This document shows, piece by piece, positions 1-40,050 of a stretch of DNA of 40,050 nt. Position 1 is the first letter of the stretch, and each line of letters opens with the position of its first letter. The DNA lies in the IMG/VR virus record IMGVR_UViG_3300033553_000094, positions 1 to 40,050 of that record; one strand, given 5' to 3'. The translations under genes were made by a program, and so were the position numbers. This stretch comes from a virus. Under the pieces are notes generated by a model, which did no database searches, was not told the DNA's origin, and saw only the letters and a program-made list of their open reading frames with translations.

Positions 1-141
1 AGGCTGAATATGCGACATTCAAATTCACTTACTCTAATCCTTCTAATTTCTTACTAGCAAACGAAAATGAAGGCACTCAAATAGGCGTTACATGGACAAA
101 CCCTGACAGTAACGACTTAATAGCAAGAGAACTATATGTAA
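1..141. repeat. Terminal overlap, identical to 39910-40050
   Basis: The first 141 bases equal the last 141. The repeat lies inside one open reading frame and keeps its phase (offset 39,909, a multiple of 3). That is what a circular contig written with an assembly overlap looks like, not a packaged terminal repeat. The non-redundant length is 39,909 bp. Confidence 0.95.
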
Positions 142-1781
142 GTACGTCAGATATAACGAATGCAGACAGAGATTATTGTAATGCAAATGCGACTTTGTTA
201 GCTGGTACTATTGGCACTGGTTCAAATACTGCCGATGCGTATAATTATGCATCATCTGTTGGTATCACCTACTACTTTAAAATATTTTCAAAATATGAAA
301 TGGCAGGCGATATAAAATACAGTATTGGAGTCTCCGGTTCGATAACTGCAACAGACGTAACACCCCCTGATGATGTTACAAGTTTTACAGCTACGGCAGG
401 AAATACAGAAGTAGAACTATCGTGGACTGACCCATCTAACGCTGATTGGGCAGGAACTAAAATAATGAGAAAGATTGGCTCATATCCTGCCAATGAAATT
501 GATGGTGTGTTAGTTGTAAACTCAACAGTTAAGGACGAGCATTCGGCTACTCCCTTCACCGACACAGGATTAACGAACAATACATTGTATTACTATCAGG
601 CATTCCCATATGATTCCAATGGAAATTACAATACGAATATTGCGAATAGAGCAAGCGCTACTCCAATTCCTTATTACATTTATGGTGTAAAAATAGACAC
701 CACTAATAGCAACCCTGAAACTGCATTAGTCTATACAAATGATGCTATAGGATTTACGCCTGCTACTGGCAATAATGGCACGTTTGGTTACGGTTCATGG
801 GCAGATAAATTCCCATTTAATCAAATCAAACCATGCCTATATCTAAATGGTGCAGTTAATTATTATCTCGACCCTAACGATTATACTTTAAAAGAAGATG
901 GTGTAACTGCATCAGATATAACAAGCGGTACTGATGGCGATGTGATGGTCGAATTTCCTAAGATATGGTGGAAATTCGAGACTATTGGGAGTGACTTATA
1001 CGTCAGATATGCCGATACACAAATAGATGCAAACTATAAACCTTTAGCACATCTAAGAGGCACTACAGAAAAGGATATGTGTTATATATCGGCATATTTG
1101 GGTTATGACTTATCTAGTAATCTTCGCTCGTTAAGTGGTAAAACCCCTACAGCAACACAAACTATTGGAGCATTTAGAATATTAGCACAAGCTAACGGTG
1201 CTGGCTATGACCAAATGGCATATTTCCAATCATTGATGTTACAGGTTTTATTCATTGTAATGTTTAAAAATAGAGACTCGCAAACAGCTTTAGGCAGAGG
1301 TTTTGTAGACGGCAACGCCGCCGCAACTGCAACTGGTGGAACAAATGCAAAAGGTATGTTCTACGGCGAAACTACTGGGCAACTACAAAATAAGTTCTGC
1401 GGTATTGAAGATTTTTATGGAAACTTGCGTTATTGGATTGATGGATTTTTTAGTAATGCTACTTGGAATATACTGATAGCAAATCAAAGCTTTAATGATA
1501 CTGGAAGCGGGTACACAGACTATGGGCAAGGAGCAACCGCTAATTTAAGCGGTTATATCTCTACTGTTCAAGGCGGTACAGAAACTGGGTTTGTAGTAAA
1601 GGCTACCGCAGGTAGCGCGACCACGTACTACGCGGATAGCGGTGCTCTTTATGCGTCGCGCCTGCCGATTTTCGGTGGGTATTGGGCGAATGCGGATACT
1701 GCGGGTGCGTTCTATCTTACTGCGGGTTTTGATGCCTCGAGTTCGGCTTCGAGTATCGGTGCGCGCCTGCTTGCTTTGTAA
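1..1781 (+). CDS. Tail fibre / receptor-binding protein, DGR target (3' part; gene begins at 39270)
   Basis: This is the C-terminal part of an 806-aa fibre whose ATG is at 39270; the frame is open through the circular junction, so window base 3 starts codon 215. The TTG at 195 opens no separate gene. Seen: two fibronectin-III-like segments (about residues 215-330 and 333-432, the second starting VTPPDDVTSF and containing VELSWTDPS), then a region of about 370 aa ending in a C-type-lectin-like fold with GGYW and a terminal IGARL. Residues 758-806 are the DGR variable repeat, and the TAA at 1779-1781 lies at its 3' edge. Known: DGR targets usually carry the variable repeat at the end of a C-type-lectin domain that binds receptor. 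Inferred: adhesin at the tail tip. The gene lies between the distal tail gene and the reverse transcriptase. Confidence 0.9.
   Translation, partial: AEYATFKFTYSNPSNFLLANENEGTQIGVTWTNPDSNDLIARELYVSTSDITNADRDYCNANATLLAGTIGTGSNTADAYNYASSVGITYYFKIFSKYEMAGDIKYSIGVSGSITATDVTPPDDVTSFTATAGNTEVELSWTDPSNADWAGTKIMRKIGSYPANEIDGVLVVNSTVKDEHSATPFTDTGLTNNTLYYYQAFPYDSNGNYNTNIANRASATPIPYYIYGVKIDTTNSNPETALVYTNDAIGFTPATGNNGTFGYGSWADKFPFNQIKPCLYLNGAVNYYLDPNDYTLKEDGVTASDITSGTDGDVMVEFPKIWWKFETIGSDLYVRYADTQIDANYKPLAHLRGTTEKDMCYISAYLGYDLSSNLRSLSGKTPTATQTIGAFRILAQANGAGYDQMAYFQSLMLQVLFIVMFKNRDSQTALGRGFVDGNAAATATGGTNAKGMFYGETTGQLQNKFCGIEDFYGNLRYWIDGFFSNATWNILIANQSFNDTGSGYTDYGQGATANLSGYISTVQGGTETGFVVKATAGSATTYYADSGALYASRLPIFGGYWANADTAGAFYLTAGFDASSSASSIGARLLAL
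1631..1780 (+). repeat. DGR variable repeat (VR)
   Basis: This 150-bp segment aligns without gaps to 1811-1960 (offset 180). There are 33 mismatches and every one is at a position where the template has A; no C, G or T of the template differs. The template has 49 adenines, so two thirds are changed: 24 to G, 5 to C and 4 to T. It encodes the last 49 residues of the tail fibre. Of 12 template asparagine codons, 11 are altered. The unmutated last bases, CTTTGTA at 1774-1780, may belong to the site where mutagenic homing starts. Confidence 0.97.
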
Positions 1782-1810
1782 ATAAACTACAGATATAGGC
1801 TTATAGTACC

Positions 1811-1960
1811 CACAGATAACGGTAATATTTATACGTCGCACCTACCGAATTTCAGTGGGAATTGGACGAATGCAGATAATACGGGTACGTTCTATCTTAA
1901 TGCGAATAATGATACCTCGAATTCGAATTCGAATATCAGTACACACCTACTTACTTTGTA
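1811..1960 (+). other. DGR template repeat (TR)
   Basis: Non-coding 150-bp template 180 bp downstream of the variable repeat, same orientation, upstream of the reverse transcriptase. Read in the fibre's phase it is rich in AAT/AAC codons (12), the codon type that yields most diversity under adenine mutagenesis. In phase it ends TTG TAT where the target has TTG TAA, so homology stops inside the target's stop codon. Known: the TR transcript is reverse transcribed with errors at adenines and the cDNA replaces the VR. Confidence 0.97.
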
Positions 1961-2089
1961 TATATTAAATTTGGGTACTATAAGCCTTAGCTCTTGCTAA
2001 AACACACAACAAGACTCCACGCTGTGTTAGTAGGTTAAATCTCGAAAGCTCGGCTAGAATACAAAGCAAATTTAGAAAGGCTATTTTTG
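1961..2089 (+). ncRNA. Spacer between TR and reverse transcriptase, probable 3' part of the DGR RNA
   Basis: No credible gene is seen. Two adjacent hairpins are visible: TTAGC/GCTAA around a TCTT loop at 1987-2000, then AACACA (2001-2006) pairing with TGTGTT (2023-2028). Known: in the Bordetella phage DGR, the spacer downstream of TR is part of the structured RNA on which cDNA synthesis is primed. By position and folding this segment is the likely counterpart; that is inference. It ends with AGAAAGG at 2074-2080, the ribosome site for the reverse transcriptase. Confidence 0.5.
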
Positions 2090-3175
2090 ATGAAGCGACA
2101 AGGGTATTTATATGAAAAAATCTACAGCTATGAGAATCTGCAATTAGCGCACCAAAAAGCAAAAAGAGATAAAGCCTTTTACAGAGAAGTTAAAATGGTT
2201 GATGCTAATGAAGATTATTATTTATTACAAATACAAAACATGTTGATATGGAAAATCTATACTGTTGTACCTAATGATTACAAGACGTTCAAAAAAGTGG
2301 ATAAAGGAAAGGAACGAGAAATATTCAAGTTAGACTACTTTCCGCACAGAATAATCCAACACGCTTTAATGAACATTGTTGAAGATATCTTTCTTAAGAG
2401 CTTTATCGACAACACCTTCGCTTCAATTCCTAATAGAGGAATCCATTTAGCGCTAAAACGAATGAGTAATGATATTGAAAGTGATAAAGAAAGCACTAAA
2501 TACTGCTTAAAAATGGACGTAAGGAAATTCTACCCTAGCGTAAACCAAGAAATTTGTAAAAGAATGCTTCGATTAAAGTTTAAGGACGCAGACTTACTAT
2601 GGTTGATGGATACTGTTATTGATAGCATGGAAGGTGATAACGGAATAGCAATCGGCTCATTGTTTTCTCAATGGGTAGGCAACTTCTATCTTAGTTATTT
2701 TGACCATTGGCTGAAGGAAGTAATGAGGGTTAAATACTATTATCGCTACTGTGACGATTTAGTTATATTACATGGTAGCAAAGAATACCTACACAAGCTT
2801 AGGGTTGAAATCGAAGAGTATTTAACCACTAAGTTAAGCCTAAGACTAAAAAGCGACTGGCAAGTATTTCCTATAAAATTAAGAGGTGTAGATTTTGTAG
2901 GGTATAGACACTTTGTTAGCTATGTACTGCTTAGAAAATCGACAGCCAAAAACTTGAAACGAAAAATGAGAAGATTACTAAAACGTTGCGAAAAAGGGCT
3001 GCCGATGACTTACGGTGAATGGTGTAGTGTAAACAGCTATAAAGGATGGATTATTTACTGTAATGGTCATAATCTAGCAAGAAAATATATCAATCCGCTA
3101 CTTCCGTACACTGAAAAATACTATAAAGAGGTGATAAAAATTGAAAAAGGTAAGAGGGACAATGCTGGAAGTTAA
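2090..3175 (+). CDS. DGR reverse transcriptase
   Basis: RNA-directed DNA polymerase of 361 aa that copies the TR RNA into adenine-mutagenised cDNA. Seen: the metal-binding motif KMDVRKFYPSV (about 141-151), the DGR-type motif IGSLFSQ (188-194), and YCDD (220-223) with the two catalytic aspartates, followed by the thumb. Length is typical of DGR enzymes. IGxxxSQ plus the TR/VR pair separates it from group II intron and retron enzymes. I chose ATG 2090 (AGAAAGG, 9-nt spacing) over the TTG just before it. No Avd-like helical-bundle gene lies beside it, so accessory function may fall to the small genes downstream. It overlaps the next gene by 35 bp. Confidence 0.95.
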   Translation: MKRQGYLYEKIYSYENLQLAHQKAKRDKAFYREVKMVDANEDYYLLQIQNMLIWKIYTVVPNDYKTFKKVDKGKEREIFKLDYFPHRIIQHALMNIVEDIFLKSFIDNTFASIPNRGIHLALKRMSNDIESDKESTKYCLKMDVRKFYPSVNQEICKRMLRLKFKDADLLWLMDTVIDSMEGDNGIAIGSLFSQWVGNFYLSYFDHWLKEVMRVKYYYRYCDDLVILHGSKEYLHKLRVEIEEYLTTKLSLRLKSDWQVFPIKLRGVDFVGYRHFVSYVLLRKSTAKNLKRKMRRLLKRCEKGLPMTYGEWCSVNSYKGWIIYCNGHNLARKYINPLLPYTEKYYKEVIKIEKGKRDNAGS

Positions 3176-3380
3176 ACCGCTTGAAGTCGGAGTTGATACT
3201 GTTTATGTGCGTACTGATATTGTTCGCGTTGAAACAGAAGACTTTATAGGTTGGGAGTACGATGAAGAACAGTATAGTAAAGACGCTTATATCAAAAAAA
3301 TAGCAGACGAAAAAGAAGAACTCACATTAGTTGTCGATGATTTAATCACGGTGCTTGTGGATAAGGGGGTTGTGTATTGA
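3141..3380 (+). CDS. Small tail-module protein, 79 aa, unknown
   Basis: The TTG at 3141 has a good ribosome site (GAGGTG, about 7-nt spacing) inside the end of the reverse transcriptase, so the two are probably translationally coupled. The protein is acidic, with a segment TEDFIGWEYDEEQYSKDAYI and a C-terminal helix rich in E, L and V. I recall similar short proteins after the fibre gene in Bacillota prophage tail modules, but I cannot name a function. Its place in the DGR cassette makes a DGR accessory role possible. The stop overlaps the next ATG (TGATG). Confidence 0.6.
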   Translation: MKKVRGTMLEVKPLEVGVDTVYVRTDIVRVETEDFIGWEYDEEQYSKDAYIKKIADEKEELTLVVDDLITVLVDKGVVY

Positions 3381-3529
3381 TGTCTAAGTATGAAAACCTA
3401 GATAAATACCTTGAGAAAAAGGGAATAAAGATAAAAGTCAAAGAGAAAAAAAAGACAAAGGATTTAAAATCTGGTGATATTGAAGCCTTAACAATAAAAA
3501 TGCTAAAAGACTTTGGATATTTATATTAG
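3380..3529 (+). CDS. Small basic protein, 49 aa, unknown
   Basis: ATG at 3380 overlaps the upstream stop. The protein is very lysine-rich in the middle (IKIKVKEKKKTKDLKSG) and ends with a helix-like DIEALTIKMLKDFGYLY. No domain is recognised. Start and stop both overlap neighbours by one base, which supports a tightly coupled tail/DGR operon. A nucleic-acid-binding role could be guessed from charge only. Confidence 0.5.
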   Translation: MSKYENLDKYLEKKGIKIKVKEKKKTKDLKSGDIEALTIKMLKDFGYLY

Positions 3530-3825
3530 TGAAAAACTTTGCAGATTTCGCGACGGACGATGGTGTTCTTACAGGCGACAAACTAAAGTTGGATGACGTA
3601 TTGAGTAAGGAAATTATTGTTAAAGGCTATAAAATATCGGATAGTAAATACGGTAAAAATAACGAAGATAAAAAAGTTTTGACGCTCCAATTTGAACTAG
3701 AGGGTATTAATTATATAGTTTTCACTGGGTCTAAAGTTTTGATGGGTCAAGTCGAAAAGTATGAAGTCGAGATTCCCTTTATGACTAAAATTGAGAAAGT
3801 TAATACGTTTTATAGCTTCACGTAA
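3529..3825 (+). CDS. 98-aa protein in the DGR cassette, possibly OB-fold
   Basis: GTG start at 3529 overlaps the previous TAG. The protein has alternating beta-like strands (KEIIVKGYKISDSK, KVLTLQFELEGINYIVFTGS, KYEVEIPFMTKIEKV) and starts with a FADFATDDGVLTG segment. The pattern is compatible with a small OB-fold or single-stranded-nucleic-acid-binding protein, but I see no diagnostic motif. It is the last gene before a change of function to tail hub, with a 61-bp gap holding an inverted repeat. A role in DGR homing or in tail assembly is inference from position. Confidence 0.6.
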   Translation: MKNFADFATDDGVLTGDKLKLDDVLSKEIIVKGYKISDSKYGKNNEDKKVLTLQFELEGINYIVFTGSKVLMGQVEKYEVEIPFMTKIEKVNTFYSFT

Positions 3826-3826
3826 T

Positions 3827-3870
3827 GTCGCATTAGATTCAAAGTGTGTCGTAAAATTTTAGAATGCGAC
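3827..3870. repeat. Inverted repeat GTCGCATT / AATGCGAC
   Basis: An exact 8-bp inverted repeat (3827-3834 and 3863-3870) with a 28-nt loop sits in the gap between the DGR-side genes and the tail-hub gene. There is no T-tract, so it is not a classical terminator. It could be an RNA-processing hairpin or a scar at the edge of the DGR cassette. Confidence 0.4.
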
Positions 3871-3886
3871 GGAAGAAAGGAGAGCC

Positions 3887-4987
3887 ATGCAACCTATAAG
3901 AATATTCTCTCCTACATTAAACTTACTTGCCGAGATAGACGATTATGAAAGCTTAATATTCACTCGTAATTATCACAAGGCAGGTAATTTCCAAATTGTT
4001 ATCAACTTTAACAAAAAAGACACAAAGTATCTTGTAAAAAATAACACTATCTATCTCTCCCCTCGTAAATGCGGAATAATCACGCATAAAGAAATAGAAG
4101 TAACCAAAAGAGGGGAGGAGATAATTACTGTCAATGGATATACTTTATCAGGAATAACCAAAGACAGAGTAACTGTTACAAGCGGATATGACAGAGTAAA
4201 CTCAAATGCTGAAACAATAATTAAAACTTTTGTTGATAATAACTTAGTCAATCCGCTTGATACTGACAGGAAGTACCCTCTATTAGAAATAGCGACAAAC
4301 CAAAGTAGAGGACAAACCGAGGTTATTCAAACAAGGTACAAAAATTTGGAAGAAGAGTTAGAAAAGATAAGTCTCTTGACTGGATTAGGTTGGGAGATTT
4401 CTTTTGATACGACTAGACTTTTATTTGACGTTTACGAAGGAAAAGATTTAACCGCAACAAACGGAGTTAACAACCCTGTTATTTTTAGCACTGACTTTGA
4501 CAACATCAAAAACCAAAAGTACATTGATTCAATCAAAGACGCTAAAACGAACGCTTATATAGGCGGTCAAGGCGAAGGTGGAGATAGGACAATAGTTGAA
4601 GTCGGAACAAACGCAGGCAGAGACAGAAAAGAAGTGTTTGTTGATGCTAGAGACATAGGGGCAAGCGAGGAGCCTATACCTACTCCTGCCGAAATAGAAG
4701 AAAGGTTAATAGCAAGGGGAAATCAAAACTTATCCGAACTTAGACCGTTTCAATCATTCGAGAGCAGGATATTAACATATTCTAATTTTGTTTATGAAGT
4801 AGATTACAATTTAGGCGATATTGTAACGGTACAATCTAAAAAGTGGGGATTGACTTTAGACACAAGGATAACGGAAATATCAGAAATATATGAGCGTGAC
4901 GGATTTAATATTGACGCTGTGTTTGGTGATTCAGTTCCTACTATTCAAGATAAGATCAAGCAAAGAATTGATAATGTAGTTATATAA
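3887..4987 (+). CDS. Tail tip / baseplate hub protein, ReqiPepy6 Gp37-like
   Basis: This 366-aa protein has the features of the siphovirus ReqiPepy6 Gp37-like family: N-terminal IRIFSPTLNLLAEIDDYESLIFTRNYHKAG, then a beta-rich middle with GYTLSGI, YKNLEEELEKIS and GWEIS, and a C-terminal YEVDYNLGDIVTVQ. Family members are tail hub or tail-spike-base proteins placed after the distal tail protein. Here the whole fibre/DGR cassette lies between the distal tail gene and this one, so the usual order is interrupted. Start ATG 3887 follows AAAGGAG. A hairpin follows the stop. Confidence 0.8.
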   Translation: MQPIRIFSPTLNLLAEIDDYESLIFTRNYHKAGNFQIVINFNKKDTKYLVKNNTIYLSPRKCGIITHKEIEVTKRGEEIITVNGYTLSGITKDRVTVTSGYDRVNSNAETIIKTFVDNNLVNPLDTDRKYPLLEIATNQSRGQTEVIQTRYKNLEEELEKISLLTGLGWEISFDTTRLLFDVYEGKDLTATNGVNNPVIFSTDFDNIKNQKYIDSIKDAKTNAYIGGQGEGGDRTIVEVGTNAGRDRKEVFVDARDIGASEEPIPTPAEIEERLIARGNQNLSELRPFQSFESRILTYSNFVYEVDYNLGDIVTVQSKKWGLTLDTRITEISEIYERDGFNIDAVFGDSVPTIQDKIKQRIDNVVI

Positions 4988-4993
4988 GCCCCA

Positions 4994-5015
4994 ACACCGC
5001 AAAGGTGTATTTTTT
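4994..5015 (+). terminator. Weak intrinsic terminator after the tail-hub gene
   Basis: ACACC/GGTGT 5-bp stem with a GCAAA loop (4994-5008), then A and TTTTTT. The stem is short, so it probably acts as an attenuator between tail and lysis genes. Confidence 0.45.
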
Positions 5016-5034
5016 ATGCTCAGGAGGTGGTCAA

Positions 5035-5289
5035 GTGGGAGATAACGAAAAAGAAATTGCCGTTCTGGAAAACAGAATAGAAAACTTAGGTAAAGATATG
5101 GCATCAATGAAATCCGATAGGGAAAAAAAAGACGCGGACGAAGAAAGACGATATTTAAGGCTAGAAAACAAACTAGACGAAACCTTAAAAATCGTTAGAG
5201 GACGTCCTACATGGGTTGTCCTTGCCCTTATAACGTCGCTATCGGGACTTTGTACTTCGATGATTACTTTTATTGTCACAACGATGTAG
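5035..5289 (+). CDS. XhlA-like lysis-associated membrane protein
   Basis: 84 aa from GTG 5035, preceded by AGGAGGT at 5022-5028. A charged coiled coil (about 3-55, ENRIENLGKDMASMKSDREKK) is followed by one transmembrane helix near the C terminus (VVLALITSLSGLCTSMITFIV). This is the layout of the XhlA/haemolysin family found next to holin and amidase in Bacillus-type phages, where XhlA works with XhlB holin in lysis. Located just upstream of the endolysin. Longer in-frame starts exist but lack this ribosome site. Confidence 0.75.
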   Translation: MGDNEKEIAVLENRIENLGKDMASMKSDREKKDADEERRYLRLENKLDETLKIVRGRPTWVVLALITSLSGLCTSMITFIVTTM

Positions 5290-5339
5290 GAGGTGATCAG
5301 ATCTAACGGATGGCGTGTAAAATCGAAAGAAGGTGAGTT

Positions 5340-6503
5340 ATGAAAATCGCAGTTAACTTTGGTCATGGACCAAAAGACTCAGGAGTGTTTGACCCAGGGG
5401 CGATAGGCCCAACTAAATACAAAGAAGCAACCCAAAATGAAGAAGTAGGCAATTTGGTAGTGCGAAAATTCAAAGCAAACGGACACACAGTACTTGACAT
5501 ACACGACGGAGATTTAAACGACGTAACAAAAAAGGCTAACGACTGGAACGCTGATTACTTTATCTCTATCCACGCTAATGCCTCTGTTAACCCAAACGCA
5601 CAAGGAGTAGAAACCTACGCACTTGCACCAGGAGGTTATGGCGAAAAGATGGCTATAGCTATTCAAAGAGAATTGGTTGAAATGACCGATCTAGCCAATA
5701 GGGGGGCAAAGTTCGCTAACTTCCACGTCTTAAGAGAAACATCAATGCCGGCAGTACTTGTCGAAGCTGGCTTTATCTCTAATCCCGATGAAGAAGCCTT
5801 AATGAGAACATCTGAGTTTGACGAGAAGATAGCTGAATCAATCTGTATTGGCTTTTCTAAGGCTGTAGGTATACCCTATGTAAGTTCTAGGGCAGTTACA
5901 GGCACACCGATTCTAAGTACTCCCACAGCGACACTAGAACAGGCTAAAGCGTGGGCTAAGTCAAAAGGTGCACCACAGTTCTTTATTGATATGGCTAATA
6001 TATACTGGAAACTATCATCACCAATTAATCCTGTAGGTGCTTATGTTCAAGCGGCACACGAAACAGGCTATTGGTATAAAGTTAAAAGCGCGGCAGGAAT
6101 AGACGGAACTTACAACAATCCATGCGGACTTAAAACAACAGAAGGTGGGGGAGATTACCAAGCTACCGCACACAAGAAGTTTGCGACAATCGAAGAAGGT
6201 ATAACAGCACACCTAGACCATTTGGCTTTATATGCAGGAGTAAGCGGATACCCTAAAAAGAACACACCCGACCCTAGACATTTTCCTTATCTTTTAGGCA
6301 AAGCTAAAACATGGGAGGACTTAGGGGGCAAATGGGCACCAAGCACATCATACGGACTTAAATTAGTTTCTATGATGAAAGAAGTTGAAAACGCCGTAGT
6401 TACTGAAATAGATTGGGAAAATAAGTATTACCAAATTGAAAAAGAACTCAACCAGTATAAAACTCTAGTTTCTACATTGAAACAGAGTTTAAATAATTTT
6501 TAG
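5340..6503 (+). CDS. Endolysin: N-acetylmuramoyl-L-alanine amidase plus glucosaminidase-like domain
   Basis: 387 aa. The N-terminal Amidase_3 domain (1-180) has zinc ligands His9 (NFGHG), Glu34 or Glu35 and His78 (ISIHANAS), and catalytic Glu142 in VEAGFISN. After a TP-rich linker (about 183-200) comes a glucosaminidase-type domain (about 200-355) with VQAAHETGYW, in which Glu241 is the likely acid, and NNPCGLK. A C-terminal helix ends the protein. It should cleave both the peptide linkage and the glycan of peptidoglycan at the end of infection. No signal peptide, so export depends on the neighbouring holin. ATG 5340 has AAGAAGGTGA upstream. Confidence 0.92.
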   Translation: MKIAVNFGHGPKDSGVFDPGAIGPTKYKEATQNEEVGNLVVRKFKANGHTVLDIHDGDLNDVTKKANDWNADYFISIHANASVNPNAQGVETYALAPGGYGEKMAIAIQRELVEMTDLANRGAKFANFHVLRETSMPAVLVEAGFISNPDEEALMRTSEFDEKIAESICIGFSKAVGIPYVSSRAVTGTPILSTPTATLEQAKAWAKSKGAPQFFIDMANIYWKLSSPINPVGAYVQAAHETGYWYKVKSAAGIDGTYNNPCGLKTTEGGGDYQATAHKKFATIEEGITAHLDHLALYAGVSGYPKKNTPDPRHFPYLLGKAKTWEDLGGKWAPSTSYGLKLVSMMKEVENAVVTEIDWENKYYQIEKELNQYKTLVSTLKQSLNNF

Positions 6504-6515
6504 GAGGAAAACGAG

Positions 6516-6695
6516 ATGCAAAGTAGATTTAGATCATGGGCTTTATGGCTCAGTGTGGCTTCACTAATAGGATTCGTAACAAAGACTTATCTTGGGTATG
6601 AGATACCTCAATTCGACCAACTAGTAAATCTTGTTCTCATAGTCTTAGCTGGCTTTGGGATAATTAACAACCCAACCGATAAAGAAAAATTCTAA
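6516..6695 (+). CDS. Holin
   Basis: 59 aa, ATG at 6516 with AGGAGG at 6502-6507. Two hydrophobic segments (about 8-22 and 36-50) separated by a short polar turn, then a charged tail NNPTDKEKF. The ending (GIINNPTDK) resembles XhlB/phi-LC3-type holins, which end in a similar DPTTKG segment. Lies directly after the endolysin and before a strong terminator, the expected place. It would open the membrane so the amidase reaches the wall. Confidence 0.8.
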   Translation: MQSRFRSWALWLSVASLIGFVTKTYLGYEIPQFDQLVNLVLIVLAGFGIINNPTDKEKF

Positions 6696-6702
6696 GAAAT
6701 AA

Positions 6703-6736
6703 CCCCTTGAGCCCAAAAAACTCAGGGGGCTTTTTT
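6703..6736 (+). terminator. Intrinsic terminator of the late operon
   Basis: CCCCTTGAG (6703-6711) pairs with CTCAGGGGG (6721-6729) around an A-rich loop and is followed by CTTTTTTA. The stem is 9 bp with one G-T pair. It ends the tail/lysis transcription unit before the oppositely oriented genes. Confidence 0.9.
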
Positions 6737-6799
6737 ATTGGGGGGTACTAATACCTCTCGGACATAATTTAAACGGCTTAGAACGCAAATATGAAGGTG

Positions 6800-6898
6800 C
6801 TAAATTTGAGTCATTCCCTCTGTAACTTTAAACGCCTCAACTTCGCCACACCCGGCTAAAAGCAAACAGATTATCACGATTAAAATTAGCTTTTTCAC
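6800..6898 (-). CDS. Small prophage lipoprotein, 32 aa
   Basis: GTG start (6898-6896) preceded by AAGGTGGTGA on the minus strand. The product has two lysines, a hydrophobic stretch LILIVIICLLL and a clear lipobox LAGC with Cys at position 17, so the mature surface lipoprotein would have only about 16 residues. Candidates are a superinfection-exclusion lipoprotein, as known for temperate phages of lactic-acid bacteria, or a decayed gene. Transcribed the same way as the partition/transfer operon but behind it. Confidence 0.55.
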   Translation of the reverse strand: MKKLILIVIICLLLAGCGEVEAFKVTEGMTQI

Positions 6899-6934
6899 AA
6901 TATCACCACCTTATGATTTAGCTTATACGTCTTG

Positions 6935-6970
6935 GCTTATTCGTCAGGTTGTACGTTAGAGTGAATAAGC
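6935..6970. repeat. Inverted repeat in the intergenic region 6899-7065
   Basis: GCTTATTC (6935-6942) and GAATAAGC (6963-6970) form an 8-bp inverted repeat with a 20-nt loop. The rest of 6899-7065 holds no gene that I can support. The repeat could be a terminator-like stem for the minus-strand operon (no T-run) or a binding site upstream of the lipoprotein. Confidence 0.35.
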
Positions 6971-7065
6971 AGCTAGTACAAAATAGCTTAAAATATACAT
7001 AAAATTTGAGAAGAAGAGGGTTGTGGGAGAAGCGACAGCGACGAGGGGCAAGGTAGAAACAAAAA

Positions 7066-7641
7066 TTAAATATTTAAAGGGTCTTGAGGGACTCCGTTTA
7101 GCCTAACTTCATAGTGAAGGTGATTACCGCTTGATTTCCCTGTATTGCCTGTGTAACCAAGTAATGTTATGTTTCCTGTCCATCTTGTAACGGAATTACC
7201 ATACCTAACTTTCATTTCCGACAAATGAGCATAAACACCCTCATAACCGTTTTGATACCTTACTACTATTACATTACCGTAAACTTCCTGATACTCAGCT
7301 AATAAAACTAATCCGTTACTTTGTGCATAAATGGGAGTGCTTTTTTCTGCTGCTATGTCTATACCGTGATGATGGGGAGGATTAAAACCTTGTGTGATTT
7401 TGCCTTGAATTGGCAACCCCATAACTTCTTCGCCTTTTGCTCTTTGTATTATTCCAGAGCCTTTGTTTTGCCACTCTAAGACGATAGGGTATAAATCTGT
7501 AATAGTTACTTGGACAGCTAGTAAAATACCTAATGTGACTACTAGTGAGCGATATATACCAGATCTGAATATTGACAAAAACAAATAATTTATAAATGTG
7601 AAAAAAGAAATAAATACTATATTTGCTATCCAAGTAAGCAT
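7066..7641 (-). CDS. Membrane-anchored M23 family peptidase
   Basis: 191 aa from ATG 7641 (GAGGTGA just upstream). Two N-terminal hydrophobic helices (about 5-25 and 33-50), then an M23/LytM peptidase domain with ligands H91xxxD95 in HHHGID, His139 in YAHLS and H174-L-H176 in GNHLHYEV. All key residues are present, so it should be an active zinc endopeptidase acting on peptidoglycan cross-bridges outside the membrane. Last gene of an operon with an FtsK-like motor and partition genes. Anchored wall hydrolases of this kind are typical of DNA-transfer machines in Gram-positive bacteria, more than of phage lysis. Confidence 0.88.
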   Translation of the reverse strand: MLTWIANIVFISFFTFINYLFLSIFRSGIYRSLVVTLGILLAVQVTITDLYPIVLEWQNKGSGIIQRAKGEEVMGLPIQGKITQGFNPPHHHGIDIAAEKSTPIYAQSNGLVLLAEYQEVYGNVIVVRYQNGYEGVYAHLSEMKVRYGNSVTRWTGNITLLGYTGNTGKSSGNHLHYEVRLNGVPQDPLNI

Positions 7642-7651
7642 TAAAATCACC

Positions 7652-7891
7652 TCACTTTATAGTGCCTACTGATATTTCAAATATCTTTACTAATAAAGTA
7701 ACAGCAACCCCAACAACAGCAAGAACAGCAGCTATTTCCATTCCTGTCTTAAACATGGCAGCGTAAAATCCTTTACCGATAGTAACTAGAAACTTTTCTC
7801 CCATGAAAGCCACTAATCCACCTAACAAAAGTGCTAACATTACCATTCCGGCTGTACCGGTGCCGAAGAATAGTTTTGCTATCTCAGCCAT
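7652..7891 (-). CDS. Small integral membrane protein, 79 aa
   Basis: ATG 7891 fits the ribosome site AAAGGAGG better than the TTG nine bases upstream. Two long hydrophobic helices (about 11-28 with GMVMLALLLGGLVAF, and 48-70 with IAAVLAVVGVAVTLLV) joined by a short basic loop. Its shape recalls small pore-like or pilin-like subunits (TrbC/VirB2 type) of secretion systems, but no motif proves this. Sits between the HTH protein and the M23 peptidase. Confidence 0.7.
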   Translation of the reverse strand: MAEIAKLFFGTGTAGMVMLALLLGGLVAFMGEKFLVTIGKGFYAAMFKTGMEIAAVLAVVGVAVTLLVKIFEISVGTIK

Positions 7892-8529
7892 TTTAAACAA
7901 TCCTCCTTTACTTCAGAATAAAGACATACTATAAAATTTAAGTTGTTTCTGTTTTCTTTTTGGATTATCTTTTCTATTTTGTTTATATCTTCTGATATGA
8001 CAATTATTGAGGGGAATCCAGTAGCTAAAGAACTCCACCACGCATTAATATAGCGTTTTTCTTCAAAGAATATATTGATTCTATTTACTTTATCCTCTAA
8101 TGATTTCTTGGTATTTTCGAACTCTATAAAATGGAATCTATAATCGTTAGTAAATACGTTTTTAATTGAGGCTAATCCGTCTGCTCTAAGTATTCCATAA
8201 TCTACTTCCCATTCAAAAGAGTGTAGTTTCTCCCATTCCTTTATTGTATTTAGTATCCAAATGTAACCCCAGTTAACGCCTATCTTATGCTCAATCTGTC
8301 CGGGCTTAGGAGTGTTATTAATCCAATAACAATATGATTCTGTATTGCTAATTCTTGACCTCTTGAACACTTTTCCAGTTAATTTAGTCATTCTGTTTTG
8401 TGCTGATCGTAAACTAGGGAAGAATCTCAGGGCCAGTATTTGTTCCGTGGTTAAGACTTTGCATTTTTCCACTAGGTAAATCAAGGCTTTGTCTCGATGG
8501 TAGGCTTTTTGATGATTGTTTAACTTCAA
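7879..8529 (-). CDS. Replication-relaxation (Replic_Relax) family protein
   Basis: 216 aa. An N-terminal winged-helix-like region (HRDKALIYLVEKCKVLTTEQ followed by LRSAQNRMTKLTGKVFKRSR) matches the start of Replic_Relax proteins found on Gram-positive plasmids and integrative elements. The rest has a nuclease-like pattern (GILRADGLASI, FHFIEFENTKKS) seen in this family. The TTG start at 8529 follows AAGGTGGTGAGG and lies inside the FtsK-like gene, giving a 116-bp out-of-frame overlap; a later start would cut the conserved first helix. It may bind the element's DNA and hand it to the motor; that is inference. Confidence 0.75.
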   Translation of the reverse strand: MKLNNHQKAYHRDKALIYLVEKCKVLTTEQILALRFFPSLRSAQNRMTKLTGKVFKRSRISNTESYCYWINNTPKPGQIEHKIGVNWGYIWILNTIKEWEKLHSFEWEVDYGILRADGLASIKNVFTNDYRFHFIEFENTKKSLEDKVNRINIFFEEKRYINAWWSSLATGFPSIIVISEDINKIEKIIQKENRNNLNFIVCLYSEVKEDCLKWLR

Positions 8530-9619
8530 TTACCTCACCACCTTTGCGATTCTTCAAAAGCTTTTCGGCTTGGTCAGGTTCAAGTAATAAACATTGTACT
8601 TCCAAGCAATCTAAGCCGCACTTATATATGGCCCTTCCTTTAATAGCCGGCAAGTGAGCAGCTCTATCATTGTCTAAAACCATTCTGCTATTTATTTCGT
8701 CTGCTACAATAAAACAAACTCTTCCATGACACATGGCTTTAAATTCCCCAAAAGTATTCCACAGCTTAGAAGATGGCCTTTGAGTGGCTGCAATAATGTG
8801 AATCCCTACGAATCTTCCCATTCTGCCTAGTCTCCAAAGTAGTTCCTGTAACTTTTCATCATTTTGTAGTTCGGCTAATTCATCTATTATCAAAGTAACT
8901 AAAGGCATTTCGTAACCTTTTTCTAAATACTTTTGAACCTTCACGCATTTAGCGGACCTAAGTTGCTTTTTTCTTTTGTCCATTAAATCGTTTAACCCTT
9001 TTAAAATGTTGTAAACTTGGTCAGCTTCAGACACTACTAAAGCGTGATCTTCTAGGTATGCAAACTCTGTCTCTTTGGGGTCTATAATGACTACATAACT
9101 TTCAGGACGGTATAGCAAAATCGATACTGCAATAACATGAAGTAAATTAGATTTTCCGTAGTTAGTTTCTCCTGCTATAAACAAATGAGGAAAATCGGCT
9201 AAGTCTTTAACTATCAAGCCTTTTGAAGAAAACCCTATAGGGATAGGCAATAACATTTTAGGATATTTAGAAGCGTCAAACATAGCAAAAGGGTAGTTAG
9301 TTTTTAACTCTTCCGTTAAAGCCTCTATCAATACTTCTGTGCCTCGTTTAGTAATAAGCACAGTACCACCGATAGCGTCAGCGAATAACTGTTGTTTCTT
9401 TTGAAATTCATTAAATCCAATTCCAGGGGGCAAATGTATAAGGTAATTCCATTCTTTATCTTTTCCGTTTTCTTTAAGAATAAGAGGTTTAAAATCTTCA
9501 TTCTTCCAACAAGCATCTATTACATCACTAATTGCAGCGTAAGGAGTTTTGTTTCCTTTCCGATGTATCCAGAGGTATCTTATCCTTTGCCGGAACTCTG
9601 CAGAGTTATCTTTCTTCAC
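8414..9619 (-). CDS. FtsK/SpoIIIE-like DNA translocase
   Basis: 401 aa, GTG start overlapping the upstream stop (GTGA). The motor domain is clear: Walker A G150-ETNYG-K156-S157, Walker B LIIDE (243-247), and ATQRP at 278-282, as in FtsK and TraB/TcpA-type coupling proteins. No N-terminal membrane helices and no C-terminal gamma domain are visible, so it is a soluble or partner-recruited motor. Plasmid relatives move double-stranded DNA during conjugation (Streptomyces TraB) or partition. The 116-bp overlap with the next gene falls in its low-complexity C terminus. Confidence 0.9.
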   Translation of the reverse strand: MKKDNSAEFRQRIRYLWIHRKGNKTPYAAISDVIDACWKNEDFKPLILKENGKDKEWNYLIHLPPGIGFNEFQKKQQLFADAIGGTVLITKRGTEVLIEALTEELKTNYPFAMFDASKYPKMLLPIPIGFSSKGLIVKDLADFPHLFIAGETNYGKSNLLHVIAVSILLYRPESYVVIIDPKETEFAYLEDHALVVSEADQVYNILKGLNDLMDKRKKQLRSAKCVKVQKYLEKGYEMPLVTLIIDELAELQNDEKLQELLWRLGRMGRFVGIHIIAATQRPSSKLWNTFGEFKAMCHGRVCFIVADEINSRMVLDNDRAAHLPAIKGRAIYKCGLDCLEVQCLLLEPDQAEKLLKNRKGGEVIEVKQSSKSLPSRQSLDLPSGKMQSLNHGTNTGPEILP

Positions 9620-9891
9620 GCTACATCACCCTTTATCTTTTCCATAGTCTCTTTCCACGCTCTAATAAACACTACATCAAAAGCTCGCTTCTCTAACTTA
9701 CCAATACGCTTGATGATGCCATGTTTCTTAATGGGCTCATAGTAATGCTTTCTATAAATTTCTAGATCTTCCAAATAGAGATTAGCGTCTGTAAACTTTT
9801 CGTAAAACAATTTAGCATTTTCGCTAGCATAGAAAGCTACTGCAGCAGTAAACTTTTCCCTACAAAGGGAATACACCTCTTCATAAGTCAT
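9616..9891 (-). CDS. Unknown protein of the partition/transfer operon, 91 aa
   Basis: Helical, charged 91-aa protein with many aromatic residues (FYASENAKLFYEKF, EIYRKHYYEP). No domain recognised. Start ATG 9891 has GGTGGTGAG upstream; the stop overlaps the FtsK-like GTG. Co-transcription and coupling with the motor gene suggest an adaptor role, but this is only context. Confidence 0.65.
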   Translation of the reverse strand: MTYEEVYSLCREKFTAAVAFYASENAKLFYEKFTDANLYLEDLEIYRKHYYEPIKKHGIIKRIGKLEKRAFDVVFIRAWKETMEKIKGDVA

Positions 9892-9902
9892 CTTCTCACC
9901 AC

Positions 9903-10151
9903 CTAGAAAAAGTTTTTTAAATCATCCACAAGCTCATCATCTTTAACTCCTGACTTTTCCGCTAAAGAATACATTTTTAATCTTTGCTCAATTAGTAATA
10001 ATATTGCTTGCTCTGTACGTTCTGGAAGAGTAGGGGATAACTCTTCTTTAATCTTTACTTTTACCCATTCCGAGAAATTTACCGAATGAGCAAATTGTAT
10101 TAACTCGCTTTCTTTTATATCGTTGAAATACACTGCTTTTATTTTCCGCAT
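9903..10151 (-). CDS. ParR-like DNA-binding adaptor
   Basis: 82-aa protein directly after, and overlapping by 13 bp, the ParM-like gene. It has a short strand AVYFNDI followed by helices (ELIQFAHSVNFSEWVKVKIKEEL), a layout compatible with a ribbon-helix-helix protein. Its acidic C-terminal tail (DDELVDDLKNFF) resembles the ParR segment that docks to the actin filament. Known systems (parMRC, alfAB) pair such an adaptor with the actin in one operon. Function assigned mainly from context. Confidence 0.65.
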   Translation of the reverse strand: MRKIKAVYFNDIKESELIQFAHSVNFSEWVKVKIKEELSPTLPERTEQAILLLIEQRLKMYSLAEKSGVKDDELVDDLKNFF

Positions 10152-10945
10152 GATGCAACACCCATCTTATAAAATCCTTTAGCGTTGGCGAAAATAGGAT
10201 CTTCAACTAATCTACAATCAAAATGAGGCTTAAGGTAATCGAATAAAATCATACCTCCACCACCTGATATTAAAGTAAGGTAAGGTTTACTCCATACTTT
10301 AGACAAATCGGCCACAATCTTTCTAGCGAACTGTTCAAAGTACATATCACCTGCATTTCCTAAATCGATTGTTCCGTACTGCAAAGTACCTGATTCTCTG
10401 TCAATATACTTTCTGTTTTTTATAGTACAGTAATTTATAGTGCGACTTCCTACATCGATTATTCTTTCAGTATTAAAGGAATCTTTAATCAATTCACCTT
10501 TATTATTTAATATCTCATTCCAATAAACTCCTGTAGATTCAGCCACAACTCCAACTTTAACTATATATTCCTTTTTGGGGGCATTATTAAGCCCTACAAA
10601 GTGCTGACCTTCTAATAATGACTTATACCTTAGCTTAGTATTTTCGTCATGCTGTGAGACTGGTAAACCGATAGTAACATTAGATTCTCCTGATATTGCA
10701 ATAGCGGTTAAAAATAGCAACAAGGTCTCTTCGTGGATTTTGCTTTCTGTTGTCATTTCTCTTTGGCAATAACTTTCCTCAGCTAAGTCACCGACAAAGT
10801 ATTTTTTATCTTGGTATTCCAATTCATAATTACCGCCAGTGCCTAGTTTCCTTTCTCTCCATTCACCCACAGCAGAGGGAAATGTTATTCTTTTATCTAT
10901 TGTGTATAACTTAACTCCTTTTCTGCCTATGTCTATTCCGATCAT
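10139..10945 (-). CDS. ParM/AlfA-like actin ATPase for DNA segregation
   Basis: 268 aa from ATG 10945; AAAGGAGG with 7-nt spacing favours it over the GTG six bases upstream. Actin-fold signatures: phosphate-1 GIDIGRKGVK at the N terminus, phosphate-2 DVGSRTINY near residue 165, and the adenosine loop LISGGGG near 235. It is shorter than R1 ParM (about 320 aa), like AlfA-type proteins. It would form filaments that push sister copies apart through the ParR-like adaptor and a centromere. First gene of a seven-gene operon whose upstream region has repeated TTAGCTATATGA sites. Confidence 0.85.
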   Translation of the reverse strand: MIGIDIGRKGVKLYTIDKRITFPSAVGEWRERKLGTGGNYELEYQDKKYFVGDLAEESYCQREMTTESKIHEETLLLFLTAIAISGESNVTIGLPVSQHDENTKLRYKSLLEGQHFVGLNNAPKKEYIVKVGVVAESTGVYWNEILNNKGELIKDSFNTERIIDVGSRTINYCTIKNRKYIDRESGTLQYGTIDLGNAGDMYFEQFARKIVADLSKVWSKPYLTLISGGGGMILFDYLKPHFDCRLVEDPIFANAKGFYKMGVASCGK

Positions 10946-11018
10946 GTTCACACCTCCTTTATATTTTTGTACTTACCTTTTTATTAAGGGCAAAGGATTG
11001 TATAGATAAATATATGCA

Positions 11019-11102
11019 GTTAGCTATATGACAATTACTATTAATAAAGCTTATACACTTAGCTTAAAGCGTAAAAATGGATGATAATGGTTAGCTATAT
11101 GA
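11019..11102. promoter_or_regulatory. Candidate operator or centromere upstream of the ParM-like operon
   Basis: Two exact 13-bp copies of GTTAGCTATATGA (11019-11031 and 11090-11102), 71 bp apart, with a related CTTAGCTTAAAGC at 11059-11071 between them. The core TTAGC is the half-site of the phage repressor operators at 13588 and 13639. The region 10946-11181 has no gene. It may hold the operon's promoter, a ParR-binding centromere, a repressor site, or the integrase attachment site; the sequence alone does not decide. Confidence 0.5.
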
Positions 11103-11181
11103 AAATAAATAAGAAAGAATCACCAGTTATTACACTAATGATTCCAAAACTTAGTAGTTAATTACACGCTTGTCCCTGTGG

Positions 11182-12726
11182 TTAACAACTAAGGAAATAA
11201 TATTCTATTGATAAATCTACATTCTTTGGATTTTCTTTTTCTCGATCTACTGTGATTTTTTTAACCAACAACTCAACTATCTCTCTTTTTTGTTCCCATG
11301 TGATGTTTTTAATTTTACCTTGCAACGATGTTAACATTTCGATAGCTGTGCTGTGCTGTGATTTTAGAAAAGATTCGTCTTTAGCCATGCTGTCTATTTC
11401 TCTTATCCTGCCTTGCAAGGAAATAATTTCGTTCGCCATCTTGTCTATTTGGATTTCAACATCTTGGATGCTTATAATCTTTTTTCTGTATAAGTCAAGT
11501 ATAGATTGCTTTTCAACTTCTTTTTGCTCGATAGTTCTAATTATGATTTTTTTTTCAGATTCATGATTAACAGGCTTGATAGGTTTTACCAAAAGTAAAT
11601 TTGGATTGCTTATATACATTTCAATATCATTCCAGACTAAGTTCTCTACCCACTCCTGAGCTACATTGATTGATTTACACTTACCTGAGTACTTCCCTCT
11701 ATAACTATGCTTTCCATTACATACATAATAGCCCATAAGTTTACCCTTGAAACTTTTATAGTATGTTCCGATATAGGTTAAATTACAATCAGCACACTTG
11801 ATTAAACCACGCAGAAGGTATTTGTGTTTACTGTTTTTGCGTGACATTATTTTATTACTTTTTAATATTACCTGTGCTTGCTCCCACACGTCCTCGGAAA
11901 CAATCAAGGGCATAGAACGGTATATTACTTCTCTTTCTTTGGTAGACCGCTTGCCGTAACCGTGAATACCTTTATAGATAGTGTTCTTGATAGTATTACC
12001 AACTCTGCTAGGTTGCCATAGGCCGGAAGTGTTTTCTTTTCTCTTGCCTTTTGTAACCTTGCGACTATCTTTAGCGTAAGAGGTGGGGACGCCTAAAGCG
12101 TTGAGGTAATCAGCTATTTTAATGCTAGACATTTTTTCTTCTACTATTAAACGGTACATTAACTTAATAACATCGGATTCAGACAAATCAAAGCCAGGTA
12201 ATAAATCATTGCTTACTTCCAAATACTTTTCTTTGTTCTTTAAATACCCATAAGGAACTATACCGCCTAGCCATTTACCCATCCGCGCAGCACGATTGGC
12301 GCCTGAGTTAAGACGTTCTAAAATAGTCTCTCGCTCTAAGTCTGCTACTCCTGCCAATATAGTCAACAAAAACCTTCCGCTTGGGTCTCCTGTGTCAAAA
12401 GGTTCTGTCATGCTTTTTATTTTGATTCCAAGACCTTCTAATTCATAAACAGCATTTAAGATGATTCGCGCAGAACGACCTAGCCTATCTAATTTATAGA
12501 TAAGCACCGAGTTAAATTTCCCTTCTCTCGCATCGTTCATTAAGCGTTTGCCAACTTCTCTTTCCTCTAAAGAGATAGTCCCGGTAACGCCATCATCTTT
12601 ATAAAACTCAATATGTCCTAATTGATGAAGGTCACAATATTTATTAGCAAACTCTATTTGATTTTCTATTGTTCCTCTTTCTGCTTGATCTTCAGAAGAC
12701 ACACGAACATATACTACCGTTGACAT
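11182..12726 (-). CDS. Large serine recombinase (phage integrase)
   Basis: 514 aa. N-terminal resolvase-type catalytic domain with YVRVSSEDQ (nucleophile Ser10) and YKLDRLGRSAR with the conserved arginines, then the recombinase domain, a zinc ribbon (CADC near residue 316, CNGKHSYRGKYSGKC near 345) and a C-terminal coiled coil (about 390-470) that controls synapsis. Length and order are typical of phiC31/TP901-1-type integrases, which join attP to attB without host factors. ATG 12726 follows AAGGCGG. No tandem tyrosine integrase is present, so this enzyme should handle integration. attP is probably close by but not identifiable here. Confidence 0.93.
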   Translation of the reverse strand: MSTVVYVRVSSEDQAERGTIENQIEFANKYCDLHQLGHIEFYKDDGVTGTISLEEREVGKRLMNDAREGKFNSVLIYKLDRLGRSARIILNAVYELEGLGIKIKSMTEPFDTGDPSGRFLLTILAGVADLERETILERLNSGANRAARMGKWLGGIVPYGYLKNKEKYLEVSNDLLPGFDLSESDVIKLMYRLIVEEKMSSIKIADYLNALGVPTSYAKDSRKVTKGKRKENTSGLWQPSRVGNTIKNTIYKGIHGYGKRSTKEREVIYRSMPLIVSEDVWEQAQVILKSNKIMSRKNSKHKYLLRGLIKCADCNLTYIGTYYKSFKGKLMGYYVCNGKHSYRGKYSGKCKSINVAQEWVENLVWNDIEMYISNPNLLLVKPIKPVNHESEKKIIIRTIEQKEVEKQSILDLYRKKIISIQDVEIQIDKMANEIISLQGRIREIDSMAKDESFLKSQHSTAIEMLTSLQGKIKNITWEQKREIVELLVKKITVDREKENPKNVDLSIEYYFLSC

Positions 12727-12735
12727 AATACCGCC

Positions 12736-12903
12736 TTAATTATTGATGGCTGTATTATATCCTATTTCCTTAATATTGGCTATTGGTGAAATTTTGGCAA
12801 CACTAACAGCTTCTTTTATGTATTTTTTATCTGCATATACTTTGTCATTCAATACTACATATTTTACTTCGTTGTTAAAATCCACTTCCTTTACTTTCTT
12901 CAT
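12736..12903 (-). CDS. Small protein upstream of the integrase, 55 aa, unknown
   Basis: ATG 12903 follows GGAGG with 8-nt spacing; an in-frame GTG at 12918 lies on the ribosome site itself and is rejected. The protein has basic and acidic stretches (KKVKEVDFNNEVKYVVLND) and ends YNTAINN. It is read into the integrase with a 9-bp gap. By position it could be a recombination-directionality factor or regulator, but no motif supports that. Confidence 0.5.
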   Translation of the reverse strand: MKKVKEVDFNNEVKYVVLNDKVYADKKYIKEAVSVAKISPIANIKEIGYNTAINN

Positions 12904-13057
12904 GGTAGTTTCCTCCACTTTTCTTCATCATGGATTCATTATACAGCAAACACTTGTTCGATTCCATATGTAATTCCGTTACTATTCGTGAAGAAACTGG
13001 TAATACCTTCAATTAAATTAACATTTTTTGTTAGAATTACTAATATATAATACGAAA

Positions 13058-13084
13058 TCCCCATAAAATATGGGGACTTTTTTT
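13058..13084. terminator. Hairpin terminator between repressor and integrase
   Basis: TCCCCAT/ATGGGGA 7-bp stem with an AAAAT loop (13058-13076). On the + strand it is followed by CTTTTTTT, and on the - strand by ATTTCG, so it is strong on + and weak on -. It lies immediately past the repressor stop. There is no + gene upstream, so its main use may be to block read-through from the integrase side. Confidence 0.7.
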
Positions 13085-13087
13085 AGA

Positions 13088-13468
13088 TTATTTTTTTATT
13101 TCGCTATAAATAGTGTTTATTATCTTTTCAACCGTATCGGGGGAAATGTTTTGTTCGCTTAATTTCTTAGCCAATACAAGATAAGGTAGGCTTTCTTCCT
13201 TGGTTAAAAACGTCATGACATCATCAGGAAGTTTAATATCTGAAATGTGGGCCAGCTCTTCAAAGGTAACTGCTTTATCATCCATAAAAAACCACGAGTC
13301 AGTTTTAAGGGCTATTGCTATCTTTTCCAGAGTCTTAACAGAAGGGCGTTTCTTTCCTGACTCTATTTCAGAAGCATAAGGAGCAGATATCCCACAAGCC
13401 TCTGCCAGCTCTCCTTGAGATAAATTTCTAAGCTCTCTGACGTATTTAATTTTCTGTCCTAGATTCAA
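13088..13468 (-). CDS. CI-like repressor, XRE family
   Basis: 126 aa. N-terminal helix-turn-helix (about 15-55: QGELAEACGISAPYASEIESG) followed by a helical region of about 60 aa; no peptidase S24 domain, so it is not a self-cleaving CI. TTG 13468 gives the typical MNLGQKIKYVRELRNLSQ start and 9-nt spacing from AAAGGGG; the TTG at 13474 is too close to that site. Divergent from the Cro-like gene across a region with sigma-A promoters and TAGC-N5-GCTA sites. Expected to hold the lysogenic state; the antirepressor gene nearby probably counters it. Confidence 0.85.
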   Translation of the reverse strand: MNLGQKIKYVRELRNLSQGELAEACGISAPYASEIESGKKRPSVKTLEKIAIALKTDSWFFMDDKAVTFEELAHISDIKLPDDVMTFLTKEESLPYLVLAKKLSEQNISPDTVEKIINTIYSEIKK

Positions 13469-13502
13469 AAACAATCACCCCTTTCAATAGCTTTAGCACT
13501 TA

Positions 13503-13530
13503 ATTATAGCACTATGTAATTATACGTCAA
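13503..13530 (-). promoter_or_regulatory. Repressor promoter
   Basis: On the minus strand, TTGACG (13530-13525) and TATAAT (13508-13503) are 16 nt apart, 35 bp upstream of the repressor start. TAGC half-sites overlap and flank it (13488, 13494, 13507 and 13549), which suggests autoregulation. Confidence 0.7.
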
Positions 13531-13578
13531 ATGTAATAAAATACCTTCTAGCTATATAAAAAGATTTAAAAAATACTA

Positions 13579-13607
13579 TTGACTAAATAGCAAATAGCTA
13601 ATATAAT
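13579..13607 (+). promoter_or_regulatory. Lytic promoter with embedded operator
   Basis: TTGACT (13579-13584), 17 nt, TATAAT (13602-13607): a near-consensus sigma-A promoter facing the Cro-like gene. The operator TAGC-AAATA-GCTA (13588-13600) sits between -35 and -10, so a bound repressor would exclude RNA polymerase. Confidence 0.8.
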
Positions 13608-13638
13608 ATGAGTAACACAATATTTTTTTGCCCCACAC

Positions 13639-13653
13639 TTAGCTAATTGCTAA
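13639..13653. promoter_or_regulatory. Second operator of the lysis-lysogeny switch
   Basis: TTAGC-TAATT-GCTAA, a perfect 5+5 palindrome around a 5-nt centre, with the same half-site and spacing as the site at 13588-13600. It lies 31 bp past the -10 of the lytic promoter, in the leader of the Cro-like gene. Confidence 0.75.
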
Positions 13654-13698
13654 TAAAAGATGAAATCCAAAAAATAATAGCATAGGAGGTGAATAAGC

Positions 13699-13896
13699 TT
13701 GACACTTGGCGAAAACGTAAAGCGCTATAGAAAGCAAAGAGGACTTACTCAAAAGGAAGTAGCTTTAATAGCTGGTATTTCCGGGGCCACAGTATCTGAG
13801 ATTGAAAGCGAAACCAAGCCCCCAAGCATGAAGATGTTAAAAAAACTAGCTACTGCTCTAAGATGCACTCCCGCTGATCTACTGAAGGAGGACTAG
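13699..13896 (+). CDS. Cro-like XRE transcriptional regulator
   Basis: 65 aa, TTG start with AGGAGGTG seven bases upstream. Nearly the whole protein is one XRE helix-turn-helix (LTQKEVALIAGISGATVSEIE, about 16-36). First gene right of the divergent switch, so it probably represses the repressor promoter and tempers early transcription, as Cro does. It could also be a second repressor-type regulator. Confidence 0.82.
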   Translation: MTLGENVKRYRKQRGLTQKEVALIAGISGATVSEIESETKPPSMKMLKKLATALRCTPADLLKED

Positions 13897-13897
13897 G

Positions 13898-14017
13898 ATG
13901 CAAACTATCGCCAAAGAAAAGAACGCAACTATCAGGAGGATTTACTCTCCTGATAAAACCAAAACGGAACAACTATCCAAGATATTGCTAAAAATCGCAT
14001 TAGGAGGTAAGGCATGA
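13898..14017 (+). CDS. Small basic protein, 39 aa
   Basis: ATG 13898 after AAGGAGGACTAGG; its TGA overlaps the next ATG (ATGA at 14014-14017). Basic, helix-prone (TEQLSKILLKIALGGKA). No known family. Coupled between the Cro-like and antirepressor genes. Confidence 0.5.
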   Translation: MQTIAKEKNATIRRIYSPDKTKTEQLSKILLKIALGGKA

Positions 14018-14700
14018 ACGGTTTAATCCAAGTCAAACACGATGGAGATAAGCAGACAACGAGCGCAAGGGAACTATGGGAATTCTTAGACAAACCGCAC
14101 GGCGAATTTATGAAATGGTTTTCAAGGTACTCGGACTATGGATTCACCAAAGGCAGTGACTACAAGGTTATCGACGGATTAGTCGAAAACCTCATGGGCG
14201 GTAGACCTTCGACGGACTATGAAATCACCCTCGATATGGCTAAAGAATTAGCAATGCTTCAAAAGTCCGAAAAGGGGAAAGTTGCTAGACGGTATTTTCT
14301 CGAACTGGAAAGACGCTGGAACTCACCCGAAGCACTAATAGCCAGAGCCTTAAAGATGGCAGACAAGAAATTACTTGAATATCAAAACCAGCTAATCGAA
14401 CTACTACCCAAAGCAGAATACTTCGACGCACTTGTTGACCGTAACCTACTTACTAGCTTTAGAGACACGGCAAAAGAACTTCACGTCAAAGAACAAGCCT
14501 TTATTTCATGGCTTAAAGAAAATAAGTACATCTACAAGGACGCAAAAAAGAAATGGTGTCCATACGCAAAACACACTCCTGATTTGTTTCAAATAAAAGA
14601 ATCAGTCAATGGAAAATGGACAGGGACACAAACTTTAATCACTCCAAGAGGGAGAGAGACATTTAGGTTATTGCTAGGGAAGGAGTTAGCAAAAGCATGA
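14014..14700 (+). CDS. Phage antirepressor (AntA/AntB N-domain with KilAC/ANT C-domain)
   Basis: 228 aa. The N-terminal AntA-type domain (about 1-110) has TTSARELWEFLDKPHGEFMKWFSRYSDYGF and ends with KGKVARRYFLELERRW. The C-terminal domain (about 130-228) contains FRDTAKELHVKEQAFISWLKENKYIYKD and GTQTLITPRGRETF, typical of ANT/KilAC. Such proteins bind or bypass the CI repressor and favour lytic growth. Start coupled to the 39-aa gene; end overlaps the zinc protein (ATGA). Confidence 0.9.
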   Translation: MNGLIQVKHDGDKQTTSARELWEFLDKPHGEFMKWFSRYSDYGFTKGSDYKVIDGLVENLMGGRPSTDYEITLDMAKELAMLQKSEKGKVARRYFLELERRWNSPEALIARALKMADKKLLEYQNQLIELLPKAEYFDALVDRNLLTSFRDTAKELHVKEQAFISWLKENKYIYKDAKKKWCPYAKHTPDLFQIKESVNGKWTGTQTLITPRGRETFRLLLGKELAKA

Positions 14701-14990
14701 AGCCAGTAACTATGTATGAATGTCCTTTTTGCCAAAAGTTATTCAGAACTCCTAATAGACATAATTGCAGGCGAGATCCAGCTAAAACGAATTGCTATTC
14801 CTGCGAGCATTGGGGGCATGAATTTTATCTCGAATTTCATAGATACGATTGCGATCCAGATATAAAAGGCGCTCCCGAACTTGCTTGTCTTAAGCATGAG
14901 ACAAGTGACGTAGAATCGGCACACGCTTTTATGAGGGAAATGGGATGGCGTTTAAACTGTCCTGATTACAAATTAAAAGATACTAAATAG
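14697..14990 (+). CDS. Zinc-finger-like protein, 97 aa
   Basis: N-terminal CPFC...HNC and CYSC, then CDPD, CLKH and CPDY: nine cysteines and several histidines, consistent with a zinc ribbon plus a second metal site. ATG overlaps the antirepressor stop. No enzyme motif. Function unknown; possibly DNA binding or modulation of host transcription. Confidence 0.65.
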   Translation: MKPVTMYECPFCQKLFRTPNRHNCRRDPAKTNCYSCEHWGHEFYLEFHRYDCDPDIKGAPELACLKHETSDVESAHAFMREMGWRLNCPDYKLKDTK

Positions 14991-15005
14991 AGAGGGGGTA
15001 AAGGT

Positions 15006-15170
15006 ATGAAATCCTGTATTGATGTATCTAGGAAAGAATGCAGAGCCTTGCCTAATTGCTATGTTAAAAAGTATTGCTCTGATTGCGAGCAGGAAGGATG
15101 TGTACTCTGTCCTTACTTCGGATGTGAAAAGAACGTTATTGATGATAAGAAAATAAAGAGAGTGAAGTAA
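15006..15170 (+). CDS. Cysteine-rich protein, 54 aa
   Basis: ATG 15006 with GAGGGGG about 8 nt upstream. Nine cysteines in 54 residues (for example NCYVKKYCSDCEQEGC and LCPYFGC) indicate a structural zinc or disulfide mini-protein. Part of the run of small early genes; function unknown. Confidence 0.55.
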   Translation: MKSCIDVSRKECRALPNCYVKKYCSDCEQEGCVLCPYFGCEKNVIDDKKIKRVK

Positions 15171-15198
15171 CCCCCTATATAGGTAGAAAGGAGAAACC

Positions 15199-15360
15199 AT
15201 GCCACCACGCAACAGAAGAAGGGAGAAACGCAAAGCAGCCCAAGCCAAAGCAGAGCAAATCTACATTAACAAAGCAAACCAATTCTATGCTCGCAAACAG
15301 GCGATAAAAAACGATTGGGAGAGAGGGAGGAAACTATGTCAGAACGCATTATCCAATTAG
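15199..15360 (+). CDS. Small very basic protein, 53 aa
   Basis: ATG 15199 after AAAGGAG. The N-terminal half is almost all R, K and A (NRRREKRKAAQAKAEQ) and probably a nucleic-acid-binding helix. Its last 25 bp overlap the next gene in another frame. No family recognised. Confidence 0.5.
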   Translation: MPPRNRRREKRKAAQAKAEQIYINKANQFYARKQAIKNDWERGRKLCQNALSN

Positions 15361-15569
15361 CAAATGAGCTAATAGAAGAAGTTCAAAAAGCAGGGTATCA
15401 ACTTGTAAATGAATATACTCACGAGGACGGAAGAACTTTCAACCTAGGCAAAATGGAAATAATTTTATTTGACCACATAAAAGATACCGTTGCTGTTGGC
15501 AACGTTTGCGGCAAGTGGGAAGTTAAAGGAAAGCTCACCACTAAAGTATGGGAGGGACAACATGAATAG
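15336..15569 (+). CDS. Unknown early protein, 77 aa
   Basis: ATG 15336 has GGGAGG upstream; a TTG further 5' would lie inside the previous gene without a better site. Begins with a helix (IIQLANELIEEVQKAGYQL), then beta-like NEYTHEDGRTFNLGKMEIILF. No recognised domain. The stop overlaps the next ATG region by 8 bp. Confidence 0.6.
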   Translation: MSERIIQLANELIEEVQKAGYQLVNEYTHEDGRTFNLGKMEIILFDHIKDTVAVGNVCGKWEVKGKLTTKVWEGQHE

Positions 15570-15747
15570 CATATTGCTTTTCACACTATGTTTTATCTCA
15601 TATACCGTATTTATATATTATTGCGGTTGGATGTTCCGAGACGGGCGAGCTGAAAAAGAGATAAAAGGATTACTCAAGCTTTGCAAAAAGGCGGAACAAG
15701 AGCATATCAGGACTACTTATGACAATCAAGGGAGGGTAAGAAATTGA
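15562..15747 (+). CDS. Small single-pass membrane protein, 61 aa
   Basis: ATG 15562 with GGGAGGGA upstream, overlapping the previous gene. One N-terminal transmembrane helix (about 3-25, ILLFTLCFISYTVFIYYCGW) followed by a charged cytoplasmic tail. Function unknown; early-expressed membrane proteins of this size often modify host physiology or exclude superinfection. Confidence 0.55.
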   Translation: MNSILLFTLCFISYTVFIYYCGWMFRDGRAEKEIKGLLKLCKKAEQEHIRTTYDNQGRVRN

Positions 15748-16172
15748 GAGAGATTAGATTCAGAGGTAAGCGTGTAGATAATGGCGGGTGGGTATATGGA
15801 GATTTAATACAACCGCAATCACTGCAATACAAAGGAACAAAGTGGATAAGCAATACCGACAATGCAAACTACGGAGAGAAGTATCCAGTTATTCCCGAAA
15901 CAGTCGGACAGTTTACAGGACTTCACGACAAGAACAACGTCCCGATATATGAGGGGGATGTAACTACAAGGATTAACGATAACCCAATATGCCTTTCAAG
16001 TGGGGAAAAGAAATATCCTAGTTGGATTATAGACTTCCAATACGGAGGATGGCATTTCGAGAGTAATCCCGCAAGCCCATCAATCTCATATCCATCATTT
16101 TATAGTAATGCTAAGTACATGGAAGTAATCGGCAATATTCACGACAATCCAGAAATAAAAAAAGCCAACTAA
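15744..16172 (+). CDS. YopX family phage protein
   Basis: 142 aa from TTG 15744, overlapping the previous stop. The start IRFRGKRVDNGGWVYGDLI, then VGQFTGLHDKNNVPIYEGDV and the terminal YMEVIGNIHDNPEI, are the hallmarks of the YopX family (named from SPbeta). Members are common in Bacillota phage early regions. Their biochemical role is not established. Confidence 0.88.
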   Translation: MREIRFRGKRVDNGGWVYGDLIQPQSLQYKGTKWISNTDNANYGEKYPVIPETVGQFTGLHDKNNVPIYEGDVTTRINDNPICLSSGEKKYPSWIIDFQYGGWHFESNPASPSISYPSFYSNAKYMEVIGNIHDNPEIKKAN

Positions 16173-16230
16173 AAGTCGGCAAAAGAAAATATTCACCTTG
16201 AATTATAACATGAGAGACGGAGGGAAAGCA

Positions 16231-16476
16231 ATGTTACAAACTGCCATAGACAAATTATTAGAAGGCGAAGATGCCTTTTCAAAAATAGAAATTCTAAACG
16301 AACTAACCGACCAATTAGCCGACAAAGACCACGTTAGCAACATCAGAGTAAAGCTAATGCAGGAAGTCCAAGACATAGCATCCGAGTTTGATATTTGTCC
16401 AGAGTGTGGATGTGATTACGTATATTGCAAGGGAATCAAGCGTTGTCCATGCGGAAGGAGAAGCGACAATGAATAA
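16231..16476 (+). CDS. Zinc-ribbon protein, 81 aa
   Basis: ATG 16231 is set by GGAGGG at 16219-16224; the in-frame codons upstream lie before that site. Helical N-terminal half, then CPECGCDYVYCKG...CPCG, a zinc ribbon, at the C terminus. Overlaps the next gene by 8 bp. Function unknown. Confidence 0.6.
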   Translation: MLQTAIDKLLEGEDAFSKIEILNELTDQLADKDHVSNIRVKLMQEVQDIASEFDICPECGCDYVYCKGIKRCPCGRRSDNE

Positions 16477-16600
16477 ATGCCAACATTGCGGAAGGGGAAT
16501 AGAAAGCGGAGACTTATGCGACACCTGCAAAGCTATGTTTGATGTTATCGAAGATCCAGAGAGCTACACAAGCCTAAAAGTGAGGGTCAACTATGATTAA
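16469..16600 (+). CDS. Mini zinc-ribbon protein, 43 aa
   Basis: ATG 16469 with GGAAGGAGAAG upstream. CQHCGRGIESGDLCDTC gives a complete Cys4 knuckle in the first 20 residues; the rest is acidic. Tightly packed between two overlapping genes, which supports translation. Confidence 0.55.
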   Translation: MNKCQHCGRGIESGDLCDTCKAMFDVIEDPESYTSLKVRVNYD

Positions 16601-17078
16601 ACTTTATGAATTGACAGAAGCATATGAAAACATACAAAGGCTAATCGAATATGGCGACCTTACGGACGAAGAACTAACTAATGTTATAGACACGCTAACT
16701 GGCTCAATCCAAGAGAAAGCCGGAAACATAGTCTTAATGATGCAGAACATGGATGCAGACATAGAAGCCCTTACAGCAGAAGGAAAGCGGTTATACAGTC
16801 GCAGGGTAGCCTTACAAAACAAACGTGACAGACTTGAACAATATCTTGAGGATAATTTTAAGAGAGTAGGCTTAGACAAAGTAAAAACAACTACTCACAC
16901 CATAACCATACAAAATAATCCTCCAAGTATAGATGTTATCAACTCTTCTAAAGTGCCTAAGAAATACAAAGTGCAAGAGTGGAAGTTAGATAGGAAAAAG
17001 ATGCTTGAAGATATTAAAAACGGCTTAAAGGTACGAGGGGCAAGGATGATCCAAACCCAAGGGATAAGGATTAGATAG
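16593..17078 (+). CDS. Siphovirus Gp157-like protein
   Basis: 161 aa. N-terminal helices (YELTEAYENIQRLIEYGDLTDEE start), a long coiled coil (MQNMDADIEALTAEGKRLYSRRVALQNKRDRLEQYLE) and a C-terminal GLDKVKTTTHTITIQNNPPSIDV...VPKKY segment, exactly the Gp157 pattern. In Streptococcus thermophilus phages Gp157 was linked to resistance against infection; in most phages it precedes recombination genes, as it does here (Rad52-like gene next). Confidence 0.88.
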   Translation: MIKLYELTEAYENIQRLIEYGDLTDEELTNVIDTLTGSIQEKAGNIVLMMQNMDADIEALTAEGKRLYSRRVALQNKRDRLEQYLEDNFKRVGLDKVKTTTHTITIQNNPPSIDVINSSKVPKKYKVQEWKLDRKKMLEDIKNGLKVRGARMIQTQGIRIR

Positions 17079-17088
17079 GAGGGATAGC

Positions 17089-17739
17089 GTGAAATCAGTT
17101 GAGCAAATAGAAAAGCAACTTAAAGCACCATTTAACCCATGCGATATAGAGTGGCGTATAGGCTCTACAAGCGGAGATAAAACAAGAGGACTAGCGTTGG
17201 CTTACGTCACTAACAGGGCGATAATGAACCGCTTAGATGAAGTGTTCGGAATAGCAGGATGGAGAAACGAATATACCGACTGGAAAGGCAAGGGCGTCTT
17301 ATGTGGAATCACTTGTCAAATTGGTAGTGAATGGCTTACCAAATGGGACGGAGCAGAAGAAACCAACATGGAATCTACTAAAGGCGGTTTGTCGGACGCC
17401 ATGAAGCGAGCAGGGTATCAATGGGGAATAGGACGTTATCTTTACAACCTAGTTTCTCAATGGGTACCGATAGAGCAAAGAGGGAAAAGTTATTTTATCA
17501 AATCCGGGCAAGAGCCAAAACTTCCCGTATGGGCATTGCCTGAAGGATACAAATATGAGGACTTAGCCAATAATGCAATCACCAAAAAACAACAGGAAGA
17601 ACTATTTGCAGTATCAAAAGGAAAAGAGGAACAAGCCAAAGTTATCTTAACAAAGTACGGATACAAAATGTCCAAGGATATTCAACAAGACCACTTTAAG
17701 GATATTTGCGAAGAAATCAGGAGGGCAACAAATGCTTAA
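17089..17739 (+). CDS. Rad52/22-like single-strand annealing protein
   Basis: 216 aa, GTG start with GGAGGG upstream. N-terminal annealing domain includes [38 protein letters not shown] and [24 protein letters not shown], features of the phage Rad52 family (Sak-like). C-terminal about 50 aa form a helical tail. It would anneal complementary single strands coated by SSB during phage recombination and replication. The SSB gene overlaps its end by 8 bp, and Gp157 precedes it. Confidence 0.88.
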
Positions 17740-18123
17740 TAAATTTATTGGGATTGGCCGACTCACAAAGGACCCCGAATTACGCTATACCCCAAACGGA
17801 AACGCAACATGCTCATTTACTTTAGCTTGTGCCGTCAAATGAAGGACGCACAGGGCAATAAGCAAACCGACTTCCTGAACGTGTCTGTACCGCCTTACAG
17901 GGGCAAACTAGCTGAATTATGCGCTGAATATCTTAATAAGGGGAAGTTGGCAGCAGTTGAAGGTTCGGTTGAGGTTAGATCGTTTGACGGCAAAGATGGA
18001 AAGAAAGTTTACATCACCGAGATATGTGCCGAATCAGTCAAATTCTTATCACCCAAAGATAATCAACCGAACCAATCAGGCCCTTATCACGAAGTAAGTT
18101 TAGATTCAGACATCCCATTTTAG
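17732..18123 (+). CDS. ssb: Single-stranded DNA-binding protein, interrupted by a one-base frameshift
   Basis: The gene starts normally at ATG 17732 (AGGAGGG upstream) with [19 protein letters not shown] and SFTLACAVK, then meets TGA at 17840-17842. The rest of SSB ([43 protein letters not shown], acidic tail DSDIPF) continues in the -1 frame to 18123. Eleven bases separate the Cys33 codon from the codon of the lysine in KDAQG where twelve would fit, so a one-base deletion between 17831 and 17841 explains it. No canonical slippery heptamer is present. The downstream part has no ribosome site of its own. Either a real mutation or a sequencing/assembly indel near the AAA run. Confidence 0.88.
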
Positions 18124-18131
18124 GGGGAAAT

Positions 18132-18392
18132 ATGATACCCAAACCTAAACGCATCAAAAACAAAAAACTGTTAGATCACATACGCCATAACGGATATAAC
18201 CGTTGCCAAATATGCGGAACAATACCAAGCCAGACGCACCATATAAAAAGCAAAGGTTCTGGCGGTTATGACATATCAGAAAACATAGTCAGATTGTGTA
18301 CTAAATGCCATATAAAAGCTCACGCTGGCAAATATCCTGATTCGACTTTTATATGGTTGGCGTATGACAGGATAAGAGAGGAAGAGGAATAG
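18132..18392 (+). CDS. HNH-type zinc protein
   Basis: 86 aa, ATG 18132 after AGGGGGAAAT. CQICG near residue 24, then QTHHIKSKGSGG, NIVRLCTKCH and KAHAG: zinc cysteines plus the His-Asn-His core of HNH nucleases. Small stand-alone HNH proteins in phage early regions may act in recombination or as free-standing homing nucleases. Confidence 0.8.
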   Translation: MIPKPKRIKNKKLLDHIRHNGYNRCQICGTIPSQTHHIKSKGSGGYDISENIVRLCTKCHIKAHAGKYPDSTFIWLAYDRIREEEE

Positions 18393-18394
18393 AA

Positions 18395-18811
18395 ATGACA
18401 TTAGTAAAATGTGATATGACAGATTGTATTAATAACACAAGAGAATTTATTTGTTCGGCGACATCAATTTCTTTTAGCCTTAATAACTGGGAGCCTTGCG
18501 ATGGCTACAAAAGCATTGTTGAAACAGACGAGTATAAAAGCAAATATTACAAAGCTGTCATGGAAGAAGGAGTTCCCTACAAGAAATTATCTCATGGTAA
18601 AAGAATTGAGCTTTACGGCAGAGTGTTCTATACCGAGGAAGATACACGCTTTGATGGTAATTACTATTTGACAGATGAACAAAGCGGATACCTCACATCC
18701 CTAGAGTTATTAATAAAGGTAATGACCGAGAAACCGGAAGAAGCAATTAAAACGATGGATGATGTTGGAGCCGTGATTGACCTTCCAGACTACGAAGAAA
18801 AAACTAATTAG
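18395..18811 (+). CDS. Unknown early protein, 138 aa
   Basis: ATG 18395, 2 bp after the HNH gene. N-terminal cysteines (CDMTDCINNTREFIC, C at the WEPC turn) suggest a small metal site. The middle segment GVPYKKLSHGKRIELYGRVFY looks like a DNA-binding helix-turn-helix but is not diagnostic. Acidic C terminus. Function unknown. Confidence 0.6.
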   Translation: MTLVKCDMTDCINNTREFICSATSISFSLNNWEPCDGYKSIVETDEYKSKYYKAVMEEGVPYKKLSHGKRIELYGRVFYTEEDTRFDGNYYLTDEQSGYLTSLELLIKVMTEKPEEAIKTMDDVGAVIDLPDYEEKTN

Positions 18812-18823
18812 GAGGGTAAGGCA

Positions 18824-19372
18824 ATGAGGGAGATAAAAGCCGACAACATTACTTTACATTTTAACGAATCGGACAAGCCCCAGTTAAACCTCTCCCTCAC
18901 TATGTCACGCCACGAAGCCATACAAGCCTTTAAATCATTTAAAGAAGTAGTGGCAAAGGGTAAGTTGCTAAACGTGGATATAAAGCAACACAGAGCCAAG
19001 AGAAGCCTTGATAGCAACGCATATGCTTGGTTACTTATGAACGAGATCGGAAACGTATTACGCACAAGTAAAGATGAAGTATATCTATCCATGCTCAAGC
19101 GTTACGGTCAATCATCTGTAGTAAGTGTAATTGATAAAGCAGTAGACACCTTCCGCAAATCTGTTAAGTATTGCGAGGACATAGGCGAAGCTGATATGGG
19201 CGATAAGCATTTTATCCACATCAAGGTATTTATGGGTTCGAGTGAGTTCGATACACGCCAAATGAGCGTGTTCATAGATGGTATTGTAAGCGAATGCAAA
19301 GAGTTAAATATAGAAACCCTACCCCCTGCCGAGCTTGAACGGATGAAAACGGAGTGGGATAAGAAAGGATGA
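18824..19372 (+). CDS. Phage recombination-region protein, possibly NinB-like
   Basis: 182 aa, ATG after GGAGGGTAAGGCA. Contains a basic segment KQHRAKRSLDSNAYAWLLMNEIGNVLRTSKDEVYLSMLKRYG, a combination I recall from Bacillota phage proteins that resemble NinB/Orf, which help load recombinase on SSB-coated DNA. The N-terminal 45 aa form beta strands ending in a helix. Position after Rad52-like and SSB genes agrees. Assignment is tentative. Confidence 0.55.
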   Translation: MREIKADNITLHFNESDKPQLNLSLTMSRHEAIQAFKSFKEVVAKGKLLNVDIKQHRAKRSLDSNAYAWLLMNEIGNVLRTSKDEVYLSMLKRYGQSSVVSVIDKAVDTFRKSVKYCEDIGEADMGDKHFIHIKVFMGSSEFDTRQMSVFIDGIVSECKELNIETLPPAELERMKTEWDKKG

Positions 19373-19379
19373 TTAGAGA

Positions 19380-20147
19380 ATGATAAACAATTTATGCAAA
19401 AAAGCACATGCCAACGCGAAAAATATGTGTTTGGAAATGAACCTGGCTAAAATGTATTCGGCATTATCTCAATTAGGTTCTGCAGAATGGCCGAAAATTG
19501 AAATGTCAAGGGAATATGCCGCAGGGCTATTTGATGGGGAAGGGCATGTTGGAGTCTGCAAGCACAAGAGGAAAACTGGCACGATGCAATACTTGACAAG
19601 GGTGCAAATAGCCATTAAGCAAAAAGAACTACTTGAGCCATTTGTCTACTTTGGCGGCAGTATAAAAAAAGTTGATGCTGCGAGATGGAACAAGAACGCT
19701 GGCGTAATTCATAAATGGACAATTCATAATAAGGAGGCCCAAAGATTTTTATTGGCGATTCTTCCATCATTAAGAAACGAGGATAAAATCTATTCAGCTA
19801 AATGTGTTTTAGAAATGGAATTCTTAAGGAAAAGACCAGGAGGGAACGTAATTGATACCTCGAGAGTTCCAAAACAAGAATTCTTATATAGGGAAACAAT
19901 CAGAACAAATTCTAGGAGAGGCAAATTTGAAGAAATAAATCAAGAAGACGACCTGGCCGAGCTAACAAAATTGCTTAATGAGAATACGAAAATGACAAAT
20001 TCGAAAATCCCAGACGACGTATTTGCAGACACAATAATCCGTATCTTTGACACTTGCGGCCATTACGGAATAGACCTAGAACAAGCTATAGAAATAAAGA
20101 TGAAGTATAACGAATCACGGCCTTATAAGCACAACAAGGTGATATAG
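19380..20147 (+). CDS. MazG-like protein interrupted by an in-frame LAGLIDADG homing endonuclease
   Basis: 255 aa, one open frame. The first ~35 residues (INNLCKKAHANAK...) resemble the start of phage MazG-like nucleotide pyrophosphohydrolases. The last ~75 (RRGKFEEI..., ADTIIRIFDTCGHYGIDLEQAIEIKMKYNESRPYKH) match their C-terminal half. Between them (about 45-170) sits a single-motif LAGLIDADG endonuclease (EYAAGLFDGEGHVGV). No intein splicing blocks are seen at the joints, so it looks like a fusion or intron-type invasion without protein splicing. The MazG active centre, normally in the interrupted region, is probably lost. DNA cleavage by the endonuclease part is plausible. Confidence 0.7.
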   Translation: MINNLCKKAHANAKNMCLEMNLAKMYSALSQLGSAEWPKIEMSREYAAGLFDGEGHVGVCKHKRKTGTMQYLTRVQIAIKQKELLEPFVYFGGSIKKVDAARWNKNAGVIHKWTIHNKEAQRFLLAILPSLRNEDKIYSAKCVLEMEFLRKRPGGNVIDTSRVPKQEFLYRETIRTNSRRGKFEEINQEDDLAELTKLLNENTKMTNSKIPDDVFADTIIRIFDTCGHYGIDLEQAIEIKMKYNESRPYKHNKVI

Positions 20148-20159
20148 GAGGTAATAAGG

Positions 20160-20276
20160 ATGGCTAATAAATACACCTGCCCCCATTGTGGAGCAATAGG
20201 ATATAGCTCATACGAAGATACACCATGCGGAGAGTGTGGTAAAAGACCGAGTGAAGATAAGGAGGATGTAAAGTGA
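20160..20276 (+). CDS. Mini zinc-ribbon protein, 38 aa
   Basis: ATG 20160 with GGAGGTAATAAGG. CPHCGAIGY...TPCGECGKRP is a Cys4 zinc ribbon; an acidic tail follows. The stop overlaps the next GTG (GTGA). Function unknown. Confidence 0.55.
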   Translation: MANKYTCPHCGAIGYSSYEDTPCGECGKRPSEDKEDVK

Positions 20277-20614
20277 TAGCGATATATGACCAAAAAGCCA
20301 AAAAAGTTCAGAGGGCAGATATATTTAAGGCTGATGAAGTTGCTGTTATTTGTACTACGGATGAATATGAAGTATGCACAGTAGACTATGACACCGAATC
20401 CCAAGCCCAATACGTCCTAGACCAAATAGCTTCAGCCATAGAACGAGGGGATAAGCTGTATAGGATGCCGAGTGTGGAGGAAGTGGAGAAGATACTCGAA
20501 AATAAAGTGTGTGATTGTGAGTCATGCGAATTTCAGTATGGAGGATTTAATGAGTTTCCGTGCGATAAATGTAACCCTAACAATGTGTATTGGCAACCTA
20601 AAGATAAGGAGTGA
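20273..20614 (+). CDS. Unknown protein with C-terminal cysteine cluster, 113 aa
   Basis: GTG 20273 with AAGGAGGATGTAAA upstream, coupled to the previous gene. The N-terminal part is alpha/beta-like (MIAIYDQKAKKVQ, ADEVAVICTTDEY, YVLDQIASAIERGDKLY); the C terminus has CDCESCEFQYGG...CDKC, a likely zinc site. No family assigned. Confidence 0.6.
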   Translation: MIAIYDQKAKKVQRADIFKADEVAVICTTDEYEVCTVDYDTESQAQYVLDQIASAIERGDKLYRMPSVEEVEKILENKVCDCESCEFQYGGFNEFPCDKCNPNNVYWQPKDKE

Positions 20615-20618
20615 GAAT

Positions 20619-20843
20619 ATGGAGCATTTTTATATAATCTCTGAATTACACCTCGTTGATAGCGGATATGAATTTCACGAGGATGATAACGTAAAAGTAA
20701 AAACGACAAATGGTAGTGTTTTTGTAGCTCAGATAGTGGAGATTAAGCAAAAAGAAATAACGCTTACTTTTAACGATTATATTGATGGCGAAGTGACAAT
20801 AAACTACGACGATATTGACAGTATCGAGATGTTGGAGGGGTGA
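20619..20843 (+). CDS. Unknown protein, 74 aa, beta-rich
   Basis: ATG 20619 with AAGGAGTGAG upstream. Alternating strands (NVKVKTTNGSVFVAQIVEIKQ, EITLTFNDYIDGEVTINYDDI) suggest an SH3- or OB-like barrel. Very acidic at the end. No function assigned. Confidence 0.55.
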   Translation: MEHFYIISELHLVDSGYEFHEDDNVKVKTTNGSVFVAQIVEIKQKEITLTFNDYIDGEVTINYDDIDSIEMLEG

Positions 20844-20851
20844 TCTCCTAA

Positions 20852-21328
20852 ATGGCAGGATGGATAAAAGGATGGGCGGATTGTTCCGTGTGTGGTGATA
20901 AAGCACACAACTCACACCCTCATTGCCTCACTGACAAAGGAATCTTATGTTGGGACTGTGGATTTAAAGCGGGAGAGATTAGTGGAAGAGAGTACCTTGA
21001 TTGTTCTGGAGTTTACCTAGATAGTTTTCATGCTGCCGTAGATCCGCAAGGGGAAATAATAATTTGGATGGGTAAGCCAACTCCGCCTTGGGAAAGAAAT
21101 AGTAAAGATTACAGACGTACAGCCTTATACCAAGGGTGGAGAAAAACAGTATTTGAGAGAGATAACTACACTTGCCAAGACTGTAAACAGCACGGAGGAA
21201 ACCTTGAAGCCCATCATATTAAAACAGTCGTTAAACATCCTGATTTATGCCACGTTGTAGATAATGGCATAACGCTATGTAAAAAATGTCATAAGAATAG
21301 GCACCGGAAAAAGGTTGGTGATAAGTAA
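20852..21328 (+). CDS. HNH endonuclease
   Basis: 158 aa, ATG 20852 after GGAGGGG. The N-terminal half has an extra zinc ribbon (CSVCGDKAHNSHPHC, CWDC). The C-terminal HNH domain is complete: WRKTVFERDNYTCQDC, LEAHHIKTVVKHPD, NGITLCKKCHKNRH. It would nick or cleave DNA. It directly precedes and abuts the replication initiator. The extra N-terminal ribbon is less usual and may direct target choice. Confidence 0.88.
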   Translation: MAGWIKGWADCSVCGDKAHNSHPHCLTDKGILCWDCGFKAGEISGREYLDCSGVYLDSFHAAVDPQGEIIIWMGKPTPPWERNSKDYRRTALYQGWRKTVFERDNYTCQDCKQHGGNLEAHHIKTVVKHPDLCHVVDNGITLCKKCHKNRHRKKVGDK

Positions 21329-22036
21329 ATGGCGCGACCAAAAAAACAAACAGTAGACTATTTCCCTCATTACTGCTCCCATGGTAAGACTATGTTTATC
21401 CTTGAACAAAAGTATGGCAATGATGGTTACGCTTTTTGGTTCAAGTTACTAGAAATAATAGGTAGTACCGAGGGGCATTATATCCGGCTTGAAAACATAC
21501 CTGATTGGGAGTTTCTACAGGCGAAAACTCATTTAGACGGTGATAAATGCAAAGAAATATTAGATTTACTATCTCAACTAGGAGCAATAGACACTGAATT
21601 ATGGGAGCAAAAGATAGTGTGGTCAGACAACTTCTTAAAGCATATTGCCGACGCTTATAAGAATCGAAGGGTAGAAATGCCAATTAGACCGAGTTTCTAC
21701 AGACAGAAACCTAAGCTAGAACCAGTTTCTACAGAGATAAATCCGCAAACTAAACTAAAGGAAACTAAACTAAAGGAAACTAAAGTAAATTATGCAAAAT
21801 ATGTTTCTATGTTTCCTGAAGAGTATCAAAAACTCTGTGAAGAGTTCGGTGAAGAGTTTATTAAAGAAAAGATAGAGGACCTAAACAACTGGAAGGGCGG
21901 AAAAGGCAAGAGGACTAAAGATGATTATTTAACCATCAGAGCGTGGATTAGAAAAGACAAGAAGGGAGAAAAGAATGAAATCAATAGCGGAAATAGTTGG
22001 CAATCAGACCCCTACCTTTCCAAGCTCGTCAAATGA
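21329..22036 (+). CDS. Replication initiator, Lin1244/Lin1753-like
   Basis: 235 aa, ATG directly after the HNH stop. The N-terminal ~110 aa (TVDYFPHYCSHGKTMFILEQKYGNDGYAFWFKLLE...) is the Lin1244/Lin1753 domain, a winged-helix replication domain related to DnaD-type initiators. The linker is encoded by tandem 15-bp repeats and reads KLKETKLKETK. The C-terminal segment ends with an EEFIKEKIEDLNNWKG helical unit found in such initiators. It probably binds the origin and recruits the DnaC-like loader encoded next, overlapping by 62 bp. Confidence 0.82.
   Translation: MARPKKQTVDYFPHYCSHGKTMFILEQKYGNDGYAFWFKLLEIIGSTEGHYIRLENIPDWEFLQAKTHLDGDKCKEILDLLSQLGAIDTELWEQKIVWSDNFLKHIADAYKNRRVEMPIRPSFYRQKPKLEPVSTEINPQTKLKETKLKETKVNYAKYVSMFPEEYQKLCEEFGEEFIKEKIEDLNNWKGGKGKRTKDDYLTIRAWIRKDKKGEKNEINSGNSWQSDPYLSKLVK
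21747..21785. repeat. Tandem repeats inside the initiator gene, candidate replication origin
   Basis: Two and a half copies of the 15-bp unit AAACTAAACTAAAGG (21747-21761, 21762-21776, partial 21777-21785). Lambda-like phages place iterons and an AT-rich stretch inside the initiator gene; these repeats are followed by AT-rich sequence. Origin function is inference. Confidence 0.5.
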
Positions 22037-22760
22037 ACACGGAGTATATAACGTTGGCTATAGATTAACACAGGACAAGCAGTACCAATGCGACAAATGC
22101 CAAGATCGAGAAATTGTAATAATAGACGGACAAACAGCAATACCGTGTGATTGTAAAGCTAAAAAAGCAGTATCAAGACGTTTAAGGGCTTCGGGACTTA
22201 CAAAAGAACAACTGAGTTATAAAATCGAGGACTATAAACTTACCGACAAAAACAAAATGTTACTCGAAGGAACAAAGAGATATTTACAATCATGGACAGA
22301 GCGAATCGGTACTAATAGTCCAAACAAAGGTTTTTGCATGGTCGGCAGCGTTGGAATCGGCAAAACAATGTTATCCTCAATAATTGCAAAAGATATGCTA
22401 GATAAAGGAATACCAGTTGTCTTTATATCCTCGACTGACCTAATGGCTGAACTAAGACAAGCCCAATTTACAGAGGATAACGGAATAGAATCCAAGATTG
22501 ATACATTAGCCAATGCACCAGCCTTAATATTAGATGATGTAGGCAAAGAAAAACCAACCGAATGGGTACAGTCGATGTATTATCGTTTGATTGATTTAAG
22601 ATACCGTAACAACCTTCTGACAGGGTTTACATCAAACTACTACCCCAAACAACTTCAAGACAGATTAGGTGAGTTTGGCAATGCGACAGTATCCCGACTT
22701 TTAGGTATGGCAAAAGACTTTATTTTAGTCTCAGAGGCTGATGATTGGAGGATAAAATGA
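21975..22760 (+). CDS. DnaC-like helicase loader ATPase
   Basis: 261 aa, ATG 21975 with AGAAGGGAGAAAAG, read in a different frame over the end of the initiator. Zinc-like N-terminal CDKCQDRE...CDCKAK, then AAA+ domain with Walker A GSVGIGKT, Walker B ALILDDVG and a sensor region TGFTSNYYPKQL. It loads the host replicative helicase at the phage origin. No phage helicase gene is visible, so the host DnaB-type enzyme is likely used. Confidence 0.92.
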   Translation: MKSIAEIVGNQTPTFPSSSNEHGVYNVGYRLTQDKQYQCDKCQDREIVIIDGQTAIPCDCKAKKAVSRRLRASGLTKEQLSYKIEDYKLTDKNKMLLEGTKRYLQSWTERIGTNSPNKGFCMVGSVGIGKTMLSSIIAKDMLDKGIPVVFISSTDLMAELRQAQFTEDNGIESKIDTLANAPALILDDVGKEKPTEWVQSMYYRLIDLRYRNNLLTGFTSNYYPKQLQDRLGEFGNATVSRLLGMAKDFILVSEADDWRIK

Positions 22761-23347
22761 AAAAACTAACATCCATCATAATAACCTTAATAATAGGCAC
22801 AATCCTATTTATGGCATACCAACTATATCAATTTAATAAAACGGCAATCGAGACTAATGCACAGAGTATTAAATCAGATCAAGCAATTCTAAAAGAGATT
22901 AAAGAATTAAAACTACAGTCAGAATCTACCGGAATGGAATATCACGCCATGAAGGAAGAAGTCACAGAACTTCTTGATGTTCTCGGAGTAGGTGAAATAG
23001 AAATGCCTTATATGGATGTTTACGACCTCGCCACAATTATAGACAACGAAGCAAGGAATCAGCCTTTAGCCGGGAAAATCGGAGTGGGGGCGGTAGTAAT
23101 GAACAGGGTAGAAAATGATAGATTCCCTAATTCAATCAGAGAAGTGATTTTATCCCCTGGACAGTTCGCCCATCTAAGATATGTTGAAGTATTACCCGAA
23201 AGTTTACAGGCTGCCAAAGTAGCTTTAAAAGGCTATGACCCTACAGGGGGAGCGATATACTTCTATAATCCAGAAACGAGTACAAGTAAGTGGATATTTA
23301 CCCGAAAGAAGATATTACAAATTCAAGATCATGTGTTTGCGAGGTGA
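22757..23347 (+). CDS. SleB-like cell wall hydrolase, membrane-anchored
   Basis: 196 aa; ATG 22757 overlaps the loader stop (ATGA) with GGAGGATAAA upstream. N-terminal transmembrane/signal segment (KLTSIIITLIIGTILFMAYQLYQF), a coiled-coil stalk (about 25-75), then a Hydrolase_2 domain: DLATIIDNEARNQPLAGKIGVGAVVMNRVEN and the SPGQFAHLR segment, as in spore-cortex lytic enzyme SleB. Known members are muramidase/transglycosylase-like. Odd place: inside the replication module, not with lysis genes, so it may act early or in the lysogen rather than in release. Confidence 0.82.
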   Translation: MKKLTSIIITLIIGTILFMAYQLYQFNKTAIETNAQSIKSDQAILKEIKELKLQSESTGMEYHAMKEEVTELLDVLGVGEIEMPYMDVYDLATIIDNEARNQPLAGKIGVGAVVMNRVENDRFPNSIREVILSPGQFAHLRYVEVLPESLQAAKVALKGYDPTGGAIYFYNPETSTSKWIFTRKKILQIQDHVFAR

Positions 23348-23351
23348 GGGG

Positions 23352-24434
23352 ATGAAATTCCTAGACTTCTTTTCTGGAATCGGCGGCTTTCGTCTCGGTA
23401 TGGAACAAGCAGAACATACATGTGTAGGACATATCGAAATAGATAAATACGCTAATAAATCCTATGAAGCCATGCACAACCCAAAGGAGGAATTTCATGC
23501 AACAGACATTAGAGATGTTCAGCCCGGAGATTTACCCCAAGCAGACTGCTACTGCTTTGGATTTCCTTGCCAAACTTTTTCCGTTGCTGGAAAGCGAGGA
23601 GGCCTCGAAGATACACGAGGCACTTTATTCTTTGAAGTCATGCGGTTGGCGAGAATACGAAAACCTAAATATCTTTTCGCTGAAAACGTTACCGGACTTC
23701 TTTCCCACGATGGAGGAAAAACTTTTGGAACAATCCTCAACGCTTTGGGGGAATTGGGGTATTGGTACGAGTACCAGGTGCTTAACTCTAAGAATCACGG
23801 AGTCCCACAAAACCGAGAAAGGGTGTTTATTATCGGACATCTTAGAGGATCAAGTGACAGAAAAGTATTTCCTATCTCGGGAACAGGTAAACCGCCTGGT
23901 GCTAGCATAAAAAGAATAGCTCACAGCAAAAATTATCGTAGAGTATATCAAACATATAGTACCGACAGTAGCACAGAAGCATTAGATACTATGCAAGGCG
24001 GGGGAAGGCAACCGTGTGTGATGATAACTGAAGCTACTAAACAAGGATACGATATAGCAAACGAAGGTGACAGCATAAACCTTGCAGTGCCAGGAAGTGA
24101 AACGAGAAGAGGTAGAATTGGAAAAGGAATTGCAAACACACTTGACACTTCCTGTAATCAAGGGGTGTTAGTGAAAGGTCCTGATGATGTCTGCAACACA
24201 GTTCGAACAGGTGGCAAAGGAAGTCTGACACAAAAGCATAATTGGGATGTAATAAACGATGGAGTAAGAATTCGCAGACTAACCCCAAAAGAATGCTTCA
24301 GACTCCAAGGCTTTCCTGATGAATATTTCGAGAGGGCGGCGAGTGTAAATTCAGATTCACAGCTTTATAAACAAGCAGGAAATTCCGTCACCGTCCCTGT
24401 TATCCGAGCAATAGCAGAAAGGTTGAGTATATGA
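23352..24434 (+). CDS. DNA (cytosine-5-)-methyltransferase
   Basis: 360 aa. Motif I DFFSGIGGFRLGMEQ, motif IV GFPCQTFSVAGKRGG with catalytic Cys73, motif VI ENV (111-113), motif VIII QNRERVFI, and C-terminal motifs IX-X (RRLTPKECFRLQGFPDEY, LYKQAGNSVTVPV). All parts are intact, so it is probably active and protects phage DNA from restriction. No partner endonuclease is recognised. A second gene is encoded out of frame within it (23497-23910). ATG 23352 follows GAGGTGAGGGG. Confidence 0.95.
   Translation: MKFLDFFSGIGGFRLGMEQAEHTCVGHIEIDKYANKSYEAMHNPKEEFHATDIRDVQPGDLPQADCYCFGFPCQTFSVAGKRGGLEDTRGTLFFEVMRLARIRKPKYLFAENVTGLLSHDGGKTFGTILNALGELGYWYEYQVLNSKNHGVPQNRERVFIIGHLRGSSDRKVFPISGTGKPPGASIKRIAHSKNYRRVYQTYSTDSSTEALDTMQGGGRQPCVMITEATKQGYDIANEGDSINLAVPGSETRRGRIGKGIANTLDTSCNQGVLVKGPDDVCNTVRTGGKGSLTQKHNWDVINDGVRIRRLTPKECFRLQGFPDEYFERAASVNSDSQLYKQAGNSVTVPVIRAIAERLSI
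23497..23910 (+). CDS. Nested gene inside the methyltransferase, +1 frame, 137 aa
   Basis: ATG 23497 has a near-perfect AAAGGAGG (23483-23490) six bases upstream, within the methyltransferase coding sequence. The 137-aa frame begins MQQTLEMFSPEIYPKQTATAL and ends with LSDILEDQVTEKYFLSREQV. I recall this LSxxLExxxxxKYFLS ending from small phage proteins encoded near methyltransferase genes, which argues that this is a translated protein and not a chance frame. Function unknown. Because both frames overlap through the catalytic region of the methyltransferase (motifs IV to VIII), each limits how the other can change. Confidence 0.65.
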   Translation: MQQTLEMFSPEIYPKQTATALDFLAKLFPLLESEEASKIHEALYSLKSCGWREYENLNIFSLKTLPDFFPTMEEKLLEQSSTLWGNWGIGTSTRCLTLRITESHKTEKGCLLSDILEDQVTEKYFLSREQVNRLVLA

Positions 24435-24763
24435 ATAAATACCATAACAAAAAAACCGTTATAGACGGAATAACCTTTGATTCCAAGAAAGAAGCTCAAA
24501 GATATGCCGAGTTAAGGCTATTAGAAAAAGCCGATGAAATAAACTGTCTCGACCTTCAACCAAAGTTTACGCTTCAAGAGGGCTTTAAGAAAAACGGGAA
24601 AGCATACAAACCAATAACGTATATTGCTGACTTTATGTACTGGGATACTAGACTAAAGACAACAGTAGTCGAAGATGTAAAAGGGGTAAAGACAGAGGTA
24701 TTTCGGATTAAACAAAAAATGCTTGAAGCTAATTATCCAGACCTAACATTAACTTTGATATAG
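24431..24763 (+). CDS. DUF1064 family protein (putative nuclease)
   Basis: 110 aa, ATG overlapping the methyltransferase stop. KYHNKKTVIDGITFDSKKEAQRYAEL, ITYIADFMYWD and VVEDVKGVKTEVFRIKQKML are typical of DUF1064, small phage proteins with a PD-(D/E)xK-like core (the E in KKEA, D in ADF, and DVKG). Members resemble Holliday-junction or endonuclease VII-like functions in phage early regions; enzymatic activity is inferred. Confidence 0.88.
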   Translation: MNKYHNKKTVIDGITFDSKKEAQRYAELRLLEKADEINCLDLQPKFTLQEGFKKNGKAYKPITYIADFMYWDTRLKTTVVEDVKGVKTEVFRIKQKMLEANYPDLTLTLI

Positions 24764-24772
24764 GAGGGCAAT

Positions 24773-25321
24773 ATGATCTGCTGTATATGCGGTAAAGAAA
24801 TAGGTGAATCCTTAGCTCGTAAATGGCCTGTATGCAAAGATCCAAAATGCGGACGTGAAATAGATAAACTAAAATCAGCTAAATCACAGGCAGATTATAA
24901 AAAACGAATAAGGGCAGATACACAGGAAAGACGAGCAAAGATAGCTAAACTAAAAAAGGAACTCCCTGATAAAGATACATTTGCTATAAAATACGCAACT
25001 TTAAAAACTAACCAAGCTATGGCGAAAGAATACAAACTTCTTGGAGCAGACATAACGCAGTATAGAATAGAATTATTCGGGGAGTTACCGCCAAAAGAAG
25101 TGCAAAAGTTAGGCAGGGAGCTAGCCAACCCTCGTAAAGAAATCGAATTAAAAAGAGTGCCCATAATCGTAAAAGTGTACAATGTTAAAAACCTTGAAGC
25201 GTATCGGGAAGGGTTAAAACAAAATAAACATATAGAGGACAGTAACCTAGAGTTTGAACGAACGGAATTAGCCAACGAAATAGCGTTATGTAATAAAAGT
25301 GAAATATTGTTGGAGGTGTGA
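24773..25321 (+). CDS. Unknown zinc-ribbon/helical protein, 182 aa
   Basis: ATG 24773 after GGAGGGCAAT. N-terminal CCICGKEIGESLARKWPVCKDPKC is a zinc ribbon, followed by a basic coiled coil (about 30-65) and a mixed C-terminal part. Overlaps the regulator gene region by a few bases. May bind DNA; not assigned to a family. Confidence 0.6.
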   Translation: MICCICGKEIGESLARKWPVCKDPKCGREIDKLKSAKSQADYKKRIRADTQERRAKIAKLKKELPDKDTFAIKYATLKTNQAMAKEYKLLGADITQYRIELFGELPPKEVQKLGRELANPRKEIELKRVPIIVKVYNVKNLEAYREGLKQNKHIEDSNLEFERTELANEIALCNKSEILLEV

Positions 25322-25323
25322 GA

Positions 25324-25959
25324 ATGATGGATGATACAGGTGCAAGAAGGTTAATGGCAGCGATACTACATCAAGCATATAAAGATTATACCGCAGACGA
25401 ATCCTGTAATGAATCCTGCCAGTACTTTGAGGATTGTGAAGCTAAATTAAATGATGCTGACGCCTGCGACGCAAAAAAGTTTATCCATTCTGCGTGGTGT
25501 GCGACGCTTTGTGACGAAATGGATATAGATAATGGCGAATATATAAGGGCCTGCATTAAAAATCACAGTTTGAGCAAAAACATATATCGTTATGTGGAAT
25601 CTGAAATAAAAGCATATCCGAAAACCAAAAAAGAATTAGAACATAGAAAAGGCGATATAATATTCAATGCTCCAATAGCACAGGAGATAAGGGGAACAGA
25701 TATTGGAGATGTTACTGCTAACAAAGCGTTAAAAATTGGCAGTGATAAGCATATTAAACGAATGGAACAAATAATAAAAGCCATAGAGAAGGTCTACAAT
25801 AACTTAGGGCAAGACAAGAAAATGGTTATGAATAATCTATGGACAAGTAAATATCAGGATAAGGGAATGGCAAGTAAGGTAAGCGTAGACGAACGAACGA
25901 TAAGAAGATGGAGGGTAGAAATTATATATTCAACAGCAATCGAATTAAAGTATTTATAG
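25324..25959 (+). CDS. RinA-like late transcriptional activator
   Basis: 211 aa. ATG 25324 fits GGAGGTG; a GTG at 25318 is part of that site. The N-terminal 80 aa carry many cysteines (CNESCQYFEDCE, CDAKKFIHSAWCATLC). The C-terminal ~130 aa form the RinA/ArpU-type region: YPKTKKELEHRKGDI, then VYNNLGQDKKMVMNNLWTSKYQDKGMASKVSVDERTIRRWRVEII, a sigma-4-like helix-turn-helix. Proteins of this type switch on the packaging/head operon; here the candidate promoter with ATGTCC boxes begins 2 bp after the gene. A fusion of an N-terminal phage domain with the activator is possible. Confidence 0.75.
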   Translation: MMDDTGARRLMAAILHQAYKDYTADESCNESCQYFEDCEAKLNDADACDAKKFIHSAWCATLCDEMDIDNGEYIRACIKNHSLSKNIYRYVESEIKAYPKTKKELEHRKGDIIFNAPIAQEIRGTDIGDVTANKALKIGSDKHIKRMEQIIKAIEKVYNNLGQDKKMVMNNLWTSKYQDKGMASKVSVDERTIRRWRVEIIYSTAIELKYL

Positions 25960-25960
25960 A

Positions 25961-26004
25961 ATGTCCAAAAATGTCCACTTAGAGCCATTTTAATAGTATA
26001 TAAT
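25961..26004 (+). promoter_or_regulatory. Candidate activated late promoter
   Basis: Two ATGTCC boxes (25961-25966 and 25971-25976) spaced 10 bp, one helical turn, end where a -35 would lie. A perfect TATAAT is at 25999-26004, but CACTTA occupies the -35 position. This is the layout of an activator-dependent promoter, probably for the RinA-like protein encoded just upstream. Confidence 0.65.
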
Positions 26005-26026
26005 GATAGTGTGACAAACTGTGAAG

Positions 26027-26048
26027 GGGCTGCAAGTGCAGTCCTTTT
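26027..26048 (+). terminator. Terminator/attenuator just after the late promoter
   Basis: GGGCTGC (26027-26033) pairs with GCAGTCC (26038-26044), AAGT loop, then TTTT. It lies about 20 bp past the expected late start, so late transcripts must read through it or be attenuated. Confidence 0.65.
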
Positions 26049-26371
26049 GCTTTGTATTTAAAAGTATTGGTGGCTGAAAGTTTGGGGGTAGGGCGAAAGC
26101 AGCTTAAACAGAGATGTTTGACCACCAGCATAAAAATTGGTGGTTTAGTCGAAAGAGAATCCGAGCGACAGAAGGTGTCCAATTTATTTAAAACGGCAGA
26201 TTCCGCCAAAGACCTGACAAACTTAAATATAATTCTGTTTATTCTATGCAAGTACCCTGTGTAGCCAATAAGTGAACGTGCGAGACAAGATTGTTCTGCC
26301 AATACTTCTTTTACCCTCCTCTCTTTTGGGGGAGGTTAACTCCGTCCCTATTTTAATATTGAGGTGATAAT
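26049..26371 (+). ncRNA. Possible structured late leader RNA (no gene seen)
   Basis: 323 bp with no convincing gene. Hairpins follow each other: GC-GAAA-GC at 26093-26100, AAACA-GAGA-TGTTT at 26106-26119 (GNRA loop), and ACCACCA/TGGTGGT at 26121-26144. A pyrimidine-rich CCTCC...GGAGG stem lies near 26320-26337. Serial GNRA-capped hairpins suggest a structured RNA, such as an antitermination leader or an intron remnant. I cannot assign an RNA class. Confidence 0.4.
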
Positions 26372-26548
26372 ATGGAGCCGTCTTATCCATGGGGAGAATA
26401 TATACCAAAGAAAAAGCCGCTTTATAGCGACTTAGCTTTTTACATCCAGCTTACGATCATATCTCCATCACTTCCGCGGGCCTTTAGGATGTACTCCTTA
26501 GACTCTCTCCACCCTGTAGAGACAGAGTATAGACTAAGATGTGGGTAA
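26372..26548 (+). CDS. Possible truncated late gene, 58 aa
   Basis: A good ribosome site (GAGGTGAT) precedes ATG 26372, but after about 13 codons the frame runs into the terminator and then antisense through the end of an inverted gene. The sensible reading is that a late gene start was cut by insertion of the inverted cassette and its frame remains open by chance to 26548. Low confidence as a functional protein. Confidence 0.25.
   Translation: MEPSYPWGEYIPKKKPLYSDLAFYIQLTIISPSLPRAFRMYSLDSLHPVETEYRLRCG
26411..26441 (-). terminator. Terminator of the inverted accessory cassette
   Basis: On the minus strand AAAAAGC...GCTTTTT with an inner CGCT-ATAA-AGCG stem and a T-tract at the end, immediately past the stop of the last cassette gene. 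Confidence 0.7.
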
Positions 26549-26622
26549 AGACCTTTTAAGGTTTTGAGTATCTGATCGTCCGATAAGGTTTTAGCCTGAC
26601 TATAGTTAAGCTTAATGTTCAT
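26440..26622 (-). CDS. Accessory cassette protein 3, 60 aa, unknown
   Basis: ATG 26622 with GGAGG nine bases upstream on the minus strand; the longer open frame 5' of it has no site. The protein begins NIKLNYSQAKTLSDDQILKT and ends RGSDGDMIVSWM. Helix then beta-like. No family. Two bases after the previous cassette gene, so co-translated. Confidence 0.6.
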   Translation of the reverse strand: MNIKLNYSQAKTLSDDQILKTLKGLYPHLSLYSVSTGWRESKEYILKARGSDGDMIVSWM

Positions 26623-26623
26623 T

Positions 26624-26794
26624 TTATTTATCCTCCAATACTTTATTACGGATATACTCAATATACTCTTTAACTTTAGCGTGTTCTTTATCTGTGAGCA
26701 GAAATGTTTTTCTTTTTGCATCTTTGGGAGCGACTTTTTTTGCGCCAGCTCCGGGGCGTTGGCCGCCCCATTGCTTTGTTTTGTCTTTTGTCAT
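26624..26794 (-). CDS. Accessory cassette protein 2, 56 aa
   Basis: ATG 26794 with AAGGAG upstream. Glycine- and lysine-rich N terminus (KQWGGQRPGAGAKKVAPKDAK) followed by a helix (LLTDKEHAKVKEYIEYIRNKV). This GGxRPGAG start is common in small phage and plasmid DNA-binding proteins with a short ribbon-helix-helix-like end. It may regulate the cassette's promoter, which carries an inverted repeat. Confidence 0.6.
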   Translation of the reverse strand: MTKDKTKQWGGQRPGAGAKKVAPKDAKRKTFLLTDKEHAKVKEYIEYIRNKVLEDK

Positions 26795-26804
26795 GTCATA
26801 CTCC

Positions 26805-27347
26805 TTATCTAGTGCCAAGATAGTTAATAACTATATTACCAGTTCCGTCGTCAGTCAGTGTATAAGCGGTTTTTTCGTCGCATGCCGTAGCTGTCCATTG
26901 TTCGCTCTCTAGGGTAATTTCATCAATTACTAAATTATCCATTTCGGGCGAGTGGTCCGCTTTCCAATCCTCAATCATTTCTTTAAAATCATCTTTATTG
27001 TATCCCGTTTTATGTCCTGCTCTGATTTCCGCTAAAACATTTTGCTTTACCTGGTGCTCATCTCCCAAGTCACAGGTTAAATTTTCGTTTATTCGTTCCC
27101 ATATTTCACCTTCGTTAATTCCAAATTCTTCGGCTAGTTGGACTACTTCGGCAGCGTCCTTTTCGTTGTCGGAGATATACTCTTCCCACCAGCCAAAATC
27201 ATCTGAGGACATTTCGTGCTCTTCGGTTTCGTGGTTATAGGTTGTTGCATCGTGGTTGCCTAGTAAGTCGCCAGTCCATTCGATTCCGTTAGTTCCTATA
27301 GCTCTAAGTTCCTTGAGTTCGCCTGTTCCATTAATTCTAATTTCCAT
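26805..27347 (-). CDS. Accessory cassette protein 1, highly acidic, 180 aa
   Basis: ATG 27347 with AAGGAG upstream. I count 44 Asp+Glu against 13 Lys+Arg, so it is strongly negative. Segments include EWTGDLLGNHDATTYNHETE, DDFGWWEEYISDNEKDAAEV and EEFGINEGEIWERINENL. The C-terminal third looks like two repeats of beta strands. Such charge recalls DNA-mimic anti-restriction or anti-CRISPR proteins, but no family is recognised. First gene behind a consensus promoter, so probably the main product of the cassette and expressed in the prophage. Confidence 0.65.
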   Translation of the reverse strand: MEIRINGTGELKELRAIGTNGIEWTGDLLGNHDATTYNHETEEHEMSSDDFGWWEEYISDNEKDAAEVVQLAEEFGINEGEIWERINENLTCDLGDEHQVKQNVLAEIRAGHKTGYNKDDFKEMIEDWKADHSPEMDNLVIDEITLESEQWTATACDEKTAYTLTDDGTGNIVINYLGTR

Positions 27348-27394
27348 TTTTGAACTCCTTTTGGCTCGTTGCCTTACCGCAACCGCAACCTTTA

Positions 27395-27438
27395 ACTTGA
27401 TCTAAGTCTATTATATCAAGTATTAAATTGATTGTCAA
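27395..27438 (-). promoter_or_regulatory. Promoter and operator of the inverted cassette
   Basis: Minus strand TTGACA (27438-27433), 17 nt, TATAAT (27415-27410): full consensus. An inverted repeat ACTTGAT (27395-27401) / ATCAAGT (27415-27421) spans the -10, which suggests repression by a dimeric regulator. Confidence 0.8.
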
Positions 27439-27484
27439 CACATAAATCAAATAAATATTAAATATATTTTTAAGGTGGTGCATT

Positions 27485-27661
27485 ATGTGCGATCATTACC
27501 AACCTATAGACAAAAACTCAAAGAGGAATTGCACAAACTGCCACCGATGGGCCGGGAAAAAGTGTAGGGATGAACATATACTACTAGCCGAGCATGAGAA
27601 GAGATATAAGAGCCTGGAATATATGATGAAAGATAATAAAGGAGCAAGGATAGAGGGGTGA
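27485..27661 (+). CDS. Small cysteine/histidine-rich protein before terminase, 58 aa
   Basis: ATG 27485 with AAGGTGG upstream. CDHYQPI near the start and CTNCHRWAGKKC form a probable zinc site; the C-terminal half is a charged helix. It ends 6 bp before the small terminase gene. Small zinc proteins occur at this spot in other phages; function unknown. Confidence 0.55.
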   Translation: MCDHYQPIDKNSKRNCTNCHRWAGKKCRDEHILLAEHEKRYKSLEYMMKDNKGARIEG

Positions 27662-27667
27662 GACTAG

Positions 27668-28123
27668 ATGGCTAAGAGCAAATGGCCAGAAGTAAAAGAA
27701 AAGTTAATACTGGTTGAGGCTTGGTGTCGTGACGGACTCACCGAGGAACAGATAGCTAACAAGCTTGGTATTAGCAGAGCGACGCTTGAAATATACAAGA
27801 AAGAACATCAAGACTTTTTAGACACCCTAAAAAGAGGTAAAGAAGTTATAGATATCGAGGTCGAGAACGCACTTCTTAAAAAAGTAACAGGATACAACGC
27901 AGAGATTAAAAAAACATTTAAGGTAAAAGAAGTTTATTACGACAACGAGGGGCACCGATGCGAAAAAGAACATTTAGAATCTGCAATAGACGAAGTCCAT
28001 ATACCGGCAGACACAACAGCACAGATATTTTGGCTGAAGAACCGCAAGCCTAAAGAGTGGAGAGACAAACAAGAAGTCCAACACTCTGGAAGTGTCGGGG
28101 TAACAATAGTTGATGACTTATGA
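27668..28123 (+). CDS. Terminase small subunit
   Basis: 151 aa. An N-terminal helix-turn-helix (GLTEEQIANKLGISRATLEIYKKEH), a central KKVTGYNAEIKKTFKVKEVYYDNEG segment and a C-terminal PADTTAQIFWLKNRKPKEWRDKQ, all typical of PBSX-type small terminases. It recognises pac/cos DNA and feeds the large subunit, encoded next with a 4-bp overlap. ATG 27668 follows a GAGGGGTGAG site. Confidence 0.9.
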   Translation: MAKSKWPEVKEKLILVEAWCRDGLTEEQIANKLGISRATLEIYKKEHQDFLDTLKRGKEVIDIEVENALLKKVTGYNAEIKKTFKVKEVYYDNEGHRCEKEHLESAIDEVHIPADTTAQIFWLKNRKPKEWRDKQEVQHSGSVGVTIVDDL

Positions 28124-29379
28124 TAAAAGTAAGCGAAAAAATATTACCTAGCTTTTATGAGTTTTGGAAAGCCTGTAAAAACCCAAACATATTAAACCTT
28201 GTTGCCAAAGGTGGAAGAAACTCCAGTAAGTCAACAACCATATCTATTAGGATGATATATAACCGAATGAAATATCGCTCTCATGGATTAGTCATAAGAA
28301 AAATTGACAAAACATTAAGAAGATCATGCCGAGAACAGTTAATATGGGCTATATTACATTTAGGAGTACAAGACACCTGGCATTGGAGCAACACACCAAG
28401 CGGAGATATGACTTTAAGGTACACGCCGACAGGAGCGAGCATATTCTTTGAAGGTGCAAACAATCCTGAAAAGATAAAGTCCTACAAAACATCAGACATG
28501 CCAGTTACTGATGTATGGTTTGAAGAACTAGTTGAGTTTAAAGCCGAAGAAGAAATTAACACTATTACAAATTCTTTTTTGCGTGAAGAATTGCCCGAAG
28601 GACTTTTTTACAAGTTCTTTTTTTCGTATAATCCACCAAAAAGAAAGCAATCATGGGTTAATAAAAGATATGAGTCAGCAGTTATACCGAAACACACTTA
28701 TGTGCACCATAGTGACTTTAGAGATAACCCTTATGTATCGAGTTTTTTTATTCAAGAAGCTGAACATGTTAAACAAACAAACGAACGAAGGTACAAATGG
28801 GAGTACCTAGGAATGCCAATAGGCAGCGGAGTAGTTCCGTTTGATAACTTAGTGTTTAGAAAAATAACAGATGAAGAATACGCTTCTTTTGACAACATCC
28901 GGCAAGGAAACGACTGGGGCTATAGCGTAGACCCTAATGCGTTTGTTAAATGGCATTATGACAAGACCCGAAAAATTATTTATGCCATGGATGAGATATA
29001 TAAAATTAAATTAAGCAACGAAGACTTAGCTAAAGAGATTAAACAAAAAAATGCACACACAGTCAAGACTATAGCAGATTCGGCAGAACCAAAAAGCATA
29101 GCACAGCTTAAAACATTAGGCTGTAACTTTATTGGAGCCAAAAAAGGACAGGGATCTGTAGAGTATGGCGAAAAGTGGCTTGATGAACTAGAAGGGATAG
29201 TAATAGACTCTGAAAGAACCCCAAATATATCTAAAGAGTTTGATAATATCGACTACAAAACAGACAAGGACGGTAATCCTATACCAAAACTTGAAGATAC
29301 AAACAACCACGTTATCGATGCCACTAGATACGCATTTGAAAACGATATGGAGCATAGCAAACTAGAATTTTTGAGGTGA
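28120..29379 (+). CDS. Terminase large subunit
   Basis: 419 aa, ATG overlapping the small subunit. ATPase: Walker A-like GGRNSSKST (31-39), Walker B DVWFEE (131-136), motif III near FFFSYNPP. C-terminal nuclease part has GNDWGYSVDPNAF, an internal TIADSAEP, and a late acidic DATRY. Features of the PBSX/phage terminase family 3. It drives DNA into the procapsid and cuts it. Confidence 0.95.
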   Translation: MIKVSEKILPSFYEFWKACKNPNILNLVAKGGRNSSKSTTISIRMIYNRMKYRSHGLVIRKIDKTLRRSCREQLIWAILHLGVQDTWHWSNTPSGDMTLRYTPTGASIFFEGANNPEKIKSYKTSDMPVTDVWFEELVEFKAEEEINTITNSFLREELPEGLFYKFFFSYNPPKRKQSWVNKRYESAVIPKHTYVHHSDFRDNPYVSSFFIQEAEHVKQTNERRYKWEYLGMPIGSGVVPFDNLVFRKITDEEYASFDNIRQGNDWGYSVDPNAFVKWHYDKTRKIIYAMDEIYKIKLSNEDLAKEIKQKNAHTVKTIADSAEPKSIAQLKTLGCNFIGAKKGQGSVEYGEKWLDELEGIVIDSERTPNISKEFDNIDYKTDKDGNPIPKLEDTNNHVIDATRYAFENDMEHSKLEFLR

Positions 29380-29383
29380 TGAA

Positions 29384-30781
29384 ATGATTACAAACCAAGA
29401 CTTAGCTAATATGCAAATTACCCAGGGGATAATAACAAATGAACAGATAATTAAAGAGCTCATACAAACTCACGACACCACAGATATGGAAACAGGCGAC
29501 GCTTATTACCATAACAAAAACGACATCAAGAAAAGACAAATATATTATTATCTAAACGAAGTTAAACAAGTAGACAAAGACGCGACAAATCATAGAATAC
29601 CTCACAACTTTCATAAATTATTAGTAGATCAAAAAGTAAGCTATCTTTTAGGTAAGCCAATTGTAATAACTGCAACGCCTCCACTATACGAACAAACATT
29701 AAACGAAAGACTAGATGAAAAATGGGACGATGTATTACAAGAGATAGGCAAAAACGCGTCAAACAAAGGTGTCGAGTATTTGCATCCTTACATCACTCCT
29801 GAGGGTGATTTTGATTATGTAGTTATACCGGCAGAACAAGCAATACCAATTTATGAGACAGAGTACGAAAAGGACTTAGTTTACTTCTTAAGGTATTACC
29901 CTTTTATTGTTAACGGAAGAGAAACAGCAAGAGCAGAATGGTGGGATAAAGAACAAGTCACATTTTATATTCGCAATGGCAGCGGATTGTTTGAAATGGA
30001 ATTGCCTGAAGAAGGGAAAACCAATCCCGAGTCTCACTTTTATTACAACAATAGCGGATACGGATGGAAAGCAGTTCCGTTTATCGCATTCAAAAACAAT
30101 GAAGAGAAATATGGCGATCTAAAATACTACAAAGAAATAATTGACATATACGACCTTATTAACAGTGATGTTTCAAACGATCTAACCGACATTCAAAAAC
30201 TAATCTATATCCTCAAAGGTTATGCCGGCACTTCACTTGACGAGTTCATGCACAACATAAGAAGGTATAAAGCTATTAAAGTAGATGGTGGCGATGGAAC
30301 AGGGGTAGACACATTATCTGCCACGGTACAAATTGAAGCCATAGACAGCTTCTTAGACCGCTTAGAAGAAAACATATTCCTATTCGGTCAAGGAATAAAT
30401 ATGAAGTCTGATAAGTTTGGCAACTCCCCATCTGGAATAGCCTTAAAATTTCTTTATTCTTTACTGGATCTAAAATCTAACATCATGGCAAGAAAGTTCT
30501 CGTTTGCGATAAAGAATTTTACTTGGTTCCTGACTGAATACCTGGCTTTATCCAACAAGGGAGTTTACGACAATAGCACAGTTAAAATAACCTTTACTAA
30601 ATCAATGCTTATCAACGATAAAGAAATGGTTGAAATAGGATTGCAAAGCAAAGGGATAATCTCAGACGAAACTATTATAAGTAATCATCCTTGGGTAGAA
30701 AATACAGGCGAAGAACAAGAAAGAATTAAAGCTGAAAGAGAAGATACTGTCGATTTGGATTTAGAGAACGGTGAAGAATAA
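29384..30781 (+). CDS. Portal protein, SPP1 Gp6-like
   Basis: 465 aa. AYYHNKNDIKKRQIYYYL near the start, then HNFHKLLVDQKVSYLLGKPI, and the NDLTDIQKLIYILKGYAGTSLDEF segment, characteristic of the SPP1-type portal family. It forms the dodecameric portal at one vertex, the docking point for terminase and tail connectors. ATG 29384 after GAGGTGATGAA. The stop overlaps the next ATG (TAATG). Confidence 0.93.
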   Translation: MITNQDLANMQITQGIITNEQIIKELIQTHDTTDMETGDAYYHNKNDIKKRQIYYYLNEVKQVDKDATNHRIPHNFHKLLVDQKVSYLLGKPIVITATPPLYEQTLNERLDEKWDDVLQEIGKNASNKGVEYLHPYITPEGDFDYVVIPAEQAIPIYETEYEKDLVYFLRYYPFIVNGRETARAEWWDKEQVTFYIRNGSGLFEMELPEEGKTNPESHFYYNNSGYGWKAVPFIAFKNNEEKYGDLKYYKEIIDIYDLINSDVSNDLTDIQKLIYILKGYAGTSLDEFMHNIRRYKAIKVDGGDGTGVDTLSATVQIEAIDSFLDRLEENIFLFGQGINMKSDKFGNSPSGIALKFLYSLLDLKSNIMARKFSFAIKNFTWFLTEYLALSNKGVYDNSTVKITFTKSMLINDKEMVEIGLQSKGIISDETIISNHPWVENTGEEQERIKAEREDTVDLDLENGEE

Positions 30782-30879
30782 TGCCTGAAACCTTAATACT
30801 TTTAGGTGAGAAATTAACTCTATTTGTAACTATACCCATAGCAATACTAATGATTGTGTATGTAATCATTAAGAGGTGA
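30781..30879 (+). CDS. Single-transmembrane mini-protein, 32 aa
   Basis: ATG overlaps the portal stop by one base. One hydrophobic helix (LTLFVTIPIAILMIVYVII) with a KR end. It ends 4 bp before the head-protein start and its last codons form that gene's ribosome site. May be translated as a by-product of coupling; function unknown. Confidence 0.4.
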   Translation: MPETLILLGEKLTLFVTIPIAILMIVYVIIKR

Positions 30880-30883
30880 TACC

Positions 30884-31789
30884 TTGTTAACTAAAAAACT
30901 AACAGAAGCCGAGAAAAGACTTGCAAGAATAGAAAAGGGATACGAACGAGAGCTTATCAGAGCCTACACAAGCTCGTTAAAAGAAGTTCGTGGCATGATT
31001 GGCTTAGCTTATGAAAAATACGGTTCTAGCGGTTCATTATCCTTTGCGGAAATGCAAAAGTATAACCGATTAACTGACTTAGAAAAAAACATAAGCGAAC
31101 AAGTCAGAATTATAACTTCTAAAAATTCGCTCACATTAAAAAAAGGATTAGGAGAACAGTTTGCCGAATCGTACTACACAACAGCATATGCTTTAGAGTC
31201 TACAGTACAAGCAAAGTTGTCTTATGGGCTATTAAACCCTAAAACAATAGAGGCAAGTGTCAATAATCCCTTAGACAGAGTGGGCTTTTTGCAAAGAAAC
31301 AGAGACAACCAAGCAAGGCTAGCACGACAACTAAGGGAAGAGTTAACAAGAGGGTTAATACAAGGTAAAGGATTTCAACAAACCTCGAGAGAAATAAAGA
31401 AGCGAATGGACGTAGGGGCTACAAACGTTTTAAGAATAGCCAGAACAGAATCACACAGGGTTCAATCTGTTGGACGCTTACAGAGCCTTAAACAGGCTTC
31501 TGATGTGGGTGTAGTGATAAAAAAAGTATGGGTAGCTACTCTTGACGGAAGAACAAGAGATACGCACCAAGAACTAGATGGTGTAAAAATTGAAAATGAT
31601 GAACAGTTTGAAATCAGGGGAGTTAAAGCAGAGGGTCCGGGGCTTTTTGGAATCCCAGCCGAGGATATTAACTGCCGATGTTCAGTAAGGGCAGAAATAG
31701 AAAATTACAGTCCAGAGTTCAGGCGTGTCAGAGGTGAAGGTATAATCCCCTACACTAATTACAACGATTGGAAAAAAAATAGGCTATAG
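30884..31789 (+). CDS. Minor head protein, SPP1 Gp7 / MuF-like
   Basis: 301 aa, TTG start with AGAGGTGA upstream. A long helical N-terminal half, then the MuF core: ARTESHRVQSVGRLQSL, KKVWVATLDGRTRDTHQELDG, and the C-terminal DINCRCSVRAEI with two cysteines. The family attaches to portal and assists DNA ejection. Right place after portal. Confidence 0.9.
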   Translation: MLTKKLTEAEKRLARIEKGYERELIRAYTSSLKEVRGMIGLAYEKYGSSGSLSFAEMQKYNRLTDLEKNISEQVRIITSKNSLTLKKGLGEQFAESYYTTAYALESTVQAKLSYGLLNPKTIEASVNNPLDRVGFLQRNRDNQARLARQLREELTRGLIQGKGFQQTSREIKKRMDVGATNVLRIARTESHRVQSVGRLQSLKQASDVGVVIKKVWVATLDGRTRDTHQELDGVKIENDEQFEIRGVKAEGPGLFGIPAEDINCRCSVRAEIENYSPEFRRVRGEGIIPYTNYNDWKKNRL

Positions 31790-31807
31790 GCGATATTTAT
31801 AACTGTA

Positions 31808-31837
31808 TTGCATAAATAATAGCAAATAGCATAGAAT
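31808..31837 (+). promoter_or_regulatory. Internal promoter with repressor-like operator
   Basis: TTGCAT (31808-31813), 18 nt, TAGAAT (31832-31837), upstream of a two-gene cassette. Between the boxes is AATAGCAAATAGC, 13 identical bases to the operator inside the lytic promoter (13586-13598); only the last bases of the second half-site differ (GCAT for GCTA). Confidence 0.55.
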
Positions 31838-31857
31838 TGTAAAAAGGAGGGGTGGAA

Positions 31858-32076
31858 ATGTCATACAAGGAAAAAGGAGAAAAAATGCAGGAAATAGGTA
31901 AAAAAACACAAAGGTTAGGAGGAATATTAACTGTCTTAATTACTATACCTATTGCTCTAACAATTTTCTTCGGTCCAGCAGGAGCGGTAATAGGTGGAGT
32001 GATATTTATTGCAGGATTGGTGGGAGTGCTCAAGAAAAAGGATGATAAAAATGTCCCACAAGATAGAGTTTCCTGA
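31858..32076 (+). CDS. Membrane protein of a small inserted cassette, 72 aa
   Basis: ATG 31858 with AAGGAGG upstream; an in-frame GTG six bases before is within the site. Basic N terminus (SYKEKGEKMQEIGKKTQRL), two hydrophobic helices (about 22-39 and 41-60, GAVIGGVIFIAGLVGVL), charged tail. No family. Sits between minor head and scaffold genes with own promoter and terminator, so not obviously structural; superinfection exclusion or host modification is a guess. Confidence 0.6.
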   Translation: MSYKEKGEKMQEIGKKTQRLGGILTVLITIPIALTIFFGPAGAVIGGVIFIAGLVGVLKKKDDKNVPQDRVS

Positions 32077-32230
32077 GGTTGGTATAATTCGAGAGCTAAT
32101 TAACTTAGTAAGAAAAATATACCAACACGAACAATGCCCGAATGCACTAAAGAGTTATATCAAGTTTGAATGTAAAAAGTTTTTTAAGCCAGAACTAGAA
32201 ATAAGTGAATACTTAGATAAAAAAGATTAG
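32051..32230 (+). CDS. Second protein of the small cassette, 59 aa
   Basis: ATG 32051 lies inside the end of the membrane-protein gene (26-bp overlap, different frame), with AAGGAT-like upstream sequence. Helical, with EFPEVGIIRELINLVRKIY and a Cys-containing YIKFECKKFFKPE. No known domain. A terminator follows at once. Confidence 0.5.
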   Translation: MSHKIEFPEVGIIRELINLVRKIYQHEQCPNALKSYIKFECKKFFKPELEISEYLDKKD

Positions 32231-32249
32231 CACTCGAAAGGGTGTTTTT
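32231..32249 (+). terminator. Terminator of the two-gene cassette
   Basis: CACTC-GAAA-GGGTG hairpin (32231-32244) followed by TTTTT (32245-32249). It begins one base after the upstream stop. The 100 bp that follow, to the scaffold start, hold no gene; GGTGG...CCAC could form a further small hairpin. Confidence 0.75.
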
Positions 32250-32357
32250 CTTTTGTCCTCGACATTAAAAGGCTATAGCGGTTTTAAATGTTCCGCGCAA
32301 AAACGTAAGCTATTCGGTGGAGCCTTACCACTTTAAAAAGGTTAAATAGGAGGAAAT

Positions 32358-32972
32358 ATGAGTTTAAAAGAATTATTAGGCGAAGAACTATACAATCAGG
32401 TAACAGAAAAGCTAGGGGATAAGAAAATAGACATAGTAAACGACGGAAAATGGTTGCCTAAAGACAAATTCGACGAAGTAAACGAAGAAAAAAAGCAGTA
32501 CAAGGAAATGCTGAAAGAAAGAGATGAACAACTAACCGACATAAAGAATAAAGTCAAAGACAGCGACGAATTAACCACTAAGATAACCGAATTACAACAA
32601 ACCAACGAAAAGACTGTATCTGAGTATGAAAACAAGCTCAAGGAACAGTCTTTTACTTTTGCACTCGAAAGAGAAATAGCCAAATCAGAAGCAAAGAATG
32701 TGAAAGCTGTAAAAGCCTTACTTCAAATGAACACTATCAAATATGAAGAAGAGAAGTTTATTGGATTAGAGGAACAAATTACAGCATTAAAGCAATCTGA
32801 CGCTTATTTATTTGGAACTGGTATACACGGTAGGAAGCCTCACGAAACACCTAATCATGTACCTACCCACAACCCATGGAGCAAAGACTCCTTAAACCTT
32901 ACCGAACAAGGTAAATTATTAAAAACAGATCCTGACCTCGCCAAAAAACTAATGGCCCAGGCAGGACAATAG
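32358..32972 (+). CDS. Scaffolding protein
   Basis: 204 aa, ATG after AGGAGG. An almost wholly helical, charged protein with a long coiled coil (about 30-105, with KQYKEMLKERDEQLTDIKNK) and a C-terminal basic segment, typical of SPP1/phi-type scaffolds that guide capsid assembly and leave or are cleaved. Directly before the major capsid gene. Confidence 0.85.
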   Translation: MSLKELLGEELYNQVTEKLGDKKIDIVNDGKWLPKDKFDEVNEEKKQYKEMLKERDEQLTDIKNKVKDSDELTTKITELQQTNEKTVSEYENKLKEQSFTFALEREIAKSEAKNVKAVKALLQMNTIKYEEEKFIGLEEQITALKQSDAYLFGTGIHGRKPHETPNHVPTHNPWSKDSLNLTEQGKLLKTDPDLAKKLMAQAGQ

Positions 32973-32985
32973 GAGGAAATAAAAA

Positions 32986-33954
32986 ATGGCAGACAAAACT
33001 ATTATCACAGATGTAATTGTTCCCGACGTGTTCAACCCTTACGTGGTCGAGAGAACAGCAGAATTATCAGCGTTTTTTCAGAGTGGAATCATAACCACAA
33101 GCCCACAACTTAACACATTAGCTTCAGCAGGTGGAAGTCTTATCAATATGCCTTTCTGGGAAGATCTCGACGGTGACGATGAAGTTCTATCCGACTCCGC
33201 AGCACTAACCCCCGGAAAAATCACAGGAAGTAAAGACGTGGCGGCCCTTTTGACTCGAGGTAAAGCATGGTCTGTAAACGATCTAGCAAAAGCCTTAAGT
33301 GGCGACGATCCAATGAGAGCAATTGGCGACTTGGTTGCGGATTATTGGGCTAGGAGATGGCAAGCGGTTGTTATTAATACCTTAACTGGCGTATTCGGTA
33401 ACGCAGCTACTTTAATGGCCGGCAACCAATCCGACATATCCGCAGAGTCCACAGCAGCAACTAGAACAATTAGCGGCAACACCACAGTTGACGCTCTTTA
33501 TAAACTAGGTGATGCAAACGAAAAATTAACAGGCTTTGCTATGCACTCAGCAACTGTAGCCAAGTTGACAAAAGATCAGCTTATTGATTATTTGCCTGAT
33601 GCTGACGGTAGACCTACATTACCTACTTACCTTGGTAAGCGAGTAATTGTAGACGATGGAATGCCGGTATCTGACGGAACTTACACCTCTTATATCTTTG
33701 GTCAAGGAGCTTTCGGACTTGGCGAAGGTGCTGCACCTGTTCCCACCGAGATGGACAGAGACTCTTTGGCTGGTGATGATATCTTAATTAACCGCAGACA
33801 CTTTATCCTTCATCCTAGAGGCGTAGCGTTCCAAAACGCTTCAGTAGCAGGAGCTTCCCCAACTAACGCAGAATTGGCAGCTTACGCTAACTGGATTAGA
33901 GCATACGAGTCAAAGAATGTTAGAATTGTGCAATTTAAGCACAAATTAGCGTAG
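32986..33954 (+). CDS. Major capsid protein
   Basis: 322 aa, ATG after AGGAGG. N-terminal ITDVIVPDVFNPYVVERTAELSAFFQSGII, then LINMPFWEDLDGDDEVL, RGKAWSVNDLAKALSGDDPM and the late HPRGVAFQNASV region are features of the coat family shared by SPP1-like and related siphoviruses (HK97 fold). No N-terminal delta/protease domain; a separate scaffold gene precedes it. No prohead protease gene is visible. Confidence 0.9.
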   Translation: MADKTIITDVIVPDVFNPYVVERTAELSAFFQSGIITTSPQLNTLASAGGSLINMPFWEDLDGDDEVLSDSAALTPGKITGSKDVAALLTRGKAWSVNDLAKALSGDDPMRAIGDLVADYWARRWQAVVINTLTGVFGNAATLMAGNQSDISAESTAATRTISGNTTVDALYKLGDANEKLTGFAMHSATVAKLTKDQLIDYLPDADGRPTLPTYLGKRVIVDDGMPVSDGTYTSYIFGQGAFGLGEGAAPVPTEMDRDSLAGDDILINRRHFILHPRGVAFQNASVAGASPTNAELAAYANWIRAYESKNVRIVQFKHKLA

Positions 33955-33965
33955 GAGGTTATAGA

Positions 33966-34439
33966 ATGGGAAAATCCACAAGTTTCAAAGCCTACACTTA
34001 TACCCCTAATTCGTATTATGACTATCTAGCCCAAATTGAAGCAGGAATGAGCGGAGATTTAACGATTGACGTTAGCCCTGCTACTCTTGGGATCTCTGCC
34101 GCTGCAATAGCTGCCGCAATAGCTGCTTCGGATGATGACATCTTTACTCGAACAGTAACTGTCACATTGCAAGATAGCGACGACAACACAATGGAATGGT
34201 TTAGCGGAACATTACCTGTAGCAGTAGCAGCAGTAACCGCAGGAAACGGAGCCGCAGCAATAGCAGATTCGGCAACCACAATCAGTTTTGTTAATGGATT
34301 TGGAACTGTTGTTATTGAATACAGTCTAACTTGGGCCGCAGACGACACTTGCACGGTAACTGTAAGCGCATCTAATGCAGGAGAGGTTTTAGGTTATGCG
34401 ATAACCGCAGCGACTAGCGTTGACACAGTAGTAGCTTAA
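33966..34439 (+). CDS. Head decoration or structural protein, 157 aa
   Basis: Follows the capsid gene. N-terminal GKSTSFKAYTYTPNSYYDYL, then an Ala-rich ISAAAIAAAIAASDDDIFT stretch and beta-rich segments (RTVTVTLQDSDDNTMEW, GTVVIEYSLTW, TCTVTVSASNAG), consistent with a trimeric head-decoration or Ig-like surface protein. Family not identified. A GC-rich hairpin follows. Confidence 0.6.
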   Translation: MGKSTSFKAYTYTPNSYYDYLAQIEAGMSGDLTIDVSPATLGISAAAIAAAIAASDDDIFTRTVTVTLQDSDDNTMEWFSGTLPVAVAAVTAGNGAAAIADSATTISFVNGFGTVVIEYSLTWAADDTCTVTVSASNAGEVLGYAITAATSVDTVVA

Positions 34440-34443
34440 CAAA

Positions 34444-34474
34444 AGGGGGCTTGAGCAAAGGGCTTCGGCCCCCT
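34444..34474 (+). terminator. GC-rich hairpin after the capsid genes (partial terminator or RNA stabiliser)
   Basis: AGGGGGC (34444-34450) pairs with GCCCCCT (34468-34474); an alternative compact stem GGGC-TTCG-GCCC is formed by the second half. No T-run follows, so more likely it limits 3' decay or lowers downstream expression after the highly expressed head genes. Confidence 0.6.
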
Positions 34475-34492
34475 AATATATGAGGTGATAAA

Positions 34493-34693
34493 ATGTCAGT
34501 TACAGGTTTCAACCGCAGAAGAAGGGAGTTGGCCAAAGTTGGGGGGCAAGCCGAACAGAGTAACAAAAAAAGACAAGAGGCTAAAACGGAATCGCTCGAA
34601 TCCCTCAAACAAAAAGCTAAGGCTAAGGGCATCAGAGGTTGGCATACAATGAAAGAAGAAAAGCTAATCAATCTTCTAAAAGAAGGTGATTAA
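34493..34693 (+). CDS. Small SAP/Rho-N-like protein, 66 aa
   Basis: ATG 34493 with GAGGTGA. Basic N terminus (GFNRRRRELAKVGGQAEQSNKKRQ), then a helix-turn-helix-like SLKQKAKAKGIRGWHTMKEEKLINLL resembling the Rho N-terminal/SAP fold. Such a small protein is common at this spot in head modules, function not defined. Confidence 0.65.
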   Translation: MSVTGFNRRRRELAKVGGQAEQSNKKRQEAKTESLESLKQKAKAKGIRGWHTMKEEKLINLLKEGD

Positions 34694-34948
34694 ATGACCG
34701 ACGAACAAATAAAAGAAGCCTTAACCGATTGGGTAAAAGACTATTGCAACAACACTTTCTTGGTTGAAGAAGTTGAAGCTTTGCCCGGTGGCGTCTCTTT
34801 ATTCCTTGAATATGCCATACCTTACATTAAATCAAACACAGGCAAACAATCCGAAACCTTAGGAGATTATTCAGTTACTTTGTCTATGGACTTCCCTGAA
34901 TCAATGATGAAGCTACTAAAGCCATATCGGAAGGTGAAGTTTACATGA
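34694..34948 (+). CDS. Head-tail connector protein (Gp15/Gp6-like), 84 aa
   Basis: ATG 34694 abuts the previous stop. Helical: EALTDWVKDYCNNTF, PGGVSLFLEYAIPYIKSNTG, MMKLLKPYRKVKF, similar to the short helical adaptor proteins that bind below the portal. Overlaps the next gene by 4 bp. Confidence 0.7.
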   Translation: MTDEQIKEALTDWVKDYCNNTFLVEEVEALPGGVSLFLEYAIPYIKSNTGKQSETLGDYSVTLSMDFPESMMKLLKPYRKVKFT

Positions 34949-35265
34949 TTAGCAATATATCTAAGTATTTTGAACCTATTGCAATCGAAAGGTACACTAC
35001 TTCCGAAAATGCTTTCGGGGAAGAAGTCAAAGCCTGGACAACTCACCTAACTATCCAAGGCAAATTAAGACCGCTATCAGGAACAGAAAGATTCTCAGCC
35101 GACAAAACAACCTTATATGCTACGCATCGTCTTTATTGCTTTCCTGCCAACATTGAAGTAAACGACAGAGTAAAATTTGATAGCAAATATTACAATATCA
35201 AGTTTGTGGCTAATGTTATGAACTTTGACAAACTACTACAAATTGATTGCGAGTTAGTCCGATGA
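34945..35265 (+). CDS. Head closure / head-tail joining protein, SPP1 Gp16-like
   Basis: 106 aa. Beta-rich, starts NISKYFEPIAIERYTTSENAFGEEVKAW and contains GKLRPLSGTERFSADKTTLYATHRLYC and FDSKYYNIKFVANV, typical of the phage head-tail joining family. It caps the connector and provides the tail-docking surface. Tight overlaps on both sides. Confidence 0.8.
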   Translation: MISNISKYFEPIAIERYTTSENAFGEEVKAWTTHLTIQGKLRPLSGTERFSADKTTLYATHRLYCFPANIEVNDRVKFDSKYYNIKFVANVMNFDKLLQIDCELVR

Positions 35266-35567
35266 TGAAATGGAAAGGCGATAAAGTTATAAAGGCGGTC
35301 AATCAGGGAATAGAGAAAGCATTAACTTCAGGTGCCTTATTAGTTGAAGCCGAGGCGGTACTGAGAGCGCCTGTAGACACTGGAAACCTAAGATCAAGCA
35401 TAACCCACAGGGTAGATGGTGAAGAAGCCACAATAGGCACAAACGTTGAGTATGCACCAGCACAGGAATATAAATACAATCCTTTTTTAAGGCCGGCACT
35501 TGACGAAAACAAAACTAAACTACAAAAACTAATGGGCGACATAATAGGCGATGCAATAAGGAGGTAA
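35262..35567 (+). CDS. HK97 Gp10-like minor tail/head-tail protein
   Basis: 101 aa; ATG 35262 overlaps the upstream TGA. ALLVEAEAVLRAPVDTGNLRSSI, GTNVEYAPAQEY and NPFLRPALDENK are the HK97-gp10/DUF signature. It helps to join or complete the tail. Longer in-frame sequence upstream lies in the previous gene. Confidence 0.85.
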   Translation: MMKWKGDKVIKAVNQGIEKALTSGALLVEAEAVLRAPVDTGNLRSSITHRVDGEEATIGTNVEYAPAQEYKYNPFLRPALDENKTKLQKLMGDIIGDAIRR

Positions 35568-35570
35568 GCT

Positions 35571-35948
35571 ATGATTGAAACAGCCTTAAATACTAAACTA
35601 AGGCAAGTTATAACCGAAGTAAATAACAGAGTGTATCCAGTCAAACGACCTCAAGACAGCTTACTTCCTGCATTAGCCTATAGAAGAGTATCCGGGGAAA
35701 GAACACACTCACACCAAGGCTATTCAGGCCTAGCTAGACCACGATTGCAGATAACAGTATATTCAAATTCATACGGAGAAGCTAAAACCATCCAGGATAA
35801 AATAAAAACGGAACTTGACGGAACTAGCGGAACATGGGGAAATACAAAAATACAAAGTTGCCTATTCGCAGGAGAAGCGGAAAACTACACAGACGATTCA
35901 GGAGTTGACGAGGTATCCGTTGACTTTTTTATTGCCTATAACGAATAA
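35571..35948 (+). CDS. Tail completion protein (DUF3168/Gp17-like)
   Basis: 125 aa, ATG after GGAGGTAAGC. NNRVYPVKRPQDSLLPALAYRRVSGERTH, PRLQITVYSNSYGEAKTIQDKIK and DEVSVDFFIAYNE match the tail-completion family. It caps the tail tube at the head-proximal end. Confidence 0.82.
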   Translation: MIETALNTKLRQVITEVNNRVYPVKRPQDSLLPALAYRRVSGERTHSHQGYSGLARPRLQITVYSNSYGEAKTIQDKIKTELDGTSGTWGNTKIQSCLFAGEAENYTDDSGVDEVSVDFFIAYNE

Positions 35949-35961
35949 GGAGGAATATTAA

Positions 35962-36363
35962 ATGGCAGGTGTAAACGCATTCGGTACTGTTTTAACAGTA
36001 GGATCAGCAATAGCGGAATTGACTAACATAGGTGGTCCGGGATTATCCGCAGAGACTATTGATGTAACAAGCCATGATAGCACAGACGCATGGAGAGAGT
36101 TTGTCGGAGGACTAAAAGACGGTGGCGAGATTACCGTTGATGGAAACTTCACTACAGCAGCAGCAGCCAACACACTAATTATCCTTTTAGGAGTTTTAAC
36201 CTCAGGAGCTACAATAGTATTCCCAACAACCCCAGCTACTACATGGACATTTGACTGCATTGTCACAGGATATGAAACAACCGCACCTATGGAAGATAAA
36301 CTAAGCTTTACAGCTACATTAAAAGTAAGTGGCAAGCCTGTTTTAACCGCAGCGGTAGCGTAA
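35962..36363 (+). CDS. Major tail (tube) protein
   Basis: 133 aa, ATG after AAGGAGG. Beta-rich with GLSAETIDVTSHDSTDAWREFVGGLKDGG, the classic tail-tube segment, and a C-terminal FTATLKVSGKPVL. It polymerises around the tape measure to form the tube. Followed by the chaperone pair, as usual. Confidence 0.9.
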   Translation: MAGVNAFGTVLTVGSAIAELTNIGGPGLSAETIDVTSHDSTDAWREFVGGLKDGGEITVDGNFTTAAAANTLIILLGVLTSGATIVFPTTPATTWTFDCIVTGYETTAPMEDKLSFTATLKVSGKPVLTAAVA

Positions 36364-36364
36364 T

Positions 36365-36667
36365 ATGGATATAGGTGGAAAAGAACGTAGACTAAGGTAC
36401 ACTTACAATTCAATATGTGATGTAGAAGAAAGAGCTGGGTTAGGGATAGGCGGTTTATTCTCTAAAGAAAGAGTTGGATTCAACACAATACGTCTTTTGT
36501 TATGGGGCGCTCTTAAAGCAGATGACAAAGGCTTAACCGTAGACAGAACAGGTAACCTATTAGGCGATTATCTAGAACAAGATGGAGACTTAGAAGTCCT
36601 TTACGATGAACTAATGGTGGCTTTTGAGAAGTCAGGATTTATGGGAAAGCAGAAGGAGGGGGAGTAA
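36365..36667 (+). CDS. Tail assembly chaperone G
   Basis: 100 aa, 2 bp after the tail tube gene. YTYNSICDVEERAGLGIGGLF and IRLLLWGALKADDKGLTV match tail-chaperone proteins between tube and tape measure. Near its end a GGGAAAG slippery heptamer lets a fraction of ribosomes shift by -1 and extend into the next frame (G-T product, 202 aa). Confidence 0.85.
   Translation: MDIGGKERRLRYTYNSICDVEERAGLGIGGLFSKERVGFNTIRLLLWGALKADDKGLTVDRTGNLLGDYLEQDGDLEVLYDELMVAFEKSGFMGKQKEGE
36643..36649 (+). promoter_or_regulatory. Programmed -1 frameshift site GGGAAAG
   Basis: In phase as G-GGA-AAG, six codons before the G stop. It is the same heptamer as the lambda G/T site. After the slip the frame is open from 36649 to the stop at 36970-36972. 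Confidence 0.85.
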
Positions 36668-36972
36668 TTGAACTTACCCCTCTTATTTTTGAATTAGAAA
36701 AGAAAGCTTATGAAATGGGCTTAAAGCCTTGGGAGTTTTGGAAATTAACACCTAGAGAATTTGTAGTATTAGCCGAAGCCTATTTAAAGTCAGAAGAAAA
36801 AATAGATAGGCGTTTTGCATTAATAGCCTGCATGATACACAACGTCAATTCTAAAAAGAAACTCAAACTAGATGATTTTGTACCTAAGAAAAAAGAAAAA
36901 CAAACTTCCGAACAAATGTTAAGAGTAGTCGAGATGATGAACGCAGCCTTTGGCGGTGAAGATAAGAGGTGA
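36649..36972 (+). CDS. Tail assembly chaperone T part (made as G-T by frameshift)
   Basis: The frame reads through AEGGGVIELTPLIFELEKKA and then GLKPWEFWKLTPREFVVLAEAY, a typical T-domain with the W-x-F-W-K-L-T-P-x-E signature. There is no start with a ribosome site; the first in-frame ATG (36715) lies inside the conserved domain. So the product is normally the 202-aa G-T fusion: 95 residues of G plus 107 here. It binds the tape measure during tail assembly. It ends 4 bp before the tape-measure gene. Confidence 0.8.
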   Translation, partial: AEGGGVIELTPLIFELEKKAYEMGLKPWEFWKLTPREFVVLAEAYLKSEEKIDRRFALIACMIHNVNSKKKLKLDDFVPKKKEKQTSEQMLRVVEMMNAAFGGEDKR

Positions 36973-36976
36973 TTAG

Positions 36977-38404
36977 ATGGAAGTTGCAACTTTATTTGTA
37001 AAAATATCAGCCAAGGCAGAAGAATTTGAAAAGTCCATGTCAGGAGTAGAAGCCAAGTTAAACAACATGAGCAAAAAGTTTGACAAGATGGGTAAGAACT
37101 TAACACTTAAAGTCACTACTCCTATCCTTGGAATGGGTGCTGCATTTAGCAAAGCTGCCATGGACTTAGAAGCTACAGAAGCGAAGTATAATACAGTTTT
37201 TGAAGGAATGACCAATGTAGCCGATGACTTTATAACCAAGTTCCAAGAACTAACCCCAGCCACAAAAGCAGAAGCACGAAGCATGGCAAGTGGTATGCAG
37301 GATTTATTAGTTCCTATGGGATTCGTTAAAAAAGAAGCTACAGCAATGACCTCGGAGTTTATGCACGTTACCGGGGCATTAGCCAACTTCAACAGTGGAA
37401 CGCATACAGCCCAACAGGTAGCAAATGCCATGCAGGGGGCTATAACAGGCCAGTACGAAAGCCTTAAAGCATTAGGAATACAGCTAGACGTTACCACAGT
37501 AAAAGAAAAAGCTGTAGAAATGGGATTGGCTGCAACCACAGATGAAGTAACAAAACAAATGCAATCACAAGTAGTTTTGGCAGAGGTTTATGCACAATCA
37601 GGTGACGCATTAAATGCTTACACAGAAAAAAACCTAGACGCAAAGACCAAAATGGCATTAGTAAAAACCGAGGCTATAGATGTCGCCGCTTCATTTGGCG
37701 AAGTTTTATTACCCACAATTACCAAAGTAATAGATGGGCTTGATAGATTAGTTTCATGGTTTGGTGGACTTAGCGAAGAGCAACAAAAAAATATTTTAAT
37801 TGTTGGTGCTGTAGTCGCTTCAATTGGGCCATTGCTAATTATTGTCGGTAAAGTCATAGCTATATTTGGAATATTAACCACTACAGTAATCCCAGCTCTA
37901 GGCGCAGCATTTACTTTCCTAACAGGGCCTATCGGAATAGCAATACTAGCAATAGGGGCAGCAGTTGCAGCAGGAATATGGCTTTATAAAAATTGGGATA
38001 TGGTCAGAGTAAAAATAACTGATATATGGCAATCCATTGTCTCGGCTGTAATAGGTCTAATAAACAACATGATTGCAGGTATTGAGAATGGGTTCAATTG
38101 GGGCATAAGAGCAGTAAACTCCTTTGTCGATAAAATCAACTATGTTATCGGCGGTCTAAACAAAGTGCCGGGAGTAGATATTCCCTTAGTGCCTAAAATG
38201 GGTGAAATATCACTAGGTAAATTGAATATCCCACAATGGGAAGTTGATGCTTTAATGGAAGGTTTCTTTGATGAAGATCCCGATATGTATTCAAACATTA
38301 ATACAATCAACCAAACAGTAAACGTACAAACCACTAATGCCACACCATCAGAAGTAGCAAAAGCGGTTAAAATGTCAAGCCAAGATTTAGCTTTAGACTT
38401 TTAG
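36977..38404 (+). CDS. Tail tape measure protein (short)
   Basis: 475 aa, ATG after AAGAGGTGATTAG. Begins LFVKISAKAEEFEKSMSGVEAKLNNM, typical of tape measures, followed by a coiled region and a hydrophobic central stretch (about 270-345, with NILIVGAVVASIGPLLIIVGKV and LTGPIGIAILAIGAAVAAG) that inserts in the host membrane. At roughly 0.15 nm per residue the tail would be about 70 nm, short for a siphovirus. No lysozyme or M23 domain is present. Confidence 0.9.
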   Translation: MEVATLFVKISAKAEEFEKSMSGVEAKLNNMSKKFDKMGKNLTLKVTTPILGMGAAFSKAAMDLEATEAKYNTVFEGMTNVADDFITKFQELTPATKAEARSMASGMQDLLVPMGFVKKEATAMTSEFMHVTGALANFNSGTHTAQQVANAMQGAITGQYESLKALGIQLDVTTVKEKAVEMGLAATTDEVTKQMQSQVVLAEVYAQSGDALNAYTEKNLDAKTKMALVKTEAIDVAASFGEVLLPTITKVIDGLDRLVSWFGGLSEEQQKNILIVGAVVASIGPLLIIVGKVIAIFGILTTTVIPALGAAFTFLTGPIGIAILAIGAAVAAGIWLYKNWDMVRVKITDIWQSIVSAVIGLINNMIAGIENGFNWGIRAVNSFVDKINYVIGGLNKVPGVDIPLVPKMGEISLGKLNIPQWEVDALMEGFFDEDPDMYSNINTINQTVNVQTTNATPSEVAKAVKMSSQDLALDF

Positions 38405-38414
38405 GAGGTAGATT

Positions 38415-39257
38415 ATGCAAAAGTTAATTTATACTAATCACAACGGCCTAAGCGTGGAACTTGGCAATACTCAACCTTATATTTTAACTTCTTTTGATGA
38501 TGGCGTTAGTTTAGACGTACAGACACAAAAAGCACCATTTCAAGACGGAGCGACACACATAGATACTTTATTAGAGCCAAGAGACTTATCGATGGTTGTT
38601 ACTATTGTCGCTCCTAGTCTACTGCAATACGAAAAAAGAGTAGAGATAAGCAGTACTTTTAATCCAAAGGTTAAAGGTAAGCTGAAATACGTCAATGATT
38701 ATGTATCAAGGGAAATAGACGTGGTTGTTGACCGCCCTCCAAGGTTTTCATCAGGTAGAGCTAACTTAGGTCCTAATCACCAAAGAGTATTGATTAACCT
38801 ATTAGCACCAACACCATTTTGGATGGGACTAATGGAAAACATCGTAAAACTAGAGGATTTTGTTTCAACTTTTTCTTTTCCTTTCTCATTTCCTGTCAGT
38901 TTTGCAACAAGGGGAGACTTAGCCACGATCAACAACTTAAGCGACGTTTCTACACCTATTGAAGTTGAATTTAGAGGATTAGCCGAGAATCCCAAAATAA
39001 CCAACGTCACTACAGGAGAGTTTATTCAAATCAACAAAACTATAGCATCAGGCGAAAGTTTGTTTATTAATACTGACTTTGGCAAGAAAAAAGTTGAAAT
39101 TGCAGTAGGAAGTCAGAGATTGAACGCTTTTAGTTATATTGATTTAGACAGTACATTCTTTGAACTAATACCAGGACAAAACGAACTAACATTTCTAACC
39201 GATAGCGGAACACCAGAAGTTTATGTCAAGTATCGCAACAGATACGTTGGCGTATAA
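38415..39257 (+). CDS. Distal tail protein (Dit-like)
   Basis: 280 aa, ATG after AGGAGG. N-terminal Sipho_tail features LIYTNHNGLSVELGNTQPYIL, VQTQKAPFQDGATHIDTLLEPRDLSM, and a C-terminal galectin-like half (FATRGDLATINNLSDVSTPIEVEFRG, FIQINKTIASGESLFINTDFG). It forms the hexameric ring that holds the fibre hub. The fibre gene follows after 12 bp. Confidence 0.88.
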   Translation: MQKLIYTNHNGLSVELGNTQPYILTSFDDGVSLDVQTQKAPFQDGATHIDTLLEPRDLSMVVTIVAPSLLQYEKRVEISSTFNPKVKGKLKYVNDYVSREIDVVVDRPPRFSSGRANLGPNHQRVLINLLAPTPFWMGLMENIVKLEDFVSTFSFPFSFPVSFATRGDLATINNLSDVSTPIEVEFRGLAENPKITNVTTGEFIQINKTIASGESLFINTDFGKKKVEIAVGSQRLNAFSYIDLDSTFFELIPGQNELTFLTDSGTPEVYVKYRNRYVGV

Positions 39258-39269
39258 GGGAGTGATACA

Positions 39270-40050
39270 ATGACCGAAATGTTTAGATTCTTTGATTCGG
39301 CAGTAGGCGACACAAGAGAATATAACGCTGACCAATTTGGAGAATACTTTAAAACACTAATCAACACAGGGCTAGTTCAAGGGGCTTTAAACGACCTACA
39401 AGTCACAGCCGATGGATTAACCATGAAATCTACAATCGACACAGGAAACGTCTTTATAGATGGCTACTGGTACGAAAATGACCTAGCTTTAGAGTTAGAG
39501 CATGATGTTGAGACAGTTGGTAATGACAGAATAGACAGAGTTGTTATAAGACTAGACAAAACCGTTGCTAATCGTTTCGTCAAAGCTTTTATTGTCAAAG
39601 GTACAGCAGGAGTAACACCAACCGCACCAGCATTAACTAGAACAAGTGACGTTTACGAATTATCTTTAGCACAAGTGTATATCACAGGCGGTCAATCATT
39701 TATTGACTTAGTTGATGTAACAGAAGAGCGTGGAAATGTAACGCTGTGTCCTTATGCCAATTCTAACATTTTGCCTTCGTATGATGCACAAGACTTAACA
39801 GACCTAGAAACAGCATTTAACGAACATAGCGCAAGGCATGAGGTAGGCGGTGCGGATGTAATCAGCTTAGAGGATTTAGCGGGAGAATCGACAGCTTTAA
39901 AGTCGCATAAGGCTGAATATGCGACATTCAAATTCACTTACTCTAATCCTTCTAATTTCTTACTAGCAAACGAAAATGAAGGCACTCAAATAGGCGTTAC
40001 ATGGACAAACCCTGACAGTAACGACTTAATAGCAAGAGAACTATATGTAA
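39270..40050 (+). CDS. Tail fibre / receptor-binding protein, DGR target (5' part; continues at base 1)
   Basis: ATG 39270 with AAGGGAGTGAT upstream. The first ~215 residues (TEMFRFFDSAVGDTREYNADQF, MKSTIDTGNVFIDGYWYEND, DRIDRVVIRLDKTVANRFVKAF, YELSLAQVYI, ending in the collar-like EHSARHEVGGADVIS) are the attachment domain usual for Bacillota phage fibres. The frame stays open to the window end and resumes in phase at base 3. The complete protein is 806 aa: attachment domain, two FN3-like domains, C-type-lectin-like tip with the variable repeat. Confidence 0.9.
   Translation, partial: MTEMFRFFDSAVGDTREYNADQFGEYFKTLINTGLVQGALNDLQVTADGLTMKSTIDTGNVFIDGYWYENDLALELEHDVETVGNDRIDRVVIRLDKTVANRFVKAFIVKGTAGVTPTAPALTRTSDVYELSLAQVYITGGQSFIDLVDVTEERGNVTLCPYANSNILPSYDAQDLTDLETAFNEHSARHEVGGADVISLEDLAGESTALKSHKAEYATFKFTYSNPSNFLLANENEGTQIGVTWTNPDSNDLIARELYV
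39910..40050. repeat. Terminal overlap, identical to 1-141
   Basis: Same 141 bases as the window start. See the entry at 1-141; counting it once gives the circular length of 39,909 bp. Confidence 0.95.

Follow-up and report, generated by a model that had tools for sequence, protein, structure and literature searches.

The 40,050-nucleotide stretch analysed here (the window), which is the whole virus record IMGVR_UViG_3300033553_000094, very probably carries an avd-less diversity-generating retroelement (DGR) that diversifies the receptor-binding tip of the tail fibre of a temperate phage and works in the manner proposed below. DGRs number in the thousands and this one is in itself ordinary; the RNA features of its relatives matter more. 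From these features, we suggest that a chimeric primer-guide is present in two distant DGR lineages, with a 5' half that pairs with the template repeat (TR) and a 3' half that pairs with the variable repeat (VR) and has the priming nucleotide as its last base, which would explain the one-way flow from TR to VR; and that in the avd-less lineage a long-range helix loops the template and replaces the avd-derived end signal. Part of this spacer pairing may already have been described in the RNA and structure literature on BPP-1, and we therefore hold this suggestion with moderate confidence. A spacer element that matches VR at the IMH mismatches, next to the priming adenine, would provide a concrete and testable reason for the direction of transfer, while the closing helix would give the avd-less lineage a defined template RNA. 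We infer the activity, the priming site and the RNA fold of this DGR from its sequence.

An avd-less retroelement at the end of a tail gene

VR and TR align without gaps at an offset of 180 and differ at 33 positions, all of which are among the 49 adenines of TR (24 A>G, 5 A>C and 4 A>T), while the other 101 TR positions are identical in VR; on recomputation, these figures of an earlier sequence-only reading proved exact to the base. The chance of all differences falling on adenines is ~1e-20 (hypergeometric; calculated for the repeat after a 4-base shift). Identity between the repeats collapses immediately outside them, and the window contains no second VR, the next best match at non-A positions being 43-47/101. 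VR encodes, in frame, the C-terminus of a tail protein, and TR is intergenic and non-coding. The count of A-site differences stands, with the reservation that one of them, G1773 in VR opposite A1953 in TR, lies inside the element complementary to the spacer element s3 and is probably a fixed IMH/IMH* difference, not a mutagenic product. The further claim that the gene had been rewritten heavily or repeatedly does not follow from 33 changed adenines among 49: each homing event copies afresh from TR, so that this proportion reflects the last event or events together with selection rather than accumulation.

RT searches yielded a family set of 80 viral and 58 cellular loci, giving 139 RT-bearing loci with the window. 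In 120 of the 139, TR lies directly upstream of RT and VR differs almost only at adenines, and across the family loci only 29 non-A mismatches between VR and TR were found in 9,544 positions. In the window, all 17 adenines that precede C or G upstream of 1951 have become G. Near relatives have changes at 85% of the adenines before C and at 94% of those before G, with 98% of the changes being to G in both contexts, and adenines before A or T change to all three other bases. At fourfold-degenerate third positions in the whole family, we counted 19 G, 8 C and 0 T before C and G in 103/106 before G; because the preference for G extends to these sites, selection on the protein cannot be its only cause, and because the loci are related and not independent, all of these adenine-context figures describe patterns and not rates. 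The BPP-1 lineage is unlike the near relatives of the window in that adenines before C become G in only 47% of changes; in E. coli, the BPP-1 DGR shows extra G misincorporation, and hence A>C, at adenines before C (PMC12875486). We also note that one related contig has a second VR/TR-like pair with 11 A-only differences ~4 kb from its first DGR (L039:8655-9028).

The RT matches RVT_1 (E 4e-12) and phrog_1423 (E 2e-112), and its best solved relative is the PDB series 8ub7-8ube (E 3e-34), for which the database gives only the name 'Reverse transcriptase' and which we take to be the BPP-1 RT with its RNA. Together with the two sequence motifs in Table 1, these matches bear out the earlier assignment of a DGR-type RT next to TR; other solved RTs match more weakly (group II intron RT, 4e-10; an RT named as retron-type, 9e-10). 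A small ORF with unassigned function (phrog_18126; window 3141-3380, +) overlaps the end of the RT gene. Between 1781 and 2087, the + strand has no ORF of 60 aa, the two ORFs after RT have no Pfam match, and a search with PF05635 (avd) gave no match, a weak result in that its positive control likewise gave none. The DGR had been called complete, which holds for its own lineage; an avd gene is absent, as is normal for lineage 3. Lineage 3 DGRs are avd-less with the order target-VR-TR-RT, as described for crAssphage LMMB in the consulted sections of PMC7290462 (after Wu et al. 2018). By its gene order and lack of avd, the characters on which the lineage-3 assignment is made (relatedness of the RT to RTs of crAss-like DGRs being pairwise only), the element is a DGR of this known kind. 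Two other assignments were considered and rejected: a BPP-1-type DGR, because the window has neither an avd gene nor the Phage_DGR spacer RNA, and a retron, i.e. an RT with msr/msd, the retron RT model scoring far below its cut-off.

The target gene starts at 39270, runs across the 141-b terminal repeat and ends at 1781. Comparison of the target with PDB sequences gave nothing useful, and a search by fold succeeded instead. Specifically, the last 371 aa were modelled using AlphaFold2 (mean pLDDT 96.4; alignment of 35 family members), and the best Foldseek matches of the model were TaqVP (5vf4; E 5e-12) and Mtd (1yu0-1yu4). All eight PDB matches at E <= 0.001 were DGR variable proteins (TaqVP and Mtd chains), with modest TM-scores of 0.2-0.5. 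The model points to a DGR variable-protein (C-type lectin) fold with VR at the C-terminus. Among relatives, the nearest RTs (L002, L003 and L004; 58-59% identical) adjoin poorly related targets (28%), and less close RTs (L014 and L040; 53-55%) are paired with targets that are 56-59% identical; this mismatch indicates that RT and target are exchanged separately.

The phage had also been read as circular and temperate. An exact 141-b terminal direct repeat backs the former, and gene content supports the latter, with genes for a large serine-type integrase (phrog_95, E 1e-106), a repressor-like protein and an anti-repressor. A tape-measure gene and a Dit-like gene lie upstream of the target gene, and a Gp37-like tail gene and an endolysin gene lie downstream of the target gene and DGR. 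Megablast found no DNA relatives of the phage. Adjoining the integrase gene is a plasmid-like block (window 7879-10951, -) that encodes a replication-relaxation-like protein, an FtsK-like ATPase and a ParM-like partition protein; the phage may also persist as an episome.

Table 1 Features of the DGR in the window
Feature	Position	Strand	Basis or remark
Target tail protein, C-terminal 592 aa	1..1781	+	phrog_5302 tail, E 3e-64
VR, variable repeat	1631..1780	+	ungapped alignment with TR
IMH-like 3' end of VR, TTGCTTTGTA	1771..1780	+	exact complement of spacer 2060-2069
Closing helix arm a1, AGGCTTATAGTACCCA, directly 5' of TR	1797..1812	+	inverted repeat, family pairing
TR, template repeat, 49 A	1811..1960	+	ungapped alignment with VR
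Closing helix arm a2, TGGGTACTATAAGCCT	1972..1987	+	inverted repeat, family pairing
Probable Rfam RT-17 RNA (RF03020)	1983..2073	+	40.1 bits, cut-off 40.4, E 1e-6; covariation
RT-17 parts: hairpin and second stem	1988-1999; ~2021-2053	+	structured 3' spacer of template RNA
s3, ATACAAAGCAA, probable primer/guide	2059..2069	+	complementarity to 3' ends of the repeats
DGR reverse transcriptase; alternative start TTG 2087	2090..3175	+	motifs IGSLFSQ, YCDD; RVT_1, phrog_1423

The spacer RNA and a predicted helix around the template repeat

Judged by covariance models, the spacer between TR and RT is probably an RT-17 RNA, with the window scoring just under the Rfam gathering cut-off (Table 1). Of 17 relatives, 13 exceed this cut-off with a match in the same position, and our own covariance model (R1), made from 28 relatives including the window itself, gives the window 72.4 bits and in 81 of 100 sources finds a single copy per locus, on the same strand and in the interval from TR to RT. 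Ten of the 12 base pairs examined for covariation have double changes, with 56 double-changed cells compared to 16.6 after shuffling. A search of 391 genomes using RT-17 matched six further genomes, of which two have a clear TR/VR pair (L150 and L152), one has a poor pair with 7 A and 10 other mismatches (L153), and three have none (L151, L154 and L155, the last two being truncated at 1.7 kb). The Rfam model of RT-17 lacks the upstream arm a1 described below and makes no reference to TR or VR. The spacer of the window and its near relatives is thus probably RT-17, and that of the Lactobacillus phage LBR48 is RT-18 (RF03021); because the BPP-1 spacer is Phage_DGR in Rfam, this database already holds a DGR spacer family so named. 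Five relatives (L018, L021, L022, L033 and L036) have a GC-rich hairpin between TR and the spacer RNA, e.g. ATCCCCCGG...CCGGGGGAT in L018, and a related phage contig contains the Rfam RNA RAGATH-18 (L002:2868-2929).

Arms a1 and a2 are complementary over 16 bp without mismatch and enclose TR; a1 ends at the first bases of TR, a2 runs into the RT-17 fold, and the helix is formed in both the MFE and the centroid fold of the window. In relatives, the sequences of the arms vary and yet remain complementary: own arms pair far better than shuffled partners, with a z of -10.4 in 38 loci and of -7.9 in 70 further loci, and the corresponding value for gapless arms was 14.6 (83 loci). Double-changed cells numbered 103 in comparison to 36.5 +/- 4.9 with shuffled partners and 28-38 with slid partners; the register of a1 was chosen by complementarity, and the slid controls and permutations, which have the same freedom, are the fairer comparison. 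A first test with fixed flanks gave a weak result, the arm being further from TR in loci with longer spacers, and later tests were anchored on the RNA core. In loci with VR at a distance of 276-3838 b, the arm stays beside TR. Some near relatives (L012, L083, L034 and L039) have, by our definition, no good closing helix close to the start of TR. In Bacteroidetes-type relatives (e.g. L079, L107 and L068), arm a1 is GGTTGT and the helix has one bulged G at a fixed position. In BPP-1, a motif at the avd end sets the 5' end of the template (PMC12875486); we found no closing helix there, and the z of -2.1 in 45 BPP-1 relatives is at most a weak trend that we do not count as presence.

The spacer element s3 and the priming site of BPP-1

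s3 is perfectly complementary to VR 1771-1780, and to TR 1951-1961 apart from one mismatch, a C that faces A1953. Comparison of its complement, TTGCTTTGTAT, with VR, TTGCTTTGTAA, and TR, TTACTTTGTAT, indicates that the upstream part, which corresponds to the 3' end of the RNA element, agrees with VR and that the last base agrees with TR. The priming adenine is predicted to be A2069 or a neighbour, and pairing that is weaker with TR than with VR would be odd for a pure primer.

To score s3-type elements in 100 distinct loci, we used a scheme that favours neither repeat and a threshold score of >= 7. At this threshold, an element was found in 73 of 100 loci with their own spacer and in a mean of 25 of 100 with the spacer of a stranger (z 12.9, a value to be read with the relatedness of the loci in mind, because test statistics on related loci overstate independence and inflate counts). 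At positions that discriminate between VR and TR, the 3' half of s3 agrees with VR over TR by 111:8, whereas the ratio for the 5' half is 66:105; in our first test, in which the halves were not separated, it was only 135:91. The six 3'-most bases equal VR in 67 of the 73 loci and TR in 2, and the second VRs of multi-target loci lean likewise (81:12 for the 3' half). Relatives distant from the window often have an s3 that ends in C or G and not in A, and the priming nucleotide may, therefore, differ in these.

In BPP-1, the spacer stretch that best matches the end of VR is Sp 48-56, AGGTGGTCA, which fits VR at 9/9 positions and ends at A56, which we take to be the nucleotide that primes cDNA synthesis, with TR G117 presumably the first base copied; in the pairing of Sp 48-56, TR G117 is the next base. 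At the priming site of 42 BPP-1 relatives, the 3' half favours VR by 60:7, the ratio for the 5' half is 51:66, and 41 of the relatives have A as the terminal base. The permutation test in this lineage was weak (z 3.1) because the motif hardly varies there. This control supports that s3 has the place, the polarity and the chimeric fit of a known primer. It has been described that in BPP-1 an internal adenine of the spacer serves to prime within IMH* (PMC12875486), and that a 21-bp IMH with 5 mismatches to TR sets the direction of transfer, for which the consulted sections of PMC3240598 give no reason.

Proposed working, alternatives and related systems

Our working hypothesis is that a transcript over TR and the spacer would fold such that the 16-bp helix loops the 150-nt template beside the RT-17 fold, which may bind RT without Avd. 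s3 would pair with the 3' end of TR and prime cDNA from about A2069, and the first copied base would be about C1950 if the geometry is like that at BPP-1 A56. RT would misread adenines, almost always yielding G before C or G and any base before A or T; the repeats display this pattern, and misreading is its presumed cause. By its position, the closing helix would mark the 5' end of the template. The 5' half of s3 would hold the element on TR and the 3' half would fit the primed cDNA to VR: because the 3' half matches VR but not TR exactly, a strand composed of s3 and cDNA would fit VR better than TR, and with this complementarity copying would run from TR to VR and leave TR intact. The new VR would then alter exposed C-terminal residues of the C-type lectin fold. 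The order of events could also be another, with the primer sequence itself being written into VR, which predicts an identical pattern. Retrohoming of the cDNA is incompletely understood (PMC12875486).

We give little weight to the explanation that s3 matches VR merely through common descent, or because the stretch in front of the RT gene has another function, e.g. as a ribosome-binding site. Subgroups do show conservation of both IMH and s3, and s3 is 5-30 b upstream of the RT start, as this explanation would have it; however, differing motifs change together (TTGATG, TTGCTT, TTTGCT, GCCTTT, TTGGCT and CTGCTT), the s3 of a stranger reaches the score in far fewer loci than the own one (mean 25/100 vs 73), a distant DGR lineage has the same VR-3'/TR-5' chimera at its priming site, and the window has a ribosome-binding-site-like AGAAAGG downstream of s3. 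We also doubt that the inverted repeat flanking TR functions as DNA and not as RNA, although BPP-1 requires a hairpin/cruciform after VR (consulted sections of PMC3240598) and the repeat in the window starts just 17 b past the end of VR. The arms are ~160 nt apart and enclose TR, the repeat stays beside TR in relatives in which VR is hundreds to thousands of bases off, and it abuts the RT-17 fold in register, all of which argues for an RNA helix of the template and against a counterpart of the BPP-1 hairpin.

A decayed or inactive DGR, in which the sequence elements are intact and homing has ceased, would look similar in that activity is not deducible from one consensus sequence. We consider it unlikely given that the RT ORF is intact with its motifs, the target ORF is intact, VR equals TR at 101/101 non-A positions and the conserved RNA elements are all present. 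We see next to no chance that the RT is that of a retron, group II intron or defence system beside an unrelated repeat: the inverted arms around the template next to RT do resemble retron a1/a2 and there are weak NCBIfam matches to group II and retron RTs, but all such matches are far below cut-off, among solved structures the 8ub7 series leads by 24 orders of magnitude, and VR/TR pairs with A-only differences occur throughout the RT family.

The avd-less DGR proposed here shares with that of BPP-1 the signature of mutagenic homing, the RT, a spacer between TR and RT, an Mtd-like target fold and VR-3'/TR-5' complementarity of the spacer; BPP-1 differs from it in having avd, Phage_DGR (RF03022) as spacer RNA, no clear closing helix and another context effect on A>N changes (PMC12875486). 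The crAssphage LMMB DGR also has the order target-VR-TR-RT, no avd and a CLec-type target, according to the consulted sections of PMC7290462, in which a closing helix, s3 or a spacer RNA is not mentioned for this DGR. Its RT is related to that of the window, and its VR and TR have 21 A differences and 1 other as computed here. Unlike crAssphage LMMB, the window is a different phage of 40 kb with siphovirus-like tail genes. The cultured Psychrobacillus phage Perkons (MT325768), in which the annotation gives only a hypothetical protein and a reverse transcriptase, has the same layout as the window, with a VR/TR pair of 137 nt that has 32 A-only differences, an RT that is 56% identical and closing-helix arms of the same kind (AGGCATTCA / TGAATGCCT).
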